Below, in pieces: positions 1-31,848 of a stretch of 31,848 bases of DNA. The position numbers and the translations under genes are program-made. Position 1 is the first letter of the stretch, and the number at the start of each line of letters is the position of its first letter. The DNA is taken from the IMG/VR virus record IMGVR_UViG_3300009506_000189, positions 1 through 31,848 of that record. One strand, 5' to 3'. The notes under the pieces were generated by a model. The model saw only the letters and a program-made list of their open reading frames with translations. It did not search any database and had not been told where the DNA came from. Source of the DNA: a virus.

Positions 1-756
1 CCGATCGGGAGCCTGCGGGCCGGTCCCCGTGCCATCCCGAACCATCGACCAAAACTGCCGGGCCGCTGCCTCATCGATGTTGTATGTGTCAAACATAGCG
101 GCCAACACCGATGATTTGCCGATCATGCGGCGACCATTGACCATCGAAATCAACTCGTGCGCAAAAATAATGAAGTCGGCATAATCCGAAACGAAATCTT
201 GTATTTCTTTGTCCCAAGAAATCGTTTTGCCCGTCGCCATGGTCACGGCGGCCTTGATTCTCCCGAGCATGTCTTCGGGTATTTTATCGTCGAAGAGACT
301 TGTCGATCTCGCATAGGCGCCGAGGATCTGCGTCTGATACCTCGAACTCTTTAGTGGATCGTACGCGCCCCACATCGAAGAGATGTCGCTTCTTGTTTGC
401 GCCGAATATGATGACAACAAGACAATTGCGTTGGACGGAACAGGAAGCAACCCGTCGGAATATATTCTCGATGAGGTCTGCCCGTTCACCCTGTGCCACT
501 CGCCGTCAAGCCAAACGCGAGACCAAACGAACTCCGTAAGAGGTCCAGACTTCAGCCTTTCTAGCAGCCACTTCAACCTGTACTCGTGAATGTCTCTTTC
601 GACGAAGCTCCTCTTCATGTTCGCAAACTCATCGGCGAGTGCCTTCGTCATTGGAACAACCTTGCTCTCGACGAGCCTAACGCCCGGCCCGTCTACTGGG
701 ATCAGTGGCTGCTGCTGACTAAGTGCTGCGTTCATTATCTCTTTCCCTTTCATCAT
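1..756 (-). CDS. Unknown phage protein, partial (runs off left edge)
   Basis: An uninterrupted minus-strand reading frame of 252 codons starts at the ATG at 756 and is still open at base 1, so the C-terminus is missing. The ATG overlaps the stop of the upstream gene (ATGATGA), and a GAGGA ribosome site lies 4-5 bases before it. Residues near 90 read WHRVNGQTSSR, which resembles the substrate-loop motif of ParB/sulfiredoxin-like domains, but I do not recognise the family with confidence. The remainder is mixed polar and aromatic sequence with no signal peptide or membrane segment. It is the last visible gene of the leftward early operon, so an accessory or DNA-metabolism role is plausible only by position. 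Confidence 0.75.
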   Translation of the reverse strand, partial: MMKGKEIMNAALSQQQPLIPVDGPGVRLVESKVVPMTKALADEFANMKRSFVERDIHEYRLKWLLERLKSGPLTEFVWSRVWLDGEWHRVNGQTSSRIYSDGLLPVPSNAIVLLSSYSAQTRSDISSMWGAYDPLKSSRYQTQILGAYARSTSLFDDKIPEDMLGRIKAAVTMATGKTISWDKEIQDFVSDYADFIIFAHELISMVNGRRMIGKSSVLAAMFDTYNIDEAAARQFWSMVRDGTGTGPQAPDR

Positions 757-1004
757 CGGTCCTCGTTCTGGTTATCGTAGACATCGGCGACGAGCTCGAA
801 ATCGTGATCGGTGAGCTCACCGTACTCTTCGAGCTCGAATGACATCACGGAGTTGAGGTCGATCGAATTCGGATCATCGCCGTCCCCGTCGCCGGAGCTC
901 ACCGCCTCGACCTCGTCTTCTTGATTGAAAGCACAAAACAAACAGACCTCGTCATATGCTTCGTCATCACCGTAGAATTCACATGTTTCGCACATCGGGT
1001 GCAT
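753..1004 (-). CDS. Small Cys-rich protein with duplicated metzincin Met-turn tail
   Basis: 83 residues. The N-terminal part has two CxxC pairs (C5/C8 and C21/C24), a likely zinc-binding knuckle. After an acidic linker, residues 42-82 repeat the C-terminal part of the neighbouring metzincin-like protein almost exactly (DDPNSIDLNSVMSFEL onward), with only one or two substitutions. The HExxH-type helix is not duplicated, so protease activity is not expected. The start ATG at 1004 follows the upstream stop within one codon (TGACATG), with GAGGA as the ribosome site. The similarity also holds at DNA level (760-879 versus 1010-1129), so this is a recent duplication fused to a Cys-rich head. Its function is unknown. 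Confidence 0.7.
   Translation of the reverse strand: MHPMCETCEFYGDDEAYDEVCLFCAFNQEDEVEAVSSGDGDGDDPNSIDLNSVMSFELEEYGELTDHDFELVADVYDNQNEDR
760..879 (-). repeat. Direct repeat copy A (120 bp)
   Basis: Nearly identical to 1010-1129 (about 90 percent by eye), same orientation, offset exactly 250 bases. It encodes the DDPNSIDLNSVMS... tail of the small Cys-rich protein and includes the GAGGAC sequence that serves as ribosome site for the next gene. Confidence 0.85.
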
Positions 1005-1005
1005 G

Positions 1006-1581
1006 TCAGTCCTCGTTCTGGTTATCGTAGACATCAGCCACGAGCTCGAAATCGTGATCGGTGAGCTCGCCATATTCCGCGAGCTCGAAGGACATCACCG
1101 AGTTCAAGTCGATCGAATTCGGATCATCGGAGAGGCCGAGCGCGTTGCCGAGCTCGTGACGGAGCACGCCGCCCACGGTTTCCCGGTGGTATTCCAGGTC
1201 GGCCGAGATCGTGATCGTCCCGTAGAGGAGCCGCCCGTCTCTCTCGGCGTACTCGAACAGCCCCCCCGGATCGGTTCCGTCCTCGTTCTCCGGAAGATAG
1301 CCGAAGAAAACCGGGATAACTCCGTGAGTGTCTTCCGGGTAGTCCGCACCGGGCTCAACATGGACCACCACGCGCGTTACACCATCGCGCGACATCTCGT
1401 CATTCCACCAGGCGCAAGCCTGCTCAACTTCGAGCTCGAGCTCGGGCTCGGGAACGATCGCCCAGGGCAGGTATTCGGGCTTCGCGTACATGCCCTCGTC
1501 GAGGGCCTCGAGCCGCCGGCATTCGCAGTCCGAGCCCGACAAAATTGACATTGCCACCAAAACCAGGAATAGGCGGGACAT
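1006..1581 (-). CDS. Secreted metzincin-like protein with substituted zinc ligands
   Basis: 191 residues starting at the ATG at 1581 behind a GGGAGGGAG ribosome site. Residues 1-16 form a hydrophobic signal segment, with Cys at 19 and 21, so it is exported or possibly lipidated. The body resembles small matrixin-type metalloproteases. A candidate active helix RHELGNALGLSD (141-152) is followed by a Met-turn SVMS (161-164). Canonical HExxHxxGxxH would require His at 146 and 152; here they are Asn (AAC) and Asp (GAT), each one base from a His codon. Glu143 is retained. The protein is probably an inactive or altered metzincin. It lies between small unknown genes, downstream of a transglycosylase and a nucleotidyltransferase. 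Confidence 0.75.
   Translation of the reverse strand: MSRLFLVLVAMSILSGSDCECRRLEALDEGMYAKPEYLPWAIVPEPELELEVEQACAWWNDEMSRDGVTRVVVHVEPGADYPEDTHGVIPVFFGYLPENEDGTDPGGLFEYAERDGRLLYGTITISADLEYHRETVGGVLRHELGNALGLSDDPNSIDLNSVMSFELAEYGELTDHDFELVADVYDNQNED
1010..1129 (-). repeat. Direct repeat copy B (120 bp)
   Basis: Counterpart of 760-879, encoding the C-terminal 40 residues of the metzincin-like protein. Both copies are read in the same frame and end in GAGGAC just before the next start codon, so the unit carries its own translation-coupling signal. Confidence 0.85.
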
Positions 1582-1591
1582 CGCTCCCTCC

Positions 1592-1795
1592 CTAATTTGC
1601 ATATTCCACGTCCTCGGGTACCTCGAGCAGAGCCCGTATCACCCGTGCCTGGGCGATGACATCATCAAGCGCGTCCATCGCCGACTTCACGTCACCCGTC
1701 ATCATCGACATTCCGCAAAATCCGAAGTAGGTGCCCACAAACGTTTTGAACTTCATCGACTCGCGGTATATCCGCATTATTTTCTCAGCATCCAT
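1592..1795 (-). CDS. Small unknown protein
   Basis: 67 residues, starting at the ATG at 1795, which overlaps the end of the nucleotidyltransferase gene by 11 bases. A GAGAG sequence lies just upstream as a weak ribosome site. The sequence looks mainly helical and acidic at the C-terminus (VIRALLEVPEDVEYAN), with several Met residues in the middle (GMSMMTGD). There is no signal peptide and no recognisable motif. I do not recognise it. Its tight placement in the operon supports it as a real gene. Confidence 0.5.
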   Translation of the reverse strand: MDAEKIMRIYRESMKFKTFVGTYFGFCGMSMMTGDVKSAMDALDDVIAQARVIRALLEVPEDVEYAN

Positions 1796-2426
1796 CTCTC
1801 ACACCCAAATCCTCCGGAGTGCTGAAGTGTTTCCCCGCCGGGACGGTGACGGCCTTCACCGGCAGGCCAGCCGCAATGGTATTGCGCACGAGCTCGGGCA
1901 TTCCGATGGTCCGCTTCGGTATCCGATCGAGCAGCTCGGGCGAGAACACGTAGCAGCCCGCAGCTACATCCCAAGCTCTCGCCGACCTCTCCTCGATATC
2001 CGTCACCAGCTCGCCTCGCAGGGCCACCACGCCGTAGGGCACGCAGTAGGTATGGGAGCTCACGCCGACGGAGAGCACCGGCTCGTGCTCCTCGAGGAGC
2101 GCAGAGATCGAGATGTACGAAATGACATCGCCCATGACGACGATGACGGGCTCCGTCATCGGTGGGAGCAGCGAGAGCCCGCCGGCCGTCCCCAAGGGAA
2201 CCTCTTCCCGCAGGTATTCCACATCGGATCCGAGGTACTCCTCGATCATGTGGCCCTTGTAGTGGGTGGAAACGAAGATACGCTCGACGCCCTCGTCCCG
2301 GAGGTGCGAGACGATGTGCTCAATTATAGGTAAGCCCCTGTAGCGTAGCAGCGCCTTGGGGCGATCGAGCACATGCCAGCCCATTCGAGCCCCGCGGCCG
2401 CCGGCCATTACCACCGCTGTCGTCAT
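1785..2426 (-). CDS. Sugar-nucleotidyltransferase-like protein
   Basis: 213 residues with a Rossmann-like start MTTAVVMAGGRGARMG, then PKALL (23-27), GTAGGL (79-84) and a MGD motif near 98-100. These match the NTP_transferase family, which activates sugar-1-phosphates as NDP-sugars (mannose-1-phosphate guanylyltransferase, RmlA and similar). Differences from the consensus are visible. The usual P-x-T before PK is absent. The EKP loop reads EERSAR, and the conserved N/G before YVF is AAG. At 213 residues it is a minimal domain without a C-terminal beta-helix. The start overlaps the upstream stop (ATGA at 2423-2426). A role in modifying cell-surface sugars or nucleotides is inferred; the exact substrate cannot be read. 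Confidence 0.75.
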   Translation of the reverse strand: MTTAVVMAGGRGARMGWHVLDRPKALLRYRGLPIIEHIVSHLRDEGVERIFVSTHYKGHMIEEYLGSDVEYLREEVPLGTAGGLSLLPPMTEPVIVVMGDVISYISISALLEEHEPVLSVGVSSHTYCVPYGVVALRGELVTDIEERSARAWDVAAGCYVFSPELLDRIPKRTIGMPELVRNTIAAGLPVKAVTVPAGKHFSTPEDLGVRDGC

Positions 2427-2932
2427 CGCCAGCCCCTTCCCCCTATCTGCTCGTAGAGCACCCGAGCTCGCCGCACGCTCGGGAGGGAAGCTGCCTCCCC
2501 ATCAGCGGGACACCGACTGAGCCCGTAGGCGCCCACCCAGACGTCCCACGGGCCCCCACACGTCGCCCTCACCCACTGCAGGAAAGCAGCTCCCCCCCTC
2601 ACGTTGCAGCTCAGCTCCCGGGGGTCGCAGCCACGGGGGAGATGGCGCAGACTCACACCATGGAGCTGTAGAGCACCAATCTCGCCGCGAGAGCCCACCA
2701 CGTCCTGGCGTAGGCTCGACTCGCGGAATGCCAGCGCCGTGAGCAACAGCGGATCGATGCCCGTCTCCTGCCCAGCGGCGTAGAGAACACCAGCCCAGGC
2801 CGCCGCCTGCGAGGGTGTATAGGTGGGCTGCAGCACGAGCACCGCCCGCTCCACCTCGAGCTCGGGCACCTCCGCCATGGCAGGCAGGGCCACGAGCAGA
2901 ATCACAAACAGTACGTACCTGAACACAAACAT
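2423..2932 (-). CDS. Secreted lytic transglycosylase (SLT-like)
   Basis: 169 residues. Residues 1-20 are a clear Sec signal peptide (FVFRYVLFVILLVALPAMA). The mature part has the SLT/goose-lysozyme-like pattern: catalytic Glu71 in ALAFRESSLR, then GEIGALQL (83-90) matching the GxxGxxQ motif, and CNVRGGAAFLQW corresponding to the conserved N...GAAYL segment. It would cleave peptidoglycan glycan strands in the periplasm. It starts at the ATG at 2932 with GGAGA upstream and overlaps the preceding small gene by 31 bases. Its place in the early-type operon, not beside the tail genes, suggests a role in the infected or lysogenised cell such as wall remodelling, though a virion or lysis role is not excluded. 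Confidence 0.8.
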   Translation of the reverse strand: MFVFRYVLFVILLVALPAMAEVPELEVERAVLVLQPTYTPSQAAAWAGVLYAAGQETGIDPLLLTALAFRESSLRQDVVGSRGEIGALQLHGVSLRHLPRGCDPRELSCNVRGGAAFLQWVRATCGGPWDVWVGAYGLSRCPADGEAASLPSVRRARVLYEQIGGRGWR

Positions 2933-3093
2933 CGTCTCCGTCTCTCCTCACACATGCGGTAGTACTCCCGCTCCGTCAGCCGCCGCCTGCGCCGCCTCGG
3001 CCGGGGGTGAGCCATAGGCGCAGCGCTGCGCCAATTGGCAGCGCAGGCGGCAGCTATCCAGTCGAGCTTGGTCATGACGGCATGACTACTCAT
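2902..3093 (-). CDS. Small basic protein, unknown
   Basis: 63 residues from the ATG at 3093, which overlaps the resolvase stop (ATGA). It contains an Arg-rich centre (PRPRRRRRRLTEREYY) and a Cys-rich end (CLCSGTYCL). It could bind nucleic acid or another protein, but no family is recognised. The 3' end overlaps the transglycosylase start by 31 bases. The main support is translational coupling and the absence of a better explanation for the interval between 3090 and 2932. Confidence 0.5.
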   Translation of the reverse strand: MSSHAVMTKLDWIAAACAANWRSAAPMAHPRPRRRRRRLTEREYYRMCEERRRRCLCSGTYCL

Positions 3094-3608
3094 CGAACCC
3101 TCCACCCCCGGAGCCCAGCGACATAGCAACCCAGCAGCACGGCGGCGTGCTCGTCGTCGATGAGCTCGATACGAGGAAATCGTTTCTTCGTCACCCAGCG
3201 AATACGATCGTCCGGCGTCTCCCCCGGCGCTCCCTTCGTCATGCTCGGTATCCACTCCCCAGGGTCGACAACGGTTGTCCGGCCCCCGAGGATTTCAGCA
3301 GCCGACATCCAGCGAACCCTATCCTCGACGATGGGGAGCACCCGTTTGAATGGAGCGCTGTGGTACTCCTTCTGCCCGTCTCGCCTAGTTGGCTCCCTGT
3401 ACCACTGACCCTCTATGACGAGCTCCGTCTCGTGGAGGTCGTAGCAACAGTTGCGCAGCACGTGATAGTGCTCGAGCGCCGAGCGAGCTTTATGGAGCCT
3501 TCCCCAGTTCCGGAGCTCGAGGCGCAGCTGGTCCTGTTCCTCGTTCAGCCACCACCACGCCCAGCCAGCGCGCCTCGAGCCCGGATCGACTGTCATGACA
3601 AAGCTCAT
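3090..3608 (-). CDS. RuvC-like Holliday junction resolvase
   Basis: 172 residues starting at the ATG at 3608 (ATGA overlap with the upstream zinc-ribbon gene). The N-terminus MSFVMTVDPGSRRAGWAWW has the DxG...G signature of the RNase H/RuvC fold with catalytic Asp8. A second acidic site is Glu66 in ELVIEGQWY, and the C-terminal helix contains ELIDDEHAAVLLG (D151, D152, E153, H154), which supplies the last metal ligands. Length and motif spacing fit phage RuvC-like endonucleases that resolve branched DNA before packaging. Its neighbours, RecT and zinc ribbons, make this a recombination module. The subfamily cannot be told without a profile search. Confidence 0.75.
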   Translation of the reverse strand: MSFVMTVDPGSRRAGWAWWWLNEEQDQLRLELRNWGRLHKARSALEHYHVLRNCCYDLHETELVIEGQWYREPTRRDGQKEYHSAPFKRVLPIVEDRVRWMSAAEILGGRTTVVDPGEWIPSMTKGAPGETPDDRIRWVTKKRFPRIELIDDEHAAVLLGCYVAGLRGWRVR

Positions 3609-3856
3609 CGGCTCACCAGCAGCCCGCATTTAGGGCACGCCAGCAGCGCAACCCTGAGCTCTCGTAGACGATGCCCGCACCGGAAGCAGACGCGCGTGAT
3701 CCTCGATTGCTCGAGCCGTGCCCGGAGGCAGGCCGGGCACAACCCATAATCAGCCATGGAGAGCTCTCCCGTTATTTGCGCTCCGCAATCCTTGCAGCGC
3801 CCACACATGTGGCAGTCGGCACGGTGCCAGGACTTATTGTGTCCCTTGCAGCGCAC
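3605..3856 (-). CDS. Double zinc-ribbon protein
   Basis: 83 residues from a GTG at 3856, two bases after the RecT stop, with GGAG five bases upstream. Four cysteine clusters are visible: CHMCGRCKDC near 15-24, CPAC near 42-45, CFRC near 58-61 and CPKC near 75-78. This arrangement predicts two zinc ribbons. There is no catalytic motif. Such small ribbons are common next to phage recombination and replication genes, but the function is not known. The longer reading frame starting further upstream overlaps RecT out of frame and is less likely. Confidence 0.65.
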   Translation of the reverse strand: MRCKGHNKSWHRADCHMCGRCKDCGAQITGELSMADYGLCPACLRARLEQSRITRVCFRCGHRLRELRVALLACPKCGLLVSR

Positions 3857-3858
3857 GG

Positions 3859-4689
3859 CTACTCCGACACCGCTGCGTATTCCTCGTCGAGCTCGACACT
3901 TGTCTCGATAGGGGGCTCGTGGTAGCCCTGCTCGTCGAGCTCGTCGTAGGCCGTAGCTCGGGCCAGCCATGAAGGTTTGGGGAGCTTTCTGCACAGCTTG
4001 CGGATAACTGTCTTCTCGCCCATCCTGTCGTACCAGTCGCGCCACGCCGGTGAGTTGCTGGCCGCAGCCTTGCGCTTTATCTCGTCTACCTCAGCTTTGC
4101 TCATGACATGGAAGCGAGTACGGCCAGATTTGAACTGGGCGATCGCGTAGAAAAATTCTGGCTTGAGACTCTTGAATCGTCGGGTGTGACTGAGATCGGG
4201 ATGCAGTCCAGCTGAACACGAGAAATCGTCTCCCTCATATACCGTCTCCGCCCAGACGTCCTCTACCTCGGGATTCTCTCGGGCTAGTCGCATCATTCCC
4301 TGGTAGCCGATGACGAGCTTGGCCTTTTTTCCGTACGCAATCAGATGCGCCTCTTCGGTCCCATCATTGACAGCCAGGCCCATCAGCGCGGCCTTAGTTA
4401 TGCTCTCGACAAGAGACATCGGATCGCATTGCTGCAATGCTTTGTCATTCTCGACGGCCGCCTGGGCGAATCGTAAAAACGTTGTTCTCTTGTCCTTGAG
4501 TCCATCTGCGAAAAGCTCGGCCTTCCACTTGTTCGTCAGTTCCCCGGTTACCGATGCAACAATGTCTGTACCCATGTCTCTCCCTTTCCTAAGCTGTGCC
4601 CTGGAGCAACTCGAGCAGAGCCAATAATCTCCGGTGTCCCACCGCAGGCCGTCCTCTTTTTTCCGGCCGCAGAGCTCACAAGTTTTCAC
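3859..4689 (-). CDS. recT: RecT-family single-strand annealing protein with N-terminal zinc ribbon
   Basis: From the GTG at 4689 (GTGA overlap with the preceding frame) the product is 276 residues. The first ~35 residues hold CELC and CSSC, a small zinc ribbon. From the internal Met at 4575, residues read as classic RecT: MSLVESITKAALMGLAVN, GKKAKLVIGYQGMMRLARE, VYEGDDF, FHVMSKAEVDEIK and MGEKTVIRKLCRKLP. RecT anneals complementary single strands during phage recombination. The internal ATG at 4575 has its own GGGAG ribosome site, so a ribbon-less RecT of 238 residues may also or only be made. No partner RecE exonuclease is visible in the window. A RuvC-like gene lies downstream in the same operon. 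Confidence 0.9.
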   Translation of the reverse strand: MKTCELCGRKKEDGLRWDTGDYWLCSSCSRAQLRKGRDMGTDIVASVTGELTNKWKAELFADGLKDKRTTFLRFAQAAVENDKALQQCDPMSLVESITKAALMGLAVNDGTEEAHLIAYGKKAKLVIGYQGMMRLARENPEVEDVWAETVYEGDDFSCSAGLHPDLSHTRRFKSLKPEFFYAIAQFKSGRTRFHVMSKAEVDEIKRKAAASNSPAWRDWYDRMGEKTVIRKLCRKLPKPSWLARATAYDELDEQGYHEPPIETSVELDEEYAAVSE

Positions 4690-5003
4690 TCGAAACACCC
4701 TTCAAAATACTCATTTGGGGTTATGTCTATATCTTCGATCTCTTTTATTTCGTCTATCATTTCAGGGGTGATTTCTATGTAATCGTAGTCCACTGGTACG
4801 ACCACATAGTCGCCACCCGATAACCGTGATAGTAGCCAGTGATGGGGCCTACACTTGGCCTCATGCCTGGCCAGTGCTTCCGCTATTGCCTCACTGCGAG
4901 ATAAGCAAATAGCCGGAAACGAACCTTTCGAAGTCGTCCTTGCGGACTCGATATATTCGCCCGAACAGGTATCCACGCAGTTGTCCTCTTTTGATATATT
5001 CAC
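4686..5003 (-). CDS. Unknown acidic protein overlapping the HTH gene
   Basis: 105 residues from a GTG at 5003 that is preceded by AGGAG at 8 bases. The first ~37 codons overlap the HTH gene (4891-5064) in another frame. The C-terminal part is strongly acidic and aromatic (DYDYIEITPEM, then EIKEIEDIDITPNEYFEGCFE) and ends in a GTGA overlap with RecT, which supports translation of at least this part. No family is recognised. A shorter product from a GTG near residue 67 is possible. Confidence is limited by the unusually long out-of-frame overlap. Confidence 0.45.
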   Translation of the reverse strand: MNISKEDNCVDTCSGEYIESARTTSKGSFPAICLSRSEAIAEALARHEAKCRPHHWLLSRLSGGDYVVVPVDYDYIEITPEMIDEIKEIEDIDITPNEYFEGCFE

Positions 5004-5064
5004 GGACAGTTCTCCTGCGAACTTTGAGCATCGCCGCCATCTCGTCTACTGTCAGAAACTCCAT
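4891..5064 (-). CDS. Excisionase/MerR-like HTH protein
   Basis: 57 residues from the ATG at 5064. The sequence is a compact winged-helix/HTH of the excisionase or MerR-N type: EFLTVDEMAAMLKVRRRTV is the helix-turn-helix, REYIKRGQLRGYLFGRIYRV carries the recognition helix and wing, and KDDFERFV is the closing helix. Members bind short repeated DNA sites and act as recombination directionality factors or small regulators. Three 10-bp-spaced GTTGA repeats and a perfect hairpin lie directly upstream, possible binding sites. No integrase is in the window, so an excision role is not shown. GAGGGGACCGG upstream provides a ribosome site. Confidence 0.8.
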   Translation of the reverse strand: MEFLTVDEMAAMLKVRRRTVREYIKRGQLRGYLFGRIYRVRKDDFERFVSGYLLISQ

Positions 5065-5088
5065 TGTTTTCCGGTCCCCTCGTTTCGT

Positions 5089-5111
5089 GCCTGACTAGGC
5101 AACAGTCAGGC
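5089..5111. promoter_or_regulatory. Perfect hairpin in leader of HTH gene
   Basis: GCCTGACT and AGTCAGGC form an 8-bp perfect inverted repeat around a 7-base loop, ending 24 bases before the HTH start codon. It is not followed by a T-run on the minus strand, so it is unlikely to be a terminator. It could be an operator or an RNA structure that controls translation. Confidence 0.5.
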
Positions 5112-5178
5112 CAAATACAATGCATGCACCCCCCCGGATTTCAGCTACGGTGAACGCAGGTCAACCAACCATGTTACT

Positions 5179-5208
5179 GTTGAGCGGTGTTGACCGTAGT
5201 TGAATGCA
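5179..5208. repeat. Three GTTGA direct repeats at 10-bp spacing
   Basis: GTTGA begins at 5179, 5189 and 5199, exactly one helical turn apart. Inverted copies TCAAC lie at 5161 and 5222. The array sits between the small zinc-ribbon gene and the excisionase-like HTH gene. Phased short repeats suggest cooperative binding by a small DNA-binding protein, possibly the HTH protein itself. Confidence 0.55.
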
Positions 5209-5217
5209 ATTCGACTG

Positions 5218-5403
5218 TTATTCAACGCCACTTGATGCAGGTCTAGTGCGTAAGCCTCTACGCACCTCTCGCAAATTTTGCAGGTTTTTGAGCTCGCTTT
5301 GGAGCGAGTCTAGACAGGTTCGGCAGCACCCGTGACGGACCACGTCATCGTCATCGAGTTCGTCTTTTGAGATTATTTTCTGGCAACGGTTACAGATGAG
5401 CAT
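5218..5403 (-). CDS. Small zinc-ribbon protein
   Basis: 61 residues from the ATG at 5403, chosen because GGAGG lies 6 bases upstream. The frame extends further upstream only to a TTG with no good ribosome site. Cys4 and Cys7 (CNRC) pair with CCRTC at 26-30, giving a zinc ribbon of the DksA/TraR-like or similar small type. The end is basic (REVRRGLRTR). It is the first gene of the leftward early operon behind a candidate promoter near 5558-5529, which hints at an early regulatory role, but no specific function can be assigned. Confidence 0.65.
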   Translation of the reverse strand: MLICNRCQKIISKDELDDDDVVRHGCCRTCLDSLQSELKNLQNLREVRRGLRTRPASSGVE

Positions 5404-5528
5404 CGGTTCCTCCAAAGCGGAACCGCGTATGCTGGCGATCACGAGCTGGACGCACCTATCCCGGGCGTCCCATTTTGTTTTTTCTCGTAATGCTTGCAGA
5501 CCAAGCACACGTCGGTTGAGCAATTGCG

Positions 5529-5558
5529 ACTATGGAGGAGTTTTTCGAGTTTTGTCAA
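5529..5558 (-). promoter_or_regulatory. Candidate sigma70-type promoter for early operon
   Basis: On the minus strand TTGACA (5558-5553) is followed after 18 bases by CATAGT (5534-5529), 4 of 6 matches to TATAAT. It lies right after the terminator of the upstream lipoprotein gene and about 125 bases before the first start codon of the early operon. This position supports it, though the -10 is imperfect. Confidence 0.4.
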
Positions 5559-5633
5559 GAAAAAAAAACGAGGCGCCCAGGGGAGGGGCTCAACCGACGG
5601 CACTTGGACCGGCGGACCCTCCCGCTGAGCGCC
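5557..5633 (-). terminator. Rho-independent terminator after lipoprotein gene
   Basis: On the minus strand GGCGCTCAGCGGGAGGG (5633-5617) pairs with CCCTCCCCTGGGCGCC (5587-5572) with one bulge and one G-U pair. The stem is about 16 bp and is followed within a few bases by an uninterrupted run of nine Ts. The loop is long (about 29 bases). It separates the lipoprotein gene from the early operon. Confidence 0.7.
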
Positions 5634-5677
5634 CAGCTAGTATACTATAACTGTCAACCCGCCATAACCATTTGAAA

Positions 5678-6685
5678 TCAGTCGAATGGGTTAGCCTTTA
5701 TTTGTGGCGATGGGTCCTCCGTGGGCCGAGCTCGACCTCTTCTTGGTGGCTCTATCCGAATATCGACAAAATAGTATCTCCCGCCCCGATGACGGATCGT
5801 GATGTCCACGCCGCCGTCGCTCTTGCTCCAGCGGCCTCGCGGAAGATACTTGAGCTTCGTCGACACGAGCTCGCCGGCGACGGTGTTTTCTGGGTCACTG
5901 CCTATGCCGAGTTGACGGTTGCCCTGCGAGGTCTTTGCCTCATTGGCCGCCACGGCCCACCCTTTCATCGTTTCATCTGTGGCATTGGCGCTATCCTCGG
6001 GAGCCATGAACTCGCGTATTCTGTCAAACCTCCGCACCTCCAACAGGGGAAGAACTATTCCATTCGCCATCAAACTGCCGGGGGTTGCCAGCTCGGTCTG
6101 AGCCGTTTCGAGCCACACGCGAGACCCCCGCACTATTAGGAGGCGAGGTCTGGCATTCTCGGGCATCTGAAAGGCCAAGGAAGCCTCGCGCCGCACGCCA
6201 GGGTGTAGTGCTCCCAGGCCAATGAGCCAAGCCTCTCCCTTCATTGCGAGCACGGCCATTGCCTCCTCGTCCGGTCGGTAGATGCGCCCCTCCGAGTCAT
6301 GGAGCTCTATTGTATCGTCGTCTCTGACGGTCGCTGTCTCTTTGCCTTGGTTGATTACCTCGTAACGGATAACCAAGTACGAAGCCCCAGGAGGAGCGAC
6401 CAGTCTCGTGTATTGGTTGATCAGCGACGAGTGAAATGACCGGCTTATGATCTTGTGGGAGAAGACGCCGAGAGAAAACGTCTCACCCATGTTGTGGTCG
6501 TGCTGAGGAAGGGCCTTACTCGCCACGCGAGCGAACTCAGCAACTGGGTCTTCCGTGGGAGCCGGAGCCGCTGGTTTCGGTGCTGTCGCGCCCTCGGCCG
6601 GGGCGGTTTCCTCGGGCGGTCCGCCGCAGCAACCAGCCAGCAACGCCCCCATCGCGCACACAAAGACCCATCCCTCTTTCGACAT
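5678..6685 (-). CDS. Lipoprotein with DUF4352-like domain
   Basis: 335 residues from the ATG at 6685, with GGAGGGG upstream. Residues 1-18 are a signal peptide ending in the lipobox LLAGC (Cys19), followed by a Pro/Ala/Thr-rich linker (20-45). The stretch GVFSHKIISRSF...SYLVIRYEVINQGKE...ELHDSEGRIY matches the immunoglobulin-like DUF4352 (TRF2-like) fold common in lipoproteins. The C-terminus is basic and proline-rich. It is predicted to be anchored in the cell envelope. It is a separate unit flanked by repeats upstream and a terminator downstream, so it may be expressed independently, for example from a prophage as a conversion or superinfection-exclusion factor (inference). Confidence 0.75.
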   Translation of the reverse strand: MSKEGWVFVCAMGALLAGCCGGPPEETAPAEGATAPKPAAPAPTEDPVAEFARVASKALPQHDHNMGETFSLGVFSHKIISRSFHSSLINQYTRLVAPPGASYLVIRYEVINQGKETATVRDDDTIELHDSEGRIYRPDEEAMAVLAMKGEAWLIGLGALHPGVRREASLAFQMPENARPRLLIVRGSRVWLETAQTELATPGSLMANGIVLPLLEVRRFDRIREFMAPEDSANATDETMKGWAVAANEAKTSQGNRQLGIGSDPENTVAGELVSTKLKYLPRGRWSKSDGGVDITIRHRGGRYYFVDIRIEPPRRGRARPTEDPSPQIKANPFD

Positions 6686-6743
6686 ATATTCCCCTCCCGG
6701 ATGGCCTGATGGTACGCGGCGGAGCCCCGACAGCCAAGGGTGC

Positions 6744-6827
6744 TTTACCCGAAAAAACCCGGTTCAACCCCGAAAAACCCGGCTTGACCCCGAATTCATC
6801 CCCTGGTTTGACCCCGAATTCATGCCG
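6744..6827. repeat. Four degenerate tandem repeats (19-24 bp)
   Basis: Four units share the pattern TTxACCCCGAA..., ending in CCGG or a close variant: 6744-6762, 6763-6782, 6783-6806 and 6807-6827. The first two contain CCCGAAAAA, the last two CCCGAATTCAT. They lie in the 159-bp gap between the RHH gene and the lipoprotein gene. Possible roles are operator sites for a regulator or an iteron-like element. Confidence 0.6.
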
Positions 6828-6844
6828 TACTATGGAGGGTTGGG

Positions 6845-7267
6845 CTACAGTCGCTCGATCTGCGCCTCGAGTTCGGCGTTGTGTCGCCAGAACTCGCGCA
6901 CCACGACGGCGAGCGCTTCGGCCAGACGATCATCCGTCACCAGCTCGTCGAGTTTTTTCTTCCATGCCTTCGGCCGCAGCTCCCATTTAGTCGCGAGCCC
7001 ATCGAGCTCGGTAGCATCTGCCAGCCCCGCAGAAATCGCGCACCCGTTATCGTCGCCCCGTTGCCAGAAATGCCCATTGAACGCATCGCAGGCCGCCAGC
7101 ACCTCGGCCCGACCCCAGCCGCTCTCACGTACCACGGACAGCGCCTCGAGCCACGACTGCCGGGCATCGAGGAACAGCTGCTCGATGTAGCGCGATGTAT
7201 TGCCGACTCTCCTAATGAGATCAGTGGTTGATTTTTCAAGACTAATATTGACGCGATCTTTGGTCAT
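6845..7267 (-). CDS. Ribbon-helix-helix family regulator
   Basis: 140 residues from the ATG at 7267 behind GGAGGG. The N-terminus TKDRVNISLEKSTTDLIRRV followed by SRYIEQLFLDAR fits a ribbon-helix-helix (CopG/Arc-like) fold: a short beta strand, then two helices. The C-terminal ~90 residues are helical with Trp-rich segments (ESGWGRAEVLAAC, KAWKKKLDELV) and match nothing I recognise. It is divergent from the acidic gene at 7397, and the shared 129-bp gap has AT-rich promoters and inverted repeats, so autoregulation and control of the partner are likely. A toxin-antitoxin-like role is possible but not shown. Confidence 0.65.
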   Translation of the reverse strand: MTKDRVNISLEKSTTDLIRRVGNTSRYIEQLFLDARQSWLEALSVVRESGWGRAEVLAACDAFNGHFWQRGDDNGCAISAGLADATELDGLATKWELRPKAWKKKLDELVTDDRLAEALAVVVREFWRHNAELEAQIERL

Positions 7268-7284
7268 TTTACCCTCCTTATATA

Positions 7285-7311
7285 TTTATACACGATTATC
7301 ACCACCATCAA
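7285..7311 (-). promoter_or_regulatory. Candidate promoter for RHH gene
   Basis: On the minus strand TTGATG (7311-7306) and TATAAA (7290-7285) are 15 bases apart, just upstream of the ribosome site of the RHH gene. The spacing is short for sigma70, so this call is weak. The stretch is strikingly AT-rich compared with the rest of the window. Confidence 0.35.
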
Positions 7312-7329
7312 ACACATTTTTTTGTGTTT
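7310..7329. promoter_or_regulatory. Inverted repeat AAACACA-N6-TGTGTTT
   Basis: AAACACA (7310-7316) and TGTGTTT (7323-7329) are perfect inverted halves separated by six Ts. It lies between the two divergent promoters and is a candidate operator for a dimeric regulator such as the adjacent RHH protein. Confidence 0.45.
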
Positions 7330-7346
7330 TTTTATGCTCTTTTTTC

Positions 7347-7375
7347 TTGACTCTACACACGTTCGTGTGTATATT
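7347..7375 (+). promoter_or_regulatory. Sigma70-type promoter for the rightward acidic gene
   Basis: TTGACT (7347-7352), a 17-base spacer and TATATT (7370-7375) form a near-consensus promoter 21 bases upstream of the start codon region of the plus-strand gene. It is the clearest promoter in the window. Confidence 0.7.
7355..7370. promoter_or_regulatory. Operator-like inverted repeat inside the promoter spacer
   Basis: ACACACG-TT-CGTGTGT is a perfect 7-bp inverted repeat filling the space between -35 and -10 of the rightward promoter. A protein bound there would block RNA polymerase. The ACACA/TGTGT halves resemble the second inverted repeat at 7310-7329. Confidence 0.6.
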
Positions 7376-7396
7376 TATAAGTATAGGGAGGCCAGC

Positions 7397-7993
7397 ATGA
7401 CAGACATTACGATCAAGCAACTCGAGACCGACGACGAGCTCTACTGCCACTACCAGGGACAGACTCAGCGCCAGCCGGTGCACCTCTGTCTCAACCTCGA
7501 GGAGCACACCCTCGAGGCGTACTACGACTCGAACATCGGAGGCGGACAGACGATGAGGGCGTTTCATGGCCGCGACATCGAGTGGACTATCCCGCCGCTC
7601 CGCCGCTCTGCGTTTGCGGAGCTCGCCGACGACGTCAAAGAATTTTGCGAGACCATCCTAAAGCACTCGACGGTTGAGTGGAATGGAAGCAACTTCGTAG
7701 GGCATCTCGACGAAGAGGCCGAGGCCGCCGTCTATTCCGTCGAGAGCGCCATCGCCGACCTCTCCATGCACCTCGACCCGAATGATGTGTGGGAGCCGTG
7801 GGACGCGGGCATCTACCTCGACCCATCCAGTGATGAGGAGCTCGGGCTCACAGCCGAGAGCTCGGACGAGGATATCGAGAGGATCGCGAAGGAGCTCGTC
7901 GACGAGGCCGAGGTGGTGCTCGAGCAGGACGATGTTGAGCGAGTTCTCCGCCACAGGGTCGAAAATCTACAAGACGATGATCAATACTTGTAG
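7397..7993 (+). CDS. Acidic protein of unknown function
   Basis: 198 residues from the ATG at 7397 with an AGGGAGG ribosome site. It is the only plus-strand gene supported in the window. It is strongly acidic, especially the last 60 residues (ELVDEAEVVLEQDDVERV, ending LQDDDQYL). The middle contains an aromatic segment, GRDIEWTIPPLRRSAFAEL, and a second, EWNGSNFVGHLDEEAEAAV. There is no signal peptide or membrane segment. It has its own promoter with an embedded operator-like palindrome, divergent from an RHH regulator, and ends at a bidirectional terminator. That is the layout of a lysogeny-maintenance, immunity or defence-type unit, but no family is recognised. DNA-mimic character is a speculative reading of the acidity. 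Confidence 0.75.
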   Translation: MTDITIKQLETDDELYCHYQGQTQRQPVHLCLNLEEHTLEAYYDSNIGGGQTMRAFHGRDIEWTIPPLRRSAFAELADDVKEFCETILKHSTVEWNGSNFVGHLDEEAEAAVYSVESAIADLSMHLDPNDVWEPWDAGIYLDPSSDEELGLTAESSDEDIERIAKELVDEAEVVLEQDDVERVLRHRVENLQDDDQYL

Positions 7994-8019
7994 CCGATTC
8001 GCTACCTCTCGACAAACAA

Positions 8020-8046
8020 AGGCCCGGGGGTGCAACGCCCGGGCCT
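8020..8046. terminator. Bidirectional Rho-independent terminator
   Basis: GGCCCGGG (8021-8028) pairs with CCCGGGCC (8038-8045), extended by an A-T pair, with a 9-base loop. On the plus strand it is followed by TCTTTC and on the minus strand by TTTGTTTG. It ends the plus-strand gene and the leftward late operon, which converge here. Confidence 0.8.
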
Positions 8047-8086
8047 CTTTCATATCGCCACCTGGCTCTTCTTCTCGAGCGCCCAT

Positions 8087-8825
8087 TCAGCGCCCGGCAA
8101 ACGCAGCTATCGTCTTCCATTCCCGCTTTGAAATCTGTCTCCAGCTCCAGAATATTTGACCGGCGAGCCATGGCGCGACCTCGTGCACCATCTCGAGCCA
8201 GGGCGCGAGCTCCTCTTCATCATGGTCGCCGTAGGCTTGCACCGCCGGGATAATCACCGACCGCTCTCCACCCGTCGAGACACCGCTTCACCATCGACCG
8301 GGCCATGTTGTAAATCTGCGGAATCTGGATTCCGTAGGCCGTGAAAACATCCCACGGAAAATTCGAGTGACAAGGAAGATGTATCGCGCCGTAGCTCGTC
8401 ACCCCGATGTCGATCGATTCATCGGCCGCGTCGACGAGGCCCTCCATCAGCGACTGCGCCCCGCGGCGAACGACCCCCTCCGGGTGCTCGTGGTCCCATT
8501 TGTACCCGAGCTCGGGATCGATAATCCAGCCGGAGACAGCGCCGCCGAGCTCGTCGGTTCGGCGCCGAAACGTTCGGACACAGAGCTCTTCCATCTCCAC
8601 CCAGGGGTACGACCAGAGCCAGACATCGACCCCGACATCTCTCATCACCAGAGCGTAATCGAGCAAAGATCGCTCGTTCATGAATCGCTGGCGACGGCCG
8701 CGATCCTGCCAGAGGATCGCAAACACCACGAAATCAACCGCAGCCGAAGCAGCTCTTTCCGCGGCCTGCCTCGGAGTCCCATGGATTGACTGGCTTAGCT
8801 CCCGGATGAAAACCCCTGTCGTCAT
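8087..8825 (-). pseudogene. TIM-barrel glycoside-hydrolase-like gene with a frameshift
   Basis: From the ATG at 8825 (ATGA overlap upstream) the frame reads TTGVFIRELSQSIHGTPRQA, then GVDVWLWSYPW, then SGWIIDPELGYKW (D103 and E105 as candidate catalytic acids) and YGIQIPQIYNM, a TIM-barrel pattern seen in phage or wall hydrolases. After VKRC near 8290 the frame leads quickly to a stop at 8220. In another frame, the barrel clearly continues: SVIIPAVQAYGDHDEEELAP, then APWLAGQIFWSWRQ, ending at 8087. The total length of 739 bases equals 245 codons plus a stop plus one base, so a single extra base explains it. It is either a real inactivating mutation or an assembly error. By position it is a lysis or wall-degrading gene. 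Confidence 0.65.
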
Positions 8826-9373
8826 ACGAAGGCCCCGATGAGCTGCAGCGCGCTGAAGGCCGCCAGCAGTGGCGCCGGCACTTCGACCCCCGCGTCCTTG
8901 ATCATCGCGAGCACGACCGCGATTGCCCTGACCGCCGGAGCGACCCATTTCGTCCACCCCCCGGAGTCCCCGGAGGCCTCCCACGCATCGACGGCGAGCT
9001 CGCCGAGCTCGAGCGCCCCATGGGCTTCTGAGACGGCAATATCCCAACCCTCGTGATCGGTAGGGACGAGGTCTTCGACGCTGTCTAGAGCGTCCTCGGC
9101 GCCGGCGATCGTGCTCCTCGCAGTCTCCCAGCTCATCGGACTGCACGCCGTAGCCTGGAGCCCGACGAAAGCGATCAAAATCGTCCCTGCAGCCGCACTT
9201 TTTTTCAGCCCGAGGGCGACGAGCGCTCCGGCTCCGAACGTGAAAATCGATTCGAGCACCTCGGAGACCGAGATTTTCTCACCGCTCGCCCAAGAGAACG
9301 CAACCACCGCCAGAACGATCACCGTCCCGCAGATGATCGCGGCGAGCTCGAGCTTGGTCTTTGTGATCTTCAT
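8822..9373 (-). CDS. Membrane protein, holin-like with embedded lipobox-like segment
   Basis: 183 residues from the ATG at 9373. Residues 11-29 form one transmembrane helix. A second hydrophobic stretch at ~44-76 ends in GLQATAC and is preceded by LKKSAAAG, so residues 56-77 on their own look like a lipoprotein signal peptide. The remainder is Ala/Glu-rich, with another hydrophobic helix near 140-158. The gene may encode a multi-pass holin-like protein, or a fusion of a small membrane protein with a lipoprotein (spanin-like). A run of seven As in the coding strand sits at the junction. It is next to the hydrolase gene, which fits a lysis cassette. Confidence 0.6.
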   Translation of the reverse strand: MKITKTKLELAAIICGTVIVLAVVAFSWASGEKISVSEVLESIFTFGAGALVALGLKKSAAAGTILIAFVGLQATACSPMSWETARSTIAGAEDALDSVEDLVPTDHEGWDIAVSEAHGALELGELAVDAWEASGDSGGWTKWVAPAVRAIAVVLAMIKDAGVEVPAPLLAAFSALQLIGAFV

Positions 9374-9377
9374 CGTC

Positions 9378-9773
9378 TCACCGGCCTTTCTTACGTCTCA
9401 TGACCTCGCCAAGGTTCTGGAGCTCGGTGTTGATGCCCACGAGCTGCTGCTTGATTTCGGAGTACTGCTGAGCGTTTTCGCGCTCCATCGATCGGATCGC
9501 ATCAGAGTTTTTGCCGATGTTCACCCGGTCTGCATCAGCCGCCGTCCGCATGTATCCCATGATAGTTTGAGCGCTCCCGACCCTCTCGCCGATCCCGTAA
9601 ACCCATATCGTCAAACCACCAAACGATCCGAGGATGAAAATCAAGGCAATCGTGAATATCTGCCAGCGTCGCTTTTTCCACTGCCTCACGTCCTCGAGCA
9701 GTATCTCTTTTTCGATTCTCGACGGCGGAGTCGACGGCCAGCTTCGATCGGGTACGGGTGTTGAAGGGTTCAT
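9378..9773 (-). CDS. Single-pass membrane protein with coiled coil
   Basis: 131 residues from the ATG at 9773 (ATGA overlap). A cytoplasmic N-terminus with basic residues (QWKKRRW) precedes one transmembrane helix (IFTIALIFILGSFGGLTIWVYG, about residues 39-60). The outer part is predicted helical and coiled-coil-like (ERENAQQYSEIKQQLVGINTEL) and ends in RRKKGR. This topology is common in phage inner-membrane spanins and holin-associated proteins. It lies in the lysis-type cluster. No specific family is recognised. Confidence 0.6.
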   Translation of the reverse strand: MNPSTPVPDRSWPSTPPSRIEKEILLEDVRQWKKRRWQIFTIALIFILGSFGGLTIWVYGIGERVGSAQTIMGYMRTAADADRVNIGKNSDAIRSMERENAQQYSEIKQQLVGINTELQNLGEVMRRKKGR

Positions 9774-10048
9774 ATCTGCGCCTCACTTTCGTCTTCGGGA
9801 GTCCACGAGCTCGGGCTCGAGCTCCCGTTCGATCGATCTCGAGCCGAGCAGATGCGAAGCCGCTTCGAGCACGACGCCTCGAGGCCGCCGAGGACCTCGC
9901 CCTGCCTTGCAACCTCGTTTTTCAAAAGCACCACGCTGGTGTTGAGCTCGCAGAGCTGCTTCGCCGTGTCAGCCTTGAACTCCCGGAGCTCGACGAGCAC
10001 CATCTCGAGCATGCTCTGGCGATCGACCCTGGTCACTTCATCCGACAC
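9770..10048 (-). CDS. Small coiled-coil protein, unknown
   Basis: 92 residues from the ATG at 10048, overlapping the upstream gene by 11 bases and the downstream one by ATGA. Residues 1-60 are predicted as an amphipathic coiled coil (DRQSMLEMVLVELREFKAD, LNTSVVLLKNEVARQGEVL). The tail is Ser/Pro-rich and acidic. There is no membrane segment. No family is recognised; the coupling to neighbours supports it as a gene. Confidence 0.5.
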   Translation of the reverse strand: MSDEVTRVDRQSMLEMVLVELREFKADTAKQLCELNTSVVLLKNEVARQGEVLGGLEASCSKRLRICSARDRSNGSSSPSSWTPEDESEAQI

Positions 10049-10265
10049 GAGAAACCACCTCTTTTATGTCTGAGATTTTCTCGAAAACCTCAGTCGTTTC
10101 TTTTCCCAAATCCGGGGCCTTGGTCACCACATACCTCGAATTACCGCCCCGGTGATATTCGATGTAATCGAGATGGCTCGTCGCCGGTATGCCCTCTTCG
10201 TCGAAAGAGTCGACCGTGCCGTGGATCGTGAGGGGAGGCCGGAGCTCCGACGTTTTGACAATCAT
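10038..10265 (-). CDS. Small unknown protein
   Basis: 75 residues from the ATG at 10265, which overlaps the stop of the LRR-like gene (TGATG). It reads as a small mixed alpha/beta protein (LRPPLTIHGTVDSFDEEG, YIEYHRGGNSRYVVTKAPD). No family is recognised. Its position just after the fibre genes could mean a fibre chaperone or accessory, which is inference only. Confidence 0.5.
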   Translation of the reverse strand: MIVKTSELRPPLTIHGTVDSFDEEGIPATSHLDYIEYHRGGNSRYVVTKAPDLGKETTEVFEKISDIKEVVSRVG

Positions 10266-11281
10266 CAAGGACCTCCGACCGACACTGCCCATCCGAGCGC
10301 GACGAGCGCAGCATAGCCAGCATCACTAGCGTGAGATCTTGTTTGTCCCACAAGATACAAACTTCTCAACCCAGTTCCTGCAGCAGTAGCAGCAAAATCA
10401 TTGATTAGATCATCGATTTCAGTAGTAGATAAACCGCAATTGGCCATATTATGCGATCCACTAAAAGCTGGTAATGTCCCAGAAGAATACGTCAACGTTG
10501 CCCCAACATTATTTTGAAATTGCGTATTGACGTCTGCTCGAAAATTCGCGATGACACTAAGATCTCCAGTTGTAGGAGTCGCAGCCGTGACTATGGAATA
10601 TCCGCCAGCCGAATCAGATAAATTTGCTATATCTCCGGTAACTTGAGTAAGATATAAATCCACAAATATCATATCTCGTCCTGAAAAAAATGACATATTG
10701 CCAGTGACAGAAGAAGCCCCATTCAATCGAAGCTGATTCATCCCGGTACAAGCATTTAAGTCTGAGAGATCGCCCGTTATGCTGGACGAAGAAGTGACAA
10801 GATTCGTCAATCCTGTTAGATGAGAAAGACTCGAGAGATCGCCCGTTATTGGTGGGTTTCCGTTTACATTTATTTGAGTCATGTTCGAGCAAAACTCAAA
10901 TTCAGATAAATCGCCAGTCAGCCCGGTTGCGTAGCAATAGAAAACAGATAGGTTATTCATCCCTCTTATAACATCTTTGATCTGCCCAGAAAGGAAAGAT
11001 GTAGAGTAGAACCTAAAATCAACTATCCTGTCCACGTCCCCGAATATTTCGATGAAATATATCCCAGTCGCCGCGTAGTCATGGGAAAGAGTCTTCAGAC
11101 TTCCATCGGCCGTCAGGTTGGAGTAATTGCCGTCGCCCCATGCCACCACAACGGTCGACCCCGCCGGCGCTGATAGATAGATCGTCGTGGTCTGCAGGAC
11201 CGACTGATTATTGATGATCCGGGGATTTCCCGATCCCGGGATCGATAGGCGCCGAGCGCTTCGATAGACCGATCGCCTCAT
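10265..11281 (-). CDS. LRR/PKD-like putative receptor-binding protein
   Basis: 338 residues from the ATG at 11281 (TGATG overlap). Residues ~35-85 have a PKD-like beta sandwich (VVVAWGDG, LSHDYAATGIYFIEIFGD). Residues ~115-245 contain about six repeats of 20-25 residues centred on TGDLS/TGNMS/TGDIA, with Leu spacing as in leucine-rich or BspA-like repeats. The end is Gly/Ala-rich and ordinary. The gene is visibly more AT-rich than its neighbours, has no GAGCTC site and sits at the end of the tail module where receptor-binding proteins are usual. A role in host recognition is inferred from domain type and position. Confidence 0.65.
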   Translation of the reverse strand: MRRSVYRSARRLSIPGSGNPRIINNQSVLQTTTIYLSAPAGSTVVVAWGDGNYSNLTADGSLKTLSHDYAATGIYFIEIFGDVDRIVDFRFYSTSFLSGQIKDVIRGMNNLSVFYCYATGLTGDLSEFEFCSNMTQINVNGNPPITGDLSSLSHLTGLTNLVTSSSSITGDLSDLNACTGMNQLRLNGASSVTGNMSFFSGRDMIFVDLYLTQVTGDIANLSDSAGGYSIVTAATPTTGDLSVIANFRADVNTQFQNNVGATLTYSSGTLPAFSGSHNMANCGLSTTEIDDLINDFAATAAGTGLRSLYLVGQTRSHASDAGYAALVALGWAVSVGGP

Positions 11282-11595
11282 CAGCTCTTCCACACAGCCG
11301 CAACGGCCCCGGAAACCGAGCTAATAAGAGCAACATGGGTAACCCCTGCGGGCACCGCGAAATCGTAGGCTCCCGCGGGTAGCAATACCCCGCTTGTGGT
11401 GGCGATTGCCGACTCATCACCCGTCACCATGTAGCTCTTTTCGGTCACAACGATCGTGAGGTAGTCACCCTCTGCGAATGGCCCCCAGGCCATCGAGGCA
11501 GCGATCGAATGACTCCGGTCTGTGGACGACGGAAGGAGCCTCACTCCGTACTCATCCAACGCCGTTTTGCGACCCTCTTGTGTTATCGTGCTCAT
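11281..11595 (-). CDS. Small virion-associated beta protein
   Basis: 104 residues from the ATG at 11595 with GGAAGG upstream. The sequence is rich in beta-prone segments (EGDYLTIVVTEKSYMVTGDE, AGAYDFAVPAGVTHVALISSVSGAV). It lies between the Asp-box propeller and LRR-like genes. A fibre or fibre-attachment part is likely by position, but the family is not recognised. Confidence 0.5.
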   Translation of the reverse strand: MSTITQEGRKTALDEYGVRLLPSSTDRSHSIAASMAWGPFAEGDYLTIVVTEKSYMVTGDESAIATTSGVLLPAGAYDFAVPAGVTHVALISSVSGAVAAVWKS

Positions 11596-11607
11596 CTCAA
11601 AACCTTC

Positions 11608-12774
11608 CTATATCTCCATCACCCGCATCGTGTGCATTGCAGCCACGGTCCCGCCAGACGGGCACCCGATCGCCGCGAAGTGCCCGCCGCCGTAGCAGGG
11701 GCCCGACTCCATGGCATCGCTCATCGACTGCTGATAGACGGTATCCCACGTTAGACCGTTGTCGCTGGACGCCCACAGGAATGAATCTCCAGACCCCGAG
11801 GCCGAGGCCACAACGCCGCCGAGTCCGTCGGCAGCTATATGCACATATGTCGACACGAAATCGTCAAGCGGCGTCGTAACCGTGGTCCAGTTGTCACCGT
11901 CGTCGTCGGAATAGGCAATATCTCCATTCGTCAGTACCGCGATCCATCGACCATCAGAGTAGGTTAGAGCTTTCGGAGAACTCCCTAGGCCATGGGTTCC
12001 ATAGGTGTAGCTCGTCCCGTTCGTTGTGTGGGAGTACTCTGTTTGAGTAATGATCATTGTCCCGCCAACACCAGCGGGGTCTGATGCAATCGCGGCCGGA
12101 CCAACCCCATTCACAGAAAATCCTGACGCTGTCGATCTGCTAGTCCAGGTAGATCCATCGGGACTGGTTTCGACATGTGCCGGAACTCCCCCGCCAGCCC
12201 CACCAATGAAAAATAGCCCACAGCCAGGATCGTATGAAACCGTGCCCCAAGAAGCTGACTCCGCTGGGGTTTGAGCAGAAAACGCACCAAAACGCGTCGC
12301 CCTCGCCACTTGACCAGAAGTAGACGCCGATACACCAACAACCGTTCCGTTGTTTGCGGCAATTCCGACCATTCCACCGCTTGCAGTCCACAAGGTGTTG
12401 TCTAATGGATCGGAAGTGTGATCGTACCAAAGATGCGGACCGCCACCGGGAGTCGTAGGAGTCGACGAAAAATTAGGCGGTATCGTCATCACGACCGCGC
12501 CGTCATCATCGATCGCGTAAAATCGATCTTCAGCAGCGTCGTAGCAAATCGCCATCACGTTCGCGCCATTGCAAAACGTCCCCGCTGTGATGCTTGAAAC
12601 GTCGCTTTGAAGCCAATTTGAGACTCGCATGCTCAAGATCATATCGATGAGATATCGAGTCCGATCGGTCAGTGTTTGAAATGTTGTTTCTACGCTCGCC
12701 CCATCCGCCGTGTCCGTGTCTACGGGGACCGAGACCGTATCAAATTCGATAGCATCAGTAAGGTTTTTCGGCAT
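11608..12774 (-). CDS. Tail-fibre protein with Asp-box (sialidase-like) repeats
   Basis: 388 residues from the ATG at 12774. After an N-terminal segment (about 1-60) that is probably the attachment to the baseplate, the rest is a beta-propeller pattern with Asp-boxes: SPDGSTW, SDDDGDNW and SSDNGLTW, matching S-x-D-x-G-x-T/N-W. Asp-boxes are typical of sialidase and photosystem-assembly propellers but are structural, so enzymatic activity is not implied. Position behind the gpI-like gene suggests a fibre or tailspike. Like the next genes, it has no GAGCTC and a lower GC look than the structural genes, consistent with modular exchange. Confidence 0.7.
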   Translation of the reverse strand: MPKNLTDAIEFDTVSVPVDTDTADGASVETTFQTLTDRTRYLIDMILSMRVSNWLQSDVSSITAGTFCNGANVMAICYDAAEDRFYAIDDDGAVVMTIPPNFSSTPTTPGGGPHLWYDHTSDPLDNTLWTASGGMVGIAANNGTVVGVSASTSGQVARATRFGAFSAQTPAESASWGTVSYDPGCGLFFIGGAGGGVPAHVETSPDGSTWTSRSTASGFSVNGVGPAAIASDPAGVGGTMIITQTEYSHTTNGTSYTYGTHGLGSSPKALTYSDGRWIAVLTNGDIAYSDDDGDNWTTVTTPLDDFVSTYVHIAADGLGGVVASASGSGDSFLWASSDNGLTWDTVYQQSMSDAMESGPCYGGGHFAAIGCPSGGTVAAMHTMRVMEI

Positions 12775-12777
12775 AGC

Positions 12778-13800
12778 TCACACCTCGATTATCGTCGGCC
12801 CGCCACCAATCGGCCCGCCCCACGTCCAATCACCCCACTCCGGCACAGGTTGCGGATATCCCCATAGCCTGGTGCCTGGATGAATCACCACGAGCTCACA
12901 AACTATGTGGGCCGGAATCCAATCCCGAACGATCGCGGCATAGGACTCAAGGACCTCATCGGTCACGGACGAAGCCGTCGTGTAGACAAAAACCCAGATC
13001 CGTGACCAGTAATCATCGTTTTCGTCAGTTCCCCACGTGATGATATCTCTGGTGATGTCTTCATTTGCGTCCATCACATGGCGCACGCCACGATAGGAGA
13101 CCACGTCATATGGAGGGTCGAGAGTACCGTCGAGGTAGGCCAACATTTGCTCGAGCAGCGCATACGCCCCGCCGCGCGTCCTGTGGTCCTCCCACCATCG
13201 CTTCAATCGATCCGCGTATACGGCAGAGTCCTCATTTGGTCCGCGTCGAAGCCTTCGATCGCTCCCGAGCTTGTCGACTCCCTCCAACGAGTAGAGGCCC
13301 GGAAAGCGAAGCTTGACGCCAGCGGCCGCCCTGTTTCGGTGATCGTCGATCACCGACGCGAGAGCTCGAACGAGCTTGATCCCCTCAGTTCGAAGCAGCC
13401 ACGGCGGAAGGACGAACTCGAGCATACTCAGATAGCTCGGGCCCGGGTCAATCACCTCGAAGTCGAAATATTGATCGGTGACCCAAATTACTTCCCCACA
13501 GCTGGCATCAAAATTTAGAGTCCAAGTCCCAATTAGCAAGGACGGATGTTCGGTGATTTCGTATTGATGCGTATATGACCCTGTTTCGGTGATCGTTCCA
13601 GACCATCCAGGTTGCCACTCACCATCGACAATCACGTCTATCGAGATCGGTCCATACTCGATCCAAACGTCCACCGATTCCGCACTGCAATTGCAATAAC
13701 CGGACTCCGGATCTCCGGTGCCAGCCTGGCTAAACACGATTGGGTCGCGATACCCGATAGGCTCACTCATATCGCTGACGAGATAGCAAAACCCTGCCAT
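12778..13800 (-). CDS. Baseplate/tail protein I-like (Mu gp48 type) with N-terminal beta domain
   Basis: 340 residues from the ATG at 13800 (TGATG overlap). The first ~115 residues look like an Ig-like beta domain (VDVWIEYGPISIDVIVDGEW, GTWTLNFDASCGEVIWVT). Residues ~125-340 match the tail protein I pattern: LLRTEGIKLVRALASVID, RRGPNEDSAVYADRLKRWW, TRGGAYALLEQMLAYLDG and a C-terminal aromatic tail. P2 gpI/Mu gp48 proteins attach fibres to the baseplate wedge. Its place right after gp47-like J fits that role. The extra N-terminal domain is unusual. Confidence 0.7.
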   Translation of the reverse strand: MAGFCYLVSDMSEPIGYRDPIVFSQAGTGDPESGYCNCSAESVDVWIEYGPISIDVIVDGEWQPGWSGTITETGSYTHQYEITEHPSLLIGTWTLNFDASCGEVIWVTDQYFDFEVIDPGPSYLSMLEFVLPPWLLRTEGIKLVRALASVIDDHRNRAAAGVKLRFPGLYSLEGVDKLGSDRRLRRGPNEDSAVYADRLKRWWEDHRTRGGAYALLEQMLAYLDGTLDPPYDVVSYRGVRHVMDANEDITRDIITWGTDENDDYWSRIWVFVYTTASSVTDEVLESYAAIVRDWIPAHIVCELVVIHPGTRLWGYPQPVPEWGDWTWGGPIGGGPTIIEV

Positions 13801-14969
13801 CAGAGATCACCGCCGCTTACCAGGGTTACCACTCCCGTGACCGTGCCGAGCACCGCAACTTGGTTGATAGTCATCGACACATCGGACACCGGAGCCGCCA
13901 GGTCAACATGAAAAACATCGGGCCGGACGCCCTCGATCGTCGCAGCAATTCGATCCATGTGAAGGTATCGATTCGATCCGATCAGGTGTCCGCCGATCGG
14001 AGTATCAGAGAACAGCTCCGCCAGAGCCGAGCTCACCAGCGCCTTGACCTCTGTGTCGGTGAGGCCTGCACTGGTATAAATCCAGAGACCATAAACCACA
14101 GGGACGTTGAGCTCCGAGGCTGTATCGACAACCGCCTCGATACCCAGGGGTTCGGCCTGCTCATAAATTGCAGCCGCGACGGCGCCGAGGTCGGTTTCCT
14201 CGTCCTCGACGTCGCCGGTCACCCCGCCGGAATCAGTAGCGACCCACACATTTACCGAACCGTCGCCGACGGCCTGTGTCGTGACTCGAGTTATTCCGAT
14301 CGAGACCCCGTCGGAATCAACCGCGTTTCTCGCCGCGTAGCCGTAGGCATCTTTCGGCCCATTAGGAGAAAGAGCCCCGGTGCGCTCCCTGCAACGGGTT
14401 TTCAGCGCGTCATCTTCTTCTTCATCGGACCCGACGAGCGCCGCGGCGTTTTCAACCGTGACACCCGACATCGTTGTCACGAGAGTGTCAATGTCCCCGG
14501 CGGGGGACGTCCCGTCAGAACCAGCTTCGACAGCCCTAACCGCTACATCCGTCGTTCCATACGCCGCGAGACTCCATGCTTCGGTCGATCGGTAGGTTGC
14601 GCCAGTGGTCGAATTTTGGACGATCAGATCGTCAGCGCCTCCGGAGTAGGGAGTAGCGCTCGCATTCGTCAGCGTCACCGTGCCGCTTGCGAACGTCGCG
14701 TCAATTCGCTCGACCCCAAAAACGTATTCCGCGAGCAGGGTCAGCCAATCCCCGGACGAGAGATCGAGAAATCCCGCGCCAGCGATCAGGGCAATCAGAG
14801 AAGAGAACGCCGCCAAAACGAGCGAGACTCCGGCGATCAATGTCCGGACAACAGCCCCCGGCTTCCATGCCGTGGTCTTTGCCCCCTGGCCTTCGACCGC
14901 GGAATAAATAGCGGTCTCGACCTCATCGGCGGTCAGTGGATTGGTGAGCTCGTCGAGAGTGTAGCTCAT
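13800..14969 (-). CDS. Baseplate J-like wedge protein (Mu gp47/P2 gpJ)
   Basis: 389 residues from the ATG at 14969 (ATGA overlap). Features of the Baseplate_J family are visible: an N-terminal LTADEVETAIYSAVEGQG, a hydrophobic segment LIAGVSLVLAAFSSLIALIAG, GDWLTLLAEYVFGVER, a beta region, and a C-terminal domain with YTSAGLTDTEVKALVSSAL and VFHVDLAAP. The protein forms the wedge of the contractile-tail baseplate. Its neighbours, the gp46-like gene upstream and the gpI-like gene downstream, match the Mu/P2 gene order. Confidence 0.85.
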   Translation of the reverse strand: MSYTLDELTNPLTADEVETAIYSAVEGQGAKTTAWKPGAVVRTLIAGVSLVLAAFSSLIALIAGAGFLDLSSGDWLTLLAEYVFGVERIDATFASGTVTLTNASATPYSGGADDLIVQNSTTGATYRSTEAWSLAAYGTTDVAVRAVEAGSDGTSPAGDIDTLVTTMSGVTVENAAALVGSDEEEDDALKTRCRERTGALSPNGPKDAYGYAARNAVDSDGVSIGITRVTTQAVGDGSVNVWVATDSGGVTGDVEDEETDLGAVAAAIYEQAEPLGIEAVVDTASELNVPVVYGLWIYTSAGLTDTEVKALVSSALAELFSDTPIGGHLIGSNRYLHMDRIAATIEGVRPDVFHVDLAAPVSDVSMTINQVAVLGTVTGVVTLVSGGDL

Positions 14970-15436
14970 TTCGACATCTCCTCGATTATGATCCCGGTAT
15001 CAGCCACCGACAGCGTCAGCGAAAACTCCCCTCCGGGGTCGAGCGGAACTATCCGAAGATTGACCGTTAGAGTCCTCGTATCGCTCGAGGCATCGACCGT
15101 GCATCTCACCTCATCGATCCGATCGTCGTCCCCGAGCTCGGCGGCGATCTCGCCCTCGAGCGCGTAGAGCTCCTTCCGGGTGGTTGGACGATTGAGGTAA
15201 TCGTGCAGGCTCATCCCCCATTCAGGATCGTCGGGGAGGCCGCTCGGAGTGTCCATCCGTCGAACGCAATGCTGTGCGAGCACCAGAGCCGTGTCTGATA
15301 TCTCACGCCAACGGGGGTCAACATCGGCCTCGCACCATACGTCTCCGCCGTAGTAGTACGGGGCAGATGGAAGCGACGATGTTACCTCGAGCTCAGCAAG
15401 AGACGCCGCGAGAGCGGCCTGTACCGTAGGATTCAT
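14966..15436 (-). CDS. Baseplate wedge protein, Mu gp46/gp25-like
   Basis: 156 residues from the ATG at 15436 (ATGA overlap with the hub gene). The N-terminal arm is followed by SDTALVLAQHCVRRMDTPSG, PEWGMSLHDYLNRPTTRKE and RIDEVRCTVDASSDTRTLTV, then a final beta strand TVNLRIVPLDPGG. This is the LysM-free gp25/GPW-like fold seen in baseplate wedges. Much longer upstream extension of the frame overlaps the hub gene and is not supported. Confidence 0.7.
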   Translation of the reverse strand: MNPTVQAALAASLAELEVTSSLPSAPYYYGGDVWCEADVDPRWREISDTALVLAQHCVRRMDTPSGLPDDPEWGMSLHDYLNRPTTRKELYALEGEIAAELGDDDRIDEVRCTVDASSDTRTLTVNLRIVPLDPGGEFSLTLSVADTGIIIEEMSK

Positions 15437-16644
15437 TCGGCCCTCACCTTGTCCGCTGCTGTCGACCCCGGCCACGATGTCAAAGCCGCCAAAATATTCG
15501 ATTTGAACGCCGCCCCTCCGTCCTGTGTTCCCGTCGCCGCCCCAGAAATCGCGCTTTTCAGAGTGTCGAGCTCGGCCTCGACGAGGTTGTGAAGAGCAAC
15601 CTCGTGCTGGGCTCCATCGCCGAGCTCGATCACGGTCGCAGCGTCGAGGGTCAATCGAGTGGGCGACCATGACGCCTGGTCGTGCCCTGAGAACGCGACG
15701 ACCCTCGGGAGCGCCCTGTTGCCCTCGACGAACTCCACGAGCACCTCGAGGCCGTCAGGGACGTCGACGTCGCAACCCGGGACACCTGGAGAGCACTCGA
15801 CTCCGACGAGCTCGGGGAGGCCATGGGACGAGAGCACTGGCCGGGCGTCGAGCTTGTCCCCATTCATTCGAGTTACCCGGTAGCGCCACGACCCCCACAG
15901 ATGCGCCTCGGCATAGCGACGATGGGCGGCATAGGCTTGGCTATCCGCGAGGCCGTATTTCCCCTCACCCGTCCAAACCTGCATCCGGAGCCCCGCCGAG
16001 CTCGCCTTGAGGTCGAGCTCCCGGACCACCTGCGACTCGTCGAGGCCCTCCTCGATCACCGACCCCACGACCACGCCGCGGGGGTCCTGAATTTCGAGAG
16101 TTACGATTCGCTCGAGCGGATCGTAATCCAGAACTCGATAGTTATTGGTGGTCGCCTCGAGCTCGGGGCGGGCGTCTGAGACCTGCGTTACGCCCTCGTA
16201 GTCCACCCACCACAGCACGGCCCCGATCGCGTCCTCGAGCACTCGTCGGGCGAGGCCGCCCTGGAGCACGTAGTGCGGCCCAAGGCGCTCCTCGGCAGGC
16301 TCGAACGTCCCCAGGGACTCGCCTGCAGCTCGAGCGGCATCCTGCGCCACGAGGAGAGCCCTGACTCCGGTGTCGCTTCTGTAGTGCTGGGGAGACATCT
16401 CGGTCCCCCAACCAGCGGCGCCGGCGAATACCAGCGCCCTTCGGTGGCCCCCGTGGGTACCGTCGTGGTCTGCAACAATCGTCCCGGAGAGCCGCAGCTC
16501 ATCGATCGCTATCTCGACTGATTCCCCGCTCTCGATATCATCCGGGGCGTCGACGAATTCAATCTTCGCCCACCACGCGCCCCGATGGGGGACATGGAGA
16601 TCGACGGAGACCAGCGCGTGATCGTTGCATGTTACAACACTCAT
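15433..16644 (-). CDS. Baseplate hub/spike protein (gp44-gp45-like)
   Basis: 403 residues from the ATG at 16644 (ATGA overlap). The N-terminal half has hub-type beta domains (WAKIEFVDAPDDIESGESV, LRLSGTIVADHD). The middle includes WWVDYEGVTQVSDARPELE. The C-terminal third contains an OB-fold-like segment (LEVLVEFVEGNRALPRVVAF, then LTLDAATVIELGDGAQHEVA) typical of gpV/gp45 spikes. It seems to combine hub and spike base in one chain, where Mu uses separate gp44 and gp45. It acts in the tip of the contractile tail. Confidence 0.65.
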   Translation of the reverse strand: MSVVTCNDHALVSVDLHVPHRGAWWAKIEFVDAPDDIESGESVEIAIDELRLSGTIVADHDGTHGGHRRALVFAGAAGWGTEMSPQHYRSDTGVRALLVAQDAARAAGESLGTFEPAEERLGPHYVLQGGLARRVLEDAIGAVLWWVDYEGVTQVSDARPELEATTNNYRVLDYDPLERIVTLEIQDPRGVVVGSVIEEGLDESQVVRELDLKASSAGLRMQVWTGEGKYGLADSQAYAAHRRYAEAHLWGSWRYRVTRMNGDKLDARPVLSSHGLPELVGVECSPGVPGCDVDVPDGLEVLVEFVEGNRALPRVVAFSGHDQASWSPTRLTLDAATVIELGDGAQHEVALHNLVEAELDTLKSAISGAATGTQDGGAAFKSNILAALTSWPGSTAADKVRAE

Positions 16645-17222
16645 CGGTTCCCCCGATTTGCCAGTTGATTGAGCTGCGATGTGAGAGCCGCTATTTCCCG
16701 ATCTTGAGCGCTCGTCCCCTCTTCTCGTGGCCGGCCGCCCGAGCTCGACAACACACGGACGGGTTGCCGATATTGAATCAGCTTGATCTCCGCCGTCCAT
16801 ACCCCTTGCTCATTTTGAACAGGTGCGACATCGCCCTCGATCACAACCCGATTTATTCGGTACTGATCAAGCAATGGATGACGAATCGAGAGCGGTGGTG
16901 ATTGAGATTGCATCACCCTGTACAAGCTCGGAATGCTCGTAATCGTAGAAAAAAGACTGCGATCCGGAGGTGGAGGTCGCCGAACGATAGGCTCGAATTC
17001 CTGCCAATCGTCCCAATGCTCTTGCGTATAGAGGCCGACTATCAGTGAAAAATGCGAGAGACGTTGCCCCTTGTATCTCAGCCGACATCCGAACGTTCCG
17101 TATTCTTGTCGCTCGTCCCAACTTCTCTCGGCCTTGAGGCCAGTGATCACCACGATCCCGGGCACCAGCTTGTTGCTGATGTAGACGTCGTCTTCTGGGG
17201 ATCGAATAGGATCGAATGACAT
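16641..17222 (-). CDS. Baseplate/tail hub-associated protein
   Basis: 193 residues from the ATG at 17222 (TGATG overlap with the tape-measure stop). It is a mostly beta protein: NKLVPGIVVITGLKAERSW, GCRLRYKGQRLSHFSLIV, INRVVIEGDVAPV, then WTAEIKLIQYRQPV, ending in a short helical tail. The same relative position in Mu-like phages is held by DNA circularisation/gpN or gp53-like tail-initiator proteins. The fold is not certain, so the call rests mostly on gene order between tape measure and hub. Confidence 0.55.
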   Translation of the reverse strand: MSFDPIRSPEDDVYISNKLVPGIVVITGLKAERSWDERQEYGTFGCRLRYKGQRLSHFSLIVGLYTQEHWDDWQEFEPIVRRPPPPDRSLFSTITSIPSLYRVMQSQSPPLSIRHPLLDQYRINRVVIEGDVAPVQNEQGVWTAEIKLIQYRQPVRVLSSSGGRPREEGTSAQDREIAALTSQLNQLANRGNR

Positions 17223-19147
17223 CAGGGCATCTCCGTCGCAAGGCCGGAATCGAAGAACTCGCGGAGAGCATCGGTTACCCTTCGGGCCGTATCCTCGCCG
17301 GAGCCCTCTCCCTCGCCCTCTCCTCTACCTACATGCACATGGAGCTCCCCGACGCTCACCGATCGAGATTGACCTCCCTGGATTGATCGAACGTTGTTTG
17401 TCGTGGTTGAAACGGTGTTTCTTGTTTCCGAAGCCGTCGATACTACTCGGCCAGCCGCCGCGGAAGCTTCGGACGATCCGAGCTCGATCCCCTGGACTAT
17501 CCCTCGGGGGATCGCAAGACCGAGATTTCTAAACACTGCCGACGGGGAATGAATACCGAGCGCGTTACGAAATGCTCCCATAGCATCCGTCGCCACACTT
17601 GTGACAGCCGCCCGGAGCTGAGCAGCTCCCGCCGTCAGCCCCTGAACAATCCCCTGGACCATCGCCTGACCGGAAGCGATCCAACCCGCCGGACTGAATA
17701 GACCCCGCAGCCTCAAGAATGATGCATAGAGCTCCTGTGCCCGCTGGTATCCTCGGTACATCGCATAGGCGATCACGACAAACGGAGTGAGGAGCCCCAC
17801 GAGCACCAGACCGAAGCCAACGAGGACAGCGGCGACGCTCGTGATTATGAGACCGACGGCGATGATCCCAATCTTGAAGCCCTCGATAGCCTTCTGTGAC
17901 GAAATCAACCGCGCGAGTAGGTTGTCCCCGAACGCGTCCGTTATGGCATTTTTGACAACGAAAAACGCGATTGCCGCCTTGAGAGCAACGATCACAAGCT
18001 CCTTGAACAGGTACTCAACCATGGGGGTCGTGGTCGCGAGCTCGCCGACGAACACCCCGAGCACCGTCGAGAGGATCGCGCGAAGAGCTCGGCCTGATTC
18101 CGTGCTTTGAGAGAGGAGCCTCGAGAGCCGATAGAGCCCGCCGAGGAGCGTATCAATCTTCACGCCGGCGACGAGCGCGCGAAGGGACTCGCCCAGCTTC
18201 GTTGATATCATCGTGAGCGATCTCATCTGAGCGGCGGCGACGCTTCCGAGTTCCTTGCGTACCCTCATCGAAAGGTTACGCATGGCGCCCTCGGAGTGAC
18301 CCGCCATCCGGACGAGCATCATCAGCCGCTGGCGGCCGAGGTCGCCCTGGACAGCTTGAGCGATCGAGAGCGCCTCGAGAGCATCTTCGGCGGCCCGGCC
18401 TCGAATACCGAGACGGTGGAGCTCTTGACCGTATCCGGCGATCGCCGAGCGGGAGAGGGGAACCCGCTCGGCGACCCGATTGATCGACTCTGACATCTCC
18501 GCGGCATCGGTCGATGTCAGTCGCATCCAGCGGCGAAGAGTGCCAAGGCCTTCGAGGCGCAGACGCTCGGAGCGCATTGCGTCAGCTTGGGCGACGGCGT
18601 ATTTCGTGAGCTCTACGGTAGCCTTGGCCGTGGCCGCCGCGACAGCGACCAGAGCTGCGACCAGCATTGTCATCGCCGCCACAACCCCGATGATAGCGCC
18701 GCCGGCGACACCGACAGCCGCCGCCAGTCCCGAGACCTTCGAAGTCACACCGACCACGCCCTTCGAGACATCGGCCAGCGGTCCTGGAAGAGCATTGGCC
18801 GCCGAGAGCATATCTTCAAGCCCCGTTGGCTTTGCCACCTCCGGAGGCTTCGGGGGCTTTTTATGTCCAAGCTTGGCGAAGTCCCCGCCGAGATTTATGA
18901 ACGCCGCCCTGTTTTTCGCGATCGAGTTCTGGGTTACGTCTAGCTGATCTTTCAGCCTCTTGTAGGCCGATATGTCCACAGAGCTCCCGGCCTGCATCTC
19001 TCGCATGGCCTTTTTCATTTGGGAGAGAGCTCGGTTGTCTTTGTCGATCTGATCTTGGAGTGATTTTAGAGAGTCTTCGGCGGCCTCGGAAGACGCGCTG
19101 ATCCCATCGTCGAGATCGAGCGCGAATTTTGCGGTTTCCGTTGCCAC
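17222..19147 (-). CDS. Tail tape measure protein
   Basis: 641 residues from a GTG at 19147 with GAGGA 7 bases upstream. The N-terminal ~100 residues are coiled coil (AAEDSLKSLQDQIDKDNRAL, SIAKNRAAFINLGGDFAKL). There are long hydrophobic membrane-active stretches at ~140-195 and ~370-475, and the C-terminal motif ALGIHSPSAVFRNLGLAIPR near 535-555 is typical of tape measure proteins. It fixes tail length and helps form the DNA channel in the host envelope. At ~640 residues it predicts a medium-length tail. It directly follows the frameshifted chaperone gene, as expected. Confidence 0.9.
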   Translation of the reverse strand: MATETAKFALDLDDGISASSEAAEDSLKSLQDQIDKDNRALSQMKKAMREMQAGSSVDISAYKRLKDQLDVTQNSIAKNRAAFINLGGDFAKLGHKKPPKPPEVAKPTGLEDMLSAANALPGPLADVSKGVVGVTSKVSGLAAAVGVAGGAIIGVVAAMTMLVAALVAVAAATAKATVELTKYAVAQADAMRSERLRLEGLGTLRRWMRLTSTDAAEMSESINRVAERVPLSRSAIAGYGQELHRLGIRGRAAEDALEALSIAQAVQGDLGRQRLMMLVRMAGHSEGAMRNLSMRVRKELGSVAAAQMRSLTMISTKLGESLRALVAGVKIDTLLGGLYRLSRLLSQSTESGRALRAILSTVLGVFVGELATTTPMVEYLFKELVIVALKAAIAFFVVKNAITDAFGDNLLARLISSQKAIEGFKIGIIAVGLIITSVAAVLVGFGLVLVGLLTPFVVIAYAMYRGYQRAQELYASFLRLRGLFSPAGWIASGQAMVQGIVQGLTAGAAQLRAAVTSVATDAMGAFRNALGIHSPSAVFRNLGLAIPRGIVQGIELGSSEASAAAGRVVSTASETRNTVSTTTNNVRSIQGGQSRSVSVGELHVHVGRGEGEGEGSGEDTARRVTDALREFFDSGLATEMP

Positions 19148-19157
19148 TTTGTCGTCC

Positions 19158-19858
19158 TCACTTCAGGGCCTTCTGTACCAGTTTCCTCAGCTTCGTAAGT
19201 TCAAACAGGCCCGTTGCCAATTCCATCGCCCCGGCCACCGCCCGAATCTGCTGAACTTCATCTTCGGTCTCAGTCCCCAAAGCCGCCAATATAAGATCGG
19301 CAGCGAATCGAACGTTGTAACTTTCCGAATCCGGTCTCGCCTGCTTTCGCAGGCTTTCTATTTTCCCTCGGCCTCTTCAATCCCAGCGTTACCCAGCTCG
19401 ATTACCTTGTTGATCAAAGTGAGCATGAGAGCGGGATATTTTTCTGTGAGGTCATCTACCTTGGAAGCCTCGGGATACACGATGCAGGGCCTGATCATTT
19501 TCCAATAGTCGGCACTTCCGAGTGGTTTTTTTTGGGTCACCGACATCCGGCTTGAAAACCGATCGAATGCGAGGTGATTGGGCTTTCTCAGCACGATTGC
19601 GCCATCCTCGTCGGTTTTTACAACGCCAATGACGCCGTGCTCGATCTCGGCGTCCCTTATATGCGGGAGGTCGCGAGCTCGGAGCTCGGCCTTTCGTGCC
19701 TTTTTTTCCAGGTCCTTTAGTTCCGACTCCTCCTGGATTTTCTTCTCGAGCTCCTTGGTACTTTTTCTCGAAGCGCTGATCCTCGCGAGCAACGCGGCCT
19801 TCTTTTCTTCAAAGTCGCTGGACCGATTGATATTCTTCTCGGACTCCATCTTTGTCAC
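19158..19858 (-). CDS. Tail assembly chaperone, -1 frameshift product (G-T type)
   Basis: The short product (19358-19858; GTG at 19858, or ATG at 19849 preceded by GAGGAG) has 166 residues, charged and helical at the N-terminus. It stops with TAG just after the heptamer GGGAAAA. A -1 slip there adds 67 residues (IESLRKQARPDSESYNVRFA ... KLVQKALK) ending at 19158, giving a fusion of 233 residues. A 6-bp GC stem with a GAAA tetraloop lies six bases after the heptamer. Chaperones of this kind bind the tape measure protein during tail assembly. The downstream frame has no start codon of its own near its beginning. Confidence 0.85.
19339..19367 (-). promoter_or_regulatory. Programmed -1 ribosomal frameshift signal
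   Basis: On the minus strand the slippery heptamer G GGA AAA (19367-19361) is in the correct zero frame. It is followed by TAG and three As (19360-19355), then GCCTGC-GAAA-GCAGGC (19354-19339), a perfect 6-bp stem closed by a GNRA tetraloop. All parts of a bacterial -1 signal are present at standard spacing. Confidence 0.85.
19358..19858 (-). CDS. Tail assembly chaperone, short form (G type)
   Basis: The unshifted product, 166 residues. It has a strongly charged helical N-terminus (KKAALLARISASRKSTKELE, EKKIQEESELKDLEKK), then HIRDAEIEHGVIGVVKTDED and a C-terminal helical part ending in GIEEAEGK. It normally makes up most of the chaperone pool, with the frameshifted form as the minority. Its GTG overlaps the stop of the upstream small gene (GTGA). 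Confidence 0.75.
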   Translation of the reverse strand: MTKMESEKNINRSSDFEEKKAALLARISASRKSTKELEKKIQEESELKDLEKKARKAELRARDLPHIRDAEIEHGVIGVVKTDEDGAIVLRKPNHLAFDRFSSRMSVTQKKPLGSADYWKMIRPCIVYPEASKVDDLTEKYPALMLTLINKVIELGNAGIEEAEGK

Positions 19859-20052
19859 TCCTCGCTAAGCTTTGCCCTTACCGCTGCATCTTTCCCTTCG
19901 AGTATCTTTCTCAGTGCAACGGTTCGCTCCGCGCAGCGGGGCAACGTCTTGTGCACATGCTCCGCGAGCTCGCAGAATGGCCGAGACACCTCCCGGAGCT
20001 TCTCCGGAAGATGCTCAAACGCAAACCATCGCATGATCTGATCTCGTTCCAA
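19855..20052 (-). CDS. Small helical-hairpin protein, possible Acb2/Tad1-hairpin-like
   Basis: 65 residues from a TTG at 20052 (AGGAG about 8 bases upstream); an ATG at 20034 is an alternative. The sequence IMRWFAFEHLPEKLREVSRP, FCELAEHVHKTLP and ERTVALRKILEGKDAAVRAK forms two helices joined by a short loop. The arrangement (aromatic-rich start, first helix, xLPxxxERxxALxKxLE, closing helix) is like small phage proteins I associate with the Acb2/Tad1 hairpin domain, which binds cyclic nucleotide signals of CBASS and Thoeris. The resemblance is from memory and pattern only. It lies between the tube and chaperone genes, so a tail role is the competing explanation. Confidence 0.6.
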   Translation of the reverse strand: MERDQIMRWFAFEHLPEKLREVSRPFCELAEHVHKTLPRCAERTVALRKILEGKDAAVRAKLSEE

Positions 20053-20056
20053 TCAT

Positions 20057-20518
20057 CTACTCCTGATATAGAGTCTTGTCGTTTCGCCTGATTCCCGTGG
20101 TCGTCCACTTGATCTCACAGCTGAGTACATCGGACCCTTCCTCATCTGACGACCCGTCCTCGACAAGACGGCACTCTTCGAATTCAACAGTGATCGGCGT
20201 ATCGTCGGGTTCGAGGTATTGGAGAACGATTGGGACGATCGTCATTCCGTAGCTCGTCCCATCCCCTTTTTCAGCGAGCTTGTCCCGGATCGCCTGCGCC
20301 GTCGACGTCATGCACTTCATGACCACTTGCTCGGGGACGTACTTCCCCCTCGACTGAGCTCGGGGACGCTGGGATTTCAACATCCCGTAGCCGAAAGCCG
20401 TTTCGAGCTTGTCGGAGTAGGAGATCGAGCTGATGCCGGAATAGCGCTCGCCGTCGATCTTCAGCTTCGTGGAACCCCAAGAATGCGCGATCCCGTTGAT
20501 TCTGATTTCGTCAGACAT
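20057..20518 (-). CDS. Tail tube protein
   Basis: 153 residues from the ATG at 20518, with GGGGAG upstream. It is a beta-rich chain with the pattern of contractile-tail tubes (INGIAHSWGSTKLKIDGERY, GISSISYSDKLE, TVEFEECRLVEDGSS, LSCEIKWTTTGIRRNDKTLY). It directly follows the sheath gene and precedes the chaperone, as in Mu gpL/gpM order. It forms the inner tube that is driven through the envelope. Confidence 0.8.
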   Translation of the reverse strand: MSDEIRINGIAHSWGSTKLKIDGERYSGISSISYSDKLETAFGYGMLKSQRPRAQSRGKYVPEQVVMKCMTSTAQAIRDKLAEKGDGTSYGMTIVPIVLQYLEPDDTPITVEFEECRLVEDGSSDEEGSDVLSCEIKWTTTGIRRNDKTLYQE

Positions 20519-20535
20519 GGTCTACCACTCCCCTA

Positions 20536-22008
20536 TCAAACGCCTCTCGCTTGAATTGCTGGATTTTCAAATCCGATCTCGGCCTCAATGAACTCCGGGT
20601 AGGCCAAGGGGACGATTCTGCAGGTGCAGTTGAGCGTCTTGGTGCTCAACAGGTTGTCGGTTCGGCTGAGCACGAGACGGGCGGCGCTGGCCTTGGGCTT
20701 CGTCAGTAGGGAGCCCCGGAGTGCCGCATTGGCCCCCGCTTCAATCTCGAGAGCCTCTTCCTCGAGGATGAATCCCGTTGTCGAGTTGACCAGTATTTCC
20801 TCGTTCACCCGCTCTTCGAGGTACGAACGAATCACGGTTTTCGCCAGGTTCATCACCCTTCTGTGCGGGATGAGCTGGTAATCGCTCGTCGGGGTCGAGA
20901 GCATCCGAGGCCTGTTGATGTACACGCCGGGGCGCCCTTCCCACGTTCGAAGCGTCAGGAAACGAGCATCGTCGAGGCCGGGATTGGTCGACTCGTCGTG
21001 GTCGTCGGGGTTCCCATTGCTATCGGTAATGATCACCCCGTCCATTCGTCCGACCTTCACATTGGCGAGATTGACCTCTTCGGAGGCCACCGCATGGGCC
21101 GGAGCGACCCAGAACGACGGAGGCCGTCGGTACTGTCGACCGCTCACGCCGCTGATCATCTTCGCCGTCCCTGCGCACACGGAGCCGTACACCGTCGACA
21201 GCGACGAATAGATCGTATTGAGCGCCGTGAGATAGGTTGCTTCGCTTTCGGCGATATCGGGAATCCTGGTATGCCCGATATACATGCGGTCTTTTCCGTA
21301 GCTGGGCATGGCCCCGAAAGCCGTTTCGACTGCCGCGAATAGCGTGGCATCCATGGCCCCCACTATGTGGGCGATTGACCATAGCTGAGTAGCTTTGCGC
21401 AGCGCCAAGAGAGCCGTGCCGATTTCGGTCGCGTCCCACATCGGAGCAGTGGAGCGGAATGTCACGATGTCGCCGGCGACCAAAGTTTCCGTTGCCACCC
21501 CGAGAGTCAGCTCAACATCGCCAACCGCCGGATCACCGGAGTCGGGAAACTCGAACGTCAGCGCAGTTCCCAAGGCGGTCTCGGCCGACTGGGTACGCCC
21601 GCCGTCCATCGACCATTTGAACACGATCCCGGCCGTCCCCAGGGCTCCGCCGGTCACGACCTCGAAATGGAATTCGCAGTCATCGATCGGATCGGGAGAC
21701 GCAGCCACGCTCACGGTGGCCGTGCCCGACCCGGTCAACACCGCCGAGGTCAGACTCCCCGCGGTCACATCGTCGACGCGGACCAGCAGGACCGGGCGAC
21801 CGAATTTGGTTATGGCGTAGGCCGCCGCCTCGACGAGCGGACCAAGGCCGAAATCGGCGACGACATCGGAAACTCGAGCGTAGGCCGCCGGAGTGTCAAG
21901 ATCGCCCTTGCTCGAGCATCCTACGATAGCGAGAAGAGCGCCCGAGCTCGGCGGAAGAATACCGAGCGCGCCATCTAGCTCGGTCATGGTAACGTTAGGC
22001 TGTGTCAT
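20536..22008 (-). CDS. Tail sheath protein
   Basis: 490 residues from the ATG at 22008. The N-terminus is ordinary (PNVTMTELDGALGILPPSSG), and a central insert is beta-rich. The C-terminal third has the conserved sheath core: VYINRPRMLSTPTSDYQLIP, HRRVMNLAKTVIRSYLEERV, NEEILVNSTTGFILEEEALE and CRIVPLAYPEFIEAEIGFEN. The length fits Mu gpL-like sheaths. It shows the virion is a contractile-tail myovirus type. Confidence 0.9.
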   Translation of the reverse strand: MTQPNVTMTELDGALGILPPSSGALLAIVGCSSKGDLDTPAAYARVSDVVADFGLGPLVEAAAYAITKFGRPVLLVRVDDVTAGSLTSAVLTGSGTATVSVAASPDPIDDCEFHFEVVTGGALGTAGIVFKWSMDGGRTQSAETALGTALTFEFPDSGDPAVGDVELTLGVATETLVAGDIVTFRSTAPMWDATEIGTALLALRKATQLWSIAHIVGAMDATLFAAVETAFGAMPSYGKDRMYIGHTRIPDIAESEATYLTALNTIYSSLSTVYGSVCAGTAKMISGVSGRQYRRPPSFWVAPAHAVASEEVNLANVKVGRMDGVIITDSNGNPDDHDESTNPGLDDARFLTLRTWEGRPGVYINRPRMLSTPTSDYQLIPHRRVMNLAKTVIRSYLEERVNEEILVNSTTGFILEEEALEIEAGANAALRGSLLTKPKASAARLVLSRTDNLLSTKTLNCTCRIVPLAYPEFIEAEIGFENPAIQARGV

Positions 22009-22010
22009 GA

Positions 22011-22589
22011 TCAGGACTCCTCGAGCGCCGGGACAGGCATTGCCGCGTCGCTCGTGTTTTCGGTTTCTTCATCGGCGTCGGCGTCTAGCTGAGGATCGAC
22101 CACCGCCTCGACATCTTCAGCCACCGTGTAGGCGGCATCGGGTATCATTGATTGAATCGTGCAGATGGCCCGTAAGGTCGCCCCGTTTCGTCGGGCCGTG
22201 CGGTCTACCATCCAGCTCGTAGACTTCACCTTGACCAAGGTCCTTGACGCCAGATAAACCGCCCTATACCACGCGTCGAAGATGATCCTCGCGGCGTGAT
22301 ACTGCACGAGCTCGTTCTCAGGATCGGACGAATCGCGGCCTTCAATATAGACCGTGAACGTCTCTTCAAGTGTCGCGAGAGGCCGTGGATTTCTCCCGGG
22401 CTGTCGAGCTCCGACCACCTCACCAGCGGACCCCGAAGGGTCGCCTGGAACCCAACAAATTCGGTTCTGCTGACCGCCCCGGTGTTTCGGCTCGCGCCAG
22501 CCGAAAACGTTGGGAACCTCGGTTGACTCGTCAGAGAAGCGAGAAACCACATCGTTATAGAGCTGCTCGAGCGCGAGAATGATCGCCAT
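22011..22589 (-). CDS. Tail terminator/completion-like protein
   Basis: 192 residues from the ATG at 22589, which overlaps the stop of the upstream gene by one base (TGATG); a GTG one codon earlier is less likely. The pattern LALEQLYNDVVSRFSDES, TFTVYIEGRDSSDPENELVQ and YHAARIIFDAWYRAVYLASR is alpha/beta, as in Mu gp37-like terminators. The acidic C-terminal tail (DADADEETENTSDAA) is disordered. It probably caps the tail at the head-tail junction, judged by position before the sheath gene. Confidence 0.65.
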   Translation of the reverse strand: MAIILALEQLYNDVVSRFSDESTEVPNVFGWREPKHRGGQQNRICWVPGDPSGSAGEVVGARQPGRNPRPLATLEETFTVYIEGRDSSDPENELVQYHAARIIFDAWYRAVYLASRTLVKVKSTSWMVDRTARRNGATLRAICTIQSMIPDAAYTVAEDVEAVVDPQLDADADEETENTSDAAMPVPALEES

Positions 22590-22984
22590 CACGCACCACC
22601 CATGATGAGCCGAAATCGCTGATTCGCGACTCGGGTGATGAGCTCCACGATCTGCGCCGGAAGCTTCGAGCTCGGAAGGATCGGCCGGGCAATACGCCCT
22701 CGAACATGGCCATAGTGATGCCGGGCTTCAACACCGCGAAGAACAGCGATCACCTTCGAACCTACAGCCGCAACCCCGAGAGCCTTCCCGGCCTCCTGGA
22801 GCGGAGCAGAGCCGCTCTGTGTAGGTTTCCATGGTGTCCCATCGGGAGACCGGGCCGCCATGATGTTGCCCTCGAGCTCGAACCGAAACTCCGGGGCAAT
22901 GTCGCCGGCGATGACATCCACCGACTCACCGAGATCGCGTAGCCTCTCGATCCACGACTGTATAACCGTGCGACCATCAGACAT
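22589..22984 (-). CDS. HK97 gp10/Mu gpG-like virion morphogenesis protein
   Basis: 131 residues from the ATG at 22984, overlapping the upstream gene by 8 bases. The segment IMAARSPDGTPWKPTQSG followed by LQEAGKAL is the standard motif of phage virion morphogenesis (gpG or gp10-like) proteins. The end is basic (NQRFRLIMGGA). These proteins join neck assembly or tail completion. Confidence is good for the family and lower for the exact role. Confidence 0.7.
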   Translation of the reverse strand: MSDGRTVIQSWIERLRDLGESVDVIAGDIAPEFRFELEGNIMAARSPDGTPWKPTQSGSAPLQEAGKALGVAAVGSKVIAVLRGVEARHHYGHVRGRIARPILPSSKLPAQIVELITRVANQRFRLIMGGA

Positions 22985-23465
22985 CGCCAGACCCCCACCC
23001 GTCGAGGTCCTCGTCTCGGCCGTAGTACTCTTGGACGTCCATCCCGACGTAGGGCGACGCTTCGGAGTAGCCCAGGGGCGCGCCCTTGGCGATCGCTGAT
23101 GCGTCGGCGGTGTCCGCCAGCGGAAGATCGAAGAGTCCCTCGTTTGCGTCGGCCGCTTCCTTTATTTCTTCCTGTGCGGCCTTCGCATCATCGGCGATCG
23201 AAACGAATTGCTCATCGGTCGCGTCAACGCCCCGCTTTTTGAGAAGGAGCGGGTCCATGAGCCGGGCAACCCAGTCACACACCTGATCGGGATAGGGGGA
23301 TTCGAAGGGGACGGTATAGCGCTTTCTCAAGCGAGCATCTACCGCGTTACTGATAGCCTGGAGCTTCCGATCGACCCAGCCGGCCTGGATCGTCTCGACG
23401 TCATCGATATCTACCGCCGGTAGAACCGAAAACGTCTTATAGGTCGCTAGGTCGAGGTAGCTCAC
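22977..23465 (-). CDS. Head-tail connector (Mu gp36/DUF1320-like)
   Basis: 162 residues from the ATG at 23465 (ATGA overlap). Features of the gp36/gp6-like connector are a Tyr-rich start (SYLDLATYKTFSVLP), a long helix with ISNAVDARLRKRYTVPFESP, and DWVARLMDPLLLKKRGVDAT. The C-terminus is acidic and disordered. Such proteins form a ring under the portal. Its position after the capsid gene matches Mu gene order. Confidence 0.7.
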   Translation of the reverse strand: MSYLDLATYKTFSVLPAVDIDDVETIQAGWVDRKLQAISNAVDARLRKRYTVPFESPYPDQVCDWVARLMDPLLLKKRGVDATDEQFVSIADDAKAAQEEIKEAADANEGLFDLPLADTADASAIAKGAPLGYSEASPYVGMDVQEYYGRDEDLDGWGSGDV

Positions 23466-23884
23466 TCATCGGCCTCTTTTTCGATCTCCCGGAGATACTC
23501 GACCGCCTTCTCGAGAGCCGAAGAAGACACCTGCGATACCATGATCGAAGATCCGATCCTGCTCACCGAAAGATTCCCGGTCATCGGACGAAGCCACGGA
23601 TTCGATCGCGGCCCGACATCCATCTTCACGCCCGTGACCGCGCACAAACCAGGCGCAGCCACGCCGGCCCTGTTGAGCCGGCGTAGCCGCGCCGCCTCCA
23701 CCCCATCGACCCGTTCTGCTTCCTTCTCCTTTGGTGATGCGCCTCCGGGGGAAGGAGATTCATCGAGCCGATCCGCAACCGCCTCCGAGGCCCCCTCTTT
23801 TTTCGAGGAGGACTTGGAGGCCGGCTTCTTTCCCGCCTTGGGAGCCGAGGCCCCCTTGGCGGGGTTCTTAGCCCTGCCGCTCAT
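23462..23884 (-). CDS. Mu gp35-like unknown, Lys/Ser-rich N-terminus
   Basis: 140 residues from the ATG at 23884, three bases after the capsid stop. The upstream extension of the frame overlaps the capsid gene and lacks support. Residues 1-60 are low complexity (Ala, Lys, Ser, Pro). The rest is a compact domain with AARLRRLNRAGVAAPGLCAV, RPMTGNLSVSRIGSSIMVSQ and a C-terminal helix (ALEKAVEYLREIEKEADE). In Mu-like order this is the gp35 position. Function is unknown, possibly in capsid or neck assembly. Confidence 0.6.
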   Translation of the reverse strand: MSGRAKNPAKGASAPKAGKKPASKSSSKKEGASEAVADRLDESPSPGGASPKEKEAERVDGVEAARLRRLNRAGVAAPGLCAVTGVKMDVGPRSNPWLRPMTGNLSVSRIGSSIMVSQVSSSALEKAVEYLREIEKEADE

Positions 23885-23886
23885 GC

Positions 23887-24954
23887 CTAGCTCACGTCGG
23901 CCCGGAAGAGCAGGTACGGGTGGCCGTACCCGACCGCGTTGCGGCCCTGGCTCAACCACTGGAGCTCTTGAGTCCTCGCGAGCTCGGCGTCGGTCATGCC
24001 ATCGTTGTAAATGACTCCGAAGGGCTGGCGCTCCTGGTAGACGAGCGCGCCAAGCTCGTCATCGGCAGGGCCCTCGCCGGCGAGGATGTAATACGAGGTA
24101 TCGGACCCCGCGTTACCTGCCACGGACTGGAACGACGCTCCGAGCTCGGGAGCCTCGAGGGGCTTCTCGAGCATCCAGTCTTTGACGACCGGCGCGACAT
24201 CCGCCGAGCCACCGCCGCCGCTGGTCGCGTCTTGCGCCACGAGCGAACCGTAGCAAATCTGGACCACCCGGCTTCGAATCGCCGGAGGATGCAGGATCGC
24301 CTTGATCTGCAAGTTGCGCGGGTCCTTCCCGTTGGGCATCTTGATCGCCGCCAGGTGGGACCGACACGCCGCCAGGTTTTCGATCGCGGCGTCGATGGTG
24401 ACAGCGGCATCGATTCGGGTAGCATGCCCTACGGTAGTCGGGTTGAGAATGTTCGAGAACGTTCCGTCGGAGCTGTCGACGCCGTTGACATAGTGCCCGG
24501 TGTTGAAGAAGGTCAGGCCGTCATAGGCCAGGCTCGTCGCCGCGGCCCCATCGAGGATCGCGTGTGCAACGCTCTTCTGTGGCCAATATGCCGCCTGAAC
24601 CCCGATGTCCCGAGACCATCGAGACGCGACGTTCAGACCCTCGCCGCCGGGGACTCCGTTGACCACGTCCTCGAGCTGCGGACGCGAGAGCTTGAGGCCG
24701 TCGGAGACGAAATCATTTTCGATCTCCATGTATGCCGAGAGCATGTCCTCGAAGTGAGCGGTTCCGATCTCCATCTTTCGGAGCATTGCCGTGGAGATCA
24801 GCCAGGTGAACACCTCTTTCTTCGAGACCGAGCTCTTTTGAGCGGCCACCCGTTGCCACCACAGCTTGGCGAGAGCTGTCTTGTAGGCATCGACTGTGAT
24901 GGTCTGCATCCTGCTTTCGAGATCGTGCACCCAACTTGCGAAATCAATGTACAT
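23887..24954 (-). CDS. Major capsid protein, Mu gpT-like
   Basis: 355 residues from the ATG at 24954 with GGGAGG upstream. The Mu gpT-like pattern is visible: ENDFVSDGLKLSRPQLEDVV, LNVASRWSRDIGVQAAYWPQ, YDGLTFFNTGHYVN, ILNPTTVGHA, NLAACRSHLAAIKMPNGKD and a final GYGHPYLLFRADVS. It has the HK97 fold and forms the icosahedral shell. Its neighbours, protease/scaffold and decoration genes upstream and connectors downstream, agree. It has no obvious N-terminal delta domain, consistent with a separate scaffold. Confidence 0.85.
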   Translation of the reverse strand: MYIDFASWVHDLESRMQTITVDAYKTALAKLWWQRVAAQKSSVSKKEVFTWLISTAMLRKMEIGTAHFEDMLSAYMEIENDFVSDGLKLSRPQLEDVVNGVPGGEGLNVASRWSRDIGVQAAYWPQKSVAHAILDGAAATSLAYDGLTFFNTGHYVNGVDSSDGTFSNILNPTTVGHATRIDAAVTIDAAIENLAACRSHLAAIKMPNGKDPRNLQIKAILHPPAIRSRVVQICYGSLVAQDATSGGGGSADVAPVVKDWMLEKPLEAPELGASFQSVAGNAGSDTSYYILAGEGPADDELGALVYQERQPFGVIYNDGMTDAELARTQELQWLSQGRNAVGYGHPYLLFRADVS

Positions 24955-24966
24955 TTCCTACCTCCC

Positions 24967-25989
24967 TTACACCGTCGCGATCGCGACGGGGAGGCAGACG
25001 TAGCCGGCCCCCGCGGTGAAAGCGCTTGTGATAGCGTCGAACTGCAGCTCGTCGGCGGCGACGAGAGCCAGGGCCTGGAGACCGGCATGATCGTCGAGCT
25101 CCCCGCCCAGGGTTCCAGCGGCGACGCCGGCGACCAGGGTGGCGGCAACGTCACCCGAGGCGCCGCCGAGGATGTCACCACCGGTCTCGTAGCCGGTGAC
25201 CGAGGTCGAGACGCCGATCGCCGAGCTCGAGCCGCCGGTGAAGCCCGTGGTCACCTCCCAGTAGGGGAGAGCGGCGAGCCGGAGAACGAACCCGGTCGGA
25301 ACCGTCAGGATCGCGTCACCGTCGCTCATGGAATAGTCAACGGGGATCTTCAGGACCTTGGTTTTGTCGGCGGCGATCCATCGACCAGTTCCAGCAGTCG
25401 GAGCGATAACCAGCTCTTCCGCCTCATCCGCCGAAACGGAGCTGGACGCGTCGAACATCCAGAAGCTCATGTCGCTCTGGAGCTGGATCAACATCCCGTC
25501 GAAGCGACTCGCGGCCGCGACGGCCTTGAGCGCTGTTTTGTCGGCGACGCCCGCGCTGAAGTCCGATCCGAGACCGCTAGGACCAGTGACCGCGACGCCG
25601 GCCTGCACGTAGACGATCGATCCCTCGATCGCGATTGCGCGCCCGGCAACCGAGCGGGTCGAGCCGCCCGAGCTGGTCGACACGGTTTGAGAGTCCTTGA
25701 TGTAGATTTCCGACCAGATGTGAGCCGCCGCGACCGCGTTTGGCGCGCTGTCGTTCAGGAACCCACTGGCCTTGACCTCCTCGAAGAGGTCGATTTTGAC
25801 ATAGTTCGCCCCGGTGCCCTCGAGGTCCTCGGCGAACCGTCCGATCGGGAGCAGGGTTGTCGCCGCGGTATCGCAGTCTCGAGCCATACCGTCGGCGGTA
25901 TTGATCGCAGCCATGCGACCTTGGATCGCACTCTCACCGTTCGCGAGGAGCACTTTGATCGTTTTGATCGTCTTTTCCCGGACCCTCAT
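24967..25989 (-). CDS. Capsid decoration/accessory protein
   Basis: 340 residues from the ATG at 25989 (ATGA overlap). The N-terminal part (LLANGESAIQGRMAAINTAD, LLPIGRFAEDLEGTG, NYVKIDLFEEVKASGFLNDS) resembles small head decoration proteins. The middle is beta-rich and Ala/Ser-rich with a metal- or sugar-neutral look. The last ~130 residues (ILTVPTGFVLRLAALPYWEV, then TTGFTGGSSSAIGVSTSV) form a further beta domain seen in other phage head or fibre accessory proteins. Placed directly before the capsid gene. Role as decoration is inferred. Confidence 0.6.
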   Translation of the reverse strand: MRVREKTIKTIKVLLANGESAIQGRMAAINTADGMARDCDTAATTLLPIGRFAEDLEGTGANYVKIDLFEEVKASGFLNDSAPNAVAAAHIWSEIYIKDSQTVSTSSGGSTRSVAGRAIAIEGSIVYVQAGVAVTGPSGLGSDFSAGVADKTALKAVAAASRFDGMLIQLQSDMSFWMFDASSSVSADEAEELVIAPTAGTGRWIAADKTKVLKIPVDYSMSDGDAILTVPTGFVLRLAALPYWEVTTGFTGGSSSAIGVSTSVTGYETGGDILGGASGDVAATLVAGVAAGTLGGELDDHAGLQALALVAADELQFDAITSAFTAGAGYVCLPVAIATV

Positions 25990-26624
25990 TTCGACACCTC
26001 GCCTTCCCGGAGCTCAGCGCCGAGATACAGGGTTGAGCCTCTTTTCACGATCCCGTGGCTTGCCTTATGCAAGCCCATGGCCTTGTCCATCATCAACGAC
26101 TCTTCGGGCGAGAGCCGGGATTCCGACCTCTCACCACCGCCGCGAGTTCCCGCCACCGTGGTAGTGGCGGCCGCGTCGCCAAGCTTTGGTTTTTTCGCCT
26201 TCGGGAGCTCCGCGAGGATCGCCTTGACCTCGGAGAGGGGCTTCGAAGCGAGAAGCTTCGACAACCCCTTCGATACGTTCCCGTGGGCGGCGATCAAGCG
26301 ATCGCGTTCCTCGGCCTCGTGCTTGCGCTCCAGCCTCTCGAGACGCCTCTCGACATTCGATCCGTGAGCAGCGATAGAGGCAGCGGTCGAAGCACTCACC
26401 GTGGAAGGAGCGGCGGCCGCCGTCTCTTTATCGTCCTCTTCGCCCTCGGCGTCGGGCTCTTCTTCTTCGTCCTCACCTTCGGGCTCGGAATCTCCGTCCT
26501 CGGGCTCTTCCTCGCCGTCCAGGGCCGCGAGCCCTTTCCGAGCTCGGGCGCGTTGCTCCTCGGTGCTGTCCTCATCCTCGGCGAGCGCCTCGAGAGCGGC
26601 GCGTGCCTCTTCCTCTTTGCTCAT
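25986..26624 (-). CDS. Internal in-frame scaffold protein start (nested in protease gene)
   Basis: Within the protease gene an ATG at 26624 (residue 257) is preceded by AGGGGAG at about 9 bases, an ideal ribosome site inside a coding sequence. The product would be 212 residues: an acidic, Ala-rich stretch, then a coiled coil (ERRLERLERKHEAEERDRLI) and a basic C-terminus. This is the layout of lambda C/Nu3 and of other protease-scaffold pairs, where the scaffold is made in excess from a nested start. Confidence 0.65.
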   Translation of the reverse strand: MSKEEEARAALEALAEDEDSTEEQRARARKGLAALDGEEEPEDGDSEPEGEDEEEEPDAEGEEDDKETAAAAPSTVSASTAASIAAHGSNVERRLERLERKHEAEERDRLIAAHGNVSKGLSKLLASKPLSEVKAILAELPKAKKPKLGDAAATTTVAGTRGGGERSESRLSPEESLMMDKAMGLHKASHGIVKRGSTLYLGAELREGEVSK

Positions 26625-27392
26625 AGTCTTCATCTCCCCTTGCGAGCCGCCAAGCGTCGCTAAAAGGTTGTCAAATGATCCGAGCTCATCGACCAGCCCG
26701 GCCTTCAGTGCGGCATCGCCGCGGAACGAAGCAGCCTCGAAGGCCGCGATTTCATCAACAGAAAGCCGGCGACGAACCGACACGAGGTCGAAGAACTCGC
26801 CGGCTAGTGAGTCAATGTCTGCTTGGAACGCCGCGAGCTCGTCTTTGCTCATCGGAATGCACGGATATCCGTCAGCCTTGCGGGCACCGCTCGTGATCAG
26901 CGTTACCTTGTAGCCGCTTTCCTCCATCGCCCTCGACTCGTCGAGGCGCACGGCGATCACCCCGATGCTCCCGAGCTCGGCGGTACGAGATGCAACGATC
27001 CGATCCGCAGCGGTAGCCAGCGCGTAGGCCGCGGAACAGCACCGCCCTTCGACATGAACGATCAGCTCTTTTTCAGCGACTTGACACATCGTTCGGATTG
27101 CTCGAGCAGCGTCGAAACATCCGGCGACATCTCCCCCGGGACTATCGATCCGCATGATGATTTTCTGGGGAGCCTTTTCACAGGCATCCAAAACCCTACT
27201 ACGGATCGATTCATAGGAGTCCTGCCACCAATCGTCATGCTGTGAAAGCGGGCCGCGGATTGTAACGATCGTAGCGTCGTCGCGCTCCTCGTTATCGGTG
27301 TCAGGAGGATCGGCGAAAAGCCAAAAGAACGCCTTGGGATCGATCGCCTGCAACGGAGACCGGGGCTCGTAGCGATGCATCTCTTTTGTCAT
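25986..27392 (-). CDS. S49-family head maturation protease with C-terminal scaffold
   Basis: 468 residues from the ATG at 27392 (ATGA overlap). The protease part has the SppA/lambda C pattern: IIMRIDSPGGDVAGCFDA (83-88 DSPGGD), catalytic Ser120 in EGRCCSAAYALATAADRI, GSIGVI (141-146), and Lys172 in SGARKADGYP as the likely base. Residues ~257-468 are the acidic and coiled-coil scaffold domain. It should cleave scaffold and head proteins during capsid maturation. An internal start produces the scaffold alone. Length fits fused protease-scaffold proteins. Confidence 0.85.
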   Translation of the reverse strand: MTKEMHRYEPRSPLQAIDPKAFFWLFADPPDTDNEERDDATIVTIRGPLSQHDDWWQDSYESIRSRVLDACEKAPQKIIMRIDSPGGDVAGCFDAARAIRTMCQVAEKELIVHVEGRCCSAAYALATAADRIVASRTAELGSIGVIAVRLDESRAMEESGYKVTLITSGARKADGYPCIPMSKDELAAFQADIDSLAGEFFDLVSVRRRLSVDEIAAFEAASFRGDAALKAGLVDELGSFDNLLATLGGSQGEMKTMSKEEEARAALEALAEDEDSTEEQRARARKGLAALDGEEEPEDGDSEPEGEDEEEEPDAEGEEDDKETAAAAPSTVSASTAASIAAHGSNVERRLERLERKHEAEERDRLIAAHGNVSKGLSKLLASKPLSEVKAILAELPKAKKPKLGDAAATTTVAGTRGGGERSESRLSPEESLMMDKAMGLHKASHGIVKRGSTLYLGAELREGEVSK

Positions 27393-28876
27393 GCGGCCAC
27401 CCCGAGGACAGACGATTCACCAGACTCGTCTTTTGTGGATTCCCCAAGCTGAGAGACGGTCATGTCGTCGCGTTCATCTCCAAGGGGTGGAAGCCCCTGC
27501 GCCTCCCTTGCTTCCCGAACCAGGACGACCTTTGCAATGTCCGTGGGGGCAAGAGTTATCGCGCTTACTTCACCGATCTCGAGTATCCCGGCAACCTTGA
27601 TGTCGAATTGCTCAGCTGTGCTTCGGACGTCGAGTTCTAGGCCGCCGTGTGCGAGGGCCTTTCGAACCATGTCGATAGCCGAGCCCGCCTGGAGAAGAGC
27701 GTTTGCGGCGCTTGCCTGATCCGTGGGAGGGGTAGTGTCCCACTCGACAGTCGGACACGCATCTAGACGATCGTCACCGAAAACACTAGCAACGTAGGCC
27801 GGGAGTCCTTGGGTATTGATCGTGTACGCCAATGACTGCGCAGTTGACTGGATGAGGTCGGCCCGGATCGATTTATGAACGTCGGCATTGCTGAACCCGA
27901 TGCCGCCCTCTGTAGTCACAGTTTGACCGGCGACCGCGATGATCATTTCCTCGTTTTGAGCTCGAATCGTTTCGACAAACGAATCAGCGCCGCGCCCGTT
28001 CGACTCTAGAAGTTTCACATCGTAGCCGGGAGTGAGGCCGAAAACGGTGTTCATCCCCCAAGCCATCACCTTACGAAACCAGCTTTGCTTATGAGCCTCG
28101 GCCGCGCCCGCCGGGGCGACGGCGACCCGCGCCGGGTTCGCTAGTTTCCGTTCCCAGTTGTCCCGACCCAGGGCGGCGTGATCCTTCCGTATCGCTGCTC
28201 GAGCAAGACAGCGCCACAAGCCGGCTTGCCACGGAGATTGACGGCCTCCAGGGGTGTGCAGGACCCATCGACCATCTCCAGGAGTGATCGGAAGGAGCCC
28301 GATCACCGACTGGTAGTACCAGCGATCCTCTTGCCATTTGTAGATGAGGTATTGCGGATCGAGACGGACAAAGATCGGATACTCCCGAGCTTCTACCCAC
28401 CGCATCTCCCCAACCCCAACTCCGAGGCCAATCCCGTCACGGGAAAGATTGGCGAGCTCGGAGGGGGGGAACATTTCATCAAATACCGGACGGCTCGAAA
28501 TGTCCGAGCGCCGAAGATCCCGGAGGATGTCATCAGGACCGCGAAATGTTTTCGGTAGCCGAACGAGACCATCGGTCCGCGTCGACATCACGCCGGAGAG
28601 CACACCATCACGACCAGCGTAGGCCATGAGCTGCGCCGCCCAGGCCATCGATCCCGAATTCGCCATCCACTCAGCAGTCTCGACGTCCTTCTGATACCAC
28701 CTGGTCCGGGTTTGCGGGGGGAGTTGAATCTGCCCGCCGAAGCGGGCGCGGGCTTCCTCGGCCTCGTCGCTGTCAAGATCGAGATAGGAGGCAGGCGCAG
28801 AGTAGGGGTTCGGTGAATAGCCGAGGTAGCCGGCCAGATTCAAGAGAGCATCACGGACCGAGGATTTGATACCCAC
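27389..28876 (-). CDS. Portal protein (DUF935/Mu gp29-like)
   Basis: 495 residues from a GTG at 28876; the ribosome site is poor, so the exact start is uncertain. The pattern of DUF935 portals is present: GSMAWAAQLMAYAGRDGVLS, GVMSTRTDGLVRLPKTF, GIGLGVGVGEMRWVEAREYP, WVLHTPGGRQSPWQAGLWRC, GYDVKLLESNGRGADSFVET, NEEMIIAVAGQTVTTEGG. It forms the dodecameric DNA entry and exit channel at the capsid vertex. Gene order terminase, portal, protease supports it. Confidence 0.85.
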   Translation of the reverse strand: MGIKSSVRDALLNLAGYLGYSPNPYSAPASYLDLDSDEAEEARARFGGQIQLPPQTRTRWYQKDVETAEWMANSGSMAWAAQLMAYAGRDGVLSGVMSTRTDGLVRLPKTFRGPDDILRDLRRSDISSRPVFDEMFPPSELANLSRDGIGLGVGVGEMRWVEAREYPIFVRLDPQYLIYKWQEDRWYYQSVIGLLPITPGDGRWVLHTPGGRQSPWQAGLWRCLARAAIRKDHAALGRDNWERKLANPARVAVAPAGAAEAHKQSWFRKVMAWGMNTVFGLTPGYDVKLLESNGRGADSFVETIRAQNEEMIIAVAGQTVTTEGGIGFSNADVHKSIRADLIQSTAQSLAYTINTQGLPAYVASVFGDDRLDACPTVEWDTTPPTDQASAANALLQAGSAIDMVRKALAHGGLELDVRSTAEQFDIKVAGILEIGEVSAITLAPTDIAKVVLVREAREAQGLPPLGDERDDMTVSQLGESTKDESGESSVLGVAA

Positions 28877-28923
28877 ACAATAATTTTCGCGCAGCCCGGT
28901 GAGAAAATACTGTCTTTCGTAAC

Positions 28924-29130
28924 CTACAGCATTTTATCCGTGTAGGTTGACCACGCGTTAGGAGGGATTCGATAGGCAAAAAACAGTAAAAGACGAGCTC
29001 GAGGCCCCGGAATAAATCTACCGCTGCACCAATTTCTCACCGCCGAAACGGACACCCTACACCGGAGCGCTATGTAACGATCCGACGTGCGCGCGCGCGC
29101 GAGGAGCAAAAGTCGGCGGCCTTCAGTCAT
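28924..29130 (-). CDS. Small HTH protein related to the TerS-like HTH
   Basis: 68 residues from the ATG at 29130 (GAGGA about 6 bases upstream). The segment YIALRCRVSVSAVRNWCSGR followed by FIPGPRARLLLFFAYRIP and NAW is a Cro/XRE-type helix-turn-helix. An ungapped alignment over 43 positions with the N-terminal domain of the TerS-like protein (EKIGCGAAAVGHWRRGRRIP...IPQRAW) gives about 15 identities by eye. It probably binds DNA. It lies between terminase and portal genes, an unusual place for a regulator, and may have arisen by duplication of the TerS-type HTH module. Confidence 0.65.
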   Translation of the reverse strand: MTEGRRLLLLARARTSDRYIALRCRVSVSAVRNWCSGRFIPGPRARLLLFFAYRIPPNAWSTYTDKML

Positions 29131-29139
29131 TACTCGTCC

Positions 29140-29311
29140 TCAGGAGTCCGAAGCGCATCTCTTTGTACACTCCTCACAGCATGTACAAAGATTTTCCTCG
29201 CCGTAAATCTCCTCATCGAACGGACACGGATGCGGCGAAGCTGCCGGACCATTGCATCTCGGGCACCTAGCTATCTCGCCGGTGTCGGAAGTAGAGGTTC
29301 AAATCTTTCAT
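29140..29311 (-). pseudogene. Small Cys-rich phage protein, frameshifted or with non-standard start
   Basis: After the TerL stop an ATG at 29311 has an ideal GGAGG site 7 bases upstream, but its frame stops after 14 codons. In the next frame a clear Cys-rich protein is encoded: GEIARCPRCNGPA, PHPCPFDEEIYGEENLCTCC, then EECTKRCASDS, ending at 29140. It has nine cysteines (CxxC, C, CxCCxxC, C). That frame has no ATG, GTG or TTG after the preceding stop. A one-base shift near 29290 would join start and body into about 57 residues. It resembles small phage proteins with a CxxC...PHPCPF pattern. Confidence 0.5.
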
Positions 29312-29329
29312 CGATCATCCTCCAAAGCT

Positions 29330-30979
29330 TCAACCGTAAATATCGATCCCGTCGTCGTCGTAGGGGTCGATGTCGCCGTCGAAGTCGTCATCGTCGTCAT
29401 CGTCTGCGTCGACGAGCTCTTCGTCACCGAGCACGGGCCATACCGACAGCGCCAGCGCATCATACGAGTCAGGAGAGCGCCCGAGGGTCTTCCGTAGCTC
29501 TTTCTTCGGCGTGAGCCTCATCCTCCCTGAAGTCCCCTTCTCCCACTCGAGCGCGTGGAGCTCGGCCTCGAGGCGCTCGTCTTCAAGGATCGATCCTCCG
29601 TCCTTCATCCACTTCCAAAGGTTTTGTGCGAGCTCGTCGCGGACACGATCGAATGTCTGGGGCTCGCGGATGGCTCGATCGGAGGCGCGAACCTTGTGGA
29701 GCTCGAATGTCGAGTCCTTGCGATTCGCAATGTTTCTCAGGTAAACATAGGTGTCCCATCCGATCTTTCCCTCGCTGTCCATGACCACGATGGCCTTCTC
29801 TCGCGGATGCTCCCGGAGCTCCTCTATCAGCGCGAGGAGCTGCACCCCATGGGCCGCTTCGTTCAAGCCGCGCTGGCGCCGCAGAGCGACGGGCTTATTG
29901 CCACGTCGAGCCACAAAGCAGGTTTCATCACCGGTCCCAGAATCCCCAGCGGGGTCAAGTCCGATCTGAAGAACTCCCACGGCGTCGGTCTCGTTCCATC
30001 TCTGCTCTGCCTCGGTTATGAGAGCGATCGAGAACGCCTTTCCGTCCTCGCCAGTCGGAAACTCACCGTCCACCCTCACTTTCACAAAGGCGGAGTCCTC
30101 CCCGTATTTAGCGATCATCTGCTGAATCCATACGTTCGTCGCAAGACCGGGTATTACGTTTTTGTTCTGGACGGCGTTCGGTGTCTCTCGACTCGAGATG
30201 GTGATCCGGTGGTAGACAAGTTTTTTTCGTGGGTGCTCGTGGGAGTCGTAAAACTCGCCGGACGTTCGCGTAGGGTTACCGATGAGGAGCATTCGCACCA
30301 TGACGCCCGCTTCCTCGGTCCACCCAGCGCGGTTTCCCTCGAGGCCCTCGTAGATCGCATCGGCGACTCCGCTAGCCTCGTCCATGATGAAAAACAGATT
30401 AGCACCTGCAACACCAGTTATCGCCTCGACGTCCTTTACGGTGTACCCTCGAATCTCCCGAAGGTCGTCAGCGATGAGCCCGGTAGCCGCCTTCTCGGCC
30501 ATTCGACCACCGACCGGTGTGCTATGCGGGCAAGGTATCGGACCCGATGGATCTTTCAGTCTACACTTGAGACATCGACCAGACTGGGCATGGAGCTGAC
30601 GAATAGCGCGCCACACGATGCTCTGGACGCTTGTCTTCGTCGGAGCCGTGCAAATCACCCGAGCATCATAAAATGAACAGTGAAACCAATGTGACAACGA
30701 TCCAGCGGTCCAGCTCTTACTCACACGGTGCCCTGATTTCACGGTAACGAGCGGATGATCGACAACGGCCTGCATTACTTCGCGCTGTTTCTCCCATGGC
30801 TCATAGCCGAGGATATCTCGACAAAACCCCACAGGGTCTCGAGCATACTTCGACGACGGCCACGTGATCCGTGTGGTTTGTTCTGTCTGTACTTCGAGGT
30901 CCCCTCGAAGATCTCCTCGATAGGTTCGACGTTTCTGCGCGTCTCGGTGGCGACGCCGATTTACGATCGCGAGGGTCAA
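29330..30979 (-). CDS. terL: Terminase large subunit
   Basis: 549 residues from the ATG at 30979 (ATGA overlap). ATPase: Walker A-like KSGHRVSKSW (81-90, with Ser where Gly is usual before Lys), Walker B LFFIMDEA (195-202). Nuclease: RNase H-like with D342 (LQIGLDPAGDSG), D401 (IVVMDSEGKIGWD) and DSYDALAL near 504-511. An insert with C136xxC139 and C150 near PHS may bind zinc. The last ~30 residues are a poly-Asp tail. It packages DNA into the prohead. It sits at the start of the late operon with TerS upstream, as usual. Confidence 0.9.
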   Translation of the reverse strand: MTLAIVNRRRHRDAQKRRTYRGDLRGDLEVQTEQTTRITWPSSKYARDPVGFCRDILGYEPWEKQREVMQAVVDHPLVTVKSGHRVSKSWTAGSLSHWFHCSFYDARVICTAPTKTSVQSIVWRAIRQLHAQSGRCLKCRLKDPSGPIPCPHSTPVGGRMAEKAATGLIADDLREIRGYTVKDVEAITGVAGANLFFIMDEASGVADAIYEGLEGNRAGWTEEAGVMVRMLLIGNPTRTSGEFYDSHEHPRKKLVYHRITISSRETPNAVQNKNVIPGLATNVWIQQMIAKYGEDSAFVKVRVDGEFPTGEDGKAFSIALITEAEQRWNETDAVGVLQIGLDPAGDSGTGDETCFVARRGNKPVALRRQRGLNEAAHGVQLLALIEELREHPREKAIVVMDSEGKIGWDTYVYLRNIANRKDSTFELHKVRASDRAIREPQTFDRVRDELAQNLWKWMKDGGSILEDERLEAELHALEWEKGTSGRMRLTPKKELRKTLGRSPDSYDALALSVWPVLGDEELVDADDDDDDDFDGDIDPYDDDGIDIYG

Positions 30980-31155
30980 AACGGCAACCTTCTAACGCAA
31001 AACCTAGTGCTCACAACCCGGACTCCGTCCTGAAATTCAACCAATACGTTACGCGGACCGCGTCCGTTGCCTCGAGCAACGACATTGCAAGCCTGCCCCT
31101 TGCGCTCTGGAAGATATTTCCTGTACCACCAATAATGAGTCGGAGCCCAAGTCAT
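30976..31155 (-). CDS. Small basic protein between terminase genes
   Basis: 59 residues from the ATG at 31155, which overlaps the upstream stop (ATGA), while its own stop overlaps the TerL start (ATGA). Sequence is basic with aromatic N-terminus (TWAPTHYWWYRKYLPERKGQ) and a beta-like end (NVLVEFQDGVRVVSTRFCVR). It resembles small SH3-like proteins often found next to terminases. Double translational coupling makes it a solid gene, but its function is not known. Confidence 0.65.
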   Translation of the reverse strand: MTWAPTHYWWYRKYLPERKGQACNVVARGNGRGPRNVLVEFQDGVRVVSTRFCVRRLPF

Positions 31156-31727
31156 TTCAACGCCTCGATAACGGCGGCCGACGCCTTGGGAAAAGGTTTC
31201 AGCGCGTTCAGAATCGCCGACTTCACCTTCAACCATTCGGGATGCTCTCGAACTGCCCGGTCTTCGAGCATCTCCTGATCCCGCTCCATCCGAGCTCGAA
31301 GAGCCAGCAGCTTCGCCAGGGTATCCCTCAACTTCGAAGTAGCCCCATCGGTCAGGTTATCGTCATCAAGCTCCGTGAGGATTGATGCAATTTGAGCCTT
31401 CGTAATCTCTAGAGTGTCCTCGTCGGAGCTCGTTCGCGAACTTGAGCTCGGGCCCGAGCTCGCCTTTTTCTCAGAAGTTTTCTCAGAAGGTATCTTGGCC
31501 CCTGGAACAACATCCCACGCGCGCTGCGGTATGCCGAAAAGCAGCTCGAGCTTGTGACGATAGGTTTTTCCTGGAATTCGACGGCCCCGCCGCCAGTGAC
31601 CAACGGCCGCTGCGCCACACCCGATCTTTTCCGCGAGTTCGAACTCTTCCCCCTTGATCTCTAGGAATAACCGCTGCCCTTCGGTCTTCGGCTTCCCTGG
31701 AGGACCGTGCATTTTCTTCCAACCCAT
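31152..31727 (-). CDS. Terminase small subunit-like HTH protein
   Basis: 191 residues from the ATG at 31727 (GAGG about 6 bases upstream; an in-frame TTG lies 12 bases earlier). Residues ~15-70 form an XRE-like helix-turn-helix (EFELAEKIGCGAAAVGHWRR, GRRIPGKTYRHKLELLFGIP). A Ser/Lys-rich linker follows, then a helical region (ALRARMERDQEMLEDRAVRE) and an end typical of small terminase oligomerisation domains. It would recognise the packaging site and recruit TerL. Position two genes ahead of TerL supports this; the HTH alone could also be a regulator. Confidence 0.65.
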   Translation of the reverse strand: MGWKKMHGPPGKPKTEGQRLFLEIKGEEFELAEKIGCGAAAVGHWRRGRRIPGKTYRHKLELLFGIPQRAWDVVPGAKIPSEKTSEKKASSGPSSSSRTSSDEDTLEITKAQIASILTELDDDNLTDGATSKLRDTLAKLLALRARMERDQEMLEDRAVREHPEWLKVKSAILNALKPFPKASAAVIEALK

Positions 31728-31766
31728 CACCAACCTCAACGCCAGTTTTTCGGTAGCAAATTCAAT

Positions 31767-31796
31767 TACATAGACCTACTTCGGTTTTTTTGCCAA
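31767..31796 (-). promoter_or_regulatory. Weak candidate late promoter
   Basis: TTGGCA (31796-31791) and TATGTA (31772-31767) are 18 bases apart on the minus strand, in the 121-bp AT-rich stretch upstream of the first late gene. The -10 match is poor. The rest of this stretch (31728-31848) shows no gene; the upstream edge lies outside the window. Confidence 0.3.
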
Positions 31797-31848
31797 CCTT
31801 GTGCCCGCCGTCTCTCGACGCCCTTCCGCCTTCAGGTTCCCCACACTG

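Follow-up and report, generated by a model that had tools for sequence, protein, structure and literature searches.

A phage-encoded metzincin-fold protein carrying a recurrent Asn-Asp pair at the second and third zinc-ligand positions

Introduction

What kind of active site does a metzincin-like protein have when its central motif reads HExxN...D rather than HExxH...H? Metzincins are conventionally recognized by their HExxHxxGxxH/D zinc site; Asn coordinates zinc poorly, and a zincin deprived of its second His is normally inactive. An initial annotation of IMG/VR record IMGVR_UViG_3300009506_000189, all 31,848 nucleotides of which constitute the window analyzed here, pointed to such a protein and listed a pseudoenzyme, a binding protein, or altered metal use as its possible meaning. 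Here we establish the setting and the predicted fold of this protein, follow its ligand set through cellular and viral homologues, and weigh the readings that these data allow.

Results

Genomic setting of the metzincin-fold gene

The window is a linear 31.8-kb viral contig and corresponds to a fragment of a Mu-like myovirus, with Mu-like head genes (portal, S49-type head protease, and gpT-like major head protein) and a contractile tail (tail sheath, tape measure, and baseplate); the contig also encodes RecT and a RuvC-like resolvase. A compact operon of mostly overlapping genes occupies the left end of the minus strand, in the order SLT transglycosylase, nucleotidyltransferase, 67-residue ORF, metzincin-fold ORF, Cys-rich ORF, and a gene that runs off the contig (Table 1). 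The nucleotidyltransferase is a phage-encoded protein resembling sugar-phosphate nucleotidyltransferases (NTP_transferase and NTP_transf_3). The metzincin-fold ORF overlaps its neighbors in this operon, and its limits, strand, and motif are exactly those first annotated. Two ATG codons could start it; ATG 1581 is favored over ATG 1602, which would give 198 residues, because a Shine-Dalgarno sequence lies just upstream of the former, and residue numbers used here follow the resulting 191-residue reading. The AlphaFold model (see below) predicts a helix over the putative N-terminal export signal.

Table 1. Features of the left-end operon and of the metzincin-fold gene (window coordinates).
Feature	Position	Strand	Remarks
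SLT transglycosylase-like protein, exported (signal sequence)	2423-2932	minus	upstream operon neighbor
Nucleotidyltransferase	1785-2426	minus	upstream operon neighbor
CDS, metzincin-fold protein, 191 aa	1006-1581	minus	ATG 1581 with Shine-Dalgarno AGGGAGGGAG
Putative N-terminal export signal, hydrophobic	1522-1581	minus	MSRLFLVLVAMSILSGSDCE; from the translation, by eye; without a clear lipobox
Active-site helix and turn HELGNALGLSD	1126-1158	minus	H142, E143, N146, G149, D152; helix here in the model
CAC codon of His142	1156-1158	minus	read from sequence
AAC codon of Asn146, replacing the second zinc-ligand His	1144-1146	minus	read from sequence
GAT codon of Asp152, third ligand position	1126-1128	minus	read from sequence
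Met-turn SVMS (M163)	1090-1101	minus	aligned with the Met-turn of homologues
ATG codon of M163	1093-1095	minus	read from sequence
3' tail of the metzincin gene from the D152 codon, copy 1 of a 124-nt direct repeat	1006-1129	minus	
Tail copy 2	756-879	minus	90% identical to copy 1
Cys-rich ORF, 83 aa	753-1004	minus	start MHPMCETCEFYGDDEAYDEVCLFCAF, fused to tail copy 2

The window protein is predicted to adopt a metzincin fold

Searches with the window protein returned no match in Pfam, PHROG, or NCBIfam; it falls below the Pfam gathering cut-off for Peptidase_M10 (matrixin, PF00413), has no sequence-level match to Peptidase M7 (snapalysin) in Pfam or NCBIfam, and gave nothing meaningful in a phmmer search of the PDB. 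More sensitive profiles did recognize it. Among the 617 six-frame ORFs of the window, ORF 1006-1581 was the sole significant match to a profile of 31 planctomycete matrixin homologues (E 2.8e-7), from which the window protein had been left out and for which 30 of the 31 sequences were gathered without reference to the motif, and also the sole significant match to a mixed metzincin seed profile (E 8.7e-11). The profile check proposed with the annotation was thus negative for the Pfam M10 and M7 families and positive for these two profiles.

The AlphaFold model of the window protein (alignment A2) reached a pLDDT of 71 and a pTM of 0.72 and is partly dependent on the profile evidence, as the alignment contained metzincin homologues. 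Its top PDB match in Foldseek is snapalysin (1kuh; E 1.4e-5, probability 1.00, TM-score normalized to snapalysin 0.69), a similarity that is structural only, followed by karilysin and then MMP-1 and other MMPs; the five matches with E ≤ 0.001 are metzincins without exception. Helix A, the sheet, the active-site helix, and the C-terminal helix of the metzincin fold are all present in the model; the sequence has the Gly turn with an Asp at the third ligand position (G149 and D152) and the Met-turn (SVMS), but only the first of the two His ligands of HExxH, with HELGN providing Asn as the second. Given the matrixin profile match and a model that matches snapalysin, karilysin, and MMPs, we conclude that the window protein has a predicted metzincin fold, in agreement with the identity first proposed for it; the general base (E143), the Gly turn, and the Met-turn had likewise been read correctly. 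That the motif is a mere chance resemblance in an unrelated protein would agree with the empty Pfam, PHROG, NCBIfam, and PDB sequence searches, but this is scarcely credible for an ORF singled out by both profiles and modeled with a fold that retrieves only metzincins at E ≤ 0.001.

Asn146, not Asp152, is the anomalous ligand

The annotation had treated both the second and the third ligand as substituted. In snapalysin, Asp is the third ligand and the second His is kept; since Asp serves there as a ligand, we rejected Asp152 as a lost one. Asp is established as a third zinc ligand in the Asp-zincin motif HExxHxxGxxD (PMC3890501). Only Asn146 is therefore aberrant, the Asp at position 152 being ordinary among some metzincins; of the original claim, the anomaly of the Asn stands and the loss at the Asp does not. 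Its predicted metzincin fold and its five motif residues (H, E, N, G, and D) place the window protein in an HExxNxxGxxD class of matrixin-like proteins.

The H-E-N-D ligand set recurs in distant genomes

Both relatives with the identical ligands (H-E-N-D) and relatives with intact ones (H-E-H-H), for which the annotation had advised a search, were found among matrixin homologues. The pattern HE.GN..G..D retrieved 72 stretches from 84,980 species genomes, about 38 of which proved on inspection to be unambiguously matrixin-like, with a Met-turn or its equivalent following downstream, and the remainder mostly antisense or chance matches; because H, E, and D were fixed in these broad pattern scans, they are unable to show pairing of N with D. 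Holders of H-E-N-D are found in Planctomycetes, in giant proteins of Rhodobacteraceae, in filamentous cyanobacteria, and in a marine and freshwater group comprising Actinomarina, Synechococcus, other Actinomycetota, and two viral contigs (L005 and L019). The planctomycete N-D members score 39 to 47 bits against Pfam Peptidase_M10 (cut-off 24), and a profile of planctomycete N-D homologues matches MMP-1 with an E of 8e-17. First pattern scans of viral sequences gave mostly chance or antisense matches, with L005 and L019 as the only genuine N-D proteins; no close relative of the window protein was found in IMG/VR or INPHARED, and no solved structure with an HExxN...D motif occurs among the profile-search matches listed. 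A search of the open-access literature found no description of HEXXN-type motif strings.

Several of these groups show further variation. Eight Rhodobacteraceae loci and their relatives encode very large proteins (open frames of up to at least 2666 residues) with an HEMGN..D domain, and three related proteins in this family carry HExGH..H instead; a relaxed Rhodobacteraceae pattern with Ala for Gly also pulled in an unrelated HEIANVLGL stretch, which we take to be adenine deaminase and which was discarded. In the marine and freshwater clade, represented by ten members with both viral contigs included, Gln, Phe, or Leu frequently replaces the Met of the Met-turn and precedes Glu-Asp-Pro (SVQEDP and SVFEDP), which alters the active site further. 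Family- and order-wide searches for this clade yielded few members, and a separate profile search, not constrained by the motif, added one, which keeps H, E, N, and D and has Ala in place of Gly. Two loci encode M6-like peptidases with HEFGN..GL.D, and the Asn change may thus also occur in an M6-like family. Finally, three planctomycete matrixin homologues have Glu, Asn, or Pro as third ligand and keep the second His.

Asn and Asp occur as a strict pair of multiple origin

To read the ligand positions in sequences not selected for the motif, we searched 119 planctomycete genomes with a profile (A1) and read 30 loci, which comprise 16 H-E-H-G-H, 13 H-E-N-G-D, and one H-E-H-G-E, from a profile built mainly from N-D rows and with five of the 119 genomes previously known to hold N-D. 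In none of the 30 does N occur without D or D without N, and all of them keep the first His and the Glu. Co-occurrence of N and D is perfect (Fisher p = 8e-9, kinship ignored); only the two ligand columns split the H-H and N-D classes completely, and no third residue follows them. Elsewhere, the genuine N-type metzincins among the matches listed from 397 Rhodobacteraceae genomes are all N..D, and scanning viral sequences for N combined with a third-ligand His turned up no genuine metzincin, whereas N..D gave two.

In a planctomycete tree with the ligand columns masked, N and D switch jointly four times, and a single planctomycete N-D clade is rejected (p-AU 0.01). Nor do the N-D rows form one clade across phyla (p-AU 7e-13), where six switches are needed, although the starred branches alone force only two. 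These trees reject the idea that the swap arose just once. The substitution in ORF 1006-1581 is real but not peculiar to this gene, as cellular matrixin homologues that keep the first His and the Glu show the same strict pair independently. The window protein itself sits on a very long branch of the cross-phylum tree with unsupported placement and, because it also lacks close relatives among those found, its N-D pair may differ in function from the planctomycete one.

A duplicated 3' tail and an adjoining Cys-rich ORF

The 3' end of the metzincin gene, encoding the Met-turn and the last helix, is repeated 250 nt downstream, where the second copy ends a Cys-rich ORF whose ATG lies 1 nt past the metzincin stop. 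In this ORF, a CETC...CLFC pattern precedes the tail copy; no relatives of it were found in viral contigs. The repeat ends in GAGGA, which coincides in both copies with the expected ribosome site of the following gene. Either insertion of a cassette at the 3' end of the gene together with a replacement tail, or a partial duplication, would explain the repeat. Of 120 coding nucleotides, 11 differ between the copies, with one amino acid change (dN 0.02, dS 0.56), and this near absence of amino acid change shows that the tail evolved under constraint, be it in the metzincin or in the Cys-rich protein. The same ratio is compatible with a nonfunctional second copy, as the divergence could predate a recent recombination between intact relatives.

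Discussion

Independent recurrence, the strict pairing of N with D, and retention of the first His and the Glu argue for a functional site over decay, and the recurrent paired swap with its Glu kept points to a remodeled site that is probably metal binding. We favor, at roughly even chances, an exported metzincin-fold peptidase with a His142-Asn146-Asp152 metal site and Glu143 as general base. In such a protein, Asn and Asp would jointly have taken the places of the second and third His of a matrixin-type site, the three side chains would hold a divalent metal, plausibly one more oxygen-preferring than zinc, and Glu143 would activate water, allowing the protein to cleave peptides in an extracytoplasmic compartment of the infected cell. 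The fold, the sequence class, the joint occurrence of N and D, and the kept first His and Glu are observed; metal binding, catalysis, and an envelope role are inferred. Its export signal and the presence of a lytic transglycosylase in the same operon suggest that the target may lie in the cell envelope.

The main rival, which we consider the less probable of the two though a serious contender, is a pseudoenzyme, in which an Asn-Asp hydrogen bond replaces the metal and keeps the cleft folded to bind a peptide, a host protein, or an envelope component uncut. The ligand set is unsuited to zinc, a direct N-D contact could also explain the paired change, and one domain of a planctomycete giant protein is more degraded still, with both the first His and the third ligand changed (REIGNLLGLGQ). 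A pure binder, however, needs neither the first His nor the Glu, yet both are kept in all 14 N-D rows gathered without the motif, so that in a set not pattern-selected for these residues a working site fits better than a dead one. According to PMC3650047, HExxH sites are frequently substituted, and the substituted forms may be conserved, but the replacements mostly enriched there at the second His are Arg, Lys, or Leu rather than a fixed Asn.

Two other readings carry less weight than either the metal site or the pseudoenzyme. An ordinary zinc peptidase might tolerate the Asn, holding zinc through His142, Asp152, and either Asn146 or a water and running the same reaction at weaker affinity; fold and Met-turn resemble those of snapalysin and MMPs, and the Asp third ligand is that of snapalysin, but the absence of N with a His third ligand, both in the motif-free set and in the viral scan, is left unexplained, and we regard this reading as improbable. 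In favor of decay of a dead protease gene, or of histidines misread in sequencing or assembly, each substituted codon is, as first annotated, a single base from His (AAC versus CAC and GAT versus CAT). The frame is nevertheless intact inside an overlapping operon, nearly every difference between the tail copies is synonymous (dN/dS about 0.04), and the identical N and D pair occurs in dozens of independent genomes; we rejected decay and sequencing error on this recurrence and give them almost no credence. The outcomes listed in the initial annotation still include the likely answer.

Its recurrence as a pair in unrelated bacteria makes HExxN...D look like a genuine active-site variant, as yet undescribed, rather than damage. 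Our broader proposal, more tentative than that for the window protein itself, is that HExxNxxGxxD constitutes a distinct, repeatedly evolved metzincin metal site, serving an oxygen-loving metal or another reaction, in several phyla and in phages. Pfam scores the planctomycete N-D proteins as M10 matrixins. A paired swap that arose on more than one occasion with the first His and the base fixed means either a second workable metal chemistry or selected upkeep of a zinc-free cleft, and natural H-H and N-D paralogues within one family make this question directly testable.

Among known systems, snapalysin (MEROPS M7, the small neutral protease of Streptomyces; 1kuh) shares with the window protein a compact exported metzincin fold, the Asp third ligand, and the Met-turn, but keeps the second His where the window protein has Asn, and the two lack a sequence-level family match. 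The matrixins (M10; MMP-1 and karilysin) have the same arrangement of elements, starting at helix A and ending with the C-terminal LTxxDxxxVxxxY helix, and carry HExxHxxGxxH; the window protein itself falls below the Pfam M10 cut-off, whereas the planctomycete N-D homologues lie above it. Zincins with substituted HExxH sites (CLCA and others) have in common with the N-D proteins a conserved, nonrandom, several-times-arisen loss of active-site residues, but with Arg, Lys, and Leu as enriched second-His replacements and, in the available part of that source, no paired Asn and Asp change (PMC3650047). Finally, the phage-derived exported metzincin Mtz of Listeria, which has a TIMP-like partner, Tim, targets the cell envelope and facilitates lysis (PMC8235301). 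Likened by description and not by sequence, Mtz and the window protein are both exported metzincins of phage origin adjoining a small gene, the window protein differing in its N-D ligands and in a neighbor that is a Cys-rich ORF with its own copy of the metzincin tail rather than a TIMP-like lipoprotein.
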